Under the pieces are notes generated by a model. It was not told where the DNA came from. It saw only the letters and a program-made list of their open reading frames with translations, and searched no databases. Shown piece after piece: positions 1-64,000 of a DNA stretch of 64,000 bases (position 1 is its first letter; the number at the start of each line of letters is the position of its first letter). The stretch is from Sedimentibacter saalensis (lineage in GTDB: Bacteria > Bacillota > Clostridia > Tissierellales > Sedimentibacteraceae), in the NCBI RefSeq assembly GCF_007830175.1, contig NZ_VLKH01000008.1:62001-126000 (forward strand), written 5' to 3'. The position numbers and the translations under genes are program-made.

Positions 1-856
1 CCCTTGCCTGATCAATGGCAATGTGAAGTCTTTGAACTGCAACAGGATATTCAGCTCTTACATATATGAAGCCTTTTGTAGCTCCAATTGCATAACCTGC
101 AATAGCCATTGCTTCAAGAACAGCGTGAGGGTCTCCTTCAAGAACGCTTCTGTCCATGAATGCACCTGGGTCTCCTTCGTCAGCGTTGCATATAATATAT
201 TTTTGATCAGCCTTGTTAGGTGCAGCAAAGCTCCACTTCATTCCAGTAGGAAATCCAGCTCCGCCTCTTCCTCTAAGGCCTGCATCTTTCATAACTTTTA
301 TAACATCATCGGGAGTCATTTCAGTAAGAACTTTTCCCAATGCCATGTAACCGTCAGTTGCAATGTATTCGTAAATGTTTTCAGGATTGATAATGCCGCA
401 GTTTCTTAAGGCAACTCTTTTTTGTTTTTTGTAGAATTGAACGTCCATGAGGGAAGTGTGCTCTTCTTCATCTTTTGATTCTTTGTTCTTAACTTCAGCA
501 GAACCAATTGTATATTCTTCAACAACATTGCCGTTTAAAATGTGTTCTTCGAATATTTTCATGGCTTTTTCAGAATTAACGTGAATATATGTTACTTTTT
601 CTTTTCCAGGAACATATACTTCAACTATTGGCTCATAGGTGCACATTCCGATACATCCGGTCTGAACAACCTGCACATTTTTCATGTTTCTTTTTTCAGC
701 TTCTTCTGCCAATGTTTTCAAAACAGGTTTAGCGCCTGCTGAAATTCCGCATGTAGCCAATCCGACAACAACTCTTATAGCATTGTCAACATCTTTCATT
801 TCTAAATTTGTAACAGATTCTTCTCTGATTTCTTTCAAATTATCTAATGTTTTCAA
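1..856 (-). CDS. NuoF/HydB-like NADH-binding flavoprotein subunit, partial
   Basis: The gene runs off the left edge; about 285 N-terminal residues are visible. It starts with an N-terminal thioredoxin-like [2Fe-2S] domain (Cys36 in ATCGISAGA, Cys68 and Cys72 in GCIGMC). The NuoF-type core follows, with the glycine-rich FMN/NADH motif GRGGAGFPTG and CNADEGDPGAF. This fused layout is known from HydB/HndC of NADH-linked and electron-bifurcating [FeFe] hydrogenases and from some formate dehydrogenases; which one cannot be told without the missing downstream genes. The start is TTG at 856, set by AGGAGGTG just upstream. It lies 11 bases after the NuoE-like gene, so the two are one operon. Confidence 0.88.
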   Translation of the reverse strand, partial: MKTLDNLKEIREESVTNLEMKDVDNAIRVVVGLATCGISAGAKPVLKTLAEEAEKRNMKNVQVVQTGCIGMCTYEPIVEVYVPGKEKVTYIHVNSEKAMKIFEEHILNGNVVEEYTIGSAEVKNKESKDEEEHTSLMDVQFYKKQKRVALRNCGIINPENIYEYIATDGYMALGKVLTEMTPDDVIKVMKDAGLRGRGGAGFPTGMKWSFAAPNKADQKYIICNADEGDPGAFMDRSVLEGDPHAVLEAMAIAGYAIGATKGFIYVRAEYPVAVQRLHIAIDQAR

Positions 857-867
857 GATTACACCTC

Positions 868-1353
868 CTAATTACTGTATTTTTTCAATATTTCAGGAAC
901 ACTTTTTGCTTCCATTTTCGGATAAACATCTTCGTCAATAATCATAACGGGAGCCAAACCACAGCATCCCAGGCATCTGGTAGCTTCCAGGGTGAACATT
1001 TTGTCATCAGTTGTTGCTCCAACCTTAATATTTAATTCCTCTGAAAGTTTGTCCATAATTTCCTGAGAACCTTTTACATAACAAGCCGTTCCAAGACAGA
1101 CACCTATTTTGTGCTTTCCTTTTTCTTCTACAGTAAATTGAGTATAGAATGTTACAACACCGTATATGTCAGCCAATGGTATATTTGTTTCATCAGATAT
1201 AAACTGCTGCACTTCCAAAGGCAAATATCCAAATATGTCTTGGGCCTTTTGCAAAGTCTGCATTAATATACCTTGTGAATTTTTTACTGTATCTATATAC
1301 TGTTTCAGTTCTTCAAACTCACTTTTTCTTGCTTCTACAAATTCATTCTGCAA
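868..1353 (-). CDS. NuoE/HydC-like [2Fe-2S] subunit
   Basis: This is a 161-residue thioredoxin-fold [2Fe-2S] protein of the complex I 24-kDa family (NuoE, HydC, HndA). The four cluster cysteines lie in CLGTAC and RCLGCCG. It passes electrons to or from the NuoF-like partner encoded just downstream. The reading frame is open further upstream to a TTG at 1389 and an ATG at 1368, but neither has a ribosome site. A GGAGGT lies seven bases before TTG 1353 and the promoter predicts transcription starting near 1393, so 1353 is the chosen start. It is the first gene of an operon that continues beyond the left edge. Confidence 0.87.
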   Translation of the reverse strand: MQNEFVEARKSEFEELKQYIDTVKNSQGILMQTLQKAQDIFGYLPLEVQQFISDETNIPLADIYGVVTFYTQFTVEEKGKHKIGVCLGTACYVKGSQEIMDKLSEELNIKVGATTDDKMFTLEATRCLGCCGLAPVMIIDEDVYPKMEAKSVPEILKKYSN

Positions 1354-1399
1354 TTCAGTTACCTCCATATTATTATAATTAACACACAAACACGTTTAT

Positions 1400-1428
1400 A
1401 TTATAGCTTCGAGTATATCAAAAGTCAA
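1400..1428 (-). promoter_or_regulatory. SigA-type promoter for nuoE/nuoF-like operon
   Basis: On the minus strand a -35 TTGACT (1428-1423) is followed after 17 bases by a perfect -10 TATAAT (1405-1400). Transcription would start near 1393, about 40 bases before the TTG start of the NuoE-like gene. Confidence 0.75.
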
Positions 1429-1503
1429 CCTAATAGCTCGCAATTTGTCAAATTAAAAACATGCAAACGTTACATATTTTGGAATCAGAGTTTTAGGCTA
1501 AAA

Positions 1504-1536
1504 TAAAATCCTCTTTCATCACAAAGAGAATTTTAT
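1504..1536 (-). terminator. Intrinsic terminator after the M18 aminopeptidase
   Basis: A stem of AAAATTCTCTTT with AAAGAGGATTTT on the minus strand closes a short loop and is followed by a T-rich stretch. It lies 17 bases past the aminopeptidase stop. Confidence 0.6.
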
Positions 1537-1552
1537 GTATTTTTTTACAGCA

Positions 1553-2953
1553 TTAGAATTTATTATAAAATGTTTTATATGCTTTATATGTCATGTACAC
1601 ATCAGTCTTGGAAACTATTTCAAAAGGCGCATGCATGCTGAGTACTGGAACTCCCAAATCCACAACATCCATGTTGTAATTTGCCATTATGTAGGCAATT
1701 GTTCCTCCGCCTCCCTGATCAACTTTTCCAAGTTCTGCGCTTTGCCATGCAACACCGCTTTCATTGAAAACTTTTCTTAATTTTCCAATGTATTCTGCAT
1801 TGGCATCATTTGCACCGGATTTTCCTCTGCTTCCTGTATACTTAATCAATGCAACGCCCTGGCCCATAACCGCAGAATTCTGAATTTCTGAAACCTGAGG
1901 ATATGTTGGATCAAGTCCTGCTGCAACATCAGAGGAAAGCATGGAGCTGTTAGCCATGGCTTTTTTAAGAGTTCGCTCGCTGTAATTTCCATTGTCCTCC
2001 AGAGCTATCATTTCAGCCACCATATTACTGAAGAACAAAGAATGCATTCCGGTGTTCCCGTTGCTTCCTACCTCTTCCTTATCTGCAAAAACAGCCACAG
2101 CTGTTTTTTCAGGATTTTGAACTTCAAGAATGGCTTTAAGCGAAGTATATGCACACACTCTGTCATCATGACCGTATGCCATTATCATTCCTCTGTCTAT
2201 TCCCATGTCCCTAGATTTTCCTGCAGGCACTATTTCAAGTTCAGCTGTCTGAAAGTCTTCTTCAATCATCCCATATTTTTCATTTAAAATTTTTAAAACA
2301 TTAAGCTTGAACTTTTTCTCGTCGTCTTTGCCTTCTGCTGGAAGACTTCCTATTATAACATTCAGACTTTCGCCTTCAATAGCTTCTGAAAGTTTTTTAT
2401 CGTTTTGATCCTTTGCCAGATGCGGAAGCAAATCTGTAATATAAAAAACCGGGTCCTTATCATCGTCGCCTATGGCCACTTCAATAATATCTCCATTTTC
2501 CTTCACAACAGTTCCGTAAAGAGCAAGAGGTATAGCTACCCACTGATATTTTCTTATTCCGCCGTAATAATGAGTTTTCAAAAGAGAAACACCATGCTTT
2601 TCATAAAGTGGATTTGGTTTTATGTCGATGCGCGGGGAATCAACGTGGCTTCCCACAATGTTCATTCCTTTTTCAAGTTTTTCCTTGCCTGCTACTGCAA
2701 GAACTGCATCCTTACCCTTGTTTACATAGTAATACTTTGTTCCTGCCTTTATTTCCTGCAGCTCTTCGATGTTCACAAAACCTTCTTTTTCAGCTCTTCT
2801 TATTATTTCTTTGATTGAAAGTCTTTCCGTCTTAGATGCATCTATGAATTTTTTGTAGTCATCACCTAAATTAAAGACATCGTTTTTTTCGTCGTCGCTT
2901 ATTTTATCCCAAATAAAGTGTTTCTTGTAAAATAGTTTACTGTTTGTTTCCAT
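1553..2953 (-). CDS. M18-family zinc aminopeptidase
   Basis: This 466-residue cytoplasmic metallopeptidase removes N-terminal residues from peptides. Family M18 motifs are clear: GSHVDSPRIDIKP (first zinc His-Asp, residues near 100), YGHDDRVCAYTS, ADKEEVGSNGNTGM with the Glu-Glu pair, GSRGKSGAN, and the C-terminal SMHAPFEIV zinc His. The length matches the family. There is no signal peptide. It stands alone between the hydrogenase-like operon and the reductase operon; in an amino-acid fermenter it would supply free amino acids from peptides, which is inference. The ATG start is preceded by AAGGAGA. Confidence 0.93.
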   Translation of the reverse strand: METNSKLFYKKHFIWDKISDDEKNDVFNLGDDYKKFIDASKTERLSIKEIIRRAEKEGFVNIEELQEIKAGTKYYYVNKGKDAVLAVAGKEKLEKGMNIVGSHVDSPRIDIKPNPLYEKHGVSLLKTHYYGGIRKYQWVAIPLALYGTVVKENGDIIEVAIGDDDKDPVFYITDLLPHLAKDQNDKKLSEAIEGESLNVIIGSLPAEGKDDEKKFKLNVLKILNEKYGMIEEDFQTAELEIVPAGKSRDMGIDRGMIMAYGHDDRVCAYTSLKAILEVQNPEKTAVAVFADKEEVGSNGNTGMHSLFFSNMVAEMIALEDNGNYSERTLKKAMANSSMLSSDVAAGLDPTYPQVSEIQNSAVMGQGVALIKYTGSRGKSGANDANAEYIGKLRKVFNESGVAWQSAELGKVDQGGGGTIAYIMANYNMDVVDLGVPVLSMHAPFEIVSKTDVYMTYKAYKTFYNKF

Positions 2954-3386
2954 ATTATCTCCTTGTATAATGGAACTATATTAATTCCAAAAATTATTTT
3001 CTTTTCTATATAATTTTTTTATAGACTCATTGAATTAGTTTTTTCCTGCGGCAGCTGTAAATAAACGTCAGGCTGTTACAATTAAGGCTATATCCGCAGA
3101 TATGTTTATTTGCTAATTAGATATATGCCTCATAACTTTTATATATAGCAAGTATACATTCAACATAGGGTTCGTGGAAACATAGTGTATCACATTTTAC
3201 AAAATTGTTGTTTACTAAAAGGCGAAAGATGATTGTTGCATCATTTGTTCTAAGGCTGTTGTTATTACTAATAGTTTTGGAACCTATTCACTTGCCAGTT
3301 ATAATTATATGTGTAAATACAAAAAATATTATACCACATTTATCATATATTTCACTACCTATTTTTTACGCATATCCATTACATTA
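2954..3386. other. Intergenic stretch without a recognised gene
   Basis: This AT-rich gap of 433 bases lies between grdD (its 3' side) and the aminopeptidase start. I see a CTGCGG/CCGCAG pair around 3043-3101 that could close a loose structure, but no convincing gene, RNA or terminator. The short plus-strand open frame at 3205-3390 has no ribosome site. Confidence 0.5.
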
Positions 3387-4559
3387 TTAGCAGTCACATT
3401 GTTCTTTAGAAACAAATTCTGCATCTGCAAGTACTTTAATTGCTGTCTTTGTTATAGAATCATTAACTAAAATAATCGGACCTGTACATCCCATACCACT
3501 TTCAGCATAAATACCTTGTTTCCACAATACTTTTACAGCCTCCTCAAGATCCATAATTTCAATTCCAGAAATTTGTGAAGTAACAACTTCCTTTTTAGGT
3601 GCTACAACTTCTTCATCAGATATTTCTTTTTTTGTTGACTTTAAACCTTTTAAAATCTCCTTTAACCCTGCTTCATTAGCTTTGGCAAATTCATCTTTTG
3701 CTATCTGTATGCAATTTCCTCTTACAAGCTCAGCTGCATATTTTATAGCTCCTTCAACTAAAGGTGCACCCGAAGCTCTTGAAATAATCATTATTAATTT
3801 CTCAAAACCTTCACCAATGCCGGGTCCATAACCATATCCTATGGATTCATAGTTTCCACCTGTTGTATAAGATGAAAATATTTTAATTAATAAGTTTCCT
3901 GTTAAGGAATCCATTACCATTACATCTGCAGATGCCATCAGTAAATCATTTCCTCTCATTATAGAACCGCCATCTGCTCTTTGCGAATCAGCAAATGTTA
4001 TATCATAGCCTTGTGATTGCAATTTTTTAAGTGCAATTTCAGTTTGTCTGGCACCATCTATATTCAATATGCCAACAGTTGGATTTTTAATGCCGCAAGC
4101 TTTAGCTGTAATAATTCCATAAATAGCATTTTTCACCATGCCTTCAACTTTATCAGTAGATGAAGTACCTGTAGTTGTAGCTATAAACATTTCTTTACCC
4201 TTACCAGGTGTAATAATTCTTCCTACAGTTGATACTCCAATTGGAAATGGATAATGCATTGTAACTGCTGCATCTATTTCTTTTGAATTTAACAATGATT
4301 CCATCATTTTATGTGCTTGGTCTTCTGTTTCTATCTTTTCTGTTTTTATACCTTCTGCAGTTTGAGATCCTAAAACAATTACCTCAATTCCACTTTTTTG
4401 TGCCTTTAATGATGCTTCTAAAATATTTTTCTCGCCATGTTCACTTCCCATAGCAGTAATACCAATTTTAGGTTTTTTCCCATATTCCCCAGTATTAAGT
4501 GTATCTGCTAACTGATTAAAAATATTACCTATTATTTGATTTACTTGTTTTTCTGACAT
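3387..4559 (-). CDS. grdD: Glycine/sarcosine/betaine reductase component C subunit alpha
   Basis: GrdD (390 residues) works with GrdC as protein C. Protein C receives the carboxymethyl group from selenoprotein A and releases acetyl phosphate, which yields ATP through acetate kinase. The fold resembles PlsX-type phosphotransacylases. The C-terminal YAESGMGCTGPIIL holds Cys358, which matches the position of the reactive cysteine known from GrdD. It is the last gene of the operon, 10 bases after grdC, and shares its transcript. No clear terminator follows it. The ATG start is preceded by AGGAGTG. Confidence 0.94.
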   Translation of the reverse strand: MSEKQVNQIIGNIFNQLADTLNTGEYGKKPKIGITAMGSEHGEKNILEASLKAQKSGIEVIVLGSQTAEGIKTEKIETEDQAHKMMESLLNSKEIDAAVTMHYPFPIGVSTVGRIITPGKGKEMFIATTTGTSSTDKVEGMVKNAIYGIITAKACGIKNPTVGILNIDGARQTEIALKKLQSQGYDITFADSQRADGGSIMRGNDLLMASADVMVMDSLTGNLLIKIFSSYTTGGNYESIGYGYGPGIGEGFEKLIMIISRASGAPLVEGAIKYAAELVRGNCIQIAKDEFAKANEAGLKEILKGLKSTKKEISDEEVVAPKKEVVTSQISGIEIMDLEEAVKVLWKQGIYAESGMGCTGPIILVNDSITKTAIKVLADAEFVSKEQCDC

Positions 4560-4569
4560 ATCTACACTC

Positions 4570-6105
4570 CTATTCTGCTAAAAGATTTGAAGCGAAATTT
4601 TTCAGTGCTTTTGCTATCAGTCCCTTAATTTGTTCTTCTGATACATATCCTTGTTCTTCTGTTTTTCCTTGATTTGCTTCAATTACGAATGATACACCAT
4701 CAAAAAGATTTGTCATTCTGCCAAGGAACAAGCTTCCTTTGCCTATAACCATTGCATTTTTGATTTTTCCGTCAAGTATATCCTGTCTTCCAAATCCTAT
4801 AAATGGTACCCCTGAAGGAATGTGCCCTTGAGTTGGAGCCCAACCTACCATACCATGTCTTTCTGCAAAACTTGCTAAATCATTCTTTTCTATATCTCCT
4901 CTTTTTACTGCTAATGCGCCTATCATTTTGTAGTTAGCCAAAGGTACATCCCCTGCTCCAGCCGGCTTTGTAATATCAGGATTTTGCATTTCTACAGAAT
5001 ATTTATCTATATCTGTAATCTTCATCTGAGCTTTATCTAATGCTTGTGTTACTAAAGATGTAATAACAGCCTGAGGGGATGAGCCAGTTCCAACCATGTG
5101 TTTTCCAACTAGGTCAACTCTAATTTCTGGATTTACACCATCATTTTCACTTATTAATACAGCAAAACCTCCAAGAACATCTTCAAGTATTGGGATACCT
5201 TTTTTTACATGGTCTTTACCATTCATTCCAAGTTTTGCTGTACATCCACCAGCTGAAACAATAACATTTTTATAAGTACCTGCTTTGACAAGTGATGCTG
5301 CCTGAATTAACGCATGTGTAGGTGCAGCACAAAATCCTCTTACGTCAGAACCCGTTGAATTTATTAAGCCGGCTACTTCTGCACATGCTTTTGCAAAGTT
5401 ACCGCCACCTCTTTGATTCATATCGCCGCATGCTTCTTCGGAGCAATCAATTACATAATCAATATCTTCCTTATTAATATTGTTTTTTGCAATTAAATTC
5501 ATAATTGCTAAAACATTAGTTGCTTTTGAAGTTAAATTTTCATGCATTACGTGTGCATTTAAATTTATATCTAAATCATGTGCTCTTTTTACACAGCCAA
5601 CTAAACTTTTATCGTGATAAATTGGCTCCGAATGTTCTTCATAAACTAATTTATTAATTATTTCGGCTTCATCGCCTTCCTTCAGTCTATCTAATAAATC
5701 AGCTCCTATAAGAGGATGATTCATTAGTTTAATTTTAGTAGTTTCTACAAAGTTTTTTTCTAGTTTAACAAGATCAAATACATCACAGATCTGCATTAAA
5801 CATATAAATTCGTCTTGAGGCATTATTTCGCCATATTTTCCGAATCTTGTTGCTGCACTTATTTCTTTGTCATACCATGGTTGTTCAATTTGTACAAGCT
5901 CATCTGGGGTTACATTTCCAATATATGATTGATTAGGTGGATATTTAACAACTTGTTCAAATGTTCTTAAATGACTTTCAATTTGCTTCAAATATTCCGA
6001 TTCAGGGTTTATTGTTCTTTCAGTAGTTTGAGTAGTGCCATTTTGCAATACCATGTCTGGTGTAAATGCCAATATATAGCTTGCACCTTTAATTACACTG
6101 TTCAT
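4570..6105 (-). CDS. grdC: Glycine/sarcosine/betaine reductase component C subunit beta
   Basis: GrdC (511 residues) is the FabH/thiolase-like half of protein C, which with GrdD converts the Se-carboxymethyl group of GrdA to acetyl phosphate. The characteristic N-terminus with LAFTPDMVLQNGTTQTTE, the central FCAAPTHALIQAAS with a likely active-site Cys-Ala-Ala, and the SAGGCTAKLGMNGKDH segment are present. Length is typical. It starts at ATG with GGAGGTAAAT upstream and is separated from grdA by a strong terminator-like hairpin, so its expression is either by readthrough or from a promoter I could not define in 6106-6163. Confidence 0.94.
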   Translation of the reverse strand: MNSVIKGASYILAFTPDMVLQNGTTQTTERTINPESEYLKQIESHLRTFEQVVKYPPNQSYIGNVTPDELVQIEQPWYDKEISAATRFGKYGEIMPQDEFICLMQICDVFDLVKLEKNFVETTKIKLMNHPLIGADLLDRLKEGDEAEIINKLVYEEHSEPIYHDKSLVGCVKRAHDLDINLNAHVMHENLTSKATNVLAIMNLIAKNNINKEDIDYVIDCSEEACGDMNQRGGGNFAKACAEVAGLINSTGSDVRGFCAAPTHALIQAASLVKAGTYKNVIVSAGGCTAKLGMNGKDHVKKGIPILEDVLGGFAVLISENDGVNPEIRVDLVGKHMVGTGSSPQAVITSLVTQALDKAQMKITDIDKYSVEMQNPDITKPAGAGDVPLANYKMIGALAVKRGDIEKNDLASFAERHGMVGWAPTQGHIPSGVPFIGFGRQDILDGKIKNAMVIGKGSLFLGRMTNLFDGVSFVIEANQGKTEEQGYVSEEQIKGLIAKALKNFASNLLAE

Positions 6106-6163
6106 TTATTTACCTCCGTTAAATTTAATATATTTTAAGTTGTATAAAGGATTGTATGTTTTT

Positions 6164-6201
6164 AAAAAAATTGCTTCGCAATTAAATCAACTGCGAAGCA
6201 A
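6164..6201 (-). terminator. Intrinsic terminator inside the grd operon, after grdA
   Basis: The minus strand reads TTGCTTCGCA, an 11-base loop, then TGCGAAGCAA, followed by seven T residues. The stem is 10 perfect base pairs. It lies 21 bases past the grdA stop and upstream of grdC. It should reduce transcription into grdC-grdD and leave grdA mRNA in excess. Confidence 0.75.
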
Positions 6202-6221
6202 CAATATCTATAATATAATAA

Positions 6222-6695
6222 TTAAAGATATTTACAGAAGTCTTCTCTAATTGGAGCCATTTCTGAAATTATATCATCAACATCCAATACCATTTCCATC
6301 ATACTTACTTGTTCATCATAAATAGATTCGTCTACTTCATTTTTCATTTCTGGTTCACATATATGGAATACACTGAGTCCTAACTGAACTCCTGTCAATG
6401 GACCTGCGAAAGTTGGGTCTCCATTAGTTACTGTTTCAGCAGCTAACCCTGATGCTTCGCCTTCTGATGCTCCTAATACTACTACTAAATTTTCAGCACC
6501 AAATTTTTCTGCGAATTCTTTAACCCTTTTCTGATTTTCTAAATCCATTGCGCCTGCGGCAGTTCAGACAAAACATTCTGTTGAAGAAAATACTACTTCA
6601 GCTCCAGCACTTTTTACACATTCTTCAATAGCTGGACCTGGTATTCCATCTCTGTCGCCTATTATAACAACTTTTTTGCCTTGTAATAAGCTCAT
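6222..6695 (-). CDS. grdA: Selenoprotein A of glycine/sarcosine/betaine reductase (Sec44)
   Basis: The gene spans 157 codons with an in-frame TGA at 6566-6564, codon 44, read as selenocysteine in the motif CFVU. This Cys-x-x-Sec matches GrdA, whose Sec44 carries the carboxymethyl group between protein B and protein C. A naive annotation would call only the part after the UGA (from ATG 6548). The true start is ATG 6695 with AGGAGGAAAAGT upstream, giving [20 protein letters not shown], the usual N-terminus. It sits between trxA and the terminator before grdC. Synthesis requires selA/B/C/D, which are not in this window. Confidence 0.96.
6564..6566 (-). other. Selenocysteine codon UGA of grdA
   Basis: The TGA lies in frame 43 codons after ATG 6695 and is flanked by conserved GrdA sequence on both sides. 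A bacterial SECIS should follow immediately in the mRNA; I see only a short GCC/GGC stem there and cannot define it. Confidence 0.92.
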
Positions 6696-6755
6696 TACTT
6701 TTCCTCCTATTTTTTTAATTTCATTTTTACTATATAGTAATTTATTTTACAATAA

Positions 6756-7073
6756 CTATATGTACTTCTTAATCAATGCTTCAACATTCTCCGGAGTTGC
6801 TTCATCTTTAATTAGTTCTTCAATTTTTTCTCCATCTTTATAAATAGATATAACCGGCAATCCTAATATTTTCTGTCCTATAGCAACTCTTCTTGCTTTA
6901 GTAGTATTTAACTTAGCAAATTTCAATTGTTCCCCATATTTCTCGGATAAATCCATAACATGAGGCATCAAAGCCTCACAAGGAGCACATCCATCTCCGA
7001 AAAAGTCTACCAATACATATCCTTTCGATTGTAATACCTCTGTTTCAAAATTTGTTTTATCTAACACTAACAT
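6756..7073 (-). CDS. trxA: Reductase-associated thioredoxin
   Basis: This 105-residue thioredoxin has the active-site sequence [11 protein letters not shown] around residue 30, in place of the common WCGPC. Atypical thioredoxins with a Gly before the first Cys (GCVPC) are known from grd clusters of amino-acid fermenters. It passes electrons from TrxB to re-reduce selenoprotein A and the reductase proteins. It lies 17 bases after trxB and 60 bases before grdA. The ATG start is preceded by AGGAGGC. Confidence 0.95.
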
Positions 7074-7090
7074 ATTAAAGCCTCCTAATT

Positions 7091-8023
7091 TTATTCTGAC
7101 AAGAATTTTTCTGCTTGAACCGCTGCAATAGCACCATCTGCGGCTGCTGTCACAACTTGTCTTAAGCTTTTCAACCTAACATCTCCGGCTGCATATACAC
7201 CTTCTACATTAGTTTTCATATTTTCATCAGTAACGATATATCCTTTATCCATATCAATAATACCTTCAAATATATTCGTCTTAGGTGTATATCCTATAAA
7301 CACAAATACACCAAATATGCCATCATCTTCATCAGCAACTAATTCTGTCATTTCACCGGTTTTTAAATTCTCTAATACCATAGAATTAACTAATCCATCA
7401 CCTTTAATTTCATGTACCGCACTATCCCAAATGAAGTTCATCTTCGGATTTGCAAATGCTTTTTCTTGAATAGATTTTGCTGCTCTAAGTTCATCTCTTC
7501 TGTGAATTACAGATACTTTTCTTGCAAACTTTGTTAAGTACATAGCTTCTTCAATGGCAGTATCACCACCACCTACTACAAAAACTTCTAAGCCTTCAAA
7601 GAAAGCACCATCACAAGTTGCACAATAAGATACACCTTTTCCTGTGAATTGTTTTTCTCCGGAACAGCCTATTGGTCTTGATGAAGCTCCAGTTGCTATA
7701 ATAACTGTTTGTCCAATATATTCTGCTTTTTTACCTACTAAAACTTTTTCTTTGCCCTCAAGTTTAACTTCAAGAATTTCATCATATACTTTTTCCGCAC
7801 CAAAATGCTTTGCTTGTTCAGCCATTCTATCTATTAGAGTAGGTCCTGATTCGCCTTCAAGACATCCTGGATAATTTTCTACTTCAGAAGTTAGAACTAT
7901 CTGCCCTCCGTCCTTTTCTTTCTCTATTATCAATGTGCTCATTCTAGCTCTTCCAGCATACAATGCTGCTGTTAACCCTGCTGGACCTGCTCCAATTATT
8001 ATTACATCATAAACATTGCTCAT
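7091..8023 (-). CDS. trxB: Thioredoxin reductase
   Basis: This 310-residue FAD enzyme transfers electrons from NAD(P)H to thioredoxin. It shows the N-terminal [15 protein letters not shown] dinucleotide motif, the redox [10 protein letters not shown] (Cys-x-x-Cys near 135), a second [10 protein letters not shown] motif and the C-terminal YAAGDVR FAD motif. Length matches bacterial low-molecular-weight TrxB. It opens the trxB-trxA-grdA block and is separated from the transporter gene by a 16-bp inverted repeat. The start is ATG with GAGGTG upstream. Confidence 0.96.
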
Positions 8024-8055
8024 TTTACACCTCTTATACTCAATCTAAATAATCC

Positions 8056-8096
8056 ATTATACTTGGAAATTAATAATATAAATTTCCAAGTATAAT
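8056..8096. repeat. Perfect 16-bp inverted repeat between the BCCT gene and trxB
   Basis: ATTATACTTGGAAATT (8056-8071) is the exact complement of 8081-8096, with a 9-base loop. It has no strong U-tract on the minus strand, so it may be a weak terminator, an mRNA-stabilising or processing hairpin, or an operator. It lies about 50 bases past the transporter stop and just ahead of the trxB ribosome site. Confidence 0.8.
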
Positions 8097-8145
8097 GTGA
8101 TTTTATAAATTATTTTCAAATACTGTTTCACCAGTAGCTTCGATA

Positions 8146-9630
8146 TTATTCTTCTTTAAACGCTTTCATCAGAGATACCATTGCAAGCAACATTACAAAT
8201 ATAAAAGGAAAGGCCGCTGCTACTGAAGCAGTCTGCAGTGCTTGAAGTCCACCTGCAAGTAATAGAGAAGTAGCAAATAAAGATTGAACAACTCCCCAAA
8301 TAAACTGTTTCTTGGCTGGTGGATTTAAATTGCCTTGTGAACTAAACATACCTAATACGAATGTAGCCGAATTTGCTGATGTAATGAAAAATGTTCCCAA
8401 TAATACTACTGTTATTAAAGATAAGATTTTACTTAAAGGGTACTGATTGAATACTTGAAACAAAGCAGTAGATGGACTATTTACTGCTAGTTGTAATCCT
8501 TCTATACCTATTTTATCAATTAGGTTAATACCCATAGAACCAAATGCTGCAAACCAAACAATTGATACTACAGCCGGAGCAAATATTACACCCATAATAA
8601 ATTCTCTTATGGTTCTGCCTTTTGATATACGTGCTATAAAAGTTCCTACAAATGGTGCCCAAGCTATCCACCAAGCCCAATAAAACACAGTCCACCCTTT
8701 TAACCAACTATTATCGCCAAAAGCTTCGATATGAAGACTAGCACTTACAAAACCATTAATATATTGACCCAACCCATTTGTTAATGCATTAATTATTTTC
8801 AATGTTGGCCCTAATACAATGGTTAATACAAGTAAGCTAAAAGCAAGTATAAGATTAATGTCTCCTAGTATCTTTATACCTTTGCCTATGCCACTTATCG
8901 CCGTCCAGATATATAAAATTGTAATAATAAATATTATCCCTATCTGAACTATTTTAGTTTCCGGAATATTAAACAAATAATTCAGCCCACTGTTTATCTG
9001 TAAAGTTCCAAGTCCAAGAGACGTAGCTACGCCAGAAACTGTTGCAAATACAGCTAATATATCTATAAATTTTCCAATAGGTCCATTAACTCTCTTCTCT
9101 CCGATTAAAGGAATGAAAATGCTACTAATTAGACCTGGTTTATTTTTTCTAAATTGAAAATAAGCAAGTGCAAGTCCAATGATGCTATAATTAGCCCAAG
9201 GGTGAAATCCCCAGTGCATAAAGGATGTCCTCATAGCAAAATTCGCAGCCTCCATTGTACCAGGCTCTGCCCCAACTGGGTTAACAAAATGTGATATAGG
9301 CTCTGCTACGCCCCAAAACACAAGTCCAATGCCCATGCCTGCTCCAAACAACATACCAAACCAAGATGTTGTACTATATTCTGGTTTTGAATCATCAGGT
9401 CCTAATTTAATAGATCCATATTTGCTAAAAGCTAATAAAAGGGCAAATACAACAAAAGCTAACATAGATAGCAAGTAAGTCCATCCAAAATTAGTTGTAA
9501 GAAAATCAAATATAAAAGTTGCAAAATTTGAAAAATTCTCTTTTGCGATTATTCCCCATAAAACTATAACAATAGATATAGAAAGAGATATATAAAACAC
9601 ACTATTATCTTTTTGATTTAATTTATTCAA
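8146..9630 (-). CDS. BCCT-family betaine/choline/carnitine transporter
   Basis: This 494-residue membrane protein has about 12 hydrophobic segments and the BCCT signatures GAGMGIGLVFWGVAEP near residue 95 and the tryptophan-rich VFYWAWWIAWAPFVG near 315, which forms the quaternary-amine binding box in BetP-like proteins. It ends with the short tail MKAFKEE and lacks the long osmosensing C-terminus of BetP. It sits between the substrate-specific reductase genes and trxB, so it most likely imports glycine betaine (or sarcosine) as electron acceptor; substrate is inference. The start is TTG at 9630 with GGGAGG upstream. Hairpins flank the gene on both sides. Confidence 0.93.
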   Translation of the reverse strand: MNKLNQKDNSVFYISLSISIVIVLWGIIAKENFSNFATFIFDFLTTNFGWTYLLSMLAFVVFALLLAFSKYGSIKLGPDDSKPEYSTTSWFGMLFGAGMGIGLVFWGVAEPISHFVNPVGAEPGTMEAANFAMRTSFMHWGFHPWANYSIIGLALAYFQFRKNKPGLISSIFIPLIGEKRVNGPIGKFIDILAVFATVSGVATSLGLGTLQINSGLNYLFNIPETKIVQIGIIFIITILYIWTAISGIGKGIKILGDINLILAFSLLVLTIVLGPTLKIINALTNGLGQYINGFVSASLHIEAFGDNSWLKGWTVFYWAWWIAWAPFVGTFIARISKGRTIREFIMGVIFAPAVVSIVWFAAFGSMGINLIDKIGIEGLQLAVNSPSTALFQVFNQYPLSKILSLITVVLLGTFFITSANSATFVLGMFSSQGNLNPPAKKQFIWGVVQSLFATSLLLAGGLQALQTASVAAAFPFIFVMLLAMVSLMKAFKEE

Positions 9631-9652
9631 TATGTTCCTCCCTTTTTTATGG

Positions 9653-9682
9653 TTTAGATGAGGGTAAAAACCCTCATCTAAA
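9653..9682 (-). other. Intercistronic 13-bp hairpin between grdH and the BCCT gene
   Basis: TTTAGATGAGGGT pairs perfectly with ACCCTCATCTAAA around a four-base loop. On the minus strand the loop is TTTT and no U-tract follows directly. It lies 7 bases past the grdH stop and 22 bases before the transporter start. It may protect the upstream mRNA 3' end or attenuate. Confidence 0.75.
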
Positions 9683-9688
9683 ATTAGT

Positions 9689-10999
9689 TTAAATTTTCAC
9701 CTTAAATACTGTTTGTTCTTTCACATCATCAGTTAAAGCATCTAGTGCTACACCTACACGATGATATCTAAGTTTCCATTGTTGCTCCTTAGATGTTGAA
9801 GGATCCCCCAATGGATATGGAATAGATATTGTAGGTACTATCTTGTTTGAGCCAACTGTTGTTGCTACAGGTATCAAATTACACATTTGAACTATCGGAA
9901 TTCCTGCTCTTTCAATTTCTTTTACCATCGTTGCACCGCAACGAGTACAGGTACCTCAGGTTGAAGTCATTATAACTCCGTCAACTTTATCTTCAAATAA
10001 TTTTTGTACTATTTCTTTGCCCATTCTTGCTGCTTCAGCTTGAGTGGTTCCTGTGCCTACAGTACTATAGAAATAATCATGTAGCTTTGCTATTTTTCCT
10101 TCTTTTAAATATGCTTTCATTGCATCAATCGGCATTATTACATTTGGATCTGCATCTGCTGCTGCAGGATCAAAACCAGCATGTATAGTCTTATATACTC
10201 CTGATTCTAATCTATCAACATCTGATATATCATATCTTCCCCAGCGTGTTGCTGATGCTGATTGAATTCTATCCGGATTATTTACAGGTACTATTCCACC
10301 GGTTGTTACCATTGCTATATTTGCTTTTGATAAATCTTTTATTGGTGCTGCTATTGGTACTCTGTCTAGTTTTGGTATAGGAAGTTCCGTAATATAAGGC
10401 TGGTCATTCAATTTCTTAATCAACATCTCCACGCCTCTTTGAGCAGCAATCTTTCCTGATTTCAACCAAACTTGAGCTCTAATTCCTCTTGGGAAAAAAC
10501 CTTCTTCATCAGCTGAACCTGTTTCTTCGCCTTTTAGTATTTTATTTGCAAAATTTGCTATTACCTTTATATCACCTCTAAGTTTAGCAGCAGATTTTCC
10601 ACCTTCAAAGATATACATATCTTTTTTAAACATTTCTACCCCAGGATTTTCTACATTCATTGAAGTAATAACTGGTACATTAAATCTTTCCTTAACTGCT
10701 TTACAAATAGTTCCGCATGCTACCCCATATCTACCTGCCTGGAATGCTGGGCCTGCAATAAATATATCAAATTCTTTATCTTCTAAAAATCCCAATATTA
10801 TCTTTACAGCTTCTTCCGTATTTGAACCCATAAAGTTATCACCACAAATTACTGTATGTGTAACTTCTGCTTCAATAGCATCGCTTAGTGCAAGTGATGG
10901 TCCTACCAATCCCTCTCTTATCTCTGGCTTATAATCTGCTTTCTCTTCTCCGCCTATTCCTGCAAAAAATTGATTTATATAATGAATTGCTTTTTTCAT
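9689..10999 (-). CDS. grdH: Betaine/sarcosine reductase protein B selenoprotein subunit (Sec348)
   Basis: This 436-residue selenoprotein is the Sec-containing half of the substrate-specific protein B. It has an in-frame TGA at 9958-9956, codon 348, in the motif TSTU followed by GTCTRC. Without readthrough the gene would appear as two frames (10999-9956 and 9928-9689). It activates the substrate and hands the carboxymethyl group to GrdA. GrdB, GrdF and GrdH are close relatives; the H assignment rests on the partner GrdI-like gene 11 bases upstream and the BCCT gene downstream, so sarcosine-type GrdF is an alternative. ATG start with AGGAGGTG upstream. Confidence 0.9.
9929..9958 (-). promoter_or_regulatory. 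Selenocysteine UGA and SECIS-like hairpin in grdH
   Basis: The UGA (9958-9956) is followed 12 bases later in the mRNA by a six-pair stem CGUUGC-GGU-GCAACG (9943-9929). A small apical stem with a GGU-containing loop at this distance fits the known bacterial SECIS layout read by SelB. Confidence 0.7.
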
Positions 11000-11010
11000 C
11001 TCTACACCTC

Positions 11011-12336
11011 CTAAAATTCTTTCATTGTCTTAGTTGACCAACCAGCTATTCTATCTCCACAGAACATAGCATTATCTTCCATAACAATAGATCCATCTTC
11101 TCTTACAGAAGCTCCAAGCAGCTCATCATAAGACCATCCACCTGATAAACCGTCTCTAGCTAATGATTGTAATTCACCAATTACTTTGTCTGCTGGTGGA
11201 AGTTCAATTAATTGTGAAACGTTGCCTGTAGATACCAACGCATTTGCTTTCTTGTCTAATGTAACAAGTGGTTGAGAAGCTCCATCTCTACCTGTGCATT
11301 CATTACTAATACCTACAGTCTTTACTCCAACATCTTCTAAAGATGAAATGCATAAAATATAATCAGCATCAGGATTTCCATATCCTTCTTCTGTAACTAT
11401 AGCACCATCGGCACCTAAGGATTTTGCCATTTGTGCTACAAATATTGCTGAACGTTTCTTTTGTTCTAATGATACATTTAAGTTTGACATTATAACGCCT
11501 AAGAAATTAATGCTTTTTCCGTGTTCTTTATATAATTCCTTAATAGTTGGAAAATTTTGAAAGTCATATGTGCACCATTTTGAAGAACTAGGCATAAAGC
11601 TACCGGATATCATTGCTCCATCTAATATTTCATTAGGATGCATAAATGTTGGAACAAATTTATTCATATCCCATCCGTACACTAAATCATTATATCCCAA
11701 CTCTTCCATTTGAGACTGAGGTTGCATTACTAATACTACTGATGGAAGTTTACTAATTTCTTCAGATCTTTTAATAACTGAATCTAATTCAAAAACTTCT
11801 GTTTCTTCAGGTACTAAGTCTTTAACTGCATTTCCTAAATATTCTGCTAATTTATGTGTTGCCCATCTAATTGCTCTATTTTTTTTCTGTTGTTCAAATC
11901 TTTCAAATTCTTCATCAGTATCGGCTACTACACATATATTGATGAGTTCTGAAAACAAAGTGTACTTTGCACCTTCTCCACCCATATCAATTAATCCATC
12001 GCCAAAACTACCATAATGCATTCCTACACCTAAAACACTACATCCTTTTAAAGCATGGACTCTTCCGCTACCTGCCGCTTCAACATCTCCAGTTACACCT
12101 GGAAACACCGGTCTGCCATCTGGACGAATCCTAGGTTCTACAGCCTCCTTAACAGGAACTATTCTTGTGTTTTCTCCAGGCTTAGCAATAATTATGTCTA
12201 CATCAATAATGTGCTCATCTTCTTTAAGAAAAGACATCGCCTCTTCTTTGTTAATAGACAGCACTCCATTATGAAACATAGTTTGCTCTCCAAAAACAAC
12301 ATCTTTAACTTGAAAATTACCAATTTCTAATTTCAT
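11011..12336 (-). CDS. grdI: Betaine/sarcosine reductase protein B larger subunit
   Basis: This 441-residue protein (about 48 kDa) belongs to the GrdE/GrdG/GrdI family. It starts MKLEIGNFQVKDVVFGE and carries the conserved LYGWD-like VYGWDMNKFVPT, TEEGYGNPDAD and ECTGRDGASQPL segments. The glycine-type GrdE is a proprotein cleaved at a cysteine near 242; here the matching segment is SGSFMPSSS (244-252) with no Cys, the nearest being Cys255. This fits a betaine or sarcosine enzyme that is not processed to a pyruvoyl form. First gene of the operon, ATG with GGAGTG upstream, 285 bases after the predicted -10. Confidence 0.88.
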   Translation of the reverse strand: MKLEIGNFQVKDVVFGEQTMFHNGVLSINKEEAMSFLKEDEHIIDVDIIIAKPGENTRIVPVKEAVEPRIRPDGRPVFPGVTGDVEAAGSGRVHALKGCSVLGVGMHYGSFGDGLIDMGGEGAKYTLFSELINICVVADTDEEFERFEQQKKNRAIRWATHKLAEYLGNAVKDLVPEETEVFELDSVIKRSEEISKLPSVVLVMQPQSQMEELGYNDLVYGWDMNKFVPTFMHPNEILDGAMISGSFMPSSSKWCTYDFQNFPTIKELYKEHGKSINFLGVIMSNLNVSLEQKKRSAIFVAQMAKSLGADGAIVTEEGYGNPDADYILCISSLEDVGVKTVGISNECTGRDGASQPLVTLDKKANALVSTGNVSQLIELPPADKVIGELQSLARDGLSGGWSYDELLGASVREDGSIVMEDNAMFCGDRIAGWSTKTMKEF

Positions 12337-12613
12337 TTCTTCACTCCTTTTAAGTTAATATAAATAAGCAATTTTTTATAAAATCACTATATTCTTAAAT
12401 TTAAATCTCTTGTGTCAACATTTTTCATTTGATTCTGCAAACATTTTCTTTAAAGTTTCTATATTGTTATTTTTTTTACTAAATTATATTATTTGCTTTT
12501 TAGAGCAATTTTATACGCAACAAGCAAACAATTTCAAAGCAAAATAACTTACAGTGTTTGAAATATTTTACATTTTTTAACTAATAAATGTTTTAATTGT
12601 TAAGTTAATTTAT
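12337..12613 (-). other. Long AT-rich leader of the grd operon
   Basis: The promoter at 12621-12649 leaves about 277 bases of untranslated leader before grdI. I see no conserved riboswitch core, no terminator hairpin and no convincing leader peptide. A TTGACA at 12419-12414 has no well-spaced -10. Confidence 0.4.
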
Positions 12614-12620
12614 TAACGAT

Positions 12621-12649
12621 ATATTAACATAATCATGATTATATGTCAA
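12621..12649 (-). promoter_or_regulatory. Promoter with palindromic operator for grdI operon
   Basis: The minus strand shows -35 TTGACA (12649-12644), a 17-base spacer and -10 TAATAT (12626-12621). The spacer holds the perfect 14-base palindrome ATAATCATGATTAT (12629-12642). A near-identical element lies in the tetR promoter, so this is the likely operator of the adjacent TetR-type repressor. Confidence 0.78.
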
Positions 12650-12727
12650 TCGTTATTATTTTACAATCTAAATTTATTTTTTTCTTACTCCTAGGTTATT
12701 TTTATATTTATTAAATATTTAAAAAGC

Positions 12728-12762
12728 AAAAAACCTCGATATTTAAAAATCGAGGTTTTTTC
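12728..12762. terminator. Intrinsic terminator after tetR, bidirectional
   Basis: AAAACCTCGAT (12730-12740) pairs with ATCGAGGTTTT (12749-12759), with an A-run on the left and T-run on the right. It lies 14 bases past the tetR stop and isolates tetR from the grdI promoter. Confidence 0.88.
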
Positions 12763-12775
12763 TACTTATTCGTAT

Positions 12776-13426
12776 TTAATTTCTTTTCATTATTATGTAT
12801 TCAATAATTTTCATAGTTTCCCGTATAGACTGCTCGATGCTTTTTTCATTTCCAACAACTTTTTCGTGCAATATCCCTTGAAAACTATAAATTATTGTTT
12901 GGTTAATTATATCGAAATACTCTTCTTTTATTATTCCATCCTCTATGAGAGGATACAAGATTATCTTATTCCTATCATAAATACTTTGAAATTTTAACAT
13001 CTTTAATATTTCTCCATTGGATTCTCCCAACTCTTCAGGAAAAATATTATAATATTCATTAATGGTTTCTTTCAATATATCTTTATATTTGCCAAAAAAA
13101 ATATTATAAAAAATTTTAGGATTTTCAAATGAAAACTTACAGAAACACTCCCAAGTTTTCATAAAAACCTCAAGTGAATTATTTGAATTTTTAATAAATT
13201 TAGGTAATTCTAAAATGTATTCTTTCAAATACTTCATTGATGTGAAGAATATCAGATGATCCAAATCTTCAAAATAATTATACAATGTAGCACTATTGTA
13301 GCCTGCTATGTCTGCAACATTTCTTATTGTTACATTTTCTATTCCATCATTATCAATTATTTTATTTGTGGCTTCAATAAAATACAAAAGCATTCTTTTT
13401 CTTTGTATTTCTTTATTAGTTGACAT
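12776..13426 (-). CDS. TetR/AcrR-family transcriptional regulator
   Basis: This 216-residue protein has an N-terminal TetR helix-turn-helix (VTIRNVADIAGYNSATLYNYF, residues about 25-45) and a helical ligand/dimer domain that I cannot assign to a ligand class. It lies upstream of the grd operon on the same strand and is separated from it by a terminator and a promoter. Both its own promoter and the grdI promoter carry the same operator-like element, so it probably represses itself and the reductase operon and is released by a substrate such as betaine. That regulation is inference from shared DNA. Confidence 0.9.
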   Translation of the reverse strand: MSTNKEIQRKRMLLYFIEATNKIIDNDGIENVTIRNVADIAGYNSATLYNYFEDLDHLIFFTSMKYLKEYILELPKFIKNSNNSLEVFMKTWECFCKFSFENPKIFYNIFFGKYKDILKETINEYYNIFPEELGESNGEILKMLKFQSIYDRNKIILYPLIEDGIIKEEYFDIINQTIIYSFQGILHEKVVGNEKSIEQSIRETMKIIEYIIMKRN

Positions 13427-13579
13427 ATATAACTCTCCTTCTTAATTTATATTTTACATTTTTGTCACAACTCATCAAAGTTATATAAATTAATTAGTAT
13501 GCATTTACTTAATTTATAATTAAGTCACCTCTTAGCACTTGGAAACTCTATTATAAATATAAAGCTAAATGTTATGTTG

Positions 13580-13607
13580 ATTATAGCATAATCACGATTT
13601 ATGTCAA
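13580..13607 (-). promoter_or_regulatory. tetR promoter with operator-like element
   Basis: Minus strand -35 TTGACA (13607-13602), 16-base spacer, -10 TATAAT (13585-13580). The spacer AAATCGTGATTATG matches the grdI promoter spacer (AATCATGATTATG) and both follow TTGACATA directly. Confidence 0.78.
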
Positions 13608-13641
13608 CGTATACTTTTTTCACTAAATATCAAAAGCCTAA

Positions 13642-14094
13642 TTATCTGATATACACTAATGAAGCAAGGTATATTTGATCTTCAAGCTTAACACACTTGA
13701 TATTATAATTTTTTACCATGGTGAATTCACCGTCGTAACCGCTCATCTGCCATTTCAAATCAGCATTAATGTTCATATAATAATCTGTCTTTTCCAGGCT
13801 GTTAATTTTATCAACTTCAACACTTAAAGCAAGTTCGTAGTCTGTGGGGCAGTCAATAACCTTGTATAAAATGTCGAGATCGTTTTCCAGAAGATTTTCC
13901 GCTTCTATTTTTTCCAGCTTTTCTTCCAATTTTCCCATGTCCTTATAGCCGTAAAGAAATTCATTCATTACCTCTATGCGCTCATTGAGCAAATATTCTA
14001 TGCTGTCTATTTCCTCGTAGTATTGGTAATATCCAAAAGAATTATAACTAAAAAGAAGCGAAATAAGCATTATGAAGATAAATCTGTTTCTCAT
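13642..14094 (-). CDS. Secreted protein of unknown function
   Basis: I do not recognise this 150-residue protein. It starts with a short charged stretch and a hydrophobic core (FIFIMLISLLFSYNSFG) that reads as a signal peptide with cleavage near residue 22. The mature part is acidic, has a charged helical stretch (residues about 50-70), two cysteines (CPTDYE, IKCVKLE) and aromatic beta-like segments. No lipobox is present. It lies just upstream of tetR on the same strand; the tetR promoter lies directly past its stop, so any link to the grd system is unproven. The ATG start has a weak GGGGGAT site. Confidence 0.6.
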   Translation of the reverse strand: MRNRFIFIMLISLLFSYNSFGYYQYYEEIDSIEYLLNERIEVMNEFLYGYKDMGKLEEKLEKIEAENLLENDLDILYKVIDCPTDYELALSVEVDKINSLEKTDYYMNINADLKWQMSGYDGEFTMVKNYNIKCVKLEDQIYLASLVYIR

Positions 14095-14285
14095 TTGTAA
14101 TCCCCCTACAATAAATTATTGATACCATTTATTATAGGGGGACAAAGTTGTCTTTCATGGCGCTATTTGTCATGAAAATCTTATTAGTTTTCGCTTGTAT
14201 TCAACATATTACTACAATAGACGGGCAATTTGCACAGCTATAGACAAAAACCGTACTAGTCATTCTTTGTCCATGCAGAATTTTA

Positions 14286-15284
14286 TTAGCCTATTGTTTT
14301 TACGCTCTTTCTCTTTTCAATTGTGAAAGGAAGTTCCATGAGACCTTGAGGAGTTTTATCGCCTTTTATCATTTTAATGAGCATGCGCATTCCTACAGCA
14401 CCTACATCATAATACGGTTCTCCTATAGTAGTCAGTTCAGGTCTTACAAATTTTCCTTCTCTTATGTTTCCAAATCCTACTACAGAAACATCATCAGGAA
14501 CTTTTATTCCATTGTCAAAGAAGCTGTTCATCACTCCAATGGCAATTTCATCATTGCTGCATACCACAGCAGTAAACTCGCTTGCATCCTTTGCAATTGT
14601 TTTTCCAAGTTCATATGCCCTGTTGTGCTTGTTTCCTCCCACAACATACATTTTTGAATATTGAAGCTCATTGTCTTCAATTGCCTTTTGATAGCCGGCA
14701 ATTTTGTCATTTTCAACTGATGTTCTGTCTGCAAAGTCAGAAACATATGCAATTTTCTTGTGGCCTTCTTTAATCAGGTAGTTTGTCATCTCATAGAATG
14801 CAGCATTGCTGTCTATTGAAATATGGTTCATGTGTTCATGCACGTCTCTTGTGAAATAAATGCACGGCTTGTTAAGTCCTCTTGCAATTTCAATTATTTC
14901 ATCGTCAAACTTGTTTCCTACCAGGAACAAACCTTCTGCTTGCTTTCTGTCCAGCAACTGCAGATATTTTTCCTGAGTTTCCTTGCTTGAGTAGCTGCTG
15001 CATAGAAGAATGTCATATCCGTACATTTTCCCTATTTCTTCTATTCCTCTTACTATATCAGCAACATAGCTCTGTGCTAAATTGTTTACTATTACACCTA
15101 TTAAATATGATCTTCTTGTAACGAGGCTTCTGGCAACGTCATTTGGCTTGTATCCGGTTTCTTCAATAACTTTAAGTACTCTTCTTCTCACTTCAGGACT
15201 TACTGGCTTAGAATCGTTTATAACCCTTGATACGGTTGAAATAGACACTTCTGCAAGTCGTGCAACGTCTTTAATTGTTATCAT
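14286..15284 (-). CDS. LacI/CcpA-family transcriptional regulator
   Basis: This 332-residue regulator has the LacI helix-turn-helix and hinge (IKDVARLAEVSISTVSRVIN at residues 3-22, then KPNDVARSLV) and a periplasmic-binding-like effector domain with VVGFGNIREGKFVRPELTTI near 270. It has the usual family length. No sugar genes adjoin it, so its regulon cannot be inferred; a CcpA-like or global role is possible. It lies 100 bases downstream of a candidate 6S RNA. The ATG start is preceded by AAGGAGG. Confidence 0.92.
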   Translation of the reverse strand: MITIKDVARLAEVSISTVSRVINDSKPVSPEVRRRVLKVIEETGYKPNDVARSLVTRRSYLIGVIVNNLAQSYVADIVRGIEEIGKMYGYDILLCSSYSSKETQEKYLQLLDRKQAEGLFLVGNKFDDEIIEIARGLNKPCIYFTRDVHEHMNHISIDSNAAFYEMTNYLIKEGHKKIAYVSDFADRTSVENDKIAGYQKAIEDNELQYSKMYVVGGNKHNRAYELGKTIAKDASEFTAVVCSNDEIAIGVMNSFFDNGIKVPDDVSVVGFGNIREGKFVRPELTTIGEPYYDVGAVGMRMLIKMIKGDKTPQGLMELPFTIEKRKSVKTIG

Positions 15285-15385
15285 TTTATCCTCCTTGTTA
15301 ATTTGGTATTTGAATCGTATTCCTAATTATAATTTATTATATATGTATTTTCATGAAAACGCAATTGCTTTTTCCTAGTTTTCCT

Positions 15386-15572
15386 AAAAAAAATAAAACC
15401 CGCGAGAGCCGCAAATTATTAATTCATACCCGCATCTAAGCAGGTGGGATTTCTGTTGAGCAATTCTGACTTCCCGTCGAAGCGGGCCTGTCATAGGCAC
15501 TCAAACTCGAATTCCCTTTTACAGTATGTCGGTTGAATTAAAAAATTTCCGTGAACCGCAGGCTTTTAAGTT
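15386..15572 (-). ncRNA. ssrS: Structured ncRNA, candidate 6S RNA
   Basis: A strong promoter and a terminator bound an RNA of about 187 bases with no open frame and higher GC than its surroundings. The ends pair over nine bases (15558-15566 with 15395-15403), followed by an A/U stem. A side hairpin ACCTGC/GCGGGT (15445-15440 with 15433-15428) sits on the 3' strand of a central open region. The apical arm stacks GGGA/TCCC, TTGAG/CTCAA, TGAC/GTCA and CCCG/CGGG (15486-15483 with 15476-15473). The single rod, central bubble and 3'-side hairpin are the layout of Firmicute 6S RNA. The family call rests on size and fold, not on a search. Confidence 0.6.
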
Positions 15573-15578
15573 AATGTA

Positions 15579-15607
15579 ATTATACCACAGCGTGTTTATT
15601 TTTACAA
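15579..15607 (-). promoter_or_regulatory. Promoter of the candidate 6S RNA
   Basis: Minus strand -35 TTGTAA (15607-15602), 17-base spacer, perfect -10 TATAAT (15584-15579); the start would be near 15572. Confidence 0.78.
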
Positions 15608-15675
15608 CTGTAATTTAATTTTACAAAATACAATTATTAGTATTTTTCCCTCAATATTCGTTAATATTCAAGTCT

Positions 15676-17109
15676 TTAATTCATTAATTCTATTAATTCC
15701 TCTTCATTGATAACTTCTTTTTCCATTAATTTTTTTGCAATAGAAGACACTTTATCCATATTTTCTCTAACAATTGTTATTGTTTCTTCGTAAATTTCTC
15801 TTGTTAATTCCTTTACTGATTTTTCCACAGAAGCTAGCGGAATATTCAGCTTTTGTGATAAAACTGAAAAATTAATGAATCCTGAATTATCATCCATACC
15901 GTAGGACGAAATGTAATCAACTGCAAGAGTGGTTGCTTTTTCAATGTCATTTTGTGCTCCCACAGTTACATTTTCTTTTCCAAAAAACACCTCTTCTGCA
16001 ATACGTCCTGCCATGAGCACAGACAGATGGCTTCGAAGAACTCGTTTTGTAACAACATCTGTATTATTTGGAGTGCTCAATGTATACCCTCCAGCTCCCT
16101 TGCTGGTTGGAATTACAGACACCCTTATTACTTTGTTTTCCGGCATGAGATATTTTGACACAAAAGCATGTCCTGCTTCATGATAAGAAGTTGTCAGCTT
16201 TTGTTTTTTGTTTTCTTCTGCATTCTTTTTTTCAGAGCCTGCAAGTATTGCAAGATATGCTCTTTGAATATGGTTGTTGCATATCATTTCAGAATTTTCC
16301 CTGATGGCAAGAAGTGCTGCTTCATTTATGAGATTTTCAATCATGGCTCCACTGAAGTATACTGTAAGATCCGCAATCTCATCAAGCTTGATATCCTCTG
16401 AAGCTTTCTTTTTTGAAAGATAAAGCTCTATAATATCTTTTCTGGCATTTTTGTCAGGCAGCATAATTTCAATCTGCCTGTCAAATCTCCCGGGTCTTAA
16501 TAAGGCTGAATCAAGAGTGTCAATTCTGTTTGTTGCTGCCACTACTACGATTCCTGCTGCTTCTCCAAATCCCGACATTTCAGTCAAAAGAGCATTCAGA
16601 GTTCTGTCTCCCTCGTCGCTGCCCCGCATGTTTCCATTCATTCTTTTTTTGCCTATGGCATCTATTTCATCTATAAAGATTACACTTTTTCCTGATTTCC
16701 TTGCCTTCTTGAAAAGATTTCGTATCCTTCCGGCACCTAGACCTGCATAAACCTGTACAAAATCCGAGCCTGAAACTGCATAGAAAGGTACACCTGCTTC
16801 TCCTGCCAAAGCCTTGGCCATCAATGTCTTTCCTGTTCCAGGAGAGCCGTACAGCAAAATTCCCTTTGGCATCCTTGCATTGAAGTTCGAATATTTGTCA
16901 GGAAACTTTATGAAGTCAACAATTTCCTTCAGACTTTCCTTTGCTTCGTAGTTGCCTGCCACATCTTCAAACTTCATGTTTGAAGAGCTTAAATATTCCA
17001 TTTCATTTAAATTATTTATTTCCTTCTGAGCCGACTTTTTATTTTTTAATATTAGAAAAGTCACAAAAATCAGCACACCAATTAATGCCGCAATTTGATA
17101 ATTGTTCAT
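15676..17109 (-). CDS. Single-pass FtsH-like AAA+ zinc metalloprotease
   Basis: This protein is 477 residues from ATG 17109, which has AGGGGGT upstream; a longer frame to 17130 lacks a site. It has one N-terminal membrane segment (residues about 6-22), a Walker A GSPGTGKT, Walker B VIFIDEIDA, the SRH ATNRIDTLDSALLRPGRFDR, the zinc motif HEAGH and a downstream Asp in GAQNDIEKA. These give an active ATP-dependent membrane protease. It lacks the extracytoplasmic domain and second membrane segment of housekeeping FtsH and is shorter than the usual 600 or more residues, so it is likely a paralogue. Substrates are unknown. A palindromic repeat lies in its leader. Confidence 0.9.
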   Translation of the reverse strand: MNNYQIAALIGVLIFVTFLILKNKKSAQKEINNLNEMEYLSSSNMKFEDVAGNYEAKESLKEIVDFIKFPDKYSNFNARMPKGILLYGSPGTGKTLMAKALAGEAGVPFYAVSGSDFVQVYAGLGAGRIRNLFKKARKSGKSVIFIDEIDAIGKKRMNGNMRGSDEGDRTLNALLTEMSGFGEAAGIVVVAATNRIDTLDSALLRPGRFDRQIEIMLPDKNARKDIIELYLSKKKASEDIKLDEIADLTVYFSGAMIENLINEAALLAIRENSEMICNNHIQRAYLAILAGSEKKNAEENKKQKLTTSYHEAGHAFVSKYLMPENKVIRVSVIPTSKGAGGYTLSTPNNTDVVTKRVLRSHLSVLMAGRIAEEVFFGKENVTVGAQNDIEKATTLAVDYISSYGMDDNSGFINFSVLSQKLNIPLASVEKSVKELTREIYEETITIVRENMDKVSSIAKKLMEKEVINEEELIELMN

Positions 17110-17133
17110 ATATACCCCCTGTATTTCCACAAC

Positions 17134-17208
17134 TGTAAGGGCGGATCTTGTGTCCGCCCGTGTTATTATTCCAATAAATCTATGGGAGGACAGTAGTACT
17201 ACCCTACA
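17134..17208. repeat. Palindromic repeat with TGTA(A/G)GGG ends
   Basis: The element starts TGTAAGGGCGGAT and ends ACTACCCTACA. It holds a left hairpin GGGCGGA/TCCGCCC and a right hairpin based on GGGAGGACAGTAG. It belongs to the family seen at 18.6, 24.9, 25.05 and 61.3 kb. It begins 25 bases upstream of the FtsH-like start. Confidence 0.8.
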
Positions 17209-17221
17209 ACTGTATGATTAA

Positions 17222-17246
17222 AAGAAAATTTGTGCAGAGCACAAAT
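17222..17246 (-). terminator. Intrinsic terminator after ispF
   Basis: ATTTGTGC-TCT-GCACAAAT on the minus strand is followed by TTTCTTTT. It lies about 75 bases past the ispF stop. Confidence 0.7.
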
Positions 17247-17319
17247 CTTATATTCTTATTCTTTATTCTATTATACAACTGAGATATACGTTTGGATATA
17301 TTCAATATATAGACATGTT

Positions 17320-17802
17320 TCAATGATTTTCCTTATTTACCAACAGACAAACAGATTGTGCAGCTATGCCTTCTCCTCTTCCTTCAAAACCTAGATGCTC
17401 TGTTGTTGTTGCTTTTATGTTTACATTTGAAATGTCAGTTTCAAGATCTTCAGCAATGTTTCTTTTCATTTTTTCAATGTGAGGCATCATTTTAGGCTTT
17501 TGTGCAATTATGACGGAATCAACATTCCCAATCTTAAAACCGCTTTTAGTCATGAGATCAGTGACTGTTCTTAAAAGAACTCTGCTATTGGCTCCTTTGT
17601 AAGCATCATCTGTGTCAGGAAAAAGACATCCTATGTCTCCCTTGCCCATTGCCCCTAAAATGCTGTCCATTATGGCATGAATCAATACATCTGCATCTGA
17701 ATGTCCTTCCAGACCCTTTTCAAAAATGATTTCAACTCCGCCAATAATAAGTTTTCTGTTTTCAACCAGCTTATGAACGTCGTAACCAATTCCGATTTTC
17801 AT
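17320..17802 (-). CDS. ispF: 2-C-methyl-D-erythritol 2,4-cyclodiphosphate synthase
   Basis: This 160-residue enzyme closes the cyclodiphosphate ring in the MEP isoprenoid pathway. It shows the metal-binding GYDVHKL (Asp8, His10), [11 protein letters not shown] with the third ligand, [11 protein letters not shown], and the C-terminal [17 protein letters not shown]. Length is normal. It follows ispD by 9 bases in a two-gene unit ended by a terminator. The ATG start has AGGAGA upstream. Confidence 0.97.
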
Positions 17803-17811
17803 TGTCTCTCC

Positions 17812-18504
17812 TTAATATACGCTTGCAAGAATTTCTGCAATTCTTAAGTCAAGCGGTGTAGTAATCTTTAAATTTCTTGGAAGACCTTCTATAGTTTTTA
17901 CCTTGTACCCGTAATATTCAGCTATTGAAGCATCATCTGTAAAAACAGCATCTTCTGTTATTGCATTCATGTAGCATTGTTTGATTGTTTCAAAGTCAAA
18001 GGCCTGTGGAGTCTGTACTGATTTAAGCTTTTGCCTGTCCAATGTTTTTTCCACAAAACCGTCGCCGGATACTTCCTTGATTGTATCAATCACATCAATT
18101 ACCGGAATGCATGCTTTATGAAGAAATGCATTTTCAACGCAGCTGCTTATAAGATTGTAGGATACAAACGGTCTGACTCCGTCATGTATGAGCAACACGG
18201 AGCAATCACTCCTCACTGATTTTATTCCTTCAAAAACGGATTCTGTCCTTGTGGAACCGCCTTGTACAACTTGCGTTATTTTTTCATAATTTTCCGCAAT
18301 TTCACTTTTCACATATTCCATATCTTCTTTGTTTACAACAAGAATTATTTCATCTATTTCATTGCTTTTTTCAAACTTGTACAATGTTGTATCAAGTATT
18401 GTTTTTCCTGCTATTGTCATGTACTGCTTTGGAAGTTCTAAACCCATTCTGGTTCCCTTTCCTGCAGCAACAATAATAACAGAGACAAATTTTTCTCTAA
18501 ACAT
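17812..18504 (-). CDS. ispD: 2-C-methyl-D-erythritol 4-phosphate cytidylyltransferase
   Basis: This 230-residue cytidylyltransferase makes CDP-methylerythritol in the MEP pathway. The N-terminal IIVAAGKGTRMG, LPKQYM, the HDGVRPF motif and DRQKLKSVQTPQAF with TDDAS are the family hallmarks. It is transcribed with ispF. Upstream lies a 330-base gap filled with palindromic repeat copies. ATG start with AAGGGAT upstream. Confidence 0.97.
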   Translation of the reverse strand: MFREKFVSVIIVAAGKGTRMGLELPKQYMTIAGKTILDTTLYKFEKSNEIDEIILVVNKEDMEYVKSEIAENYEKITQVVQGGSTRTESVFEGIKSVRSDCSVLLIHDGVRPFVSYNLISSCVENAFLHKACIPVIDVIDTIKEVSGDGFVEKTLDRQKLKSVQTPQAFDFETIKQCYMNAITEDAVFTDDASIAEYYGYKVKTIEGLPRNLKITTPLDLRIAEILASVY

Positions 18505-18577
18505 GGTATCCCTTCTTCTAGTTAAGAATTAATTCTAATTCTCAGACTAGCCTAATTTTTCACTATTTATTATTTTC

Positions 18578-18785
18578 GGGAGGGCAGTAATCCTCCCCTA
18601 CAAACTGGAATTCAACTTCACCGCCAAACACTATCTAATTATTTTGTAGGGGCGGATCTTGTATCCGCCCGTGTTATTAGCTCAATATTTCTTATCTTCG
18701 GTGGGACAGTAGTCATTCCCAACAAATTTTTACGCAGAGTTTGGTAGTACACGCCTACTCGGGAGGGCAGTAACCCTCCCCTACA
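18578..18785. repeat. Cluster of three palindromic repeat copies upstream of ispD
   Basis: Three copies of the TGTAGGGG family fill the 330-base gap between the PHP gene and ispD. There is a right-half copy at 18578-18602 (GGGAGGGCAGTAATCCTCCC then CTACA). A full but eroded copy lies at 18645-18724 and starts TGTAGGGGCGGATCTTG. A second right-half copy is at 18761-18785. No gene is seen in the gap. Confidence 0.8.
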
Positions 18786-18834
18786 TATTGAACTGAGAAC
18801 TAACTCTTCATTCATAATTATTTATTTGTTATTG

Positions 18835-19653
18835 TCAGTTAAACAGTTTTTTTATGTTCAAGTCGCTCAGTTCAGCATGAGGAACGCCTAACTTTCTGCT
18901 TGGAATGAAATTTCCGTGGCAGTCGGAGCCTCCTGATATCATAAGGTTGTTCTTCTTGCAAAAATCAATATAGTATTGAGCTTCGTCCTTGTTGTATGGC
19001 GAAAAGCATTCTATTCCGTCTATTCCTGCCTCAAGCCAGAACTTAAGTTCCTCTTCAGGCATGGTTGTGTTCCTGTAGTGATATGACGGATGGGCAAGAA
19101 ACAATTTTCCTCCGCTTTTCTTTGCAATTCCTATTACTTCATCAGGGCCCTTGAGTTTTGCCTTAAGCCCTGATTCTTTAACTTCCTGCAAATGATTCAA
19201 AACATCTTTGTGAATTCCTTTATCAATCATATAGTTGGCTGATTTCCAGCCTCCTCTTTTCCTGTCGTATTCATATTTTTCAAAGTCCTCAAGACTTATG
19301 CTGTCGTATTTATCGGCTGCATATGTTCCAATGTATTCCTTGTTGGAATTTAGTTTGCTTTGATTGCTCCAGTTGATTAAGTCCATCAATCCCTTGTTAT
19401 TTATGTCATAATTGTACAATGTGAGATGGTATTCTCTTCCATCATATTCTGTTGTAAGTTCAGTGCCTGGAATGAAAATGAGGTTGTCTGAAGGAGTAAT
19501 TATATTCTCCATATTTTTCACATTGTCAATACAGTCATGGTCTGTTATTGAAAAAATATTTATGTTACTCTTTATAAGCTGTTCCTTAAGTTCCTCCACA
19601 TCCCACGTTCCATCAGAAGCGCAGGTGTGCATATGCAAGTCGACTTTTTTCAT
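18835..19653 (-). CDS. PHP-domain phosphoesterase
   Basis: This 272-residue metal-dependent phosphoesterase has the PHP metal motifs: DLHMHTCASDG (residues 5-15), ITDHDC near 35, a Glu in GTELTTEYDGREYH, AHPSYHY near 185 and GGSDCHG near 250. It resembles the YciV/TrpH group, which includes 5'-3' exonucleases acting on short oligonucleotides and nucleoside 3',5'-bisphosphates; histidinol phosphatase is less likely without his genes nearby. It lies 12 bases after the asparaginase gene. ATG start with GAGGTAAC upstream. Confidence 0.85.
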   Translation of the reverse strand: MKKVDLHMHTCASDGTWDVEELKEQLIKSNINIFSITDHDCIDNVKNMENIITPSDNLIFIPGTELTTEYDGREYHLTLYNYDINNKGLMDLINWSNQSKLNSNKEYIGTYAADKYDSISLEDFEKYEYDRKRGGWKSANYMIDKGIHKDVLNHLQEVKESGLKAKLKGPDEVIGIAKKSGGKLFLAHPSYHYRNTTMPEEELKFWLEAGIDGIECFSPYNKDEAQYYIDFCKKNNLMISGGSDCHGNFIPSRKLGVPHAELSDLNIKKLFN

Positions 19654-19665
19654 TGTTACCTCTTT

Positions 19666-20664
19666 CTAATATAATGAATCCTCATTGATCCTGGTGTAGA
19701 ATTTTTCCTTGACTTCATCAAAATCCTTCGTCTGTGCCATGATCCACATGAGCTTCGTTATTGCTGCTTCAATTGTCATGTCGTAAGCCTGAAGAACATT
19801 GAATTGTTTTAAAGCTCTCACTCCAACTTCATACACTCCCATATCGCTTCCTTCAAACATAACCTGTGTGGCAACAACAACAATTTTACCTTTTTCAGTC
19901 AAATCCCCAAGTTTCTCAAGGAAATTTCTCTTGTCAAGAAATGGGAGTCCTCCTACGCCATATGATTCAATCACTACACCTTCATATTTTTCGCCGATGT
20001 AATCAAGAACATCCGGTTCCATGCCGGGCACAAGCTTAAGAAGAAAAATACTAGGATAAATGCTTTTGTAAAACTTGACTGTTCCATTTTCATGTTCACT
20101 TCTTATATATCTTGTAATCCTTGTGTCATCTATTATTGCCGCAACCGGAAAATTAATGCTTTCAAAAGCACTGTAGCTTTTTGATTTTACTTTTCTTGCC
20201 CTGGTACCAACAATTGCTTTTCCGTCAAACACAAGGTATACACCTTTTACACCTTTTTCTGCAGCAAACCTGAAGCTGTCAAGCAGGTTTTTCTTTGCAT
20301 CGGTTATGTCTGCATTTATGGGCTTTTGAGAGCCTGTAACAACAATTGGTTTGTCCGGATTTTGTATGAGGTATGAAAGAGCTGCTGATGTGTAGGACAT
20401 GGTGTCTGTTCCGTGAGAAATTACAAATCCATCGTATTTGTCGTAATTTTTTTCAATTGCTTCTGTCATCAAAACCCAGTATTCCGGCTGAATGTTTGTA
20501 CTGTCTATATTTAACAGCTGAATGGTATCTACATTGCAAAATTCCTTTATTTCCGGAACATAGCTTAAAAGTTCCTCTGATGTTATTCCCGGTGCCAGAC
20601 CTTCTTCAGTTTTTTTTGAAGCAATTGTTCCACCTGTGGCAATAAGCAAAATATTCTTTTTCAT
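19666..20664 (-). CDS. Type I-like L-asparaginase
   Basis: This 332-residue amidohydrolase converts L-asparagine to aspartate and ammonia. It shows the first catalytic Thr in ATGGTIASK (residues 9-17), the second triad in SHGTDTMSY, VVTGSQKP with the Lys, and RARKVKS. There is no signal peptide, so it should act in the cytoplasm, as type I enzymes do. It shares a transcript with the PHP gene downstream. ATG start with AGGGGAT upstream. Confidence 0.93.
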   Translation of the reverse strand: MKKNILLIATGGTIASKKTEEGLAPGITSEELLSYVPEIKEFCNVDTIQLLNIDSTNIQPEYWVLMTEAIEKNYDKYDGFVISHGTDTMSYTSAALSYLIQNPDKPIVVTGSQKPINADITDAKKNLLDSFRFAAEKGVKGVYLVFDGKAIVGTRARKVKSKSYSAFESINFPVAAIIDDTRITRYIRSEHENGTVKFYKSIYPSIFLLKLVPGMEPDVLDYIGEKYEGVVIESYGVGGLPFLDKRNFLEKLGDLTEKGKIVVVATQVMFEGSDMGVYEVGVRALKQFNVLQAYDMTIEAAITKLMWIMAQTKDFDEVKEKFYTRINEDSLY

Positions 20665-20734
20665 TTTATCCCCTCATATTTTTATTGCGTTCAACTTCAT
20701 TTGATTTTCATTTATTTTTTATATAATTTAAACT

Positions 20735-21619
20735 TTAATTAATATTTATTGCCTTGACCATGTCTTCCGGAAGGGGACACTTAATGGTGATTTCTTCTCC
20801 CGTCAGCGGCTGTCTGAATTTCATTTCATAACAGTGAAGAGCCTGCCTTTTTATGAGACTGCTTTCATTTCCGTAAAGAGTGTCTCCCACTATTGGGTGA
20901 CCTATGTGTTTCAAATGAACCCTTATCTGATGTGTCCTGCCTGTTTCAAGCTTAAGTCTTACAAGTGTCATGTTGTTCATTCTTTTCTCAACCTTGAAGT
21001 GAGTGATGCATTCCTTGCCTGACGGGTGCACGATTCTTATTATGTCTTCAGGATTAAGCCTTGCAATTGGCTGGTTTATTGTTCCTTCATCTTCTTCTAT
21101 TATTCCTTCTGCTATGGCATAGTAGTATTTGTCCACTGTATTTGATTTCATCTGATTGGAAAGCTCGTTGTGAGCATATGGATTTTTAGCTATTATAACA
21201 ACTCCCGACGTATTCATGTCAAGCCTGTTTACAAGTCGTACTTTTCTTTGTATTCCCTGTTCCTTGAAGTAATAAGCAACACCATTGGCTATTGTGTTGT
21301 CTTGATGGGACTTTGTTGGATGTACAACAATGTATGGAGGTTTGTTGACAACCAGCAAATCCGAATCCTCATATACAATGTCTATGGGAATGTTCACTGC
21401 ATTGTATTCATCTTCTTCTTCATCAAATTCTATGGTTAAAATATCTCCTTGAGAGATTCTTTTGTTCAGTTTTGTCATGCTGCCGTTTATAAAAATCTTG
21501 TCATTAAGCTCAAGACGTTTTGACAGCCGCCTTGAAAAATTTAAGTTTTCACTCAATATACCCTTTACACTTTTGCCGTTTTCTTGTATTGTATATTTGA
21601 GAATATTATTATTGTTCAT
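20735..21619 (-). CDS. RluA/RluD-family pseudouridine synthase
   Basis: This 294-residue enzyme isomerises uridines in rRNA or tRNA. An N-terminal S4-like RNA-binding region (residues about 20-75) precedes the catalytic core with NRLDMNTSGVVIIAK (catalytic Asp near 133) and the C-terminal GRTHQIRVHLKHIGHPIVGD. Several paralogues usually occur per genome and the target site cannot be told from sequence. It is divergent from nadK, with 68 bases between the two starts. ATG start with AGGAGC upstream. Confidence 0.93.
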   Translation of the reverse strand: MNNNNILKYTIQENGKSVKGILSENLNFSRRLSKRLELNDKIFINGSMTKLNKRISQGDILTIEFDEEEDEYNAVNIPIDIVYEDSDLLVVNKPPYIVVHPTKSHQDNTIANGVAYYFKEQGIQRKVRLVNRLDMNTSGVVIIAKNPYAHNELSNQMKSNTVDKYYYAIAEGIIEEDEGTINQPIARLNPEDIIRIVHPSGKECITHFKVEKRMNNMTLVRLKLETGRTHQIRVHLKHIGHPIVGDTLYGNESSLIKRQALHCYEMKFRQPLTGEEITIKCPLPEDMVKAININ

Positions 21620-21687
21620 TAATATGCTCCTGGATTTTCATTAATATAAATATAATATAAATTACATTTAATGTAAAGGGGATTATC

Positions 21688-22491
21688 ATGAAGGATAAGT
21701 TAATAAATATAGCTGCAAACTATGATAGTTATACGCTGGAAATAAAACAAAAGCTCATAGATATATTAAAAGAGTACGGCTATAGTTATTATGACGGTTT
21801 CTGTGAGGAAGCAGAACTTAACATTACCATAGGCGGAGACGGAGCCTTTTTAAGAGGTGTGAGAGAAAGCAATTTTTCACGCATTCCTTTCATAGGAATA
21901 AATACCGGAACCCTTGGATTTTATCCCGAAATCACTCCTGAAAACATGGAAAGTTTCATCCATGATTACAAGGAAGGCAAATTTTCCGTTACAAACGTAA
22001 ACCTTATTGAAAGTGAAATAATAACATCAGGACAAGCAGAAAAAATATATGCTGTCAATGACATAATACTTAAAAGAAAAGACATGAAGACCATTCATCT
22101 TGATGTCTACATAGCATCAAACCATCTGGAAAAAATAAGCGGTGACGGTTTAATCATTTCTTCGCCTCTTGGAAGTTCCGCTTACAACAAATCTGCAGGA
22201 GGAAGTCTTGTGTATCCTTCACTGAAGACACTGCAGCTTACGCCATTGTCTCCGATTATTTCAAACGCATACAGGTGCCTTGACTGCAGCATAATTGTGC
22301 CGCCGGAATTTGAAATAACACTTTACCCTGAAGGAAAAAATGATTACTTTTTCGCCTTGTCTGCAGACGGAGAAATGTATGAATACGACGAAATAGAATG
22401 TGTACATTTCAGGACTTCAAAAAGAATAATCAAAAGGCTTTCAACAGGAACATTCAACTACTGGAATGTTATTAAGGAAAAATTCCTGTAA
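21688..22491 (+). CDS. nadK: NAD kinase
   Basis: This 267-residue kinase phosphorylates NAD to NADP. The family motifs are GGDGAFLRGV (residues 50-59), GINTGTLGFYPE, NDIILKR and the SGDGLIISSPLGSSAYNKSA segment. Length is typical for the short Gram-positive form. It is one of few plus-strand genes in the left half; it converges on the histidine kinase and is followed by a nested inverted repeat. ATG start with AGGGGATTATC upstream. Confidence 0.94.
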   Translation: MKDKLINIAANYDSYTLEIKQKLIDILKEYGYSYYDGFCEEAELNITIGGDGAFLRGVRESNFSRIPFIGINTGTLGFYPEITPENMESFIHDYKEGKFSVTNVNLIESEIITSGQAEKIYAVNDIILKRKDMKTIHLDVYIASNHLEKISGDGLIISSPLGSSAYNKSAGGSLVYPSLKTLQLTPLSPIISNAYRCLDCSIIVPPEFEITLYPEGKNDYFFALSADGEMYEYDEIECVHFRTSKRIIKRLSTGTFNYWNVIKEKFL

Positions 22492-22508
22492 AAATTCACA
22501 AGATATAA

Positions 22509-22674
22509 GGGCTGTTATGTAACAGCCCCAGATCATTGATAACCAACGACGTTGTCATCCTGAACGATAGTGAAGGATCTCATCTTTGTTGAAAACATGA
22601 GATTCTTCGAGCAAGCTCTCAGAATGACAACGTCAAACGTTACTTTATCATCATGCTGTTATGAAACAGCCCCA
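22509..22674. repeat. Nested inverted repeat with terminator-hairpin arms
   Basis: The outer hairpin GGGCTGTTATGTAACAGCCC (22509-22528) recurs as GCTGTTATGAAACAGC (22655-22670). Inside lies an 87-base palindromic repeat (22548-22634) with perfect 11-base arms GACGTTGTCAT and ATGACAACGTC. The outer unit plus the T-rich tail at 22675-22684 can terminate nadK. Subterminal sequence CAGATCATTGATAA resembles that in the 61.3-kb element. Confidence 0.8.
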
Positions 22675-22682
22675 TTTATTTT

Positions 22683-23954
22683 TTACATTCTCAAAGTAAA
22701 TTTACTTCCCACATTTATTGTGCTTTCCACTGTCAGGGAATATCTGTGCACGTCGGCAATCCACTTTGCAATACTTAAGCCCAGTCCTGTTCCGCCTTCC
22801 CTGTGGCGCGCCTTGTCAGCTCTGTAAAACCTGTCAAATATTCGATCTATGTCTTTTGCAGCTATTCCTATTCCCGTGTCTTCAACAGTGAAATATTTCT
22901 TTTTATTTTTGTCAGTATACAAACTTACTGTAACCTTACCTTTTTCTGTGTACTTAACTGCATTGTCAACCAGTATGACCACAAGCCTTCTTACTTTGTC
23001 ATAATCTGCTCGTATCATTACATCATCCTCCAGGTTAAGCTGAAAGTCGATGCCTTTCTTTTTTGCTATTATTTCCATGTTCTGGCACACATTTTCAACT
23101 ATTTCAGAGAATGAAAATTCTGATATGTCCAGTTTTTCCTCGTTGGCATCAGCCTTGGCAAGAATCAACAGTTCATCAATAAGCTTTGCCATTACCCTTG
23201 TCTCTGAATATGCATTTGAAAGCCACATTTCATTTTCATCCACAGTACCTTCTTCGTCGCTTAAAACAACATCAAGATTTGTCTGAATTACAGTCAATGG
23301 TGTTCTGAGCTCATGAGAAGCATCTGCAACAAATTCCCTCTGTCTCATCCATGTGTCTCTAATTGGTTTTATCGCCTGTCCTGTAAAGGCATAGCTGATG
23401 CAAAGCAATATTGCCATACCGGTGATACCAGTTACAAACAACACCGTTTTTAAGAACGACCACAAGATGTCTTCATTTATAGTGCTCTGATAAACCTGGA
23501 CCACGCTTTTTCCGTTCATGTCGTTAAAGAACTTTGTATAAATTCTGTAATTGAAACGGCCAATCTTTTTTGTCACAAAGGAATCTTGCTTATCCTGAAG
23601 AGATTTTTCAGCCAGTGATTTTATGTCGTCAGCAATAGCTATTTCATTTTCCTCTGAATAAACTCTTCTGAGATTTTTATCATAAATCACGTAACATGCA
23701 TCCAGCTTCTGAGTCCCCATCAAAGCAACACTTGGTCCGAACCTCTGAAGAAAACTTCCATTGAGCATGAAACCTGAATATGTCATGCTTCTGTAGGTAT
23801 AAATTCTGATAGCTTCAGTTTCCATCAAGTCCTTGTTGCCGTCCTCATAAACAATTCTCGTAAAACTGTATATTCCTGTTGCAACGAAAAACATGAAAAC
23901 TATAAGAATCAGTCCCATATATGCTGTTAATTTAAAATGAAGCCTTCTAAACAT
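22683..23954 (-). CDS. Two-component sensor histidine kinase
   Basis: This 423-residue kinase has two membrane segments (residues about 10-30 and 165-185) flanking an extracytoplasmic sensor of about 135 residues that I cannot assign. The cytoplasmic part has the phospho-acceptor His in DASHELRTPLTV (near 220), the N box VDNAVKYTEKG, G1 DTGIGI, F box and G2 GGTGLGLSIAKWI. It should autophosphorylate and pass phosphate to the response regulator whose stop lies one base upstream. ATG start, overlapping region with AAGGAGA-like site. Confidence 0.93.
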   Translation of the reverse strand: MFRRLHFKLTAYMGLILIVFMFFVATGIYSFTRIVYEDGNKDLMETEAIRIYTYRSMTYSGFMLNGSFLQRFGPSVALMGTQKLDACYVIYDKNLRRVYSEENEIAIADDIKSLAEKSLQDKQDSFVTKKIGRFNYRIYTKFFNDMNGKSVVQVYQSTINEDILWSFLKTVLFVTGITGMAILLCISYAFTGQAIKPIRDTWMRQREFVADASHELRTPLTVIQTNLDVVLSDEEGTVDENEMWLSNAYSETRVMAKLIDELLILAKADANEEKLDISEFSFSEIVENVCQNMEIIAKKKGIDFQLNLEDDVMIRADYDKVRRLVVILVDNAVKYTEKGKVTVSLYTDKNKKKYFTVEDTGIGIAAKDIDRIFDRFYRADKARHREGGTGLGLSIAKWIADVHRYSLTVESTINVGSKFTLRM

Positions 23955-23955
23955 A

Positions 23956-24630
23956 CTATTTCTCCTTAAGCATATAACCTACGCCTCTAACTGTTTCAAT
24001 CTTTGCATTTGTTTCTTCAAGCCTTTTTCTAAGGTGGTGAACATATATTTCAATGTTGCTTTCCAGTACGTCAGCTTCTAGGCCCCAGATTCTGTCTATT
24101 ATCTGTTCTCTTGTGAAAACCTGACGTGGCTTTTTTATAAACATTTCCATTAGCATTGCTTCTTTGAGTGGAATTTTATATTCCTTTTCCTCTATGAACA
24201 AAAGGTAATTTTTAACATCATACTTTATGTCTTCAAATTCATATATTTCACCCACGTATTCAGTGCTTTTCCTTCTGGCGAGAGCCTTTACACGTGCAAT
24301 CAGCTCCTTGGTTGCAAATGGTTTTACAAGGTAGTCATCAGCGCCGTTTTCAAGCCCAAATACACGGTCGTCTACTGTATCCTTGGCAGTAAGCATTATA
24401 ACCGGTGTCTTTATTCCTTCTTTTCTTATTGTTTTTAATATCTGAATGCCGTCCACTCCAGGAAGCATTATATCAAGAACAATTACATCATATATGTCTT
24501 TGCTGGAAAGTATGAGGCCTTCTTCGCCGTCATTGGCTATATCCACATCTATTTTTTGTTTCGAGAACAAATAATTAAGCGCCTGTGTTATTTTAACTTC
24601 ATCTTCCACAATTAAAATTCTCAAATTCAT
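23956..24630 (-). CDS. OmpR/PhoB-family response regulator
   Basis: This 224-residue regulator has a receiver domain (phospho-Asp in VIVLDIMLPGVDG near residue 52, Lys in KPFATKE) and a winged-helix DNA-binding domain ending in ETVRGVGYMLKE. It is first in the two-gene operon with the sensor kinase. Its targets are not evident; the 460 bases upstream are a repeat-filled gap. ATG start with AGGAGGAAT upstream. Confidence 0.95.
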   Translation of the reverse strand: MNLRILIVEDEVKITQALNYLFSKQKIDVDIANDGEEGLILSSKDIYDVIVLDIMLPGVDGIQILKTIRKEGIKTPVIMLTAKDTVDDRVFGLENGADDYLVKPFATKELIARVKALARRKSTEYVGEIYEFEDIKYDVKNYLLFIEEKEYKIPLKEAMLMEMFIKKPRQVFTREQIIDRIWGLEADVLESNIEIYVHHLRKRLEETNAKIETVRGVGYMLKEK

Positions 24631-24798
24631 TCCTCCTGCGATGATTTATACCTTTATAATAGCTGTAAATTCTTAATTTAACATTAATAATATGTTCATA
24701 AGCAACTTTATTTGATTAATTATATAATACCTTATATTTTATTGCAAAATAATTTTACACTAAAAAATGAGCATTGCTGCCCATCTACTACTTATAAA

Positions 24799-24874
24799 TT
24801 TACATTTCTTACAATATATGTTCACCCATTACTGATAAATTTATATTCCGTAGGGGCGGACCTCGTGTCCGCCC
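24799..24874. repeat. 76-base direct repeat, copy 1
   Basis: This copy differs from 24997-25072 at one position only (ATATG versus ACATG). It starts TTTACATTTCTTAC and ends in the left half of the TGTAGGGG-type palindrome. Confidence 0.9.
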
Positions 24875-24926
24875 GTAGTTACTGATTCACAATATTCTGC
24901 GGGAGAGCACAAGGCTCTCCCCTACA
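24850..24926. repeat. Palindromic repeat of the TGTAGGGG family, full copy
   Basis: It starts GTAGGGGCGGACCTCG with hairpin GGGCGGAC/GTCCGCCC and, after about 30 bases, has the right hairpin GGGAGAGCACAAGGCTCTCCC followed by CTACA. The copy lies in the gap between the response regulator and the chemoreceptor. Confidence 0.82.
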
Positions 24927-24996
24927 AACTTTGATTTCAAATTCACCGATAATTTCTAATATTATTAAAATATATATGCTCATCCTTACTGACAAG

Positions 24997-25072
24997 TTTA
25001 CATTTCTTACAATACATGTTCACCCATTACTGATAAATTTATATTCCGTAGGGGCGGACCTCGTGTCCGCCC
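24997..25072. repeat. 76-base direct repeat, copy 2
   Basis: It lies 198 bases after copy 1 and is 75/76 identical. It ends with only the left half of the palindromic element (25048-25072), 20 bases before the chemoreceptor stop codon. Confidence 0.9.
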
Positions 25073-25092
25073 ACTGAATTACAATCAATTAA

Positions 25093-27159
25093 TTAGCATT
25101 CTGTCTCTGCACTGCTAAGCTCATCATTGTCATTATCAATAACATCATGCTCTTCAACAACTTCAATGTTGTGAGAATCTTTATGTATACTTCTTAATTT
25201 TATATCCTCAATAAGACCCTTGAGCACTGCTGCCTGACTGCTTAATTCCTGGCTTGCTGCTGCACTTTCTTCTGCCGTTGCAGAGTTTGTCTGCACAACA
25301 GATGAAATTTGTTCTATGCCTGAGTTTATTTGTGTTGCACCTAAAGCCTGCTGCTGAGAAGCTTCTGCAATACTTTCCACTATTGAAACTGTTTCATTTG
25401 TTTTATTAACAATCATTTTAAATGATTCAACAGTTTCGTCGGCTATTTTTGCTCCCTTAGAAATAGCATTCAGAGAATTTTCAATGAGCTGCGTTGTATT
25501 TTTAGCTGCTTCTGCACTTTTTGATGCAAGATTTCTTACTTCATCAGCCACAACTGCAAATCCCTTGCCTGCAGAACCTGCCCTAGCAGCTTCAACTGCA
25601 GCATTCAGTGCAAGAATGTTTGTCTGGAAAGCAATGTCTTCAATTGCTTTTATAATTTTTCCTATTTGAACAGACGAACTGTTTATTTCATCCATTGCCT
25701 CAATCATGAGTTCCATATATTTTGTTCCGTTGTTCACATCTGAGGCAGTTTCTTCAGATATTATTTTCGCCTGCTGAGCACTTTTTGCATTTGATATAAT
25801 CTGTTCAGTGATTTCATTTATTGTTGCTGCTAATTCCTCTATAGAACTTGCCTGTTCAGTTGCTCCCTGTGTGAGAACCTGAGAACCTTCCGCTACCTCT
25901 TCCGAACCGCTGGCCACTTGTTCTGCGCTTATGTTTATGTTCTTAAATATGTAATTCAATGATTTTACAATCTGTACAACAGAATCTTTAATAGGTTCAA
26001 AATCTCCTAAATATTCCTTGTCAACAAATTGAGTCAGATCTCCGTTTACAATTGCTCCAAGATGATGTGAGATATCCTGGATAATTGCATTAAGTTCAAC
26101 TATTGTCTTTTCCAAGGAATTTAAAAGTACTGCTGTTTCATCCTTGCTTTTTGTTTTTGGAACCTCAGTGTGCAAATCTCCTTCTGACAAAAGTTTCAAC
26201 CTTTCTGCACATGCAATTATAGGATCTGCAATTTTGTTTGACATTCTGAATCCCATGAACGCCGCTATCAATATGGACACTAATCCAAGAATAACCGTTG
26301 CAATAACGCTGAAATTTGTGCTTTTCATATATTCGCTCTGGGGAACATCAATGAGCATTGCCCAGCCTTCTGTTCCTTCAATTGGTGAATAGGACAGCAT
26401 GTTCTTAGCTCCGTTGTTCGAATAGGTGCCAAAGCTTGTCTCTCCATTAAGCATTCTTTGTTCAAGGGAAGCCAATTCCGAATGACTGCCGTCAGTCTGG
26501 TTATTTAAAATCATATTTTCCAGATTTAAAACCTTGCTATATTCAGGATGTCCAATAATGTATCCTTCCTTGTCAATAATAGATGCAAAACCAGCCTCTC
26601 CAATAACTACCTGGGAAGCAATATCAGTCAGAGTTTTTCCATCTATTTTAACTATGACAACTCCTTCTGCTGTTGAGCCGTAAACACCGTCTTTCCAAAG
26701 AGGGGCTGATACAATATAGTACATTTCAAATGTTGCCGAATCAAACTGAGCATCAGTAACAAACACTTCTCCGTTCATGGAAGCAGTATAATAATCCATG
26801 TGTTTAACAATTTCTGTTCCTGATGATGATGCTACAAATCCATCTTTATCAGCAATGTTTATGTCCTTTAAACCATGCATTGCTATTCTTTCATTGAAAA
26901 TTTTGCTTTTTTCTTCCTGAGTTATGTCTTCACTTGTAAGCTGAGAAAGCAATCCTACTTCTGCTGCTATTGTTTTGTAACCTTCAAGTCTCATTGTAAC
27001 AACATCTGCAGATGATGCTGCAATTTCCTGCATTGTTTCTTCAAGAGTGTCAAATGTTACATTGTAAGTAAGATATGAAGAAACTCCCCCTATTGCTATA
27101 ACTACCACCAATATTATTACCGTAATGTTTAAAAACATTTTCCGTTTAATGCTGTTCAT
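25093..27159 (-). CDS. Methyl-accepting chemotaxis protein with Cache sensor
   Basis: This 688-residue transmembrane chemoreceptor has a membrane segment at residues about 10-30, an extracytoplasmic double-Cache-like sensor (with [19 protein letters not shown] and [17 protein letters not shown]), a second segment near 280-300, a HAMP region and a long coiled-coil signalling domain. The hairpin tip has [20 protein letters not shown] and [12 protein letters not shown]. It controls CheA activity. It is third in an EAL-hemerythrin-receptor operon driven by a SigD promoter. It is a close paralogue of the receptor at 45.2-47.4 kb. Confidence 0.94.
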
Positions 27160-27191
27160 GCTAACCCCCTGTAAGTCAATTTTTTATTTTA

Positions 27192-27593
27192 TTATTTATT
27201 CATTATGTGTGCTGCAACTTTCTTGTCTTCCGATTTAATATGGTTTATAAGCCACCCTCCCACAGAAGAGTTCACTTTTGCAACCAGCTGTATGGTTGCT
27301 CCATTTTCTTTGAATTCGTCAGCTATGTTTTTTACTGTAACTTTAAATGCTTCATGCTTTTCCTTGTGAGCTTTGTAATCAGGATACGATGATTTTAGCT
27401 GCAGCATTTCTTCATCAGCAAAATGTTTTATAACATAATCCTGCAAAAAATTAAGCGTCTTTGATACTTCATTTCTTCCTTTTCCCTGGCTGCAAGCATC
27501 TAAAAGTTCATTAATTGCATTTATCAATGATTTATGCTGTGAGTCAATTGACGGGTTTCCTGTTTCTAATGATTTGTCCCAGCTGTATGCCAT
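27192..27593 (-). CDS. Bacteriohemerythrin
   Basis: This 133-residue four-helix di-iron protein binds oxygen. All ligands are visible: His20 (IDSQH), His57 and Glu61 (KHFADEE), His76 and His80 (AHKEKHEAF), then His and Asp in INHIKSEDKK. In an anaerobe it is a likely oxygen scavenger or sensor. It lies between the EAL gene and a chemoreceptor, with gaps of 20 and 32 bases, so the three are co-transcribed and an aerotaxis link is plausible. ATG start with AAGGTAAA upstream. Confidence 0.93.
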   Translation of the reverse strand: MAYSWDKSLETGNPSIDSQHKSLINAINELLDACSQGKGRNEVSKTLNFLQDYVIKHFADEEMLQLKSSYPDYKAHKEKHEAFKVTVKNIADEFKENGATIQLVAKVNSSVGGWLINHIKSEDKKVAAHIMNK

Positions 27594-27613
27594 GATTTAC
27601 CTTCCTTTTTAAA

Positions 27614-29167
27614 TTATGCTAAATGAAAATAGTTTGTTCTTCCGCTGCTGATGAGCTTTTCATAATCCTCTACAGGCTTTGGCTTTGAAAAAATAAAGCC
27701 CTGTGCCATATCGCATCCTGTTTTCTTTAAAAAATCTACCTGTAAATCTGTTTCAACACCTTCAGAAACAACTTTTAGACTTAGCTTTTTTGCAATATCT
27801 ACAATATTGTCCATTATTATCTGTGAACTGTTTTCTTCAATATGATTTAAAAATATTTTGTCCAATTTCAATGTATCAATGGGCATTTCCTTTAATAGCC
27901 CAAGACTTGAGTAGCCTGATCCGAAATCATCCATGGATATTTCAAATCCTTCATTTTTGAAGTTTTTCATTACTGTAAAAATACTTTCTTCATTATCATT
28001 GTTGAAAACCACTGATTCCGTAATTTCAATTTCAATAAGGTTATTTGGAATACTGTATTTTTCCTTGATTTTATTGTATTCTTCAACAAAATCGGTGTTC
28101 AAAAAATGAATTCTTGAAACATTCACAGAAACAGGAACAACATCATATCCGCTGTCAATCCATTTTCTCATGTTGACACACACCTGTTCAAAAACATACT
28201 TGTCCAAATTAATAATGAAACCGTTTTTCTCAAAAATGTGTATGAACTTCATGGGACTTAAAAGCCCCAGCTCTGGGTGATTCCATCTGACAAGTGCTTC
28301 TGCTCCTGATAAATTACCGTTATCCAAACTTACCTTTGGCTGAAAGTACACCTTAAACTCATTGTTGGCCAAAGCCTTGTGCATGTCATCTTCAATTCTA
28401 CGCACTTCTATGAGATTGTTTCCGATGCTTTCATTGTAAATAGCATATTCACTGTTATAGCCGTTCTTCAGGTGACTTTTTGCAAATTCAGCTCTGTCGA
28501 TAGCAACTCTAAGTTCAAGCTCATCATTATCAATAAAATAAATCCCCATGTTGACTGCAGGTTTTATATTAATTTTTTTCCAAATACTTAAATATTCAAT
28601 TTTATCAGATATATTAAGCATTCTTTCAATGAGCTCATTTTGTTCTTCATATTCAAACAATACAAAAAACTTATCTCCCTCAGCCTTTCCAAAAACTTCA
28701 CCTTTAAGTTCCTTTGAAAATATTTTGCATATTTTCTTAAGAATATCATCACCGACCTTGTATCCAACACTGTTGTTGATGATGGTGAACTTTTTAATAT
28801 CATAATGGATAAGTGCATACTTCTTTTCAATATTATTGTTTATCCGTTCTTCTGCATCTTTTATGAACTTGAATTTATTTCTTACATTAAATACCAAATC
28901 CATAGCTTCAGTATTTATGTCTTTGTTCAATCTACCATTATAATTTTTTAAATATATTGTTCCTTTCCTTATAATGAAATAAAATCCTATCTCCAATACT
29001 ATAAAGACAAAATTGAATGCAAGCAAAAGCTTGTCTCTTAATGTAATATCCTCTCCCGGAGAAAACAAATCAAGTGTTGCAAGAATCATTATTACTGTGC
29101 AGAAGGCTGCCCCAATAACATAATGCTTAACAAATGGTTTGAATTTGGAAATTTCATCATTATTAAT
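27614..29167 (-). CDS. Membrane EAL c-di-GMP phosphodiesterase with degenerate GGDEF
   Basis: Two N-terminal membrane segments (residues about 18-37 and 46-66) are followed by a GGDEF domain whose signature is degenerate (AEGDKFF) and a complete EAL domain: AEALVRW, VNVSRIHF, EITESVV, DDFGSGYSS, LKLDKIF, EGVET and AQGFIFSKP. It should hydrolyse c-di-GMP but not make it. A GTG at 29176 lies inside the ribosome site AGGAGG, so ATT 29167, eight bases after it, is the better start (517 residues). It heads an operon with hemerythrin and a chemoreceptor under a SigD promoter, which fits lowering c-di-GMP for swimming. Confidence 0.92.
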   Translation of the reverse strand: MNNDEISKFKPFVKHYVIGAAFCTVIMILATLDLFSPGEDITLRDKLLLAFNFVFIVLEIGFYFIIRKGTIYLKNYNGRLNKDINTEAMDLVFNVRNKFKFIKDAEERINNNIEKKYALIHYDIKKFTIINNSVGYKVGDDILKKICKIFSKELKGEVFGKAEGDKFFVLFEYEEQNELIERMLNISDKIEYLSIWKKINIKPAVNMGIYFIDNDELELRVAIDRAEFAKSHLKNGYNSEYAIYNESIGNNLIEVRRIEDDMHKALANNEFKVYFQPKVSLDNGNLSGAEALVRWNHPELGLLSPMKFIHIFEKNGFIINLDKYVFEQVCVNMRKWIDSGYDVVPVSVNVSRIHFLNTDFVEEYNKIKEKYSIPNNLIEIEITESVVFNNDNEESIFTVMKNFKNEGFEISMDDFGSGYSSLGLLKEMPIDTLKLDKIFLNHIEENSSQIIMDNIVDIAKKLSLKVVSEGVETDLQVDFLKKTGCDMAQGFIFSKPKPVEDYEKLISSGRTNYFHLA

Positions 29168-29204
29168 TTTTTTCACCTCCTGTGATTATTATCTCCATTT
29201 AGTT

Positions 29205-29231
29205 CTATCGGCATAATTTGACAAAAGTTTA
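29205..29231 (-). promoter_or_regulatory. SigD promoter for EAL-hemerythrin-receptor operon
   Basis: TAAA (29231-29228), 15 bases, GCCGATAG (29212-29205) on the minus strand, about 40 bases before the start. Confidence 0.78.
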
Positions 29232-29298
29232 CAAATAATTTACCATTAGTAAACTTTTTTTATAATTTTAAACCACTATAATATCGCAGTCTCAATCA

Positions 29299-29389
29299 CA
29301 AATTTATTAGCTCCCTCCGGTCGCATAAATTTGGATTTCGTTGCGTTTGACCTACCGCAGATTTTTTCTTCCTACGGTCGAAAAATCTG
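29299..29389. repeat. Two tandem hairpins with a shared CGGTCG loop
   Basis: CAAATTTAT/ATAAATTTG (29299-29333) and CAGATTTTT/AAAAATCTG (29358-29389) have different stems but nearly the same loop, TCCCTCCGGTCG and TCCTACGGTCG. They lie downstream of flagellin, past its terminator. Confidence 0.7.
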
Positions 29390-29400
29390 GGTTAGGGCAT

Positions 29401-29438
29401 AAAAAAACAGGGTGCAGTAAACTGCACCCTAATTTTTT
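29401..29438 (-). terminator. Flagellin terminator
   Basis: AGGGTGCAGT pairs with ACTGCACCCT across a two-base loop; on the minus strand GTTTTTTT follows. It lies 15 bases past the flagellin stop and also has a T-run on the plus strand. Confidence 0.92.
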
Positions 29439-29452
29439 GTTTTAATTTAATA

Positions 29453-30286
29453 TTACTGTAATAACTGTAATACACCTTGTGGCTGTTGGTTAGCTTGAGC
29501 AAGCATAGCCTGAGCAGCTTGAGAAAGGATGTTGTTCTTAGTGAATTCCATCATTTCTTTTGCCATGTCAACGTCTCTTATACGAGATTCAGCAGCTGTT
29601 AAGTTTTCAGAAGTTACTCCTAAGTTGTTAACTGTATGCTCTAATCTGTTTTGCATTGCACCAAGATTTGCTCTTTCAGTTGATACTGAACCGATTGCTG
29701 TATCTAATGTATCTAATGCAGCCTGTGCACCAGTTTGAGTTGATAAATCAACACCGCTAATAGCTAATCCAGAAGCTCCTGCTGTCATGTTTGCAATTTT
29801 TAATTCAACTTGTTCATAAGTTTGGTTATTAGCACCAATTTGGAAAGTTACTCCAGTAGAGCTTAAAGAACCGTTTAACAAGTCAATTTTATTAAATTTA
29901 GTAGAATCAGCTATTCTATCTACTTCTGTAATTAATGCAGTTACTTCTTTTTGAATGTTTGCTAAGTCGTCTGTTGCATCATTTGTTCCGTTTGCTGCCT
30001 GAACTGCTAATTCTCTCATTCTTTGAAGAATAGAGTGAGTTTCGTTTAATCCACCTTCTGCTGTCTGAATTAAAGAAATACCATCTTCAGCATTTTTAGA
30101 AGCCATTTCAAGACCGTTGATTTGTCCTCTCATTTTTTCTGATATAGCAAGTCCTGCAGCATCATCACCAGCTCTGTTGATTTTGTAGCCTGATGATAAC
30201 TTTTCTAAGTTTTTACCTGTGTTAGTGTTGTTTGTTCCTAATTGTCTTAAAGAGTTCATTGCGTTTAAGTTGTGTTGAATTCTCAT
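29453..30286 (-). CDS. fliC: Flagellin
   Basis: This 277-residue flagellin forms the flagellar filament. It has the conserved N-terminal D0/D1 ([36 protein letters not shown]) and C-terminal D1/D0 ([20 protein letters not shown] ending [11 protein letters not shown]). The variable middle is short and holds Ser/Thr-rich stretches ([18 protein letters not shown]) that are plausible glycosylation sites given the adjacent nonulosonate operon. It is a single gene with its own SigD promoter and strong terminator. ATG start with GGAGGTAATTAA upstream. Confidence 0.97.
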
Positions 30287-30306
30287 TTAATTACCTCCAT
30301 GTAATT

Positions 30307-30331
30307 TTATCGGGATCCTTCCCTATTTTTA
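30307..30331 (-). promoter_or_regulatory. SigD promoter for flagellin
   Basis: TAAA (30331-30328), 14 bases, CCGATAA (30313-30307), on the minus strand 20 bases before the ATG. Confidence 0.78.
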
Positions 30332-30416
30332 TTTTTTAATATTTTTTATTTTTTACACTGGCGCCTTTGTGTTAAAAATAAATTTTTACCTTTACAAAAT
30401 ATATATCGTAACTCAA

Positions 30417-31142
30417 TTAAATAAGTTTAGTGTTTTTTGAAAATTTTTTTAAAATGTATTCTGCTAAACTTAAGTCCTCTTCCGTATCAATATCCATAGA
30501 TGAATAGCTGTCCATTATATATGCAAGAGTTTTATCAGTTTCAAAAGATCGATTCTTTTTAAGTTCATTAATATCACATATATAAATTGCTCCATTTAGT
30601 CTATATACCGGTGGAAAGCTCTGTCTCCTGGAATATTGTTTTTTATCATATAATATAAAGTCTTTCAGAGTTCCATCTGCATTAATGCTTTTTAACCACC
30701 AGGGCGGGTGTTCTTCTTTAGTAACAGATATTAAGGACTTACTATTTTTGCTATCACTTAATAATGTTTCTATTGAAGCGTCAATAGCTGTGACTGTTCT
30801 AAAAGGAGATGTGCATTGCAGCAGCATTACATAATCAGGTGTAAATTCTTCGTTATCTTCCAATATGTTTAAAGTATATAATATTGAATCAATGGTTGGT
30901 GAATCATCTGTAGCCAACTCTATTGGTCTTTTTATAACCTCTGCTCCTATTTCTGTACATACCTCTTCTATTTCTTTATCTTCAGTAGATATTACTATTC
31001 TACTAATATACTTTGACTTTTTTGCTTCATCTATTGTCCATTGAATCAGAGGCTTGTTTCCTAAATTCCTTATATTTTTTCTATGAACCCCTTTTGACCC
31101 GCCTCTGGCCGGTATAATACACAGTATGTTTTTACCTATCAA
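30417..31142 (-). CDS. legF: CMP-nonulosonate (legionaminate/neuraminate-type) cytidylyltransferase
   Basis: This 241-residue enzyme activates a nine-carbon sialic-acid-like sugar with CTP. IIPARGGSKGVHRKNIRNLG at the N-terminus and the LLQCTSPFRT motif place it in the NeuA/PseF/LegF family; the operon suggests LegF. It is the last gene of the glycosylation operon, followed by the flagellin promoter. The start is TTG 31142 with GGTGGTG upstream. Confidence 0.88.
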   Translation of the reverse strand: MIGKNILCIIPARGGSKGVHRKNIRNLGNKPLIQWTIDEAKKSKYISRIVISTEDKEIEEVCTEIGAEVIKRPIELATDDSPTIDSILYTLNILEDNEEFTPDYVMLLQCTSPFRTVTAIDASIETLLSDSKNSKSLISVTKEEHPPWWLKSINADGTLKDFILYDKKQYSRRQSFPPVYRLNGAIYICDINELKKNRSFETDKTLAYIMDSYSSMDIDTEEDLSLAEYILKKFSKNTKLI

Positions 31143-31153
31143 TATTTCACCAC

Positions 31154-31816
31154 CTATACAATCTCTTTAACTAAAACAAATGCTTCAGCACTATCTGCAC
31201 CTATTGCAGCACCTCTTATGGTAGCATATGCTCTTATATTTTTTTCACTTCTTGGAAAAGGGTGTTCCAATATTTCACTGCTGTAAATTTTAGCTATTTC
31301 TATTTTTTTATCAATGTACCCTGAAATATCAACAAAATAATTAGGTTTAAAAGCATATTCAGACATAGCGAAATCAGTCTCCGAGGGGGTTTCCATCATT
31401 AATATTTTTTTAATAAAAGGATATCTGAAATTTTTAGTGCATGAGAAGCATAAATCAAATGTTATTCTGTGATCGGAATGAACATCCTTATAATAAGGCA
31501 ACACAACAACATTGGGTTTAACTTCATTAAAAACAAAACTTATTTTTTGAATTAATTCTCCTGCTGAATATGAATCTAATTCAGCAGGCTTCAGTTTTAG
31601 ATTATAGTATCCATTTAAATCATATCTTTCAATCATCTTTTCAATTTCATTATCTCGCAGTTTAATTTTTGCATCACTATATCCAAATTCTACATCCATA
31701 TGCGTCATGTTCAAAACATAAACTTCATTACCTTCTGCCTTTTTTCTTAGCATCATTCCACCGGCTCCTAAGGTTTCATCGTCCGGATGGGTAGCAACAA
31801 TCAGGTATTTATCCAT
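31154..31816 (-). CDS. PIG-L/LmbE-family deacetylase
   Basis: This is a 220-residue zinc deacetylase-fold protein. VATHPDDETLGAGGMM (residues about 5-20) gives the zinc His-x-x-Asp-Asp, and YYKDVHSDHR holds the later His-x-x-Asp-His. The family removes N-acetyl groups from GlcNAc-type sugars. It sits between a GNAT gene and legF, so it may trim an N-acetyl group on the nonulosonate or its precursor before re-acylation; that is inference. The start is ATG 31816 with AAAGGAAT upstream; the longer frame to 31849 overlaps the GNAT gene and has no site. Confidence 0.88.
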   Translation of the reverse strand: MDKYLIVATHPDDETLGAGGMMLRKKAEGNEVYVLNMTHMDVEFGYSDAKIKLRDNEIEKMIERYDLNGYYNLKLKPAELDSYSAGELIQKISFVFNEVKPNVVVLPYYKDVHSDHRITFDLCFSCTKNFRYPFIKKILMMETPSETDFAMSEYAFKPNYFVDISGYIDKKIEIAKIYSSEILEHPFPRSEKNIRAYATIRGAAIGADSAEAFVLVKEIV

Positions 31817-31829
31817 ACTGTATTCCTTT

Positions 31830-32771
31830 CTAAAATATATCAATATCACTCATAGTAATGTACCAGTTATTGAACTCCAACAAATCATCATTAGACGTAT
31901 CTGAGTTATTCTTAACAATGAAATGAAAATGCTGCCCATTTTCTTGAAAATCAAATTCCTTAAGAACATCTAAATATTCATTATCACAAAACCACATATT
32001 GGCACTTGAAATTTTTTTGGATTGAAAAAAATCAAGTGAGAAATTAAGCAGCTGCCTTAAAACTGAATCATTTACCGCAATTAAATCCACAATATCCCCA
32101 ATTAGCATTCCATTATTATTGTAAATTTTAACAACTGCATATCCCAGTACTTTTCCCCCGTCTATAAAAGCGACTATTTGGTATTTATTCTCTGGATTAT
32201 CAACAAATCTCCAATTTAAGTAGCTTGATACTCGAGATGTTATTATCTTATATTTATTGATGATTAGATAAAATAACTTATCAAACCTTTCATCAAAATT
32301 TTCTACAATTTCGCAATTAGCACTAGACATAAACTTTCTATTTAAAATCTTTGTTTCTAGCATAGGAATTTCTTTAATTAAATGGAATCCAAGTTTTTTT
32401 ACAAATCCATTTACTGAATTATCATTTGGTACTCCAAAGACAACGTCTATTGTTTCCTTAGTATTTGAATATAAATCTTGGGCAAGTTTTGCAAACAACC
32501 CTCTTCTGAAATAACTTGGATCAGTAAATGTAGTCATTGACAAGGCCGAAAAGTGCTTAATTCCGTTGACGTACAAGGGAATCGGCGATAAAGCATAATG
32601 TGCAGCTAATTTATCCTCATCCCAAGCAAGGTTTATAAGATCTGTATTATGATTGGGATTATCTATATATCTCCATTTCCAATAAACCTTGGATAATTTT
32701 CTGCCAAAGGCTCTTTCAAATACCTCAAGTATGTGCTTTTCATCGCCTTTATTATATCTTCTAAAATTCAA
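31830..32771 (-). CDS. GNAT-family N-acyltransferase in glycosylation operon
   Basis: This is a 313-residue GNAT-fold protein. The N-terminal FRRYNKGDEKHILEVFERAFG and the segment with TDPSYFRRGLFAKLAQDLY (acyl-CoA pyrophosphate loop RRGLFAKL) support the fold; the C-terminal half looks like a second, diverged GNAT-like lobe. It is longer than the single-domain PseH/LegH acetyltransferases. Its place between legG and the LmbE-type gene suggests it acylates an amino group of the nonulosonate. Start TTG 32771 with GGGGGAAAT upstream. Confidence 0.72.
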   Translation of the reverse strand: MNFRRYNKGDEKHILEVFERAFGRKLSKVYWKWRYIDNPNHNTDLINLAWDEDKLAAHYALSPIPLYVNGIKHFSALSMTTFTDPSYFRRGLFAKLAQDLYSNTKETIDVVFGVPNDNSVNGFVKKLGFHLIKEIPMLETKILNRKFMSSANCEIVENFDERFDKLFYLIINKYKIITSRVSSYLNWRFVDNPENKYQIVAFIDGGKVLGYAVVKIYNNNGMLIGDIVDLIAVNDSVLRQLLNFSLDFFQSKKISSANMWFCDNEYLDVLKEFDFQENGQHFHFIVKNNSDTSNDDLLEFNNWYITMSDIDIF

Positions 32772-32782
32772 TATATTTCCCC

Positions 32783-33940
32783 CTAAAAATCAATATCATA
32801 AAATTTCTTTTCTTCAAATTTATTAATAAGAAGTTGTTCCTTGATTATTTTGATTATATTTGCTGATGTATCTTTTTTTTCATAAGGGTTATTTGTTTTT
32901 GACAAATTTGGAATATCAATTATCATAGATAGTTTTTCATAAACTTCTTTTTCTATTGGTTCGCAGTTAAAAATAGTCTCGCTTTGTATCCTTCCATCCT
33001 GTCTTTTACCGATATTTAATGTGTATGTTCCTAAACTTGGGACTTCAACTATTCCGCTGGATGAATTTCCAACAACAGCCTTCACACACTTAACTGCACT
33101 CAAATACCTAATCGTTCCTAATGAATAAAATGAGATTGTTGTGTTGCGATTATCTCCTACATATTCATCTATCATTTCATTTATAATTCTTCCTCCGGTA
33201 TCTGAATTACATTTGGTGAATATTACCTTAAGATTTTCTATCCTGCTAAAAGCTGACAGTATTTCACGGAATTGGCTTTTTGCCAGATTTGGTTCCAATG
33301 ATAAAGGGTGGAATGTAAATAAAATTGTCTTATTGTCAATAATGAAATTAATATCTTTCTCCAGTTCTTCCTTGGACATCAATTTAAGATTATAAATATT
33401 CTCCACACCTAAAGAACCAACATTATAAACACAACCAGGATTTTCTCCTAACTGTATCACTCTTTTTCTATAAAAATCTGTAGAAGTAAAATGTATTCTG
33501 CTAAATTTAGTAATAGCATGCCTCAACATATTATCAATTGTACCAGAGCCGGTTTCACCTCCATATAGATGTGCTATTGGCACACCGGATACCATAGCAG
33601 CACTGGCAACAGCAAATATTTCATACCTATCTCCAAGCAAAACAACCATATCTGGTTTTAATCTTTCAAAAACATCTGAAAAACCTATCATAGCTAGGCC
33701 CATTGATTTTGAAATACCTGAAGGTGTATCTGAACTCAGCAGCACCTCAATCTTTTCATTTATTGTATACCCATCGTTCTCGATTTCTTTATACGTAAGC
33801 CCAAACTCTGGTGATAAATGCATTCCTGTAACAATTAACTGCAATTGTAATTCATCATCATTGTCTATCTTTTCTATCAAAGGTCTCAACAGTCCATATT
33901 CAGCTCTAGTTCCTGTAATAATACATATTTTTCTCTTCAT
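32783..33940 (-). CDS. legG: Hydrolysing UDP-sugar 2-epimerase (LegG/NeuC type)
   Basis: This 385-residue enzyme hydrolyses a nucleotide-linked N-acetylated sugar while inverting C2, giving the free hexose for LegI. ITGTRAEYGLLRPL, HLYGGETGSGTIDNMLRHAI and GNSSSGIVEVPS are typical of NeuC/LegG. It overlaps the legI stop by an ATGA junction. The gene sits in an operon with LegB, LegC and PtmE homologues, which favours the legionaminic acid route over sialic acid. Confidence 0.92.
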   Translation of the reverse strand: MKRKICIITGTRAEYGLLRPLIEKIDNDDELQLQLIVTGMHLSPEFGLTYKEIENDGYTINEKIEVLLSSDTPSGISKSMGLAMIGFSDVFERLKPDMVVLLGDRYEIFAVASAAMVSGVPIAHLYGGETGSGTIDNMLRHAITKFSRIHFTSTDFYRKRVIQLGENPGCVYNVGSLGVENIYNLKLMSKEELEKDINFIIDNKTILFTFHPLSLEPNLAKSQFREILSAFSRIENLKVIFTKCNSDTGGRIINEMIDEYVGDNRNTTISFYSLGTIRYLSAVKCVKAVVGNSSSGIVEVPSLGTYTLNIGKRQDGRIQSETIFNCEPIEKEVYEKLSMIIDIPNLSKTNNPYEKKDTSANIIKIIKEQLLINKFEEKKFYDIDF

Positions 33941-34932
33941 ATTTCTATCAGCTCTTCTTCTTCAAAATCTCTTGATGCAGTATGACCTATTACTTCAAAC
34001 CATTTCATTGGGCTTATACCATTTCCAGGTCTTTTTACTGTTATATTTTTTTCTGTAAAAATTTCGCCTTTCTTAATATATGTTTTTGCAATTATGCTCT
34101 TTCTTGCAACAACTATATTTTTCTTTTCTGATTCTGAAGGTTTTTTTTCACCATCTCCCATTGCAGCTTCAATATTTCTGATAGCGCTAACCATAGCTTT
34201 TAATTCATACGGCTCTAAGCTTGCTTTATGGTCTGGGCCCTCCATATTTCTATCAAGAGTAAAATGCTTTTCAATTATTTCGGCACCCATGGCAACTGCG
34301 GCAATTGGCACTTCTATTCCTCTTGTATGGTCGGAATAGCCTACAGATACATTAAATCTTTTTCTTAATGTATCCATTGCTTTTAAGTTAACATCTTCAT
34401 AAGGTGCAGGATACTCTGTTGTACAATGAAGCAGGGTAATTTCTCCGCAATTATTAACTTGCAATACTTCCATTGCATCTTCTATATCTCTCATGGTGCA
34501 CATTCCTGTAGACATGACAATTGGCTTATGTGTTTTTGCTATCTTAATTAGGTATGGTAGATTAGTAATTTCTCCGGATGGTATTTTCCAAAAAGGTATG
34601 TCCAATTGCTCAAGAAAGTCTATACTATCCAGATCAAATGGTGTTGATAAAAACACAATATCATTTTCTTTGCAATACTCATTTAATTTCTCAAATTCTT
34701 CAAATGATAATAATAATTTCTTTATCATATCATACTGTGTTTCTTCATTGCCTGTTGTCAATTTCTGATAATCTGCCTTTTCTGCATTTTTAGATACAAG
34801 CAACTCAATCTTACCAGTTTGAAATTTTACAATATCTGCTCCGCACCGTCTTGCTTCTTTAGCCATTTTTTTTGCAATCTCAATATCTCCATTATGATTG
34901 ACACCAACTTCAGCGATTATAAGAGTTCTCAT
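33937..34932 (-). CDS. legI: Nonulosonate (legionaminate-type) synthase
   Basis: This 331-residue NeuB-family enzyme condenses phosphoenolpyruvate with the six-carbon sugar to form the nine-carbon acid. Motifs are AEVGVNHNGD, VKFQTGK, KIPSGEI, MSTGMCTM, HCTTEYPAP, GYSDHT and EKHFTLDRNMEGPDH in the TIM barrel, then a C-terminal SAF (antifreeze-like) domain from about 275. NeuB, PseI and LegI are similar; operon content points to LegI. ATG start with AAAGGAAT upstream. Confidence 0.93.
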   Translation of the reverse strand: MRTLIIAEVGVNHNGDIEIAKKMAKEARRCGADIVKFQTGKIELLVSKNAEKADYQKLTTGNEETQYDMIKKLLLSFEEFEKLNEYCKENDIVFLSTPFDLDSIDFLEQLDIPFWKIPSGEITNLPYLIKIAKTHKPIVMSTGMCTMRDIEDAMEVLQVNNCGEITLLHCTTEYPAPYEDVNLKAMDTLRKRFNVSVGYSDHTRGIEVPIAAVAMGAEIIEKHFTLDRNMEGPDHKASLEPYELKAMVSAIRNIEAAMGDGEKKPSESEKKNIVVARKSIIAKTYIKKGEIFTEKNITVKRPGNGISPMKWFEVIGHTASRDFEEEELIEI

Positions 34933-34948
34933 AGAATTCCTTTCTTAA

Positions 34949-35596
34949 CTATTTATTCTGTTTTATGACCCTTGCAGGATTTCCAACCGCAGTACTGTAG
35001 CTTGGTATATCTTTAATTACAACGGTACCCGCTCCTATTATTGAATTTTCTCCAATATTCAAGCCTTGTATTACTTGTGACCCTGTACCAATTTCAGTCT
35101 TTGATTTTATTCTAACATTTCCTGAAATATTAACACTTGGATATAAGGTCGTAAAATTTTCCAATATAACATCATGACCTACTGTACAATCTAAATTCAC
35201 AGTGACAAAGTCCCCTAAGGTTATGTCTACTGTTAAAATGCTGTTCGTACATATAATACATCCTATTCCCATTTTAACACTATCTGATATTACAGCACCT
35301 TTTGAAATGATAGATGGGAAAATAACATTTTCCTTATTTACGAATTTTTTTACTACCTTTTCTTTTAATTTTGAATTTCCAATACCGCAAACTACATAAA
35401 TTTGTTCCGGATAATTTAGTAACCAATCGTCATCACCAATGACTTCATATCCAGCTATACTTCTCACATCATTAGAATTATCTATAAAACCTATTATGTT
35501 CCACTCGTTTGTGATGCGATTATTTTCTTGAATAAGCCATAATACTTCTTTGGCGAATCCACTAGAACCCAAAATTACAATATTCTTTTGCTTCAT
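34949..35596 (-). CDS. legH: NeuD/PglD-like sugar N-acetyltransferase
   Basis: This is a 215-residue left-handed beta-helix acetyltransferase with an N-terminal Rossmann-like nucleotide domain (IVILGSSGFAKEVLWLIQ) and hexapeptide repeats from about 100, including HDVILENFTTLYPSVNISG and GENSIIGAGTVVIKDIPS. It resembles PglD and LegH, which acetylate the 4-amino group of the nucleotide-linked 4-amino-6-deoxy sugar. It lies between ptmE and legI. ATG start with AAGGGGAAGGT upstream. Confidence 0.85.
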   Translation of the reverse strand: MKQKNIVILGSSGFAKEVLWLIQENNRITNEWNIIGFIDNSNDVRSIAGYEVIGDDDWLLNYPEQIYVVCGIGNSKLKEKVVKKFVNKENVIFPSIISKGAVISDSVKMGIGCIICTNSILTVDITLGDFVTVNLDCTVGHDVILENFTTLYPSVNISGNVRIKSKTEIGTGSQVIQGLNIGENSIIGAGTVVIKDIPSYSTAVGNPARVIKQNK

Positions 35597-35647
35597 ACCT
35601 TCCCCTTTAATCGAATATTTGTTGTATGTTTGAATGTATGTTTATTC

Positions 35648-36688
35648 TTATTCCAACCTTTTTCTCATTTCTTCCATTTCATCAAGTTGTCCCATATCCA
35701 TCCAGGCATTTTCACCGATAGGATATACCCCTATCTTTTCGCTGGTTTTTCTGTATCTTTCTATTATGTCAGGAAAGCCTATTTCTGTGTTTTCTTCCAA
35801 TTCTTCAATAACTTTAGACTCAACTACATACACTCCAGTATTTGTAAAAAAGGATATTTCAGGTTTTTCCTTCATGCTTTCTATTTCTCCGTTTTCACTA
35901 ATATCTATTACTCCATAAGGAATTTTTATGCTTTTTAAGGAACAAACCATTGTAATCAAATTTTTTTCTTTTTTATGGAATCTATATATTTTTTCATAAT
36001 CTTCATCAATAATAATATCACAATTAGACAATATAAATGAGGTATCAATTTTTCCCTTTAGCAGACTTAACCCGCCGCCAGTACCAAGAGGGATATTTTC
36101 ATCAATATAATTTATTGCATAGTCCTTTTCGATTTCATTGAAATATGCTTTAATCATATTTTTCTTATGATTAACAATTAAAAAAAAGTTATTGCAACCA
36201 AATGTATGAAATCTATTTATTATATGTTCTGCAATAGGAATTTCACCAATAGGAATCAACGGTTTCGGTAGAATTTTTGTATAAGGATAAAGTCTTGTAC
36301 CAAGGCCGCCTGCCATAATTACAACCGGAACATTCAACTTGCTTTTGTTTCTGATCTCTTTGTCATTCCAGAATATTACAGAAATTATATGCATTTCAAT
36401 ATCAACTATAGGCAATGCTTCAACAGAATACTGTTTCAAAAGATCTTTTGCTTTATCTCTATCTTTTTCATATGCAAACTTTGGGTTATAATTGGCGATA
36501 CATTTAACTTTTGCATCAAGATTACCTTTTTTTAATATCCATCTTCTCACATCACCATCTGTAATAGCCGCAATTAATTTCCCTTCTTTTGCAACGAAAA
36601 GAACTTTTTTAGCTACCTTATCCAGCAATTCCATTGCTTCAAGCATTGTAATTTCTTCATCTATCAAAAAATCATTTATATCTATAAT
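35648..36688 (-). CDS. ptmE: CBS-domain sugar-1-phosphate nucleotidyltransferase (PtmE type)
   Basis: Two CBS motifs (about the first 120 residues) precede a nucleotidyltransferase core with MAGGLGTRLYPYTKILPKPL. PtmE of the legionaminic acid pathway makes GDP-glucosamine; its presence marks the GDP-linked route. The nearest canonical start is TTG 36667, which has no ribosome site and cuts the first CBS domain short. AAGGGGGAG lies before an in-frame ATT at 36688, so I chose ATT (ATA 36685 is another option). The gene is 21 bases after legC. Confidence 0.87.
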   Translation of the reverse strand: MIDINDFLIDEEITMLEAMELLDKVAKKVLFVAKEGKLIAAITDGDVRRWILKKGNLDAKVKCIANYNPKFAYEKDRDKAKDLLKQYSVEALPIVDIEMHIISVIFWNDKEIRNKSKLNVPVVIMAGGLGTRLYPYTKILPKPLIPIGEIPIAEHIINRFHTFGCNNFFLIVNHKKNMIKAYFNEIEKDYAINYIDENIPLGTGGGLSLLKGKIDTSFILSNCDIIIDEDYEKIYRFHKKEKNLITMVCSLKSIKIPYGVIDISENGEIESMKEKPEISFFTNTGVYVVESKVIEELEENTEIGFPDIIERYRKTSEKIGVYPIGENAWMDMGQLDEMEEMRKRLE

Positions 36689-36709
36689 ACTCTCCCCCTT
36701 GCCTGTAAG

Positions 36710-37879
36710 CTAAAATTGCATGTTTTTCAAACATTCAACTACATATAACAAATCATCCTTTGCTAAATTAGAACTGCATGGTATATTAACTATACGTTCT
36801 ATATAGTATTTTGCTTTTTCGATTTTAAATGTTTGACAACCAATATATGGTCGTTGTTCATTGATTAAGCCCCATATTGGTCTTGACTGAATTTTATTAT
36901 CAGCTAAATATTTAATTACTTCATCTCTGCTTATAGGGTAATCATTGTTACATTGAAGCGAATAAAACCAATGGTTGCTCCTTATATTTTCATTGAAGTT
37001 TAAAATAGATAATCCTTTTATTTCATTAATTTTTACTTTATATAAGTTATAGTTTTCAGTTTTTATATCAATAAACATTTCCAGCTGTTCTAATTGAGCT
37101 AAACCAAGTGCAGCCTGTAAATTAGTCATGCGATAGTTATATCCTATTTCATCATGAGTATAGTATAGCTCATCGCTTTTAGCCTGTGTGGTAAGATGCT
37201 TTGATTTCTTTAATATTTCTTCATCGTTAGATACAATCATACCACCGCCACCTGTTGTTATAATTTTATTTCCGTTAAAAGAATATACACCTACCGTTCC
37301 GATTGTACCAGCAAAGAAATTCTTATATTTCCCTGTTAAATAATAAGTTCCGATTGCTTCAGTAGCATCTTCAACCACCTTCAAATTAAATTTGTCAGCT
37401 ATATTCATTATTTTTTCCATGTCGGCCATATTACCAAATACATGGACCACAACTATAGCCTTTATTTGTTTCATGGTCTTGTTATTTAATAGTCTTCCAT
37501 CAACATAACTGCACTCATTTTGGCAAAATTCCAGCAACTTGTCTGCATCCATGGTGAGTGAATCATCACAGTCCATAAAAATTGGTTCAGCACCTATATA
37601 TTTAACCGGATTAACCGCAGCAATAAATGTCAAAGCGGGAACTATTACCTCATCTTCTTTTGTTACTCCGCACACTTGAAGAGCTATATGCAATCCAGAG
37701 GTACCATTTTGACATGATACTGCACCCCTTGCATTAACGTATTGAGCTATTTTATCTTCAAATTCATCAACATATGGTCCACCTGTAGAAACCCATTCAG
37801 TTTCAACAGCATGAGTTACATACTCTAATTCCTTTCCCTTTAAATTAGGTACTGAAAGCGGAATAAATTTTCTTTCCAT
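36710..37879 (-). CDS. legC: DegT/LegC-type sugar aminotransferase
   Basis: This is a 389-residue PLP enzyme of the DegT/DnrJ/EryC1 family. FIPLSVPNLKGKELEYV at the N-terminus, the EWVSTGGPYVDEFE segment, EDATEAIG and the PLP lysine in SFNGNKIITTGGGGM (near 200) are clear. It would aminate the 4-keto-6-deoxy sugar produced by LegB. It follows legB by 8 bases. ATG start with AGGAGAT upstream. Confidence 0.92.
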   Translation of the reverse strand: MERKFIPLSVPNLKGKELEYVTHAVETEWVSTGGPYVDEFEDKIAQYVNARGAVSCQNGTSGLHIALQVCGVTKEDEVIVPALTFIAAVNPVKYIGAEPIFMDCDDSLTMDADKLLEFCQNECSYVDGRLLNNKTMKQIKAIVVVHVFGNMADMEKIMNIADKFNLKVVEDATEAIGTYYLTGKYKNFFAGTIGTVGVYSFNGNKIITTGGGGMIVSNDEEILKKSKHLTTQAKSDELYYTHDEIGYNYRMTNLQAALGLAQLEQLEMFIDIKTENYNLYKVKINEIKGLSILNFNENIRSNHWFYSLQCNNDYPISRDEVIKYLADNKIQSRPIWGLINEQRPYIGCQTFKIEKAKYYIERIVNIPCSSNLAKDDLLYVVECLKNMQF

Positions 37880-37887
37880 ATTATCTC

Positions 37888-38868
37888 CTATAGATTATAA
37901 ATATCTGTCTTATATTTATCTAAATTATTTTTAAAAAACTCAATAGTTTCAGCAAGTCCACTTTCAAAGGAATATTGTGTCTTCCAATTTGTTAACCTTT
38001 TTATCTTTTCATTGGAACCAAGCAACCTGTTAACTTCACTCTTTTCGGGTCTCAATCTTTGCTCATCACATACAATCTTTGCACTAGGATTTATTTGTCT
38101 TACTAATTCCTCCGCAAGCTGACCAATGGAAATTTCCTGCTGTGTTGCAATATTAATCTCTTCTCCGATTGTCATATTTGATTTAGCTATTTCAATAAAT
38201 CCATTGACAGTATCCTTTACATAGTTAAAATCTCTGGTTGGAGTTAATGAACCTAATTGAATTTCTTTATGTCCTGATAATAATTGAGTGATTATTGTAG
38301 GTATTACAGCTCTTGCAGATTGTCTTGGGCCATATGTATTAAACGGCCTCACTATTGTAAGTGGCATATTAAAGCTTCTATAAAATGATTCTGCTAATCT
38401 GTCAGCCCCAATCTTTGTTGCTGAATATGGTGATTGACCCTGGAATGGATGTTTTTCATCTATGGGCACATATTGAGCTGTACCATATACCTCTGATGTT
38501 GATGTTACAAGCAGTCTTGACGTTTCCAAAGATCTTGCTGCCTGTAATATATTCAGTGTACCTTTTATATTGGTGTCAACATATGTATCAGGAGAATGAT
38601 AGCTGAATGGAATGGCAATCAGCGCTGCTAAATGATAAACCTCGTCCATTCCCTCAACAGCTTTTCTTACTCCGTTGGGGTCTCTTATATCTCCTGTAAA
38701 AACATCAATTTCTGACAACATTTCTTTTGAAAAAGAATCTAACCAGCCCCACGAATTAAATGAATTATAATAAACAAACGCCCTTACCTTGTTGCCTTCA
38801 TTAACTAGCTTTTCAACTAAATGACTGCCAATAAAGCCATCTGCTCCTGTTACTAAAATTTTTTTCAT
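37888..38868 (-). CDS. legB: NAD-dependent nucleotide-sugar 4,6-dehydratase (LegB type)
   Basis: This is a 326-residue extended SDR enzyme. TGADGFIGSHLVEKL gives the Rossmann motif, and STSEVYGTAQ with YSATKIGADRL gives the catalytic Ser/Thr and Tyr-x-x-x-Lys. It matches LegB, which dehydrates the nucleotide-linked GlcNAc to the 4-keto-6-deoxy sugar in the first dedicated step of legionaminic acid synthesis. It directly follows the Maf gene with a one-base gap. ATG start with AGGGGTGT upstream. Confidence 0.92.
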   Translation of the reverse strand: MKKILVTGADGFIGSHLVEKLVNEGNKVRAFVYYNSFNSWGWLDSFSKEMLSEIDVFTGDIRDPNGVRKAVEGMDEVYHLAALIAIPFSYHSPDTYVDTNIKGTLNILQAARSLETSRLLVTSTSEVYGTAQYVPIDEKHPFQGQSPYSATKIGADRLAESFYRSFNMPLTIVRPFNTYGPRQSARAVIPTIITQLLSGHKEIQLGSLTPTRDFNYVKDTVNGFIEIAKSNMTIGEEINIATQQEISIGQLAEELVRQINPSAKIVCDEQRLRPEKSEVNRLLGSNEKIKRLTNWKTQYSFESGLAETIEFFKNNLDKYKTDIYNL

Positions 38869-38869
38869 C

Positions 38870-40774
38870 TTACACCCCTTTTGTTAAAGAAGATTCTGCA
38901 TAAATTGAAATGCTTCCTTTCATCTCATTATAAATTGGCTCTATCATTTCTATATCATTAATGCATATATCAATGAAATTACTAAAACTTTTTATAATTT
39001 TATTGCCTTGTTCATGAGGATTTTTTTCCTCATTAAAACTTTCTATACCATCTGCCAATATTTTATACTGTACTCTGTTCATTGGAAGTATAAATGTCTT
39101 ATAAAAGTCATTATTTTCAATTTTCTTTAACTCTTTATCAAGTTTTACATACAAGTTTTGAGCTTGTGTGTAGTTTCTATTGTTGATAGCTTTTTCAATT
39201 TTATTTAGTATATCTCTGTATTCTTTGTTAATTTTCAGAGCATTTTCATATGATTTATCCATATTCCTAGACTGAGTTAACAAATATTCCTTATCATAGT
39301 CTGTTTTATTTTTTTCTAAAGAATTCAATCCATCTTCTTCTACTACTTTTTCATTTAAACAGCTTTTGATTATTTCCTCAAGTTCTATAAACTCTGTTCC
39401 TTCTATCCTTGCTCCACCTTTAGTAGTATTTATCACATTAAGATTTGAAAAGTGTTTGATATAGCTTTCAATTTGACTTCTCATCATATTAAATGAATTG
39501 TTAGTTAATATTTCATTTCCATAAACATCTTTTACCCATATACCTTTTTCTAATTCATCATCTGTAAGTTCGATACTGCTATATGTTATTCCCTCTGAAT
39601 ATCGCTTTTTATCACGATAACCCAAGTTTTGTCCAACTAATATAATTTTATCGAATCCCAAAACATATAATAGCTGTAATGTTGCTGCAGCTACTGTTGG
39701 CGCATCATAAATAACATTTATTGCACTATTGTCGTAATTTCTCAGATAATATGTTGCAATTGAATCTTGGCTAGTAATCATATGATATTTTTTACCCGGA
39801 TAATTTTCTAATGTTTCATATCCAACTGATGAACCAAATATCATAGGTATTTCACTAATATCTTTTTGTTTTATTATTTCCAGGACTTCCTGATTTTTAA
39901 CACTTGGATCAATTGTACATGCAGCATGAGGATATATGTTATTAATAATAAGTGTATTGATCGCTGAACCAACGCTGAATATATAAGCCAGACCATTATT
40001 CTTTATATATCTTAAATTTTCAATTTCTTCATTAAGAGATGGACCTGCTGCAACTAAAATTGCAGTCTTGCCTTTATATGAACCAATCCTTTCTGTTACT
40101 ATGTTTGGAGTAGTCAATATTTCTTTAATGTTTTTCATACAGTTTATTATCCATCTTTTTTGAAAAACATAATTCGTATGCAGATTTCCTCTTTTACTGT
40201 TTATTAATTCCTTAAACCTGCTAAGGAATGTATTGTATTGCTCATTAAATACATTTTCATAAATCGGTAAATCCACAATTACTATTTTCTTGTTTGTTTT
40301 ATTAAGTATTTTCCCTAAAAAAACATCTATTGCAGTTGTGTCAAACTCAAATTGGATGTTTGCTATATTATTAAATGCTGATTTATTAAAATTGACATTG
40401 TCCAAAAAGTGTCTAAAAATTTCAACAGATGGTTCATAGATTGAAAATGATGTAGATGGATATCTCTGTGTAAACACATCTATATGATAGCCAAGTCCAA
40501 GCCCGTAAAAAATTACATGTGAATTTTCATCAATGCTATCCCTTTCCTCAATTTTATTTATTATTGCTTCAGCTTCTCGCAAAGGGGCGTACTTGCTATG
40601 AACATATAAATCTTTTTCATCTTTCTTTACTTTAATGGTTTTATGGTTATCTTTTGTATGTTCAATAGTAATATTACTATGTAAATTATCTGTTTCTATT
40701 GTTGCTAGTTCTTCATATAGTCTTGGATATTTTTTTTTTAAAAATGTAACATTATCTTTTAACATTTTACTCAA
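38870..40774 (-). CDS. Motility accessory factor (Maf) flagellin glycosyltransferase, DUF115
   Basis: This 634-residue protein has a Maf N-terminal region, a glycine-rich FYGLGLGYHIDVF, the DUF115 core with AILVAAGPSLNEEIENLRYI and VGQNLGYRDKKRYSEG, and a long helical C-terminus from about 460. Maf proteins attach nonulosonic acids to Ser/Thr of flagellin. The placement with a complete nonulosonate pathway and next to flagellin supports that role. Its start overlaps the preceding gene by 8 bases (translational coupling). Confidence 0.92.
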   Translation of the reverse strand: MSKMLKDNVTFLKKKYPRLYEELATIETDNLHSNITIEHTKDNHKTIKVKKDEKDLYVHSKYAPLREAEAIINKIEERDSIDENSHVIFYGLGLGYHIDVFTQRYPSTSFSIYEPSVEIFRHFLDNVNFNKSAFNNIANIQFEFDTTAIDVFLGKILNKTNKKIVIVDLPIYENVFNEQYNTFLSRFKELINSKRGNLHTNYVFQKRWIINCMKNIKEILTTPNIVTERIGSYKGKTAILVAAGPSLNEEIENLRYIKNNGLAYIFSVGSAINTLIINNIYPHAACTIDPSVKNQEVLEIIKQKDISEIPMIFGSSVGYETLENYPGKKYHMITSQDSIATYYLRNYDNSAINVIYDAPTVAAATLQLLYVLGFDKIILVGQNLGYRDKKRYSEGITYSSIELTDDELEKGIWVKDVYGNEILTNNSFNMMRSQIESYIKHFSNLNVINTTKGGARIEGTEFIELEEIIKSCLNEKVVEEDGLNSLEKNKTDYDKEYLLTQSRNMDKSYENALKINKEYRDILNKIEKAINNRNYTQAQNLYVKLDKELKKIENNDFYKTFILPMNRVQYKILADGIESFNEEKNPHEQGNKIIKSFSNFIDICINDIEMIEPIYNEMKGSISIYAESSLTKGV

Positions 40775-41378
40775 CCGCCTCGGATGTTAGAAAACTTAAT
40801 TTTTCCACTATTGCCTCAAATACTGGAGTTATTTCATACATGAGCATATCTCCAATTAATATGTTGTCATTGTTTAAAATTGCATTTTCTAATTCAACAA
40901 CAATATTGTTTAATTTTGACACTTCTTGAACATACTCATTCCAAGCCCCATAATCACTTACTATGTCACTGGAGCTTTCAATTGAACTTATATGAGTAAG
41001 CGATTGAATAATCCACTGAATTCCTTCAAATAAATCTGTAAGCTGTGACCAAGTATTTTCACTTGGCCTTTGGTAGAATTCCTCAGATAATTTATGGATT
41101 ATCGGAATTGCATTTTTGGCATACTGCTCTGTTGATTCAATAGATTCATTGACCATTTCTACGATTGATATGGCAACAACGTCTATTGTTTTTATGCTTA
41201 CAATATTTTCCATAATATATCTATCGAAATTATCGTATATTTCTTCTCCATCAATGATTAGATGAGAAAACAGCAAATCATCTTCTTGTATTAATTCATT
41301 AATGTTATCAAATAATTGTTCTATAATTTCAGGATCATTTTTAAACTCCAATACCTTATCTTTAACACGTATATTCAT
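40767..41378 (-). CDS. Unknown helical protein heading the glycosylation operon
   Basis: I do not recognise this 203-residue, acidic, mostly helical protein. It has no signal peptide, membrane segment or cysteine. The start is ATG 41378 (MNIRVKDKVLEFKN) with AGAAGGAAAA upstream; a longer frame begins with TTG 41399 but lacks a site. It is first behind the SigD promoter and its end overlaps the Maf start by 8 bases, so it is likely a partner of Maf or a chaperone that presents flagellin for glycosylation. That role is inference only. Confidence 0.72.
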   Translation of the reverse strand: MNIRVKDKVLEFKNDPEIIEQLFDNINELIQEDDLLFSHLIIDGEEIYDNFDRYIMENIVSIKTIDVVAISIVEMVNESIESTEQYAKNAIPIIHKLSEEFYQRPSENTWSQLTDLFEGIQWIIQSLTHISSIESSSDIVSDYGAWNEYVQEVSKLNNIVVELENAILNNDNILIGDMLMYEITPVFEAIVEKLSFLTSEAVE

Positions 41379-41442
41379 AAATTTTCCTTCTTTCTTCAAA
41401 TATATTCCTCTAAAACACTTAAAAATTAAGCATCTTTAATAG

Positions 41443-41469
41443 ATATCGGCTTAAAAAGATAAATATTTA
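41443..41469 (-). promoter_or_regulatory. SigD promoter of the flagellin-glycosylation operon
   Basis: TAAA (41469-41466), 15 bases, perfect GCCGATAT (41450-41443) on the minus strand. The transcript would cover eleven genes down to legF. Confidence 0.85.
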
Positions 41470-41680
41470 GATGCTTTCTTTCATATCATATAAAAATTGT
41501 TTGTACCATCATCTTGTTATAAATTCTAATAATTTCTCAATTATAAAAATATTATTATGTTAGTAATTATAACATTTAACTGCCTTATTCACAATTGCTT
41601 TGTGCAAATATTAATTATTTTAGCGAATTTTTAATTTCAGCAATTTGATATAAATTTTGTTAATTTAATCCATTTTGACT

Positions 41681-41706
41681 TTAATTTTCATTTATAATGC
41701 CGATAT
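41681..41706 (+). promoter_or_regulatory. SigD-type promoter of the 171-residue protein gene
   Basis: TTAA (41681-41684), 14 bases, perfect GCCGATAT (41699-41706), 21 bases before the ATG. Together with 41443-41469 it forms a divergent SigD pair. Confidence 0.7.
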
Positions 41707-41727
41707 AGACTATAAGGAGGATGTCAT

Positions 41728-42243
41728 ATGATTAAAGAAATTAATTCCGTTAGACCATCAGGTGTACAAAATAGCAAGACTGCAGAATATATAAAACATA
41801 AAGACAAAAGTGACTCTGACACCATAAAAAACAATAAGAAATTTGACAGTATAGAAATTAACAAGCTAATTTCAGATAATGAAAAAAGAATTAGTGAATT
41901 TAAAGAGCAAATCAAAAAAATGATTGCTAAACAAGGCGAAGAATCAAATCTAACATTATTTGGGCAAAAAATAAACGTTTCCTTGGAAGATTCTCAAAAA
42001 GCAGCCCAGCAAGTTGAAGAAGGCGGCGAATATTCAATTGATGCAGTTGCCACCAGAATTATGGACATGGCAAAAGCACTGTCCGGAGGCGACAAATCAA
42101 AAATTTCTCTGTTAAAGGATGCTGTTATAAAAGGTTTTGATGCAGCAGGGATGGAGTTTAATGACGGTGCAGGGCTTCCTGAAATATGCAATAAAACATA
42201 TGATGAAATTATGAAGCGTTTTGATGATTGGCAAAAAGAATAA
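41728..42243 (+). CDS. Unknown SigD-controlled cytoplasmic protein
   Basis: I do not recognise a named function for this 171-residue protein. The first half is charged and likely a disordered or coiled segment (residues 20-70, Lys/Asp/Asn-rich); the second half is a compact helical domain with ISLLKDAVIKGFDAAG and LPEICNKTYDEIMKRFDDW. Similar small proteins occur near flagellar genes in Clostridia, as far as I recall. It is a single gene with a SigD-type promoter and its own terminator and lies back-to-back with the glycosylation operon. ATG start with AAGGAGGATGTC upstream. Confidence 0.78.
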   Translation: MIKEINSVRPSGVQNSKTAEYIKHKDKSDSDTIKNNKKFDSIEINKLISDNEKRISEFKEQIKKMIAKQGEESNLTLFGQKINVSLEDSQKAAQQVEEGGEYSIDAVATRIMDMAKALSGGDKSKISLLKDAVIKGFDAAGMEFNDGAGLPEICNKTYDEIMKRFDDWQKE

Positions 42244-42261
42244 AACTAGATATATCACCAT

Positions 42262-42297
42262 AAAAACCTGAATCTAAAATAGGCTTCAGGTTTTTTT
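42262..42297 (+). terminator. Intrinsic terminator after the 171-residue protein gene
   Basis: AAAACCTGAA (42263-42272) pairs with TTCAGGTTTT (42285-42294), followed by TTT. Confidence 0.88.
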
Positions 42298-42337
42298 ATT
42301 GGCCAATAATTTAAATATAGCCTCAAGAATAAAAAAA

Positions 42338-42376
42338 TAAAGGAGCCAAGGCTCGCAGAGGGTCTTAGCTCCTTTT
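42338..42376 (-). terminator. Intrinsic terminator after the chemoreceptor at 42.4 kb
   Basis: On the minus strand AAAGGAGC-TAAG pairs with CTTGGCTCCTTT, followed by ATTTTTTTAT. Confidence 0.85.
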
Positions 42377-42390
42377 TACAGTTACGGATT

Positions 42391-44427
42391 TTATATTTCG
42401 AATTTGTTCACAAGATTATTTAGTATCTGTGACTGGCCTGAGAGCTCCTCACTGCTTGCTGCGCTTGTTTCTGCTGTTGCTGCGTTTTGTTGAACAACAG
42501 AGGATATTTGCTCTATTCCGCTTTTTATCTGATTTACAGAAACTGCCTGATGAGATGAAGCTTCTGCTATTTCTGCAATGAGTTCATTTGTTTCATTTGT
42601 TTTTGAAACTATTCCGGACAATGATTTTCCTGCCTCGCTTGCCAGAGCTGTTCCATTGTTTATGGCGTTAATTGAATTTTCTATCAGTGCTGTTGTCTGT
42701 TTTGCAGCTTCTGCTGATTTTCCTGCCAGGTTTCTCACTTCATCTGCAACTACGGCAAAGCCCTTGCCTGCAGAACCTGCTCTTGCTGCTTCAACTGCTG
42801 CATTCAATGCAAGTATGTTTGTCTGGAAAGCTATGTCATCAATAACTTTTATTATTTTATTAATTTCTCTTGAAGTATTGCTTATTTCATCCATAGCAGC
42901 AAGCATTTGATTCATTTGATCATTTCCTCTTTCAACTTCGCTGGCTGCTTCCTTAGCCTTGTTTCCTGCGCTTTCTGCATGTTCTGCATTGTTAGCGATT
43001 GTCTGATAAATCTCGTTTATTTCTGCTGAAAGCTCTTGGATGGCACTTGCCTGCTCAGTTGTTCCCTGAGCCAAAATCTGTGCACTGCTTGATACATGTT
43101 CTGCATTCATGTTTATTGACTCTGATGATTCCTTGATCTTTCCTATGGTGTCCTTCAATGTGTTTGACATGGAAAGAAGTGCAGATTTTAACTTGGCAAA
43201 TTCCCCTTCATAGTCATTTTGGAATTCCACATTTAATTTTCCTTCAGCCATTTCATTAAGCACATTTACACTTTCATCTATGTAAGTTATATATGATTTT
43301 AGACGTCCAGTTAAACTTCCTATTGAGTGGGCTAGTTCTCCTATTTCATCGCTGCTTTTTATGTCTATATCCACATCAAGTTCACCTTCTGCAAGCTTGT
43401 TTGTTATGCCTGTAATCTTTTTAATTGGTTTTGTAACAATTCCTACAATTATGAACATTGCTGCTGACAACAGAACAATTGTCATAATATATATTATAGT
43501 TATTAATTTCGTAAGTTCTCTTGTGTTTGACATGAATTCATCTCTTGGAATTGCTGAAACAACCTTCCACCCTGTATCTCCTACAAGGACTGTATTTCCC
43601 ATGTATTCATTATCATTGTAAGAATACTTCATGACTTCATCATTTATATCTTCCGCTGATTTAAGAATGTTTTCGCTTACACCAATGTCCTTGAACAATT
43701 TTAAAATATTGTCGTCATCCTTATGGGATGTTATAACATCACCTTCTGTCAAAAGAGTAAAATATCCATTTTCTCCAAGTTTGTACTCTCCTACGACCTG
43801 GGACAACTTGTCTATGGTTATGTCAATACCGGTCAAACCCACTATTTTACCTTCTGCATGGACAGGGGCAGTAATTGTTATGACCATGCTTCCTGTTGCA
43901 GCATCTACATAAGGTTCTGTGATGCATGTAATATCATCTGTTATGGTTTTATAGTACTCTCTTGTTTTCAAGTCAAATGAAGCATCTGATACTCCGCTTA
44001 AATCATCCACATAATATGATGGGTCAGCTTCAGCTATATATGCTGAAAGCATTACGTCGCTGTTTGATTTTTGCGTTTCTATTAATGTATTTCTGAGCAC
44101 TTCATATCCATTTACACTTGGTATGTAGTCACCCGGTTCTGCATCCAGCAAAAAATTCTGTATGTTTTTATCTTGTGCCATTTGCTTTGCAATTGTAATA
44201 TAGCGTTCAAAAAACAACTCTGCATCCTTACTTACACTCTGGGATGTTTCACTCAATATTTTCTTTTCATTTTCTGTGAGCCGGCTGTTTAAGGTTGTGC
44301 TCAGCACAATTCCTGTTAACGTTAACAACAGTGTGCTGCCAATGAACAAAACGATTACAAGCTTTGTTTTTATACTCTTTGCAGCGGTTCTTTTAGTTGC
44401 ATTATTTTTGCCTTTAATCCCTTTCAT
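42391..44427 (-). CDS. Methyl-accepting chemotaxis protein with double Cache sensor
   Basis: This 678-residue chemoreceptor has a membrane segment at residues about 25-47, a dCache-type sensor ([36 protein letters not shown]), a second segment near 310-335, HAMP and the signalling hairpin with [19 protein letters not shown]. The FF/YY and Asp features of amino-acid-binding dCache domains seem present, but the ligand is not established. It has its own SigD promoter and terminator. It is closely similar along its length to the receptor at 47.5-49.5 kb, a recent paralogue. Confidence 0.94.
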
Positions 44428-44458
44428 TTTCTCCTCCTTAAAAATGCATACAAATATA

Positions 44459-44485
44459 TTATCGGATTTTTACTGCGAAAATTTA
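44459..44485 (-). promoter_or_regulatory. SigD promoter of the chemoreceptor at 42.4 kb
   Basis: TAAA (44485-44482), 16 bases, CCGATAA (44465-44459) on the minus strand. Confidence 0.72.
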
Positions 44486-44653
44486 CCATTTTTTTATAAA
44501 TATAAAATTATAACGATTAGAAACTAAAAGAGAGGCAATGTCTACATTTTACGTATAAAGAAATATTATTGTTTCTAAGTTTAATACGAAGCTTGCGTAC
44601 ATCAGTATGCACAAAAAACGGATCATAAGTACTTAACTAATGACCCGTCTATA

Positions 44654-45058
44654 TTATTTTAGATTCTTGGCAAATTCGCCTATTTTTTTGTCTGCCTGTG
44701 AAATGTGTTTAGTGAGCCAGTCCAAAATAAACTGGTTTGAATTCAAAATAACAGTTAAATTTACACCGTCTTTTTCATATTCACTTCTTAATTCCTTAAG
44801 CTTTTTGATGAATCCTTCGTGCATTTGCTTTTGAGCGCTTAATTCAGGATAATTGATACTTTGCATGTAGCGTTCCTCATCCTTGAAATGGGTCCTGGTA
44901 TATTCATCAAGAAAGTCAAACATTTTAACTATGTATTCCTTAGATTTTCCGCTTTTGCCTGCTTCAAAAAGCTGATCAGCTTTTTCAAACCACTTTTTAT
45001 GCTGCTGATCTATCAAATCAACCCCAACCTCTAAATTTTTAGTCCACAATAAAGCCAT
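44654..45058 (-). CDS. Bacteriohemerythrin-like protein with one altered ligand
   Basis: This 134-residue four-helix protein matches bacteriohemerythrin: His20 (IDQQH), His57 and Glu61 (THFKDEE), His80 (QKQMHEGF), and His/Asp in TKHISQADKK. The His normally at position 76 is Gln here (SAQKQMH), whereas the paralogue at 27.2 kb keeps it. Oxygen binding may therefore be changed. It lies about 110 bases after a chemoreceptor gene on the same strand, echoing the hemerythrin-receptor pairing at 25-27 kb. ATG start with AGGAGGCTCAT upstream. Confidence 0.9.
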   Translation of the reverse strand: MALLWTKNLEVGVDLIDQQHKKWFEKADQLFEAGKSGKSKEYIVKMFDFLDEYTRTHFKDEERYMQSINYPELSAQKQMHEGFIKKLKELRSEYEKDGVNLTVILNSNQFILDWLTKHISQADKKIGEFAKNLK

Positions 45059-45168
45059 ATGAGCCTCCTAATATTTTATTATGCATGAAAATTTACAATT
45101 GTGTCTTTAAGAACTCATTTCCATACTTATGGTTTATACCCTTATTTTTCAACTATTAATCATATAAT

Positions 45169-47385
45169 TTAGATAGCCTCATGTACTTCGCCGGATTCTT
45201 CAACTAATTTTATTTTTTCCACAAGTTCTTTCATAATCTGCGCCTGGCTTGACAATTCTTCACTTGCAGCTGCACTTTCTTCCGCTGTTGCAGAATTTGT
45301 TTGTACTATAAATGAAATTTGTTCAACTCCATATAAAACCTGAGTTGCTGCTTCTGACTGTTGTTTAGAAGCTTCGGTAATTTCTTTTATCATATCTTCA
45401 ACAACTTGAGTTTTTTCAACAGCGATATTAAGTGCTTCATTTGTCTTTGCTGCTACTTTAGTTCCTTTTTCAACTGCTTTTAAAGCATTTTCTATTAGCT
45501 GTTCAGTATTTTTTGCTGCTTCTGCGCTCTTGAGTGCAAGATTCTTAACTTCGGTTGCAACAACTGCAAATCCGTTTCCTGCAGAGCCTGCCCTTGCTGC
45601 TTCAACAGATGCATTGAGAGCAAGAATATTTGTTTGAAATGCAATGTTGTCAATAACCTTTATTATTTTCCCGATTTCCTTGGAAGTCTCGTTTATTTCA
45701 GACATTGCATCATTCATTTCCTTCACATAATTGCTGCTGTTTTCAACTTGTGCTGCTGATTCAAGGGATGCTTCCTTTGCTTTGCCTGCATTTCTGGCAT
45801 TGTCATTTATTTGTTCTGTTATTTCACTGATTGTTGCAGAAAGTTCCTGAACAGAGCTTGCCTGTTCAGTTGCTCCCTGGGACAGTGCCTGTGCTCCGCC
45901 TGCCAGCTGCTCTGAACCGCATGCAACCTGTTCTGCACTTTCATTTACCTGTCTTACCATGCGATTTAAATAGCTGCTAATCTGCTTCAATGAAATAACT
46001 ATTGAATTGAAATCACCGTTGTATTCATTATCAATTTTGTTTGAAAAATCTCCATCTGCAATTGCACCTAAGTGAAATGAAATGTCATTTATTATTATAT
46101 TTAGTCCTTTCACTGTAGAACCTAACGATTTTATTAGTGTTCCAATTTCATCATCACGTGTTGTTTTTTCAATTTCTGTGTGTAAATCTCCTTCAGCAAG
46201 ATTCTTAAGCCTTTCAGCGCATAAAATAATTGGATTTGCAATGTTGTCAGATACCTTCTTTCCGATTAAATATGCTGCTATAAGAGACAATATTGAAATT
46301 ATCAAAGTGATGAGTAAACTTAAATTTGTGGAGCCTGTATATTCCGATTGAGGAGCGCTTATAAATAACCCCCATCCATCGCTTCCGTTAATATATGAAT
46401 AAGCAATCAGGTTTTTTTGTCCATCTAATTCATAGTCACCAAGGTCAAGCTTCATGCTCAGCATCTTTTGCTCGACTTCAGCCAATTGCTTGTTGATTCC
46501 ATTTTCTTCGTAGGATTTTATTATGTTTTCAGATTCAACGACCTTTTCATAAACAGGATGTGCAATTGTATATCCATCCTTGTCCAGTATGTAGGCAAAT
46601 CCACCTTCGCCGATTTTAACAGAGGAAACCATGTCTGACAGGACTTTACCGTCCAGCACTATGACTGCAGCACCAATTATTTTCGACCCATATACTCCGT
46701 CTTCCCACAGAGGAGCTGATACAGTAAATGTAACCTTGTCAAATTTATCATTCATCTTTGGTTCAGTAATTACTGTACTTCCTGCCATAGCAGAAAAGAA
46801 ATAATCAGTATCTCCTATCATGTATATTTGTTTTGTGATTGGAGATTCTCCTTTTCCCTTTGTATTGGTTGTATACGCATCAAGCAGCCCATATGCCTTC
46901 GTCATTTGTGTGACTATTTTTGCTTTTTGCTGATTGTTTACAGTCATATCAGAAAGCTGCTGATTAAGCCCTATGTTGTTGGCAATTGCCCTGTATATTT
47001 CAAGTTCATTTTCAATTGACTCTGATGATACCTGGGCAACGTTATCCATTGTACGTTCAAGAGTATCAAATGTGATTTTGTAGCTTTGATAAGCAGAAAT
47101 TCCCCCTAATATGATTACTACTGCAAGTATTAGTGAAATAAAGCTTAAGAATATTTTTGACTTTATGCTGGTTTTGTTTGTGATTGTAAATGCCAATTCT
47201 CCGACTTTTTTTCTTATGAATTCAATGATTTTTTTTAACACTTTGTTGGTGCTGATACTTTTGTAAATATTGCTGAAGATTTTCTTAATGTTATTGATAA
47301 GATTTTTAATATTAATATTTTTGCCTAGTGAGTCTTTTACTTTTAGTTTTTCCTTAATGTTAAAGTTAAATTTTATTTTTTTCAC
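45169..47385 (-). CDS. Methyl-accepting chemotaxis protein with extended N-terminus
   Basis: This chemoreceptor resembles the one at 25.1 kb but carries a basic, helical N-terminal extension of about 75 residues before the first membrane segment (about 80-100 from the start). A Cache sensor follows ([15 protein letters not shown]-like region, [17 protein letters not shown]), then a second membrane segment, HAMP and the signalling tip [20 protein letters not shown] frame start exists at ATG 47397, but GGGGGATCTT lies before GTG 47385, giving VKKIKFNF and about 738 residues. A SigD promoter lies upstream. Confidence 0.92.
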
Positions 47386-47429
47386 AAGATCCCCCATATT
47401 TATTTATAATCATATACAGTCCATTTAAT

Positions 47430-47455
47430 ATATCGGCATTTTTTTCATAAATTTA
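47430..47455 (-). promoter_or_regulatory. SigD promoter of the chemoreceptor at 45.2 kb
   Basis: TAAA (47455-47452), 14 bases, perfect GCCGATAT (47437-47430) on the minus strand. Confidence 0.8.
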
Positions 47456-47476
47456 ACATTTATAGAAATTAATATT

Positions 47477-47516
47477 GGGACGGACCTTTGAGTAAAAAAA
47501 CTAAAAGGTCCGCCCC
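47477..47516. repeat. Palindrome after the chemoreceptor at 47.5 kb
   Basis: GGGACGGACCTTT pairs with AAAAGGTCCGCCCC, with a T-run only inside the loop. It lies 8 bases past the receptor stop. It may act as an imperfect terminator and has the GGACGGAC core common in clostridial intergenic hairpins. Confidence 0.65.
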
Positions 47517-47524
47517 TGACTTTT

Positions 47525-49549
47525 TTACAGATTGAATTTGCTTACCAGTTCGTTTAATATGTGTGACTGGCCAGACAGTTCCTCGCTGTTTGCAGCGCTG
47601 GCTTCTGCCGATGCTGCATTTTCCTGAACAACTGATGAAATTTGTTCTATTCCGCTCTTTATTTGATTTACGGAAACAGTCTGATGCGAAGATGCACTTG
47701 CAATTTCAGCAATCAGCTCATTAGTCTCATTTGTTTTATTTACTATTCCGGACAATGATTTTCCTGCCTCATCAGCAAGAGCTGTGCCCTTGTTGATTGC
47801 ATTTATGGAATTTTCAATCAAAGCTGTTGTCTGCTTTGCAGCTTCAGCAGATTTTCCCGCAAGGTTTCTCACTTCATCTGCAACAACTGCAAAACCCTTG
47901 CCTGCAGAACCTGCCCTTGCTGCTTCAACAGCAGCATTCAAAGCAAGTATGTTTGTCTGGAATGCTATGTCATCAATTACTTTAATTATTTTATTTATTT
48001 CTCTTGAAGTCTTGCTGATTTCATCCATTGCAGAAAGCATTTCACTCATCTGCACGTTTCCTTTCTCTACTTCACTGGCTGTTTCCTTGGCCTTGTTTCC
48101 TGCACTTACAGCATGCTCAGCATTGTTGACTATGGTATGATATATTTCATTAATTTCTGCCGACAGTTCTTCTATAGCGCTTGCCTGCTCTGTTGTTCCT
48201 TGAGCCAGTACCTGTGCTCCGCTTGACACCTGTTCAGCATTCATATTTATTGATTCAGAGGATTCCTTGATTTTGCCTATAGTTTCCTTGAGAGTATCTG
48301 AAAGTGAAAGCAAAGAAACTTTTAATTTTGCAAACTCACCGTCATAATCATTTTTAAGTTCAACGTTTAAGTTTCCTCTAGCCATTTCATTTAGCACATA
48401 TTCACTTTCAGCAATGTATGCTATATAAGATTTGAGTCGTGCTGTGAGACTACCTATTGACTGGGCCAATTCGCCTATTTCATCGTTACTTTTTATGTTT
48501 ATTTCTGCATCAAGTTCACCCGCAGCAAGTTTATCAGTGATATCAGTTATTTTTTTGATTGGTTTTGTCATCTTTTTAATCATTACCGTCATCACAGCCA
48601 GGAGCGCAACAATCATGACTGCAAATATAATTACAATTGACATAATAATCTTTTGTGTATGAGATGTGAATTCATCCTTTGGCAGCATTGATAGTATCTG
48701 CCATCCTGTATTTCCAATTTCAACGCTGTTTCCAATATATGTTTCACCGTTGTATGTAAATTCTGTGACTTCTCCGGTGCGGCTGTTTACAGACTGGATC
48801 ATATTTTCACTTATGTCTATGTCCTTTATGGATTTAAGAAGGCTGTCTTCATCCTTGTGTCCTGCAATGATGTTATTTTCAGTAAGCAATGTAAAATTCC
48901 CTGTTTCCCCCAGCTTATAGTTTCCTACCATAGCTGTCAGCTTGTCAATGGCAATATCCACAGCTGTCAATCCTATGACCTCATTGTTCACAGTTACAGG
49001 AGCAGAAATAGTTATTACAATTCCTCCTGTTATTGCATCAAGATAAGGATCTGTTATATTTACTTTTTTTTCTGTAACTGCCTTGTAATAGTCCTTGGAA
49101 GAAACATCGTATTCTTCCTTTGAATAGACTGTTGGCGAAACAAGATAAAAATCACCTTCAGCAACATATGCTGACAAGATTACATCCGGATTTGCCTTTT
49201 GTGTTTCATCTACTGTCTGTCCTGCAATCATAAATCCTTCTGTTTCTAAAAGGGTATCTCGTCCTTCTGCATTTAACATAAAGTTCTGTAAATTCTTATC
49301 CTGTGCCATTTGCTCTACTATTGCAATATAACGTTCAAAAAATGCATTTGCTTCATTGCTGACGCTTTTTGTGGTTTCATTCAGGATATCCTTTTCACTG
49401 TTAGTAAAATAATCGTTGACTGTCATTCCAATTACGACACCTGTTGCAAGGAGAGCTAAAAAACATAACACAAACAATGTTAATGTTATTTTGCTTGCTA
49501 TTGAAGTTTTTCCTAAAGTAACTTTTACCTTATTGCTATTTCTTTTCAT
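47525..49549 (-). CDS. Methyl-accepting chemotaxis protein with double Cache sensor
   Basis: This 674-residue chemoreceptor has a membrane segment at residues about 20-43, a dCache sensor ([35 protein letters not shown]), a second segment near 305-328, HAMP and the signalling domain with [19 protein letters not shown]. It is the close paralogue of the receptor at 42.4 kb; the sensor halves differ most, so ligand specificity has probably diverged. No SigD promoter is evident upstream. ATG start with AGGAGGATTT upstream. Confidence 0.94.
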
Positions 49550-49596
49550 AAATCCTCCTAGCCGTTCCTAATTTTTTACTGCAATCATAATTTTTT

Positions 49597-49652
49597 TAGT
49601 AATATTACTTAAAATATTACTGAGGACAGACCCTAATTAGTGTCCGTCCCCG
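49597..49652. repeat. Two adjacent palindromes between fliT-like gene and chemoreceptor
   Basis: AGTAATATT/AATATTACT forms a nine-pair stem, followed by GGACAGAC...GTCCGTCC around CTAATTAG. They lie in the 137-base gap and may terminate the fliT-like operon. Confidence 0.6.
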
Positions 49653-49686
49653 CAATGATTCGTCCCCGTATTACCCCACAATGACA

Positions 49687-50040
49687 TTATGCTTTGATAT
49701 TTAGCTGTCCCAATGATGATGCAGGCTCATTGAGTTTCGCTTTAACAAGCTTTATTTCATCACTCAGATTTTTTCTGATTTGCTTGTCCATTTCAATTAT
49801 TTCTTGAACAGATTGATTAATGAGTTTCTTAATGTTTTTTATTTCGTCTGTATCATTTATGCTGTTCATTTTTATAATTTTTTCATCTATTTCTCTTACT
49901 GCAACAATGTATTCATTTCTTTTTTCAACCATTGAATTTACATTATCATAGTCAGTTTTTAGTGAAAGTTCTGCTATTTCCCTTGTGAAGCTATTTAGTC
50001 TTTCAACAGCTTCAAGCTTTGATTTAAATAAATTTTCCAT
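49687..50040 (-). CDS. FliT-like flagellar chaperone
   Basis: This is a 117-residue, all-helical, charged protein without signal peptide. Size, the heptad-like leucine pattern and its position right after fliS in a fliD-fliS operon match FliT-type export chaperones, which bind FliD. No diagnostic motif is visible, so FlgN-like or unknown remains possible. It lies 8 bases after fliS and ends the cheA-to-fliT-like operon. Confidence 0.68.
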   Translation of the reverse strand: MENLFKSKLEAVERLNSFTREIAELSLKTDYDNVNSMVEKRNEYIVAVREIDEKIIKMNSINDTDEIKNIKKLINQSVQEIIEMDKQIRKNLSDEIKLVKAKLNEPASSLGQLNIKA

Positions 50041-50048
50041 GAGTCACC

Positions 50049-50426
50049 TTAATTTTTCGCTGATTTTGAAATTTTATCAGCTTCTTCCCATGTATTTCTC
50101 AAATCCTTCACCAAAGGTAGTATGTTATCTATGTTCTTAATTGACTTCATGGATGAAGCCAGTATAAGTTCCTTGTTAAAAAACATGTACATTTCTCTTA
50201 AATCCTTGGAGATTGCATAATTGTCATCAAGCGTAACAATGAGATGATTAAAAATTTTCCTGCACTTTTCAAGGTTGATGCTGGCATTTTCAAAATCGTT
50301 GTTTTCCATCAATATTTTGCTCATATTCATTTTTTTAATTGCTTCATCGTAAAGGAGCACCAGCAGTTCTCCTCTGGTCATTGTATTAACTGAAGTCTTT
50401 TTATATTGCTCAAAAGCGCTTATCAT
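50049..50426 (-). CDS. fliS: Flagellin export chaperone FliS
   Basis: This 125-residue helical protein keeps flagellin unfolded for export. The FliS signature AFEQYKKTSVNTMTRGELLVLLYDEAI at the start is diagnostic (residues 4-30 in part). It follows fliD by 12 bases. ATG start with AAGGAGAT upstream. Confidence 0.95.
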   Translation of the reverse strand: MISAFEQYKKTSVNTMTRGELLVLLYDEAIKKMNMSKILMENNDFENASINLEKCRKIFNHLIVTLDDNYAISKDLREMYMFFNKELILASSMKSIKNIDNILPLVKDLRNTWEEADKISKSAKN

Positions 50427-50438
50427 TTAATCTCCTTT

Positions 50439-52712
50439 CTAACCCATCATGTCAGTGAAATAGGAACTTTGAGAGTTAAGCTTATTCAAAGTTGTCTCCA
50501 ATGATGTAAACTTACTCCAGTACCTTTTTCTTTCAACTTCCATCTTGTCCTTTAATTCTGCCATTTTGTCATCATAGTCTTCTATTCTTTTAGAAATATT
50601 GTTCTTGTCTGAAGTACGCCCGCTGTCAAGCCCTGCTTCATCAATGAGAATACCGGATGAACCGTATGCTCCCACATTTGCCACAAGCAATTCTCTCATC
50701 TGTACAGCTATGCCTGAAATTCCGCCTTCAACAGACGTAGATGCCGAAAACAGGTTTGCAATTTCATCAGGACTCTCAAGCAATTTCGCCTTTAATTTCT
50801 CCTCATCTATTACCAGTTTTCCACTGGTGTCCATCGATGCAGAAGAAATACCTATATCGGAAAGTGCCAGGCTGCTCACTGAAGTCTTACCGGTCATGGC
50901 TTGTCGCATCTTCCTAAGCACACTGTTCATGTTGCTGTCACCATAAAGCACTCCCTTTCGGGCTTGTTCGGTCCAGTCCTTTATTTCGTCTTCTTCCATT
51001 TCATCCTGCTGGTCTGGTGTAAGAGGCTGATAGTCTCTGTTAGGTTTTTCTTTTGTTTTTGTATTCAATAACTCTATTATTTCATTGTAATCATTTATAA
51101 ATCCCTTAATTCTCTCAACTACTTCATCAGCATTGTTTGTAACATTGAAGCTTACGTCAGTCAGCCCTACTGATTTTTTATTCAGTTCTATGTTGATTCC
51201 ATCAATTGAAAAATTGGCAGTGCTTCTAACTACAGAAGTTTTTACACCGTTTAATGTATAGTCCATTACAGTGTCTTTACCATTGACTACATTTTGATAC
51301 GTTGCATTTCCGAACAAAGCTTCTGACAGATTTCCGCCACTTACTTCTTCAATTTTTACAGCCATGTTCGACCCGGTTTCATCAGCTTTGATTGAAAAAG
51401 TGTCTGTGGTTGACAAATATGAAATTGTTACTTTTGCATCAGCATCGTTGTTGATTTTTTTGATTATATCGTTTAATGATGTGCTTTTTTCAAACTCAAA
51501 AAGCTTGTCGTTTATTTTTATTGCATATCCGCTGTTGCCATTTGAAAGTGTTGTTTCATTAAGCCCAAGCTTTAAACCAGCTTCACCTATTGCAGAAGTT
51601 TTATTCAATCTGTTGCAGTCACCTGATTGAATTCCTGTAAAACTGCTTAATTCTGCACTAATACCGCTTACGCTGAACAGATTTGTGTTTGAACTGCTGT
51701 CCACTGTTTTAAATGTCAGTTTTTTTGTGTCCAAACTGTCATAGCTAACTTCAACTTTTCCGGCTCCATAACTTTTATCCAGTTCAGTCTGCAAATAACT
51801 CTTAAGATCCGAGCCGTCTGTTAACCCTTCTTTTAAATATATAGTCTTTGAAACTCCGTTATAATCAAATTTAAAGTATGCACTTGTATTTGAAAATACA
51901 TCGGACTGTGTCCTGGTTAATTTTTCATTGTCTACTGTCTCTGTCTCTAAGGACGAAGCAGGCTCACCAACCTTCATTTTAAGAAACTCTAGAACATCAT
52001 TACTTGCAGCTGTAAGCTTTGTTGTTGTTCCTTCGGGTGAGTTAATAACCAACCTGTTATCCCCAGATACACTGTATCGCAATACATTATCGCTTGCGTC
52101 AGTAGAAGTGCCCCCATTCAAGTCAGCTATTTTTTCAATTTGGCTGTTGAGCTGGTCAGCTACATCCTGTAAATTCACCTTCTCGTTTCCCAATCCGAAC
52201 TTGCTGTCAATGGTGAGCTTGTATGACTTGCCTCCATATTCAATGTTCATGGAATCTCCTGCCAGAGATGACAGGTAGGTGCTCAGACCATCTGAACTAA
52301 AGGACTGAGCGGATGCTTTATATGTGGAAGTCATGGAAGCATAATCTGCTACACTTGATATGCTGTCTATGGAGAAATTTTGAATATTTGCCTGATCTCC
52401 GGACACATTTACATAATCAGATGTAGATTTAAATGAGTATGCCTTGAAAAAGTTTGAACTCATAATATTTGTTTTTGACCCAGATGAATAAGAAAGATAC
52501 TTGTTGTTGAATGAAACAAGCTTGGAGCTTATTTCCCTGTATGCCTGCTGTTTGTACAACAGCTTTTGTTTTGCTTGGTAAGCCTTGTTTATTTTTGATT
52601 TTGTTCCTGACAGCATCTGATTTACCAAATCGTCTGTGTCAAGTCCAGAAACCAGTCCTCCAAATCCTTTGCTTGTTGATGAGCCATATAAGCTTGTTGA
52701 TAATGTTGACAT
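50439..52712 (-). CDS. fliD: Flagellar filament cap protein FliD
   Basis: This 757-residue filament cap (HAP2) lets flagellin assemble at the tip. The N-terminal FGGLVSGLDTDDLVNQML and the C-terminal RYWSKFTSLETTLNKLNSQSSYFTDMM match both FliD core ends. The middle is a large Ser/Thr/Asn-rich region, longer than in many FliD proteins and possibly also glycosylated. It lies 44 bases after cheB in the same direction, so cap synthesis is tied to the chemotaxis genes. Confidence 0.94.
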   Translation of the reverse strand: MSTLSTSLYGSSTSKGFGGLVSGLDTDDLVNQMLSGTKSKINKAYQAKQKLLYKQQAYREISSKLVSFNNKYLSYSSGSKTNIMSSNFFKAYSFKSTSDYVNVSGDQANIQNFSIDSISSVADYASMTSTYKASAQSFSSDGLSTYLSSLAGDSMNIEYGGKSYKLTIDSKFGLGNEKVNLQDVADQLNSQIEKIADLNGGTSTDASDNVLRYSVSGDNRLVINSPEGTTTKLTAASNDVLEFLKMKVGEPASSLETETVDNEKLTRTQSDVFSNTSAYFKFDYNGVSKTIYLKEGLTDGSDLKSYLQTELDKSYGAGKVEVSYDSLDTKKLTFKTVDSSSNTNLFSVSGISAELSSFTGIQSGDCNRLNKTSAIGEAGLKLGLNETTLSNGNSGYAIKINDKLFEFEKSTSLNDIIKKINNDADAKVTISYLSTTDTFSIKADETGSNMAVKIEEVSGGNLSEALFGNATYQNVVNGKDTVMDYTLNGVKTSVVRSTANFSIDGINIELNKKSVGLTDVSFNVTNNADEVVERIKGFINDYNEIIELLNTKTKEKPNRDYQPLTPDQQDEMEEDEIKDWTEQARKGVLYGDSNMNSVLRKMRQAMTGKTSVSSLALSDIGISSASMDTSGKLVIDEEKLKAKLLESPDEIANLFSASTSVEGGISGIAVQMRELLVANVGAYGSSGILIDEAGLDSGRTSDKNNISKRIEDYDDKMAELKDKMEVERKRYWSKFTSLETTLNKLNSQSSYFTDMMG

Positions 52713-52756
52713 TTTTTCCCCTTTCTGCTGCCGGTAAATTAATTGGCAACTCCATA

Positions 52757-53779
52757 TTATTTATTCAAATGCTTTATAAGTATTTCTGCTATATCTTCTA
52801 CATCCGATTGAACAATCACAGCCCCTATGTTGAATGCAACCATTGGCATTCCATAAACAACAGAGGACTTTTCATCCTGTCCAACGGTAAATGCACCTGT
52901 TTTTTTCATATTCAAAAGTCCTTGTGCTCCGTCCTTGCCCATTCCTGTGAGGATTATCCCCACGGAATTTTTGCCGGCATTTTCAGCTACGGAGTTAAAC
53001 AATACGTCAACTGACGGGCAGTGACCGCTAACTTTTTCGCCGGGCTTGCAGGAAACATAGTACCCCTTGTCGTCCTTTGCAAGCTTCATTTGTTTATCGC
53101 CTGGAGCTACCAGAACCAGACCTTTTTCAACTCTGTCTCCGTCCAGTGCTTCTCTTACTTCCAAATCGCATATTTTATTGAGCCTGTCAGCGTACATTTT
53201 TGTAAATCCTGGCGGCATATGCTGAGTGACCAGTATTCCCGGCATATGAGCCGGAAGTGATTTTAAAATTGTGAGTGTTGCTTCCGTCCCTCCTGTTGAA
53301 GCTCCAATTGCTATTACTTTTGAAGAGGATATTTTTTCAAGCTTTTTTGTTTCAGGAACTTTAGACGATGTAAAAGGAACAAGCTTTGCTATGGAAGCAA
53401 CTTTTATTTTTGTTCTGATTTCTCTAAAAAACATCGGCAGATCGTTTTTAGAAGACATATCCGGTTTCTTGACAAAATCAACTGCTCCTGCATGAAGGGC
53501 ATCAAAGACACTTATGTTCATAGAACTAACAAGAACAACCTTCAATGGATTTTCCTCCATGAGCTTTTTTAAAAACACCAATCCACTCATCTTTGGCATC
53601 TCAACATCCAGGGTGAGAATGTCAGGCTTGAGGGATTTTATTTTTTCAAGAGCATCCACGGGATCAACAGCCATTCCCACAACTTCTATGTGAGGATCTT
53701 CGCTTAATTCCTTTTTTAAAACATTTCTGAACAGAAGAGAATCATCTGTGATTAGAACCCTTATTTTGTTAATTATCAT
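52757..53779 (-). CDS. cheB: Chemotaxis protein-glutamate methylesterase CheB
   Basis: This 340-residue protein removes methyl groups from chemoreceptors. The receiver domain (phospho-Asp in LTLDVEMPKMSG near 55) is joined to the esterase with catalytic Ser in GASTGGTEA, His in TQHMPPGFTKM and Asp in TGMGKDGAQGL. It is two bases after cheR. Phosphorylation by CheA would activate it. No cheW or cheY is seen in this window. Confidence 0.96.
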   Translation of the reverse strand: MIINKIRVLITDDSLLFRNVLKKELSEDPHIEVVGMAVDPVDALEKIKSLKPDILTLDVEMPKMSGLVFLKKLMEENPLKVVLVSSMNISVFDALHAGAVDFVKKPDMSSKNDLPMFFREIRTKIKVASIAKLVPFTSSKVPETKKLEKISSSKVIAIGASTGGTEATLTILKSLPAHMPGILVTQHMPPGFTKMYADRLNKICDLEVREALDGDRVEKGLVLVAPGDKQMKLAKDDKGYYVSCKPGEKVSGHCPSVDVLFNSVAENAGKNSVGIILTGMGKDGAQGLLNMKKTGAFTVGQDEKSSVVYGMPMVAFNIGAVIVQSDVEDIAEILIKHLNK

Positions 53780-53781
53780 AG

Positions 53782-54585
53782 TTATTCCTTTCTGTATATT
53801 GCAGGACTTATGTACATGAATTTTGATTGGTTTCTCTGTATTGTTTCTGCATGTCCAATCATTAAGTACCCCTGCGGTTTTACAGCTTCATAAAACTTGT
53901 TAACAATATTCATCTTTGTTTCTGCATTGAAATAAATCATTACATTTCTGCAAAAAATCACATCGTACTTGTTCTTTTCACGGATGGTGTCCATGAGGTT
54001 GAATACTTTGAATGTTATATTCCTTTTTATTTCCGGAACCACCTGGTATCTTCCGTCAGGAGTTTTTTCAAAATATTTCTTCTTGTAGGATTCAGGCAGC
54101 TTAGATAGGCTTTCCTCAGCATAAATTCCTTCCCTGGCTTTTGAAAGAACATTTTCTGATATGTCTGAAGCAAGAATTTGTATTTTCCATGAAGAATTGA
54201 ATTTAAAATAATCATCCATTACCATTGCCAGTGTATATGGCTCTTCTCCAGAAGAACACCCTGCACTCCAGATGTTCAGCACTTTCATCTTGTTGTTTTT
54301 TTCTTCATATGGAAGAAACACTTCCTTCAAGAATTTGAAGTGGTTTTCTTCCCTGTAGAAATATGTGTAGTTTGTCGTAAGCTTGTTGATGAGAAGTGTT
54401 ATTTCTTCCTTGTCATTTTTCTTTATGCTTTCAAGGTACTGGCTGAAACTGTTCATGCCTTTTCGTTCTACTAAATTGGACAGCCTTCCTTCAATCAATA
54501 TTCTTTTTTTTGAAAGGTCTATGCCGTAATTGCCATGCATTATTTTTACAAATTCCAAAAATTCGTTATCTGTTAATTTTACCAT
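53782..54585 (-). CDS. cheR: Chemotaxis protein methyltransferase CheR
   Basis: This 267-residue enzyme methylates chemoreceptor glutamates with S-adenosylmethionine. The N-terminal helical domain (residues 1-75) is followed by the methyltransferase core with WSAGCSSGEEPYTLAMV (SAM motif), LASDISENVLSKAR and FCRNVMIYFN. It lies between cheA and cheB with gaps of two bases, so the three are tightly coupled. Confidence 0.96.
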   Translation of the reverse strand: MVKLTDNEFLEFVKIMHGNYGIDLSKKRILIEGRLSNLVERKGMNSFSQYLESIKKNDKEEITLLINKLTTNYTYFYREENHFKFLKEVFLPYEEKNNKMKVLNIWSAGCSSGEEPYTLAMVMDDYFKFNSSWKIQILASDISENVLSKAREGIYAEESLSKLPESYKKKYFEKTPDGRYQVVPEIKRNITFKVFNLMDTIREKNKYDVIFCRNVMIYFNAETKMNIVNKFYEAVKPQGYLMIGHAETIQRNQSKFMYISPAIYRKE

Positions 54586-54587
54586 AC

Positions 54588-56615
54588 TTACATACTTTCT
54601 ATTAGATTTCCTATGTCTAGGATTAAGTTGATGCTGCCGTCTCCGAGTATGGAACAGCCGGAAATTCCAGATTCTTTAAGGCTGTACTTTGCAAGTATGG
54701 GAGGCAGTGGTTTTACTACAACCTGCTGTTCCCCAACAATTTTATCCACAAACAAGCACAGGCTTCCGTCACCTGATTCCACAAGTATCAGTATTCCGTC
54801 ATCAATATTGGTGATTTCAGTTTTTATGTTGAAGTACTCATTAAGTCTTACAACAGGATAGCACTTGTCTCTTATGAGGATCATTTCACCGCCGTCAGTG
54901 TTGTGTATTATTTCTTCTTCAGTTGTCTTGAAAGACTGCTGTATATTTTTAATAGGAATTATGAATTCTGAATCTCCAACTACAATCTGCATACCTGACA
55001 CTATAGTCAATGTCAAAGGTATTTTAAATGTAACGACGGTTCCTATGCCTTCCTTGCTGTCTAAGACTACAGTTCCTCCGACTTTTTCAACATTTGACTT
55101 AACCACATCCATTCCAACGCCTCTTCCGGAATATTCTGTTACAGTTTCATTGGTTGAAAAACCAGGAAGCATGAGGAATTGGAATATTTCTTTAGGTGTG
55201 TAATCACCTTCTGATTTTGTGAGAAGATCCTTTGATTTTGCTTTTTCTAGTATTCTTTTCAGTTCAAATCCTCTTCCGTCATCTTCTACAGTTATGTGAA
55301 TTTCACCGCCTGTGTTGGATGCTGAAAGCCTAATAGTACCTTTTTTGTTTTTACCTTTGTTTATTCTGTCATCCTCATATTCTATTCCATGGTCCATGGC
55401 ATTTCTCACAAGATGCATGATGGGGTCAGAAATTCCGTCAACTATTGTTTTGTCTATTTCAGTTTCTTCCCCTGACAAAATAAGTTCAACTTCCTTGTTC
55501 AATTCCTTTCCCATGTCTCTTACAATACGCTTCATTTTCTGGAATATTCCGGATACCGGCACCATTCTCAAAGACATTACAATGTCTTGAAGCTCATCTG
55601 TAAGTTTTCTCATCTGTCTTGTGGATTTTGTAAAGCTGTCAAGGTTGAGCTTCTTTATTTCATTGTCGGCTGCAACCATTGATTCTGCAATTACAAGCTC
55701 TCCCACTATGTTAACAAGCTTGTCAAGCTTTGAAAGATTCACTGTGATTAAATTTTGCTTGCTGTGCTTTGCTGAAGATTCCACCTTTTCTGTTTTTTCC
55801 GTCTTTGCATTCTGTACAGGCTTTACTTCATTGTTTTTAGCATCTGTATGTGATGAATCTTTTTTTGTTTCTTCATTTTGAATATTTTCATTGTATTCCA
55901 GCACTGTATAATTTTTTACATTGAGCGCTTCTCTTATGACACCCACAGCAGGTTCAACAGATTCCTTGTCAAACAAGTAGACGAAAAATCCTTCTTTAAC
56001 AATTTCATGAGATGTTTCACTTATTGTTTCAACGTTCTGAGGCTTGTAGGAAAAATCAATGCCTGTTTCTTTCAATTGGTTGACAATCATGAAAGCCCTT
56101 AAATTTTCCATTCCTATGTCGTCATCAAATATAACCTTTATTGCATATTTTTCTTTTATATGCTTGTTAGTAACGTCCTCCGTCAGAACTGCTTCTTCTG
56201 CTGCAGAGCCATTGTTTGATATCACCTGCAGAAAATCAAATATTTCTTTTTCAAAATGTTCCAGATTTTCTTCAAGTTCTTCACCCTTTTCTATTTTGGA
56301 TATTTCTCCCTTTATAAAATCTGTAAATTTAAATACGAGATTTACAAGTTCCTCATTGTATTTTTTGTCTGCGCCGTTTTCTCTTATGTAAAAAAATAAA
56401 TCTTCAATTTTATGTGATATTGTCATGATGCTATTAAACTGCATCATTGCGGATGAGCCTTTTATAGTGTGCATTATTCTAAATATTTCATCTACGCATT
56501 CTTTGTCAAATGCCTGCTCGCTTTCTGCTCTCAGAAGTATATCGTCCAACTGTTCAAGCAGCTGTCTTGCTTCAAAAAGATACATGTCAAGCACAGAATC
56601 AAAACTATTATCCAT
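54588..56615 (-). CDS. cheA: Chemotaxis histidine kinase CheA
   Basis: This 675-residue kinase has an HPt domain (phospho-His49 in FRIMHTIKGSSAMM), a middle response-regulator-binding P2 region, a P3 dimer helix, an ATPase with HLVRNAMDHGIE, DDGRGF and GRGVGMDVV, and a C-terminal CheW-like domain from about 545. It phosphorylates CheB and the motor regulator on receptor signals. It is first of a six-gene operon (cheA-cheR-cheB-fliD-fliS-fliT-like) behind a SigD-type promoter. Confidence 0.97.
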   Translation of the reverse strand: MDNSFDSVLDMYLFEARQLLEQLDDILLRAESEQAFDKECVDEIFRIMHTIKGSSAMMQFNSIMTISHKIEDLFFYIRENGADKKYNEELVNLVFKFTDFIKGEISKIEKGEELEENLEHFEKEIFDFLQVISNNGSAAEEAVLTEDVTNKHIKEKYAIKVIFDDDIGMENLRAFMIVNQLKETGIDFSYKPQNVETISETSHEIVKEGFFVYLFDKESVEPAVGVIREALNVKNYTVLEYNENIQNEETKKDSSHTDAKNNEVKPVQNAKTEKTEKVESSAKHSKQNLITVNLSKLDKLVNIVGELVIAESMVAADNEIKKLNLDSFTKSTRQMRKLTDELQDIVMSLRMVPVSGIFQKMKRIVRDMGKELNKEVELILSGEETEIDKTIVDGISDPIMHLVRNAMDHGIEYEDDRINKGKNKKGTIRLSASNTGGEIHITVEDDGRGFELKRILEKAKSKDLLTKSEGDYTPKEIFQFLMLPGFSTNETVTEYSGRGVGMDVVKSNVEKVGGTVVLDSKEGIGTVVTFKIPLTLTIVSGMQIVVGDSEFIIPIKNIQQSFKTTEEEIIHNTDGGEMILIRDKCYPVVRLNEYFNIKTEITNIDDGILILVESGDGSLCLFVDKIVGEQQVVVKPLPPILAKYSLKESGISGCSILGDGSINLILDIGNLIESM

Positions 56616-56653
56616 TTTAGGTCTCCTTAATATTCCTATCTATCTTGCTTTTT

Positions 56654-56680
56654 ATATCGGCAAAATTTGAAATTTATTAA
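56654..56680 (-). promoter_or_regulatory. SigD-type promoter of the cheA operon
   Basis: TTAA (56680-56677), 15 bases, perfect GCCGATAT (56661-56654) on the minus strand, about 40 bases before the ATG. Confidence 0.68.
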
Positions 56681-56809
56681 GCATAATAGAGAATTTTTTT
56701 AAAATTTATATATAAGCGGCTTATTAAAATATTAAATATGACGATATAATAATTAGCAAAACTGCTTATTCTTTGTTATAATATTATATAATTAATTTCA
56801 GGAGATTCT

Positions 56810-58246
56810 ATGTTAGACAACAATATAAACATAAAAACCCATAATCCCGTAGACAACAATAATGCCAGCAAGCCAACCCATAAGCCGGTACAGGTTGCAC
56901 CACTTGATGTTGCTGACCCGGCAAGGGTCACCAGGACACCAAAACAGGATTTCGGCAGTCAATCCGGTCAAAACCAACTAAACTACAATCCGGATTCTGT
57001 ATTTGAAAAATTCATTAAATCACTTGGAAATTCTCCTGTATTATCTGAAGGAGCTAAAAAACTGCTCTTGAACAAGCAGTTTATCAATTCTAACATTAAA
57101 AGCGATTCTGTTTTAAAGTCTTTATTTGAAACATTTTTAAAAAGCATTGAGATGGACGAAACTGAAATTTTAAATTTTCTCAAGTTTCAGCATGGATCAT
57201 ATACAAAGTTTCAAGGCGACTTTTTCAATTCATTGAGAAGTTTATTAAAAAGCAACCCTGACAACAATGATTTTAAAATTGTACTCAGAAACTTCTTAAA
57301 AAGCTATGATTGTTTTGTTTCAGTTGATGAAACAAACAAATCCATCAATGCAGCCCTTAAAAACATAGAAAGAAATCTGCCTGATATGCTTAAAAGTTCC
57401 TTCCGTGAGCTTACAGACAAGCTGTTGAATAATTACTCGTCAAATGGCACGGACATAAATTTAAACCTATTAAAAAATGAAATACTGCCATTTGTGGGAA
57501 GATACATTTCAAAAATGAATGATTTCGGTCCAGTAAGAGATTACGTTTCTGTCCTTATTCACAACATGGTCAGACTGGAAAATGCATCAAGAGATAATTT
57601 TTCTGAGAATCTGGATAATTTGTTTGAATTTGTGAGATATAACTTCAGCTTAGATGAAGAGGATATGCAAAAGCTAAAAATGTCACTTATAGATACATAT
57701 GAAACAGCTTCAAGCAAAAAAAATGATTCCGTTGATTCGTTTTTAAAACTCATTGATTCAGGCATTAAAGAAAGCAAAAATCTTGTAAACAAGGGGACCA
57801 TGGAAGATATGGCAGAATCCCTGCTTTTCAGTCAGGATGTCCACATCCCTCTGACACACATGTTCTTGCCGCTGAATTTCAACAACATGTTCATGTTTTC
57901 TGAGATATGGATTGGAAAGGAATTTGAAATTTCCGAAAAGGACAAAAAAAGCAAGCAAACTTATGTGCAGACATACAAAGTTTTTATAACATTTGACATA
58001 CAAAATGTAGGTTATTTTGAAACAACACTTGTGCTAAAAGAATCAAGATTGTCACTTGACATTTATGTTCCAAATTGTCTGACAGGCTCTATTGAAACAA
58101 TCAAAAATGACCTTAACAATATTCTCAGTAAAGATAATTTATCAGCTTCATCTTTAAATGTTAATGAAAGTATAAGAAAAAGAAGATTCAATGAAGTCTT
58201 CAGCAATTTGTCAGAAAGGAAAAGCGGTGTAGATGTCACAATATAA
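56810..58246 (+). CDS. FliK/YlqG-like flagellar-associated protein
   Basis: This 478-residue protein has a disordered, Pro/Asn/Gln-rich N-terminus (residues 1-60), a long helical middle and a C-terminal domain (from about 340) with beta-rich YKVFITFDIQNVGYFETTLVL, reminiscent of the FliK C-terminal domain that sets hook length. The next gene is an FlhB-C-like protein overlapping it by 14 bases, an arrangement also known as ylqG-ylqH in Bacillus. The FliK relationship is inferred from context and pattern only. ATG start with AGGAGATTCT upstream; divergent from cheA. Confidence 0.72.
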   Translation: MLDNNINIKTHNPVDNNNASKPTHKPVQVAPLDVADPARVTRTPKQDFGSQSGQNQLNYNPDSVFEKFIKSLGNSPVLSEGAKKLLLNKQFINSNIKSDSVLKSLFETFLKSIEMDETEILNFLKFQHGSYTKFQGDFFNSLRSLLKSNPDNNDFKIVLRNFLKSYDCFVSVDETNKSINAALKNIERNLPDMLKSSFRELTDKLLNNYSSNGTDINLNLLKNEILPFVGRYISKMNDFGPVRDYVSVLIHNMVRLENASRDNFSENLDNLFEFVRYNFSLDEEDMQKLKMSLIDTYETASSKKNDSVDSFLKLIDSGIKESKNLVNKGTMEDMAESLLFSQDVHIPLTHMFLPLNFNNMFMFSEIWIGKEFEISEKDKKSKQTYVQTYKVFITFDIQNVGYFETTLVLKESRLSLDIYVPNCLTGSIETIKNDLNNILSKDNLSASSLNVNESIRKRRFNEVFSNLSERKSGVDVTI

Positions 58247-58520
58247 AAACAATTCAAACTCAAAAAGAGCAGCAGCATTAAGGTATGACGCAGGGAAAAA
58301 CAAAGCACCTGTTGTAATTGCATCAGGTTCAGGCTACATTGCAGACAAAGTTGTTGAAATAGCTGAAGAAAGCGGAATACCAGTATACAAGGATGATTCA
58401 CTTTCTGTGATACTTTCGCAGCTTGATGTAGGGTCAGAAATTCCTGAAGAGCTTTTCAGTGCAGTGGTTGATATATATGTTTACTTTTTAAATTTCAAAC
58501 TTCCTAAAAACGAATCTTAA
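58233..58520 (+). CDS. Stand-alone FlhB C-terminal-domain homologue
   Basis: This 95-residue protein matches the cytoplasmic tail of FlhB/EscU export-switch proteins (AAALRYDAGKNKAPVVIASG, ESGIPVYKDDSL, EIPEELFSAVVDIYVYF). The autocleavage Asn-Pro-Thr-His motif of full FlhB is absent; the matching place reads KAPVVIA. Such FlhX/YlqH proteins can partly substitute for the FlhB tail. Its start overlaps the upstream gene by 14 bases, implying coupled translation. Confidence 0.88.
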   Translation: MSQYKNNSNSKRAAALRYDAGKNKAPVVIASGSGYIADKVVEIAEESGIPVYKDDSLSVILSQLDVGSEIPEELFSAVVDIYVYFLNFKLPKNES

Positions 58521-58562
58521 AAAATTATGACATAATGATACTAATACAAAGGGAGGAGTTAT

Positions 58563-59195
58563 ATGGACAACTCAGGACTTTTAGTTAAAGTTTACAATTT
58601 AAATAAAGATTTGAAAGGTATCGGTACGTTGTTAAGCATTAACAACGATACAATAAAAATCAAGGGAAGTGATCTTCCTGAAATCAAATCCGGAACAAAG
58701 GTCTATATTGAAATATACAATGAACTTACAGGAATTACACCTTATATTTGTGAAATAGGCATTGCCTCAAGAAATCAGCTTAATGCACACATCAATATCA
58801 GGGAAAATATTATTGAGCGAAGAAATTCATTGAAAGTTAGAACAGATTTGTCTTTCTATATTGAAAACCTCATTAGAAATGGCGAAGATATTACAAAAGA
58901 TGTACCCAGCATGAAAATAAACGTGCTCAATTTAAGCGTCGGAGGAATGTTAATTTCATCTAATTATGTTTTATTATTAAATGATGAAATAAAATTTTAC
59001 TTTCAATATGCAAAGTATCAGCTCATTTTAATCAAAGCAAAAGTAATCAGAATCGACAAAAAACAAGATCCAGATAATGAAAATATTGAAAGCGTCAATT
59101 ACGGATGTTCATTTGAAAAAATGGCCGGATACAACGAATCGGTTATCATGCAGTATTTGTATGACAGGCAGCTTCAACTTTACAGGAACAGGTAG
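58563..59195 (+). CDS. PilZ-domain c-di-GMP-binding protein
   Basis: This is a 210-residue protein with an N-terminal YcgR-like beta domain (residues 1-95) and a C-terminal PilZ domain. The c-di-GMP motifs are present: RRNSLKVR near residue 96 (Arg-x-x-x-Arg type) and NLSVGGM near 130 (Asn-x-Ser-x-x-Gly). YcgR/MotI-type proteins brake the flagellar motor at high c-di-GMP. Its place among motility genes and the EAL phosphodiesterase in the window fit that role. ATG start with GGGAGGAGTTAT upstream. Confidence 0.88.
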   Translation: MDNSGLLVKVYNLNKDLKGIGTLLSINNDTIKIKGSDLPEIKSGTKVYIEIYNELTGITPYICEIGIASRNQLNAHINIRENIIERRNSLKVRTDLSFYIENLIRNGEDITKDVPSMKINVLNLSVGGMLISSNYVLLLNDEIKFYFQYAKYQLILIKAKVIRIDKKQDPDNENIESVNYGCSFEKMAGYNESVIMQYLYDRQLQLYRNR

Positions 59196-59200
59196 GTAAA

Positions 59201-60991
59201 ATGAAAAAAATAATTTTATTAATAACCATGACATTGCTGTTTTCCATAAGCCTATGCAGAGTTTACGGAGCAGAAAGCAATTATTTGAGGGCTAAATTTA
59301 CTGAAAGCACAGTTTCGGGCACCAATTTCAAGGAAATAACAATAACGCCCTACCGCTACCAAAACGGTAGAAAATTAGAAGACGATGAAGAAACATCTTA
59401 TTACATATACCTTCCTTCCGGTTATCAGGTAATCGGAAAAAGTGCAACCTTTGTGGCAGACAGAGAAGGAGAATATCCATTCACAGTTTATTACTCCAAT
59501 TATAAAAAAACATTTGTGTACAAGGTGGATGACATAGACGAAGATGAAGATACAGATGATGATGACACTGACATTAGCTTTGAATATGAACTGGAGTATG
59601 ATTATGAGAAAAAACAGATCCTTTTTCATATGGAAATAGACAAGCTAAGGAAAGTCATAACTACTAAGAGCACTTCTGTTACAAATGAAGTAAACTATTA
59701 CGTAGATAATTTGACCAACAACGCGCCTAGTGAGTTCAGCATTACAATAGATGATATGAACTATGACTATAAAATTATCAAACAAGGAGAGTTTTATCTC
59801 TTGATTGAGCTTTGGCCTTTGAATTACGACAACTACAGCACGCTTGTGGAATACAAGGGTTATAATTTCACAAATAACTTTAACTACACAGTATTTCCGT
59901 CAAAAGACATATATGAAGACAACGGCAATTATGAAGCATTAGTTAAATCCACAGAAGGTTCATCGCAAAATTTGTTCATATTTAACATTGATGATATTGA
60001 TTACAGAAGGCCCGAGCTTGAAACAGAACTGCAGGACGACGGAATGTTTTACCTTGAAATGAAGGACGACTTTGGACTTGACTACATGATTACCTTTGAC
60101 GGAAAGTATGTTCCCATAGGCAAATCCACAGCAGTTAAAGACTTTAAATACACCCATGCTACAGCCATAGCCTATGACGGCGAATATATTTTCACTGTGG
60201 TTGACAAAAATGGAAACAGAAACGTTAAAACAGTAAAAGTTGATCATAAAAAAACTGCAAAAAAACACAAACTTAACCTGGATGTGCACGAAGAGGACTA
60301 TTCAAAAGAATTATTTGAGAACAAAGGTCTCCCATATGATGACTCTAAAGATGAAGAGACTTATTTTGAATCAATGATTCCTTCTTATATGAGCGGCAGC
60401 AATTTCCTGTTCAAGCCAAATTCACCTATCACAAGAGCTGAAATGGTCACAGTCTTCTGCAGGCTCAATGATTTGCCCTATGACAGAAACGCATATTTGA
60501 AGGCAAAATTTACAGATATTGAAACACACTGGGCAAGGGATTACATTTCCATGGGAAGCGCAAAAAAATTTGTTTCAGGATACAAGGACAAGACTTTCAA
60601 ACCGGACGGATATGTTACAAGAGCAGAGTTCTGCCAAATGCTTACAAAAATCAGCGCATACAAAGCAAGACTAACCGCAATCCCGGCTTCAAGCAACTAC
60701 AACTTCGATGACACTGCAGGTCACTGGGCAGAAAGCGAAATAATAAAAATAACAAGCAGGGATTTAGTAACAAGCTCAGGCAGCTTATTTTATCCGGACA
60801 AGCCAATTTCAAGGGCTGAGGTAGTACATGCCATAAACATGCTCTATGGATACAACCCTTCAAAACTGGAATTGAACTTCATTAATTCAATGTATAAAAA
60901 GTATTACCGTTTTACAGATATTGAAGGTCACAAATATTACAACGACATAATTATTTCTGCAGTAGGAATGTACAGGGAAATAATCCAATAA
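59201..60991 (+). CDS. Secreted SLH-domain protein with acidic tract
   Basis: This 596-residue protein has a signal peptide (residues about 1-24, ending CRVYGAES), an N-terminal beta-rich region with an acidic stretch (EDEDTDDDDTD, about residues 106-120), Ig-like segments, then three S-layer homology repeats from about 395: PNSPITRAEMVTVFCRL, FKPDGYVTRAEFCQML and YPDKPISRAEVVHAI. The SLH repeats would anchor it to the wall polymer. The acidic tract may bind calcium. Its role between a PilZ protein and a ComFB-like protein is unclear. Five bases separate it from the PilZ gene. Confidence 0.88.
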   Translation: MKKIILLITMTLLFSISLCRVYGAESNYLRAKFTESTVSGTNFKEITITPYRYQNGRKLEDDEETSYYIYLPSGYQVIGKSATFVADREGEYPFTVYYSNYKKTFVYKVDDIDEDEDTDDDDTDISFEYELEYDYEKKQILFHMEIDKLRKVITTKSTSVTNEVNYYVDNLTNNAPSEFSITIDDMNYDYKIIKQGEFYLLIELWPLNYDNYSTLVEYKGYNFTNNFNYTVFPSKDIYEDNGNYEALVKSTEGSSQNLFIFNIDDIDYRRPELETELQDDGMFYLEMKDDFGLDYMITFDGKYVPIGKSTAVKDFKYTHATAIAYDGEYIFTVVDKNGNRNVKTVKVDHKKTAKKHKLNLDVHEEDYSKELFENKGLPYDDSKDEETYFESMIPSYMSGSNFLFKPNSPITRAEMVTVFCRLNDLPYDRNAYLKAKFTDIETHWARDYISMGSAKKFVSGYKDKTFKPDGYVTRAEFCQMLTKISAYKARLTAIPASSNYNFDDTAGHWAESEIIKITSRDLVTSSGSLFYPDKPISRAEVVHAINMLYGYNPSKLELNFINSMYKKYYRFTDIEGHKYYNDIIISAVGMYREIIQ

Positions 60992-61004
60992 AGGAGTGAA
61001 CGTA

Positions 61005-61277
61005 ATGGTAGTAAACTACATGGAAGAAATAGTTGAAAATTATCTTAACAACGTTTTAAAAACCGACAAAACATACGCAGATACATGCAAATGCTCAAGC
61101 TGCATGGATGATATGATGGCAAAAGCCTTAAACAATCTGAAACCTTACTACATAACAACCAAAAAAGGGGAAATATTTGCTGAATACTCTTCCTTGGAAA
61201 CGCAGCATCAGGCTGAAGTTATCACAGAAGTTATAAAAGCTATAGAGTTCGTAACAAAAAACAAAAAACATCAATAA
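61005..61277 (+). CDS. ComFB-family protein
   Basis: This is a 90-residue protein of the late-competence ComFB family: an N-terminal YMEEIVENYLNNVL helix and the cysteine pair in CKCSSCMDDMMAKALN. Cyanobacterial ComFB homologues bind c-di-GMP; whether this one does is not known. The start is ATG 61005 with AAGGAG eight bases upstream; an earlier in-frame GTG 60996 overlaps the site. It ends the PilZ-SLH-ComFB run and is followed three bases later by a repeat-type terminator. Confidence 0.88.
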   Translation: MVVNYMEEIVENYLNNVLKTDKTYADTCKCSSCMDDMMAKALNNLKPYYITTKKGEIFAEYSSLETQHQAEVITEVIKAIEFVTKNKKHQ

Positions 61278-61279
61278 AA

Positions 61280-61430
61280 AAACTCCGGAAACGGAGTTTC
61301 AGACCATTGACAAACTCCATTCTCCAAATTGTAGGGGCGGATCTTGTATCCGCCCGCGGGAGGACACGAGGTCCTCCCCTACATATTGAATTAACTTTGT
61401 CATCAACCTGAAACTCCGGAAACGGAGTTT
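61280..61430. repeat. Nested inverted repeat with twin terminator hairpins
   Basis: The same 20-base hairpin AAACTCCGGAAACGGAGTTT occurs at 61280-61299 and 61411-61430. The left copy is preceded by an A-run and the right by a T-run, so each strand terminates at its distal hairpin. Between them is a compact TGTAGGGG-family palindrome (61330-61383) with hairpins GGGCGGAT/ATCCGCCC and GGGAGGA/TCCTCCC. CAG and TGACAAA adjoining the hairpins are also inverted. Confidence 0.88.
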
Positions 61431-61432
61431 TT

Positions 61433-61915
61433 TTAAATTACTTTTATGTTTTTGGCAAATGATTTTATGGTAAGATTTCCTGTATTGCTGTCAAAAATTA
61501 TTGTTCTGCCATAGTTTTCTCCTGTGTCTGTTGCCACAAGTTTTATTTTTAAATTTTGAAGAGTTTCTTTTGTGGCTAAAACATTTCTTTCACCAATGTT
61601 TCCGATGGTTGAGTTGCTTTTTATTTCAAACATCTTGGCTCCTCCTGCAATTTTTGCAACCATTCTGGAGCGCAAGCAGCCCATCATTTCCATTTTCTTT
61701 ACCATTTCAGCTATTCCCGTATCAGCATATTTGAATATATTTGCCTTATCTTCATTTTTGTTGTATGGAAGCATAATGTGAGCCATCCCCGCAATTTTAA
61801 GCACTTTATCTGTTATGCAAATTCCAACACATGATCCAAGGGCATATGATATGAGCCCTTCCGGTGAAGTCACTATCTTCATGTCAGATATTCCGACATT
61901 TACTTCTTGGCTCAT
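61433..61915 (-). CDS. cheD: Chemoreceptor glutamine deamidase CheD
   Basis: This 160-residue enzyme deamidates receptor glutamines and interacts with CheC. The catalytic triad is visible: Cys in YALGSCVGICI (near 29), His in MAHIMLPYNK and the Thr/Asn region in STIGNIGERNV. Its start overlaps cheC by four bases. It ends the DUF342-cheC-cheD operon and converges on the ComFB gene through the nested repeat. Confidence 0.95.
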   Translation of the reverse strand: MSQEVNVGISDMKIVTSPEGLISYALGSCVGICITDKVLKIAGMAHIMLPYNKNEDKANIFKYADTGIAEMVKKMEMMGCLRSRMVAKIAGGAKMFEIKSNSTIGNIGERNVLATKETLQNLKIKLVATDTGENYGRTIIFDSNTGNLTIKSFAKNIKVI

Positions 61916-62517
61916 ATTTCCATTCCAAACTTTCTAAGTAGAATTTCCAGGGATGACATGCTTGGCAATAGAAGCATGTGGCTGTATATGGTTTCTTCCT
62001 GACAAAAGTATTTTTCTCTTATGAAAATTACCCTGTCTGCTGCTTCTGAAAATTCTGCGGTAACCGCATCAAGAAGAGCTCCTGACATGTCTATGTTAAG
62101 ACTTGGAACCGTTATGTCAATTGCCATGTTTGTGAGAGAAGATATTGAATTTACATAGGATGATACCATTATGTTGCCTATTTCCGACAATGCTGACATT
62201 TCCATTTCGGAAATATCCTCGAAACCATGAAGTTCAGTGCCTAAAAGCGAATTCAAAATCATATGCACAAATTCTTTTTTAAGTAAAAACAATATTACTC
62301 CTTCAATTTCACCTTCAAAGCTCACTAAAATTCCAACGACTATATTTTCTGCTCCGCCTATGGAATTTATTACATTCTCATAATCAAGCAAACTTACTTC
62401 GGGAACATTCATGTCAATTCTCTTTGACAACATTTGTGAAAGAGAAGTTGCAGCGTTTCCTGCTCCTATATTTCCTATTTCCTTTAAAATATCTATATGA
62501 ATTTCGTTTAACTCCAT
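61912..62517 (-). CDS. cheC: CheY-P phosphatase CheC
   Basis: This 201-residue protein has two CheC/CheX phosphatase motifs, EIGNIGAGNAATSLSQM at residues 11-27 and EIGNIMVSSYVNSISS near 110. The first has Glu and Asn in the active pattern and so does the second, so both sites may work. It lowers CheY-P and binds CheD. Four bases overlap with cheD. ATG start with GGAGGCAAA upstream. Confidence 0.94.
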   Translation of the reverse strand: MELNEIHIDILKEIGNIGAGNAATSLSQMLSKRIDMNVPEVSLLDYENVINSIGGAENIVVGILVSFEGEIEGVILFLLKKEFVHMILNSLLGTELHGFEDISEMEMSALSEIGNIMVSSYVNSISSLTNMAIDITVPSLNIDMSGALLDAVTAEFSEAADRVIFIREKYFCQEETIYSHMLLLPSMSSLEILLRKFGMEI

Positions 62518-62538
62518 TTTGCCTCCTTGACTCTTTTT

Positions 62539-64000
62539 TCATTCAAGGTCAGACGGATTCAATGGCACAACTGATATGTCGTTTCCATCATTGTAAATCT
62601 TGCTGTAGCTAATATCCTGTCTTACCCTGTGCTTCATCCATCCAATTGTTATTCGTGTGTTCGCGTACATTATTCCTTTGCAGACTATTTTATGATTGGC
62701 TACATTGTCTGTTGGAACAATTTCAGTGAGCTGTCTTTGCAAATCTTGTATTTCATTGTTTACCTTTATCTTTTTAAGCACTAACTGCTTCTTAATTGAA
62801 TTTTTGCTGTTGGCATCCATTCCTGAACTCATTATAACATCATTTTTTTCTTCTATCTCTTTAAGCTCTTTATTTTTCAAATCCAATTCCTTTTGAAGGC
62901 TGTCGTTGATTTTTTTCTTAGCAGCATAAAGCTTTTGTTCTTCCATGTATCGTGTCAAATTTATAATTACATTTGTTTCTGCGTTTGTCTTGCTTCCGAT
63001 GGTCTTTGCAAAAATCATGTTTTCAGCCTGACTTGTGCCTCCTATTATTGCTGCACTTGAACCACGAAGTATTATTGATTCCTTTGCAGTCACATCACTG
63101 TTAATAAGAGCTTCCGCATATATGCATTTATCTGTAACAATTGTTGCATTTTCAATATACTTGCTTGTTATATTGCCTTTGGCACATATTGTTCCTTTTC
63201 CCATGCCGTTCATTCCCTTGCCTATAACAACTTCTCCCTCAGCTTTTATGTGGGCACCTTCGACCATACCGCGTATCTTTATGTCTCCTTTTGAAACAAC
63301 TGAAAACCCTGCTTTCACATCACCGTTTATTACCACATTCCCAACAAAATCTATGTTACCTGTTTCGTTGTCCACATTTTCAACCTTGTAGACGCTTTCC
63401 ACATAGACTTTGTCATTTAGTATTTCAGCACTTCCGTCTGAAGATGCAAGAAGCTTGAGGCCGTCTTCAGACACATATGTGTTGTTACCGCTGTTGAATG
63501 AAACTGTACTGCCTTTTTTATAAGCTACTACATCTCCATAAACATCAATTCCGTCCTCCCCTTCCTGCACAGGAATTATGTGGCAGAGGACATCGTTTTT
63601 ATTGACATTTATAACATTGTTCAAATTGTGAAAATCAATTGAACCGTCTTCTTTTTCTGTAAATCTTAATCCCTTTGAAATATCGAAATCATAAACAAGC
63701 TCTGCGTCTTTGCCATTTACAGGCTCTTTGCCGCAAGCAGCCGTAAGTTCCTTACTATATTCCTTGTCTTGGCAATATGCTCTGATTTCGTTTTCTCTTA
63801 TTCCGTAAATTATTCCCTGTTCAGCCAGATAGTTTAATATATCCTCTGGGCTGATTTGTGCTTCTTTGTCATACAGCTCTATTCTTATGTAAGTTTTTAA
63901 TTTGTTCGCTGATACTAAATGATTAATGTTATACTTCGGCAGTGCTTCAACACTTTGAACATCATTATCCTCCACACTGTCCTGTACGCTGTTAATTTCT
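62539..64000 (-). CDS. DUF342/FapA-family protein, partial at the right edge
   Basis: At least 486 residues are visible. The frame stays open to the window edge; the first in-frame start-type codon is GTG 63975, which has no ribosome site, so the true start is probably beyond 64000. The core (residues about 150-340) is a beta-helix-like repeat with VVINGDVKAGFSVVSKGDIK, typical of FapA; a coiled coil (about 345-420) and a small C-terminal domain follow. FapA-type proteins are linked to flagellar assembly and cell-surface organisation, but the function is poorly known. It heads the cheC-cheD genes. Confidence 0.86.
   Translation of the reverse strand, partial: EINSVQDSVEDNDVQSVEALPKYNINHLVSANKLKTYIRIELYDKEAQISPEDILNYLAEQGIIYGIRENEIRAYCQDKEYSKELTAACGKEPVNGKDAELVYDFDISKGLRFTEKEDGSIDFHNLNNVINVNKNDVLCHIIPVQEGEDGIDVYGDVVAYKKGSTVSFNSGNNTYVSEDGLKLLASSDGSAEILNDKVYVESVYKVENVDNETGNIDFVGNVVINGDVKAGFSVVSKGDIKIRGMVEGAHIKAEGEVVIGKGMNGMGKGTICAKGNITSKYIENATIVTDKCIYAEALINSDVTAKESIILRGSSAAIIGGTSQAENMIFAKTIGSKTNAETNVIINLTRYMEEQKLYAAKKKINDSLQKELDLKNKELKEIEEKNDVIMSSGMDANSKNSIKKQLVLKKIKVNNEIQDLQRQLTEIVPTDNVANHKIVCKGIMYANTRITIGWMKHRVRQDISYSKIYNDGNDISVVPLNPSDLE

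Follow-up and report, generated by a model that had tools for sequence, protein, structure and literature searches.

The window, by which we mean the whole 64-kb stretch of DNA analysed here, carries on its minus strand a gene for a TetR-type regulator and, downstream of it, genes in the order grdI-grdH-betaine transporter-trxB-trxA-grdA-grdC-grdD (scores are given against the cut-offs of the respective models):

12776..13426, minus strand: tetR-type regulator of 216 aa with a TetR_N domain (PF00440), here named grdR after the C. ljungdahlii annotation
11011..12336, minus strand: grdI, betaine reductase component B subunit, from an orthologue set at 68% identity or more, other matches reaching 47% at most
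9689..10999, minus strand: grdH, selenoprotein subunit, in-frame TGA read as Sec (NF040795, betaine_GrdH, 850 versus 775)
8146..9630, minus strand: BCCT glycine betaine transporter (NF047988, 686.4 versus 650)
7091..8023, minus strand: trxB, thioredoxin reductase (TIGR01292, 382.1 versus 343.45)
6756..7073, minus strand: trxA, thioredoxin-like, named from position and sequence
6222..6695, minus strand: grdA, selenoprotein A, in-frame TGA (NF040748, 279.8 versus 130)
4570..6105, minus strand: grdC, component C beta (NF040746, 817.5 versus 450)
3387..4559, minus strand: grdD, component C alpha (NF040747, 573.5 versus 350)

With a betaine-specific GrdH, an in-frame TGA accompanied by a SECIS element, selenoprotein A, component C and a betaine carrier, these genes make up a glycine betaine reductase operon. 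The SECIS_4 element of grdH, found by the Rfam scan, lies at 9918-9955 (66.4 versus 38), and GrdH stays below the cut-offs for the other reductases (583.5 versus 800 for sarcosine, 513.8 versus 602.2 for glycine). The genes grdI through grdD are probably carried on one transcript. A structured leader RNA was considered and rejected, as the Rfam scan of the 64 kb gave SECIS_4 and 6S only; the 6S RNA match is on the minus strand at 15393-15567 (74.1 bits versus a gathering score of 46.4). Further downstream on the minus strand, beyond grdD and an aminopeptidase-like gene, are NuoE- and NuoF-like genes, named by eye (2-1389), at which neither the 14-mer nor the paired searches described below give an operator match.

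Upstream of tetR and of grdI, the following promoters and predicted operator elements are recognized:

13580..13607, minus strand: tetR promoter, TTGACA-N16-TATAAT, with TG before the -10 (promoter scan)
13589..13600, minus strand: predicted tetR operator, main element AAATCGTGATTA, in the -35/-10 spacer (12-mer search)
13572..13583, minus strand: predicted tetR operator, second, weak element TAATCAACATAA, overlapping the -10, 17 bp from the main element, 3 mismatches
12728..12761, no strand assigned: terminator-like hairpin separating tetR from the grdI promoter, 13 pairs, with a T tail on both strands
12647..12658, minus strand: predicted grdI operator, second element TAATAACGATTG, overlapping the -35 (paired-element search)
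12630..12641, minus strand: predicted grdI operator, main element TAATCATGATTA, a perfect palindrome (sequence and 12-mer search)
12621..12649, minus strand: grdI promoter, TTGACA-N17-TAATAT, with TG before the -10 (promoter scan)

The sequence and the promoter scan place both promoters, and the element within each, where the first-pass annotation had them. On the minus strand, the grdI promoter consists of TTGACA (12649-12644) and TAATAT (12626-12621) with a 17-nt spacer between, and the tetR promoter of TTGACA (13607-13602) and TATAAT (13585-13580) with a spacer of 16 nt. In both, the palindrome TAATCRTGATTA or a near copy stands directly 5' of the extended -10; at grdI the spacer palindrome is the 14-mer ATAATCATGATTAT (12629-12642), and AAATCGTGATTATG is its counterpart in the tetR promoter, at the same spacer position, the main element there being a moderate match with 2 mismatches. 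The similarity over 21 aligned bases reported earlier is present, but its alignment takes a gap of one base, and the common -35 hexamer accounts for some of the identity. The operator had also been described as lying within the spacer alone, and this has to be revised: the second elements, absent from that description, extend the pair over the -35 at grdI and over the -10 at tetR. The element TAATAACGATTG is exactly 17 bp upstream of the grdI main element, with 3 mismatches to the consensus and 2 to TAATCATGATTG, the form in which the second site is usually found. Of 34 promoter-like matches in 8000-13800, the tetR promoter ranks first (12/12, TG before the -10), and the grdI promoter scores 10/12, also with TG; the total of 34 in this interval is no excess over shuffles (mean 30.6). 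Because the terminator-like hairpin separates tetR from the grdI promoter, grdI probably needs this promoter of its own.

As to the probability of such sites arising by chance, single-site statistics, in the window as well as in the genome, are at chance level, and we do not use them as evidence. Allowing up to 3 mismatches, the 14-mer shows no enrichment in the 64-kb window (13 matches versus 14.5 expected), and the 12-mer TAATCRYGATTA at up to one mismatch is found at 41 places in 3.83 Mb versus 39 for the reversed control, with the exact TAATCRYGATTA occurring once in the 3.83-Mb genome, at the grdI site. Thirteen of these 41 places comprise the grdI site, eight sites within open frames of at least 250 aa and four outside such frames, and, judging by coordinates, other one-mismatch sites were rejected as extra targets (two in C9, along with C3:205949 and C8:28493, all placed within reading frames or at their ends). 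A paired model, of two 12-mers 17 bp apart with mismatches summed over both, gives exactly two matches in the window at up to 5 mismatches, at 12630 (grdI, 3 mismatches) and at 13572 (tetR, 5 mismatches), versus a mean of 0.035 per window in 200 simulated 64-kb sequences, and a limit of 3 mismatches leaves a single match in the whole genome, that at grdI. The 12-mer consensus was derived from the window grdI site, and thus the tetR match is an independent test of it; the spacing of 17 bp came first from relatives, and the cut-off of 5, at which the tetR pair exactly lies, is one of three tried. With single-site searches at chance level, the case rests on the relatives.

Relatives of the regulator are present in 35 of the 61 genomes searched. 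In 18 loci read closely (L006, the window's own, to L023), GrdI is found in the fetched stretch of 15, and (T)AATCATGATTA palindromes are visible by eye upstream in most. A larger sample, referred to here as the named loci, is made of the best 80 of 331 relatives found via the motif AT[LI]YNYF[EKD]; it includes duplicates (L103 and L112 are near-identical upstream, and C. carboxidivorans and C. drakei are represented by two loci each), and several of these loci are from the same genomes as the G handles used below. GrdI (at least 55% identity) is in the fetched stretch of 63 of these 80 loci, in 53 divergent from tetR; of the remainder, 9 have other grd-cluster genes and 8 have none. In Tissierella praeacuta (L151), for instance, the two genes are divergent and the sites perfect. 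Of the 63, 27 have a perfect TAATCATGATTA in the 450 bp preceding GrdI (permuted controls: mean 0.017, maximum 1), and 43 have one with no more than a single mismatch (mean 0.71, maximum 8), the controls being 59 palindromes obtained by permuting the half-site. Upstream of tetR, the respective numbers are 28 and 50 of 79. Among the 27 loci without a divergent tetR-grdI pair, 12 have a site (up to one mismatch, 350 bp) upstream of tetR (controls: mean 0.14, maximum 2) and 15 have none. In the window, an operator-like site accompanies both the regulator's own promoter and the neighbouring operon, as is typical of a local autorepressor, and these 12 loci point the same way. Within 350 bp and at up to one mismatch, sites precede genes at the operon front (GrdI in 43 of 63, BCCT in 6 of 48, TrxB in 4 of 27) and hardly ever internal genes (GrdA in 1 of 32, TrxA in 1 of 28, GrdH in 0 of 59, GrdC in 0 of 24). 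Across the named loci, the conserved palindromes are at the expected promoters only. None of 16 glycine-reductase-type control regions has a site at up to one mismatch, these regions having been picked from lower-identity rows of the GrdI search and assigned to GrdE from identity and gene order.

A second view of the linkage starts from grdI. Within the taxonomic order of the window, GrdI is found at 68% identity or more at 43 places in 120 genomes, with a clear gap to the other matches (47% or less), and among the 41 places with upstream DNA, TetR is in the stretch in 35, a site (up to one mismatch, 450 bp) in 30, and both in 27. The first-pass annotation had named absence of the element from genomes that keep the gene order as the observation that would speak against it; with a site in 30 of the 41 places and none in 11, its idea is not refuted, and the conserved gene neighbourhood together with the conserved site strongly supports the proposed shared operator and dedicated regulator.

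The second copy, 17 bp away, emerged from aligning the sites of relatives. Pairs at this spacing are found in 37 of the 63 grdI regions at up to 4 mismatches in all (controls: mean 0.08, maximum 3) and in 41 of the 63 at up to 5 (mean 0.29, maximum 9). At the cut-off of 5, the next-best among spacings 12 to 44 is 34, twice 17, with 17 loci; counts are likewise elevated at spacings of 14, 20, and 23 (16, 15, and 12 loci), which probably reflects the similarity of the palindrome to its own copy shifted by 3. Overall, 47 of the 63 grdI loci have a good single or a good paired site, and 16 have no recognizable site of either kind. A -10-like hexamer begins 3 bp beyond the 12-mer in 26 of the 43 grdI operators; 18 of these 26 have TG ahead of it, and 16 have a -35-like hexamer at 16-18 nt. 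This overlap of the operator with the core promoter argues for repression by exclusion. At non-divergent tetR genes, a -10-like hexamer directly follows the site in 1 of 12 cases, unlike the placement in the window, and autoregulation in these relatives may therefore work from other positions.

Linkage of regulator, site and grdI is not universal. At 8 of the 41 places, TetR is in the stretch and no site is found at up to one mismatch within 450 bp (G107, G109, G031, G114, G079, G015, G021, G077), the siteless grdI being a second grdI copy in each of G015 and G021. Others have a site and no TetR in the stretch (G065, G056, G026), with TetR about 2 kb away in G056 and on another contig in G026. 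In G065 (L185:2844), a grdI gene 88% identical keeps a one-mismatch site, and neither this genome nor G080 has a relative of the window TetR at E up to 1e-20. Yet others have neither in the stretch (G080, G061, G084), the lack of a site in G084 being uncertain because of a run of N upstream of grdI. A site is found before grdA, which there precedes grdI, in G061 and G114, and beside the TetR gene in G079, and a TetR relative is encoded farther off in G061 and G084.

Sites are also found away from grdI, and not with betaine-reductase genes alone. One example is presented by L088, L089, and L137, in which a site shares the stretch with a glycine-reductase-type paralogue, and in L089 and L137 precedes trxB. 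In L089 (7920-7948) and L088 (192-220), which belong to the same genus, a paired operator precedes a trxB-grdA-grdC-grdD module (the module being seen in L089), away from the tetR-grdI locus and just 3' of that paralogue. Operators before a separate trxB module are found in L089, L102, L137, and L176, and in L111 TetR adjoins trxB. Another example concerns electron input: in L105 (6469-7214), an operator copy lies about 200 bp before a NuoE-type gene, with TetR on the same stretch, and in L084 (3043-4083) an operator pair lies about 500 bp before a NuoE/NuoF-type gene, hinting that electron supply may be co-regulated with betaine reduction. A third example is the Bacillus-type loci (L145, L150, L157, L166, L169), in which this TetR occurs with a site close to the gene for GrdI or the carrier, a grdH with an in-frame TGA, trxB, and other grd genes; GrdH in the two that were scanned falls below the betaine cut-off of 775 (766.9 in L157, 691.2 in L145).

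Relatives of the regulator without grd genes nearby are found at L175:8844-13045, L171:9717-15608, and L170:8983-12619, the source organisms being C. symbiosum, a Lachnospiraceae bacterium, and Blautia hansenii. L171 and L175 keep the regulator and sites without any grd gene, and in L175 perfect sites precede the regulator gene and a beta-Ala-His dipeptidase gene, behind which lies a transporter gene; no site is found in L170. Perfect 17-mer matches inside reading frames (L086, L090, L091) we take as chance, as we do the one in L087 (G024) before V-ATPase-like genes, recognized by eye, in a genome with no TetR relative at E up to 1e-20; across 120 genomes, the 17-mer gives 29 rows versus 15 for the reversed control.

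A joint reading of these loci, to which we would give somewhat less than an even chance, is that of one old GrdR regulon in Clostridia, Tissierellales-type, Halanaerobiales, and Bacillus-type organisms, in which one TetR subfamily would bind cooperatively to pairs spaced by 17 bp and, with betaine as the inducer, would control grdI-grdH and the carrier, a separate trxB-grdA-grdCD module, and sometimes a NuoEF-type electron-input complex.

As to the regulator itself, it matches PF00440 (TetR_N) at 27.6 bits versus a cut-off of 24, and its AlphaFold2 model (pLDDT 92.5) matches TetR folds; the all-helical fold with a C-terminal ligand domain places it in the TetR family. Eighteen sequences found without a motif filter (the A1 set) all match PF00440 at E up to 0.001, and in all 18, the window protein included, G42-Y43-N44, A46, T47, and Y49-F52 of the DNA-recognition region are invariant; in the A2 set the same invariance is by construction, because the named loci were found via the motif. 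The residues W92, F95, F110, Y125, Y126, and R152 are each conserved in 54 to 57 of 57 sequences. Residues of this kind would suit betaine; an argument from an aromatic cage gives no more than a hint of a betaine ligand. In both dipeptidase-linked proteins (L170 and L175, n = 2), W92 is replaced by Y.

These observations make it very probable that the TetR protein is a dedicated, autoregulating repressor of the betaine-reductase operon, as far as the core of operator and repressor is concerned. We infer that the window TetR binds these sites and that binding represses, the latter because the site lies on the -35/-10 elements. Dimers of the regulator would bind paired 12-bp palindromes of the TAATCATGATTA form, with a spacing of 17 bp within the pair, both at the grdI promoter and, less strongly, at that of tetR. 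The bound pair would cover the -35, the spacer and the TG/-10, excluding RNA polymerase, which would keep the operon off and hold down the level of the regulator itself. The regulator would then be released from DNA on binding a small molecule, most likely glycine betaine taken up by the co-encoded BCCT carrier; betaine as the inducer is a reasonable guess, and one we moderately favour.

Three of the alternatives concern the sites and the mode of action. A resemblance arising by chance from the A+T richness of promoter DNA would agree with the lack of enrichment in the loose window searches; it is in effect refuted by the enrichment over permuted controls at dozens of loci, by the fixed 17-bp spacing, and by the match of the pair model to the tetR promoter. 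Use of the sites by another DNA-binding protein, with TetR as a bystander, appears quite improbable: binding by TetR is a prediction, and G065 keeps its one-mismatch site with no TetR relative detected, but TetR and site go together at 27 of the 41 grdI places, G080, in which no such TetR is found, has no site, and sites precede tetR genes without a nearby grdI in 7 of 17 cases. We give marginally less weight still to a regulator that activates, or that both activates and represses, for which a few loci with sites far upstream of grdI could be cited (366 and 325 bp in L177, for example); against it, the operator abuts the -10-like hexamer in the 26 of 43 cases described above, both window promoters are near consensus and would normally need no activator, and the authors of the C. 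ljungdahlii study, in the portions of PMC13241827 available, write of a repressor.

The most serious alternative accepts the same TetR and the same sites and replaces betaine with another releasing signal, such as selenium supply, the state of redox or of thioredoxin, a product, or an amine or peptide signal of a broader kind. As would fit such a signal, dipeptidase and transporter genes (L175) and NuoEF-type genes (L105) occur with relatives that share the recognition region, but in most of the 80 named loci the regulator is accompanied by betaine-reductase genes, in many also by a BCCT carrier, and the conserved W92, F95, F110, Y125, Y126, and R152 would suit betaine, so that overall we regard it as unlikely, if well ahead of the other alternatives. 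Part of its support comes from C. ljungdahlii, for which the available portions of PMC13241827 (2026) list a gene set of grdD, grdC, grdA, trxA, trxB, opuD, grdH, grdI, and grdR, the last described as 'glycine reductase transcriptional regulator.' A figure legend there reports that in microbial electrosynthesis the 'known repressor' of the pathway, in our reading the listed grdR, is down and the gene set up, the grdA protein excepted, and the authors tie the rise to a reduced state. A repressor named for this pathway also speaks for the proposed role of the window TetR. A repressor going down while its operon goes up is unlike plain autorepression with release by a ligand, and, as far as the available portions of that paper go (PMC13241827), this is the main result against the simple form of the model.

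We found little in print on the transcriptional control of betaine reductase. No description of the operator was found in the literature, most subscription journals being outside the search, and the searchable literature gave no link of the target operon to a paired site of this kind. A defined operator would make the regulon findable in any genome, would help to tell betaine-reductase from glycine-reductase operons, which are annotated alike, and would make a single gel shift or reporter enough to test an inducer. Trimethylamine feeds methanogens. GrdHI converts glycine betaine into acetyl phosphate and trimethylamine, the latter a TMAO precursor (PMC12155760, available portions), and the wide GrdR regulon, if true, would place the anaerobic release of trimethylamine from betaine under direct transcriptional control.

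Among known systems, BetI is likewise of the TetR type and gives the best NCBIfam matches of the window protein, which are weak and remain far below the cut-offs (28.5 versus 201.3 for TIGR03384, 29.5 versus 118 for NF001978), and we thus reject identity with BetI. BetI is a choline-responsive local repressor of quaternary-amine genes, and it controls the making of betaine, not its reduction. From QacR, FadR, and other local autorepressors of the TetR family, the present system differs in its paired 12-bp palindromes at a fixed spacing of 17 bp. A known counterpart is the grdR of C. ljungdahlii: the gene set listed in the available portions of PMC13241827 matches the gene order at L138 (C. ljungdahlii ERI-2), in which the TetR is 44% identical to that of the window and has the same neighbours, and two elements with 2 mismatches each lie 17 bp apart upstream of grdI, as in the window, while tetR and grdI are divergent, unlike in the window. 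The enzyme is called glycine reductase in those portions of PMC13241827, which give no operator, ligand or binding data, and the GrdH encoded at L138:5753-9603 scores as betaine reductase (868 versus a cut-off of 775, and 515.3 versus 602.2 with the glycine-reductase model). The system described here is ordinary in kind, and its regulon appears new in detail.
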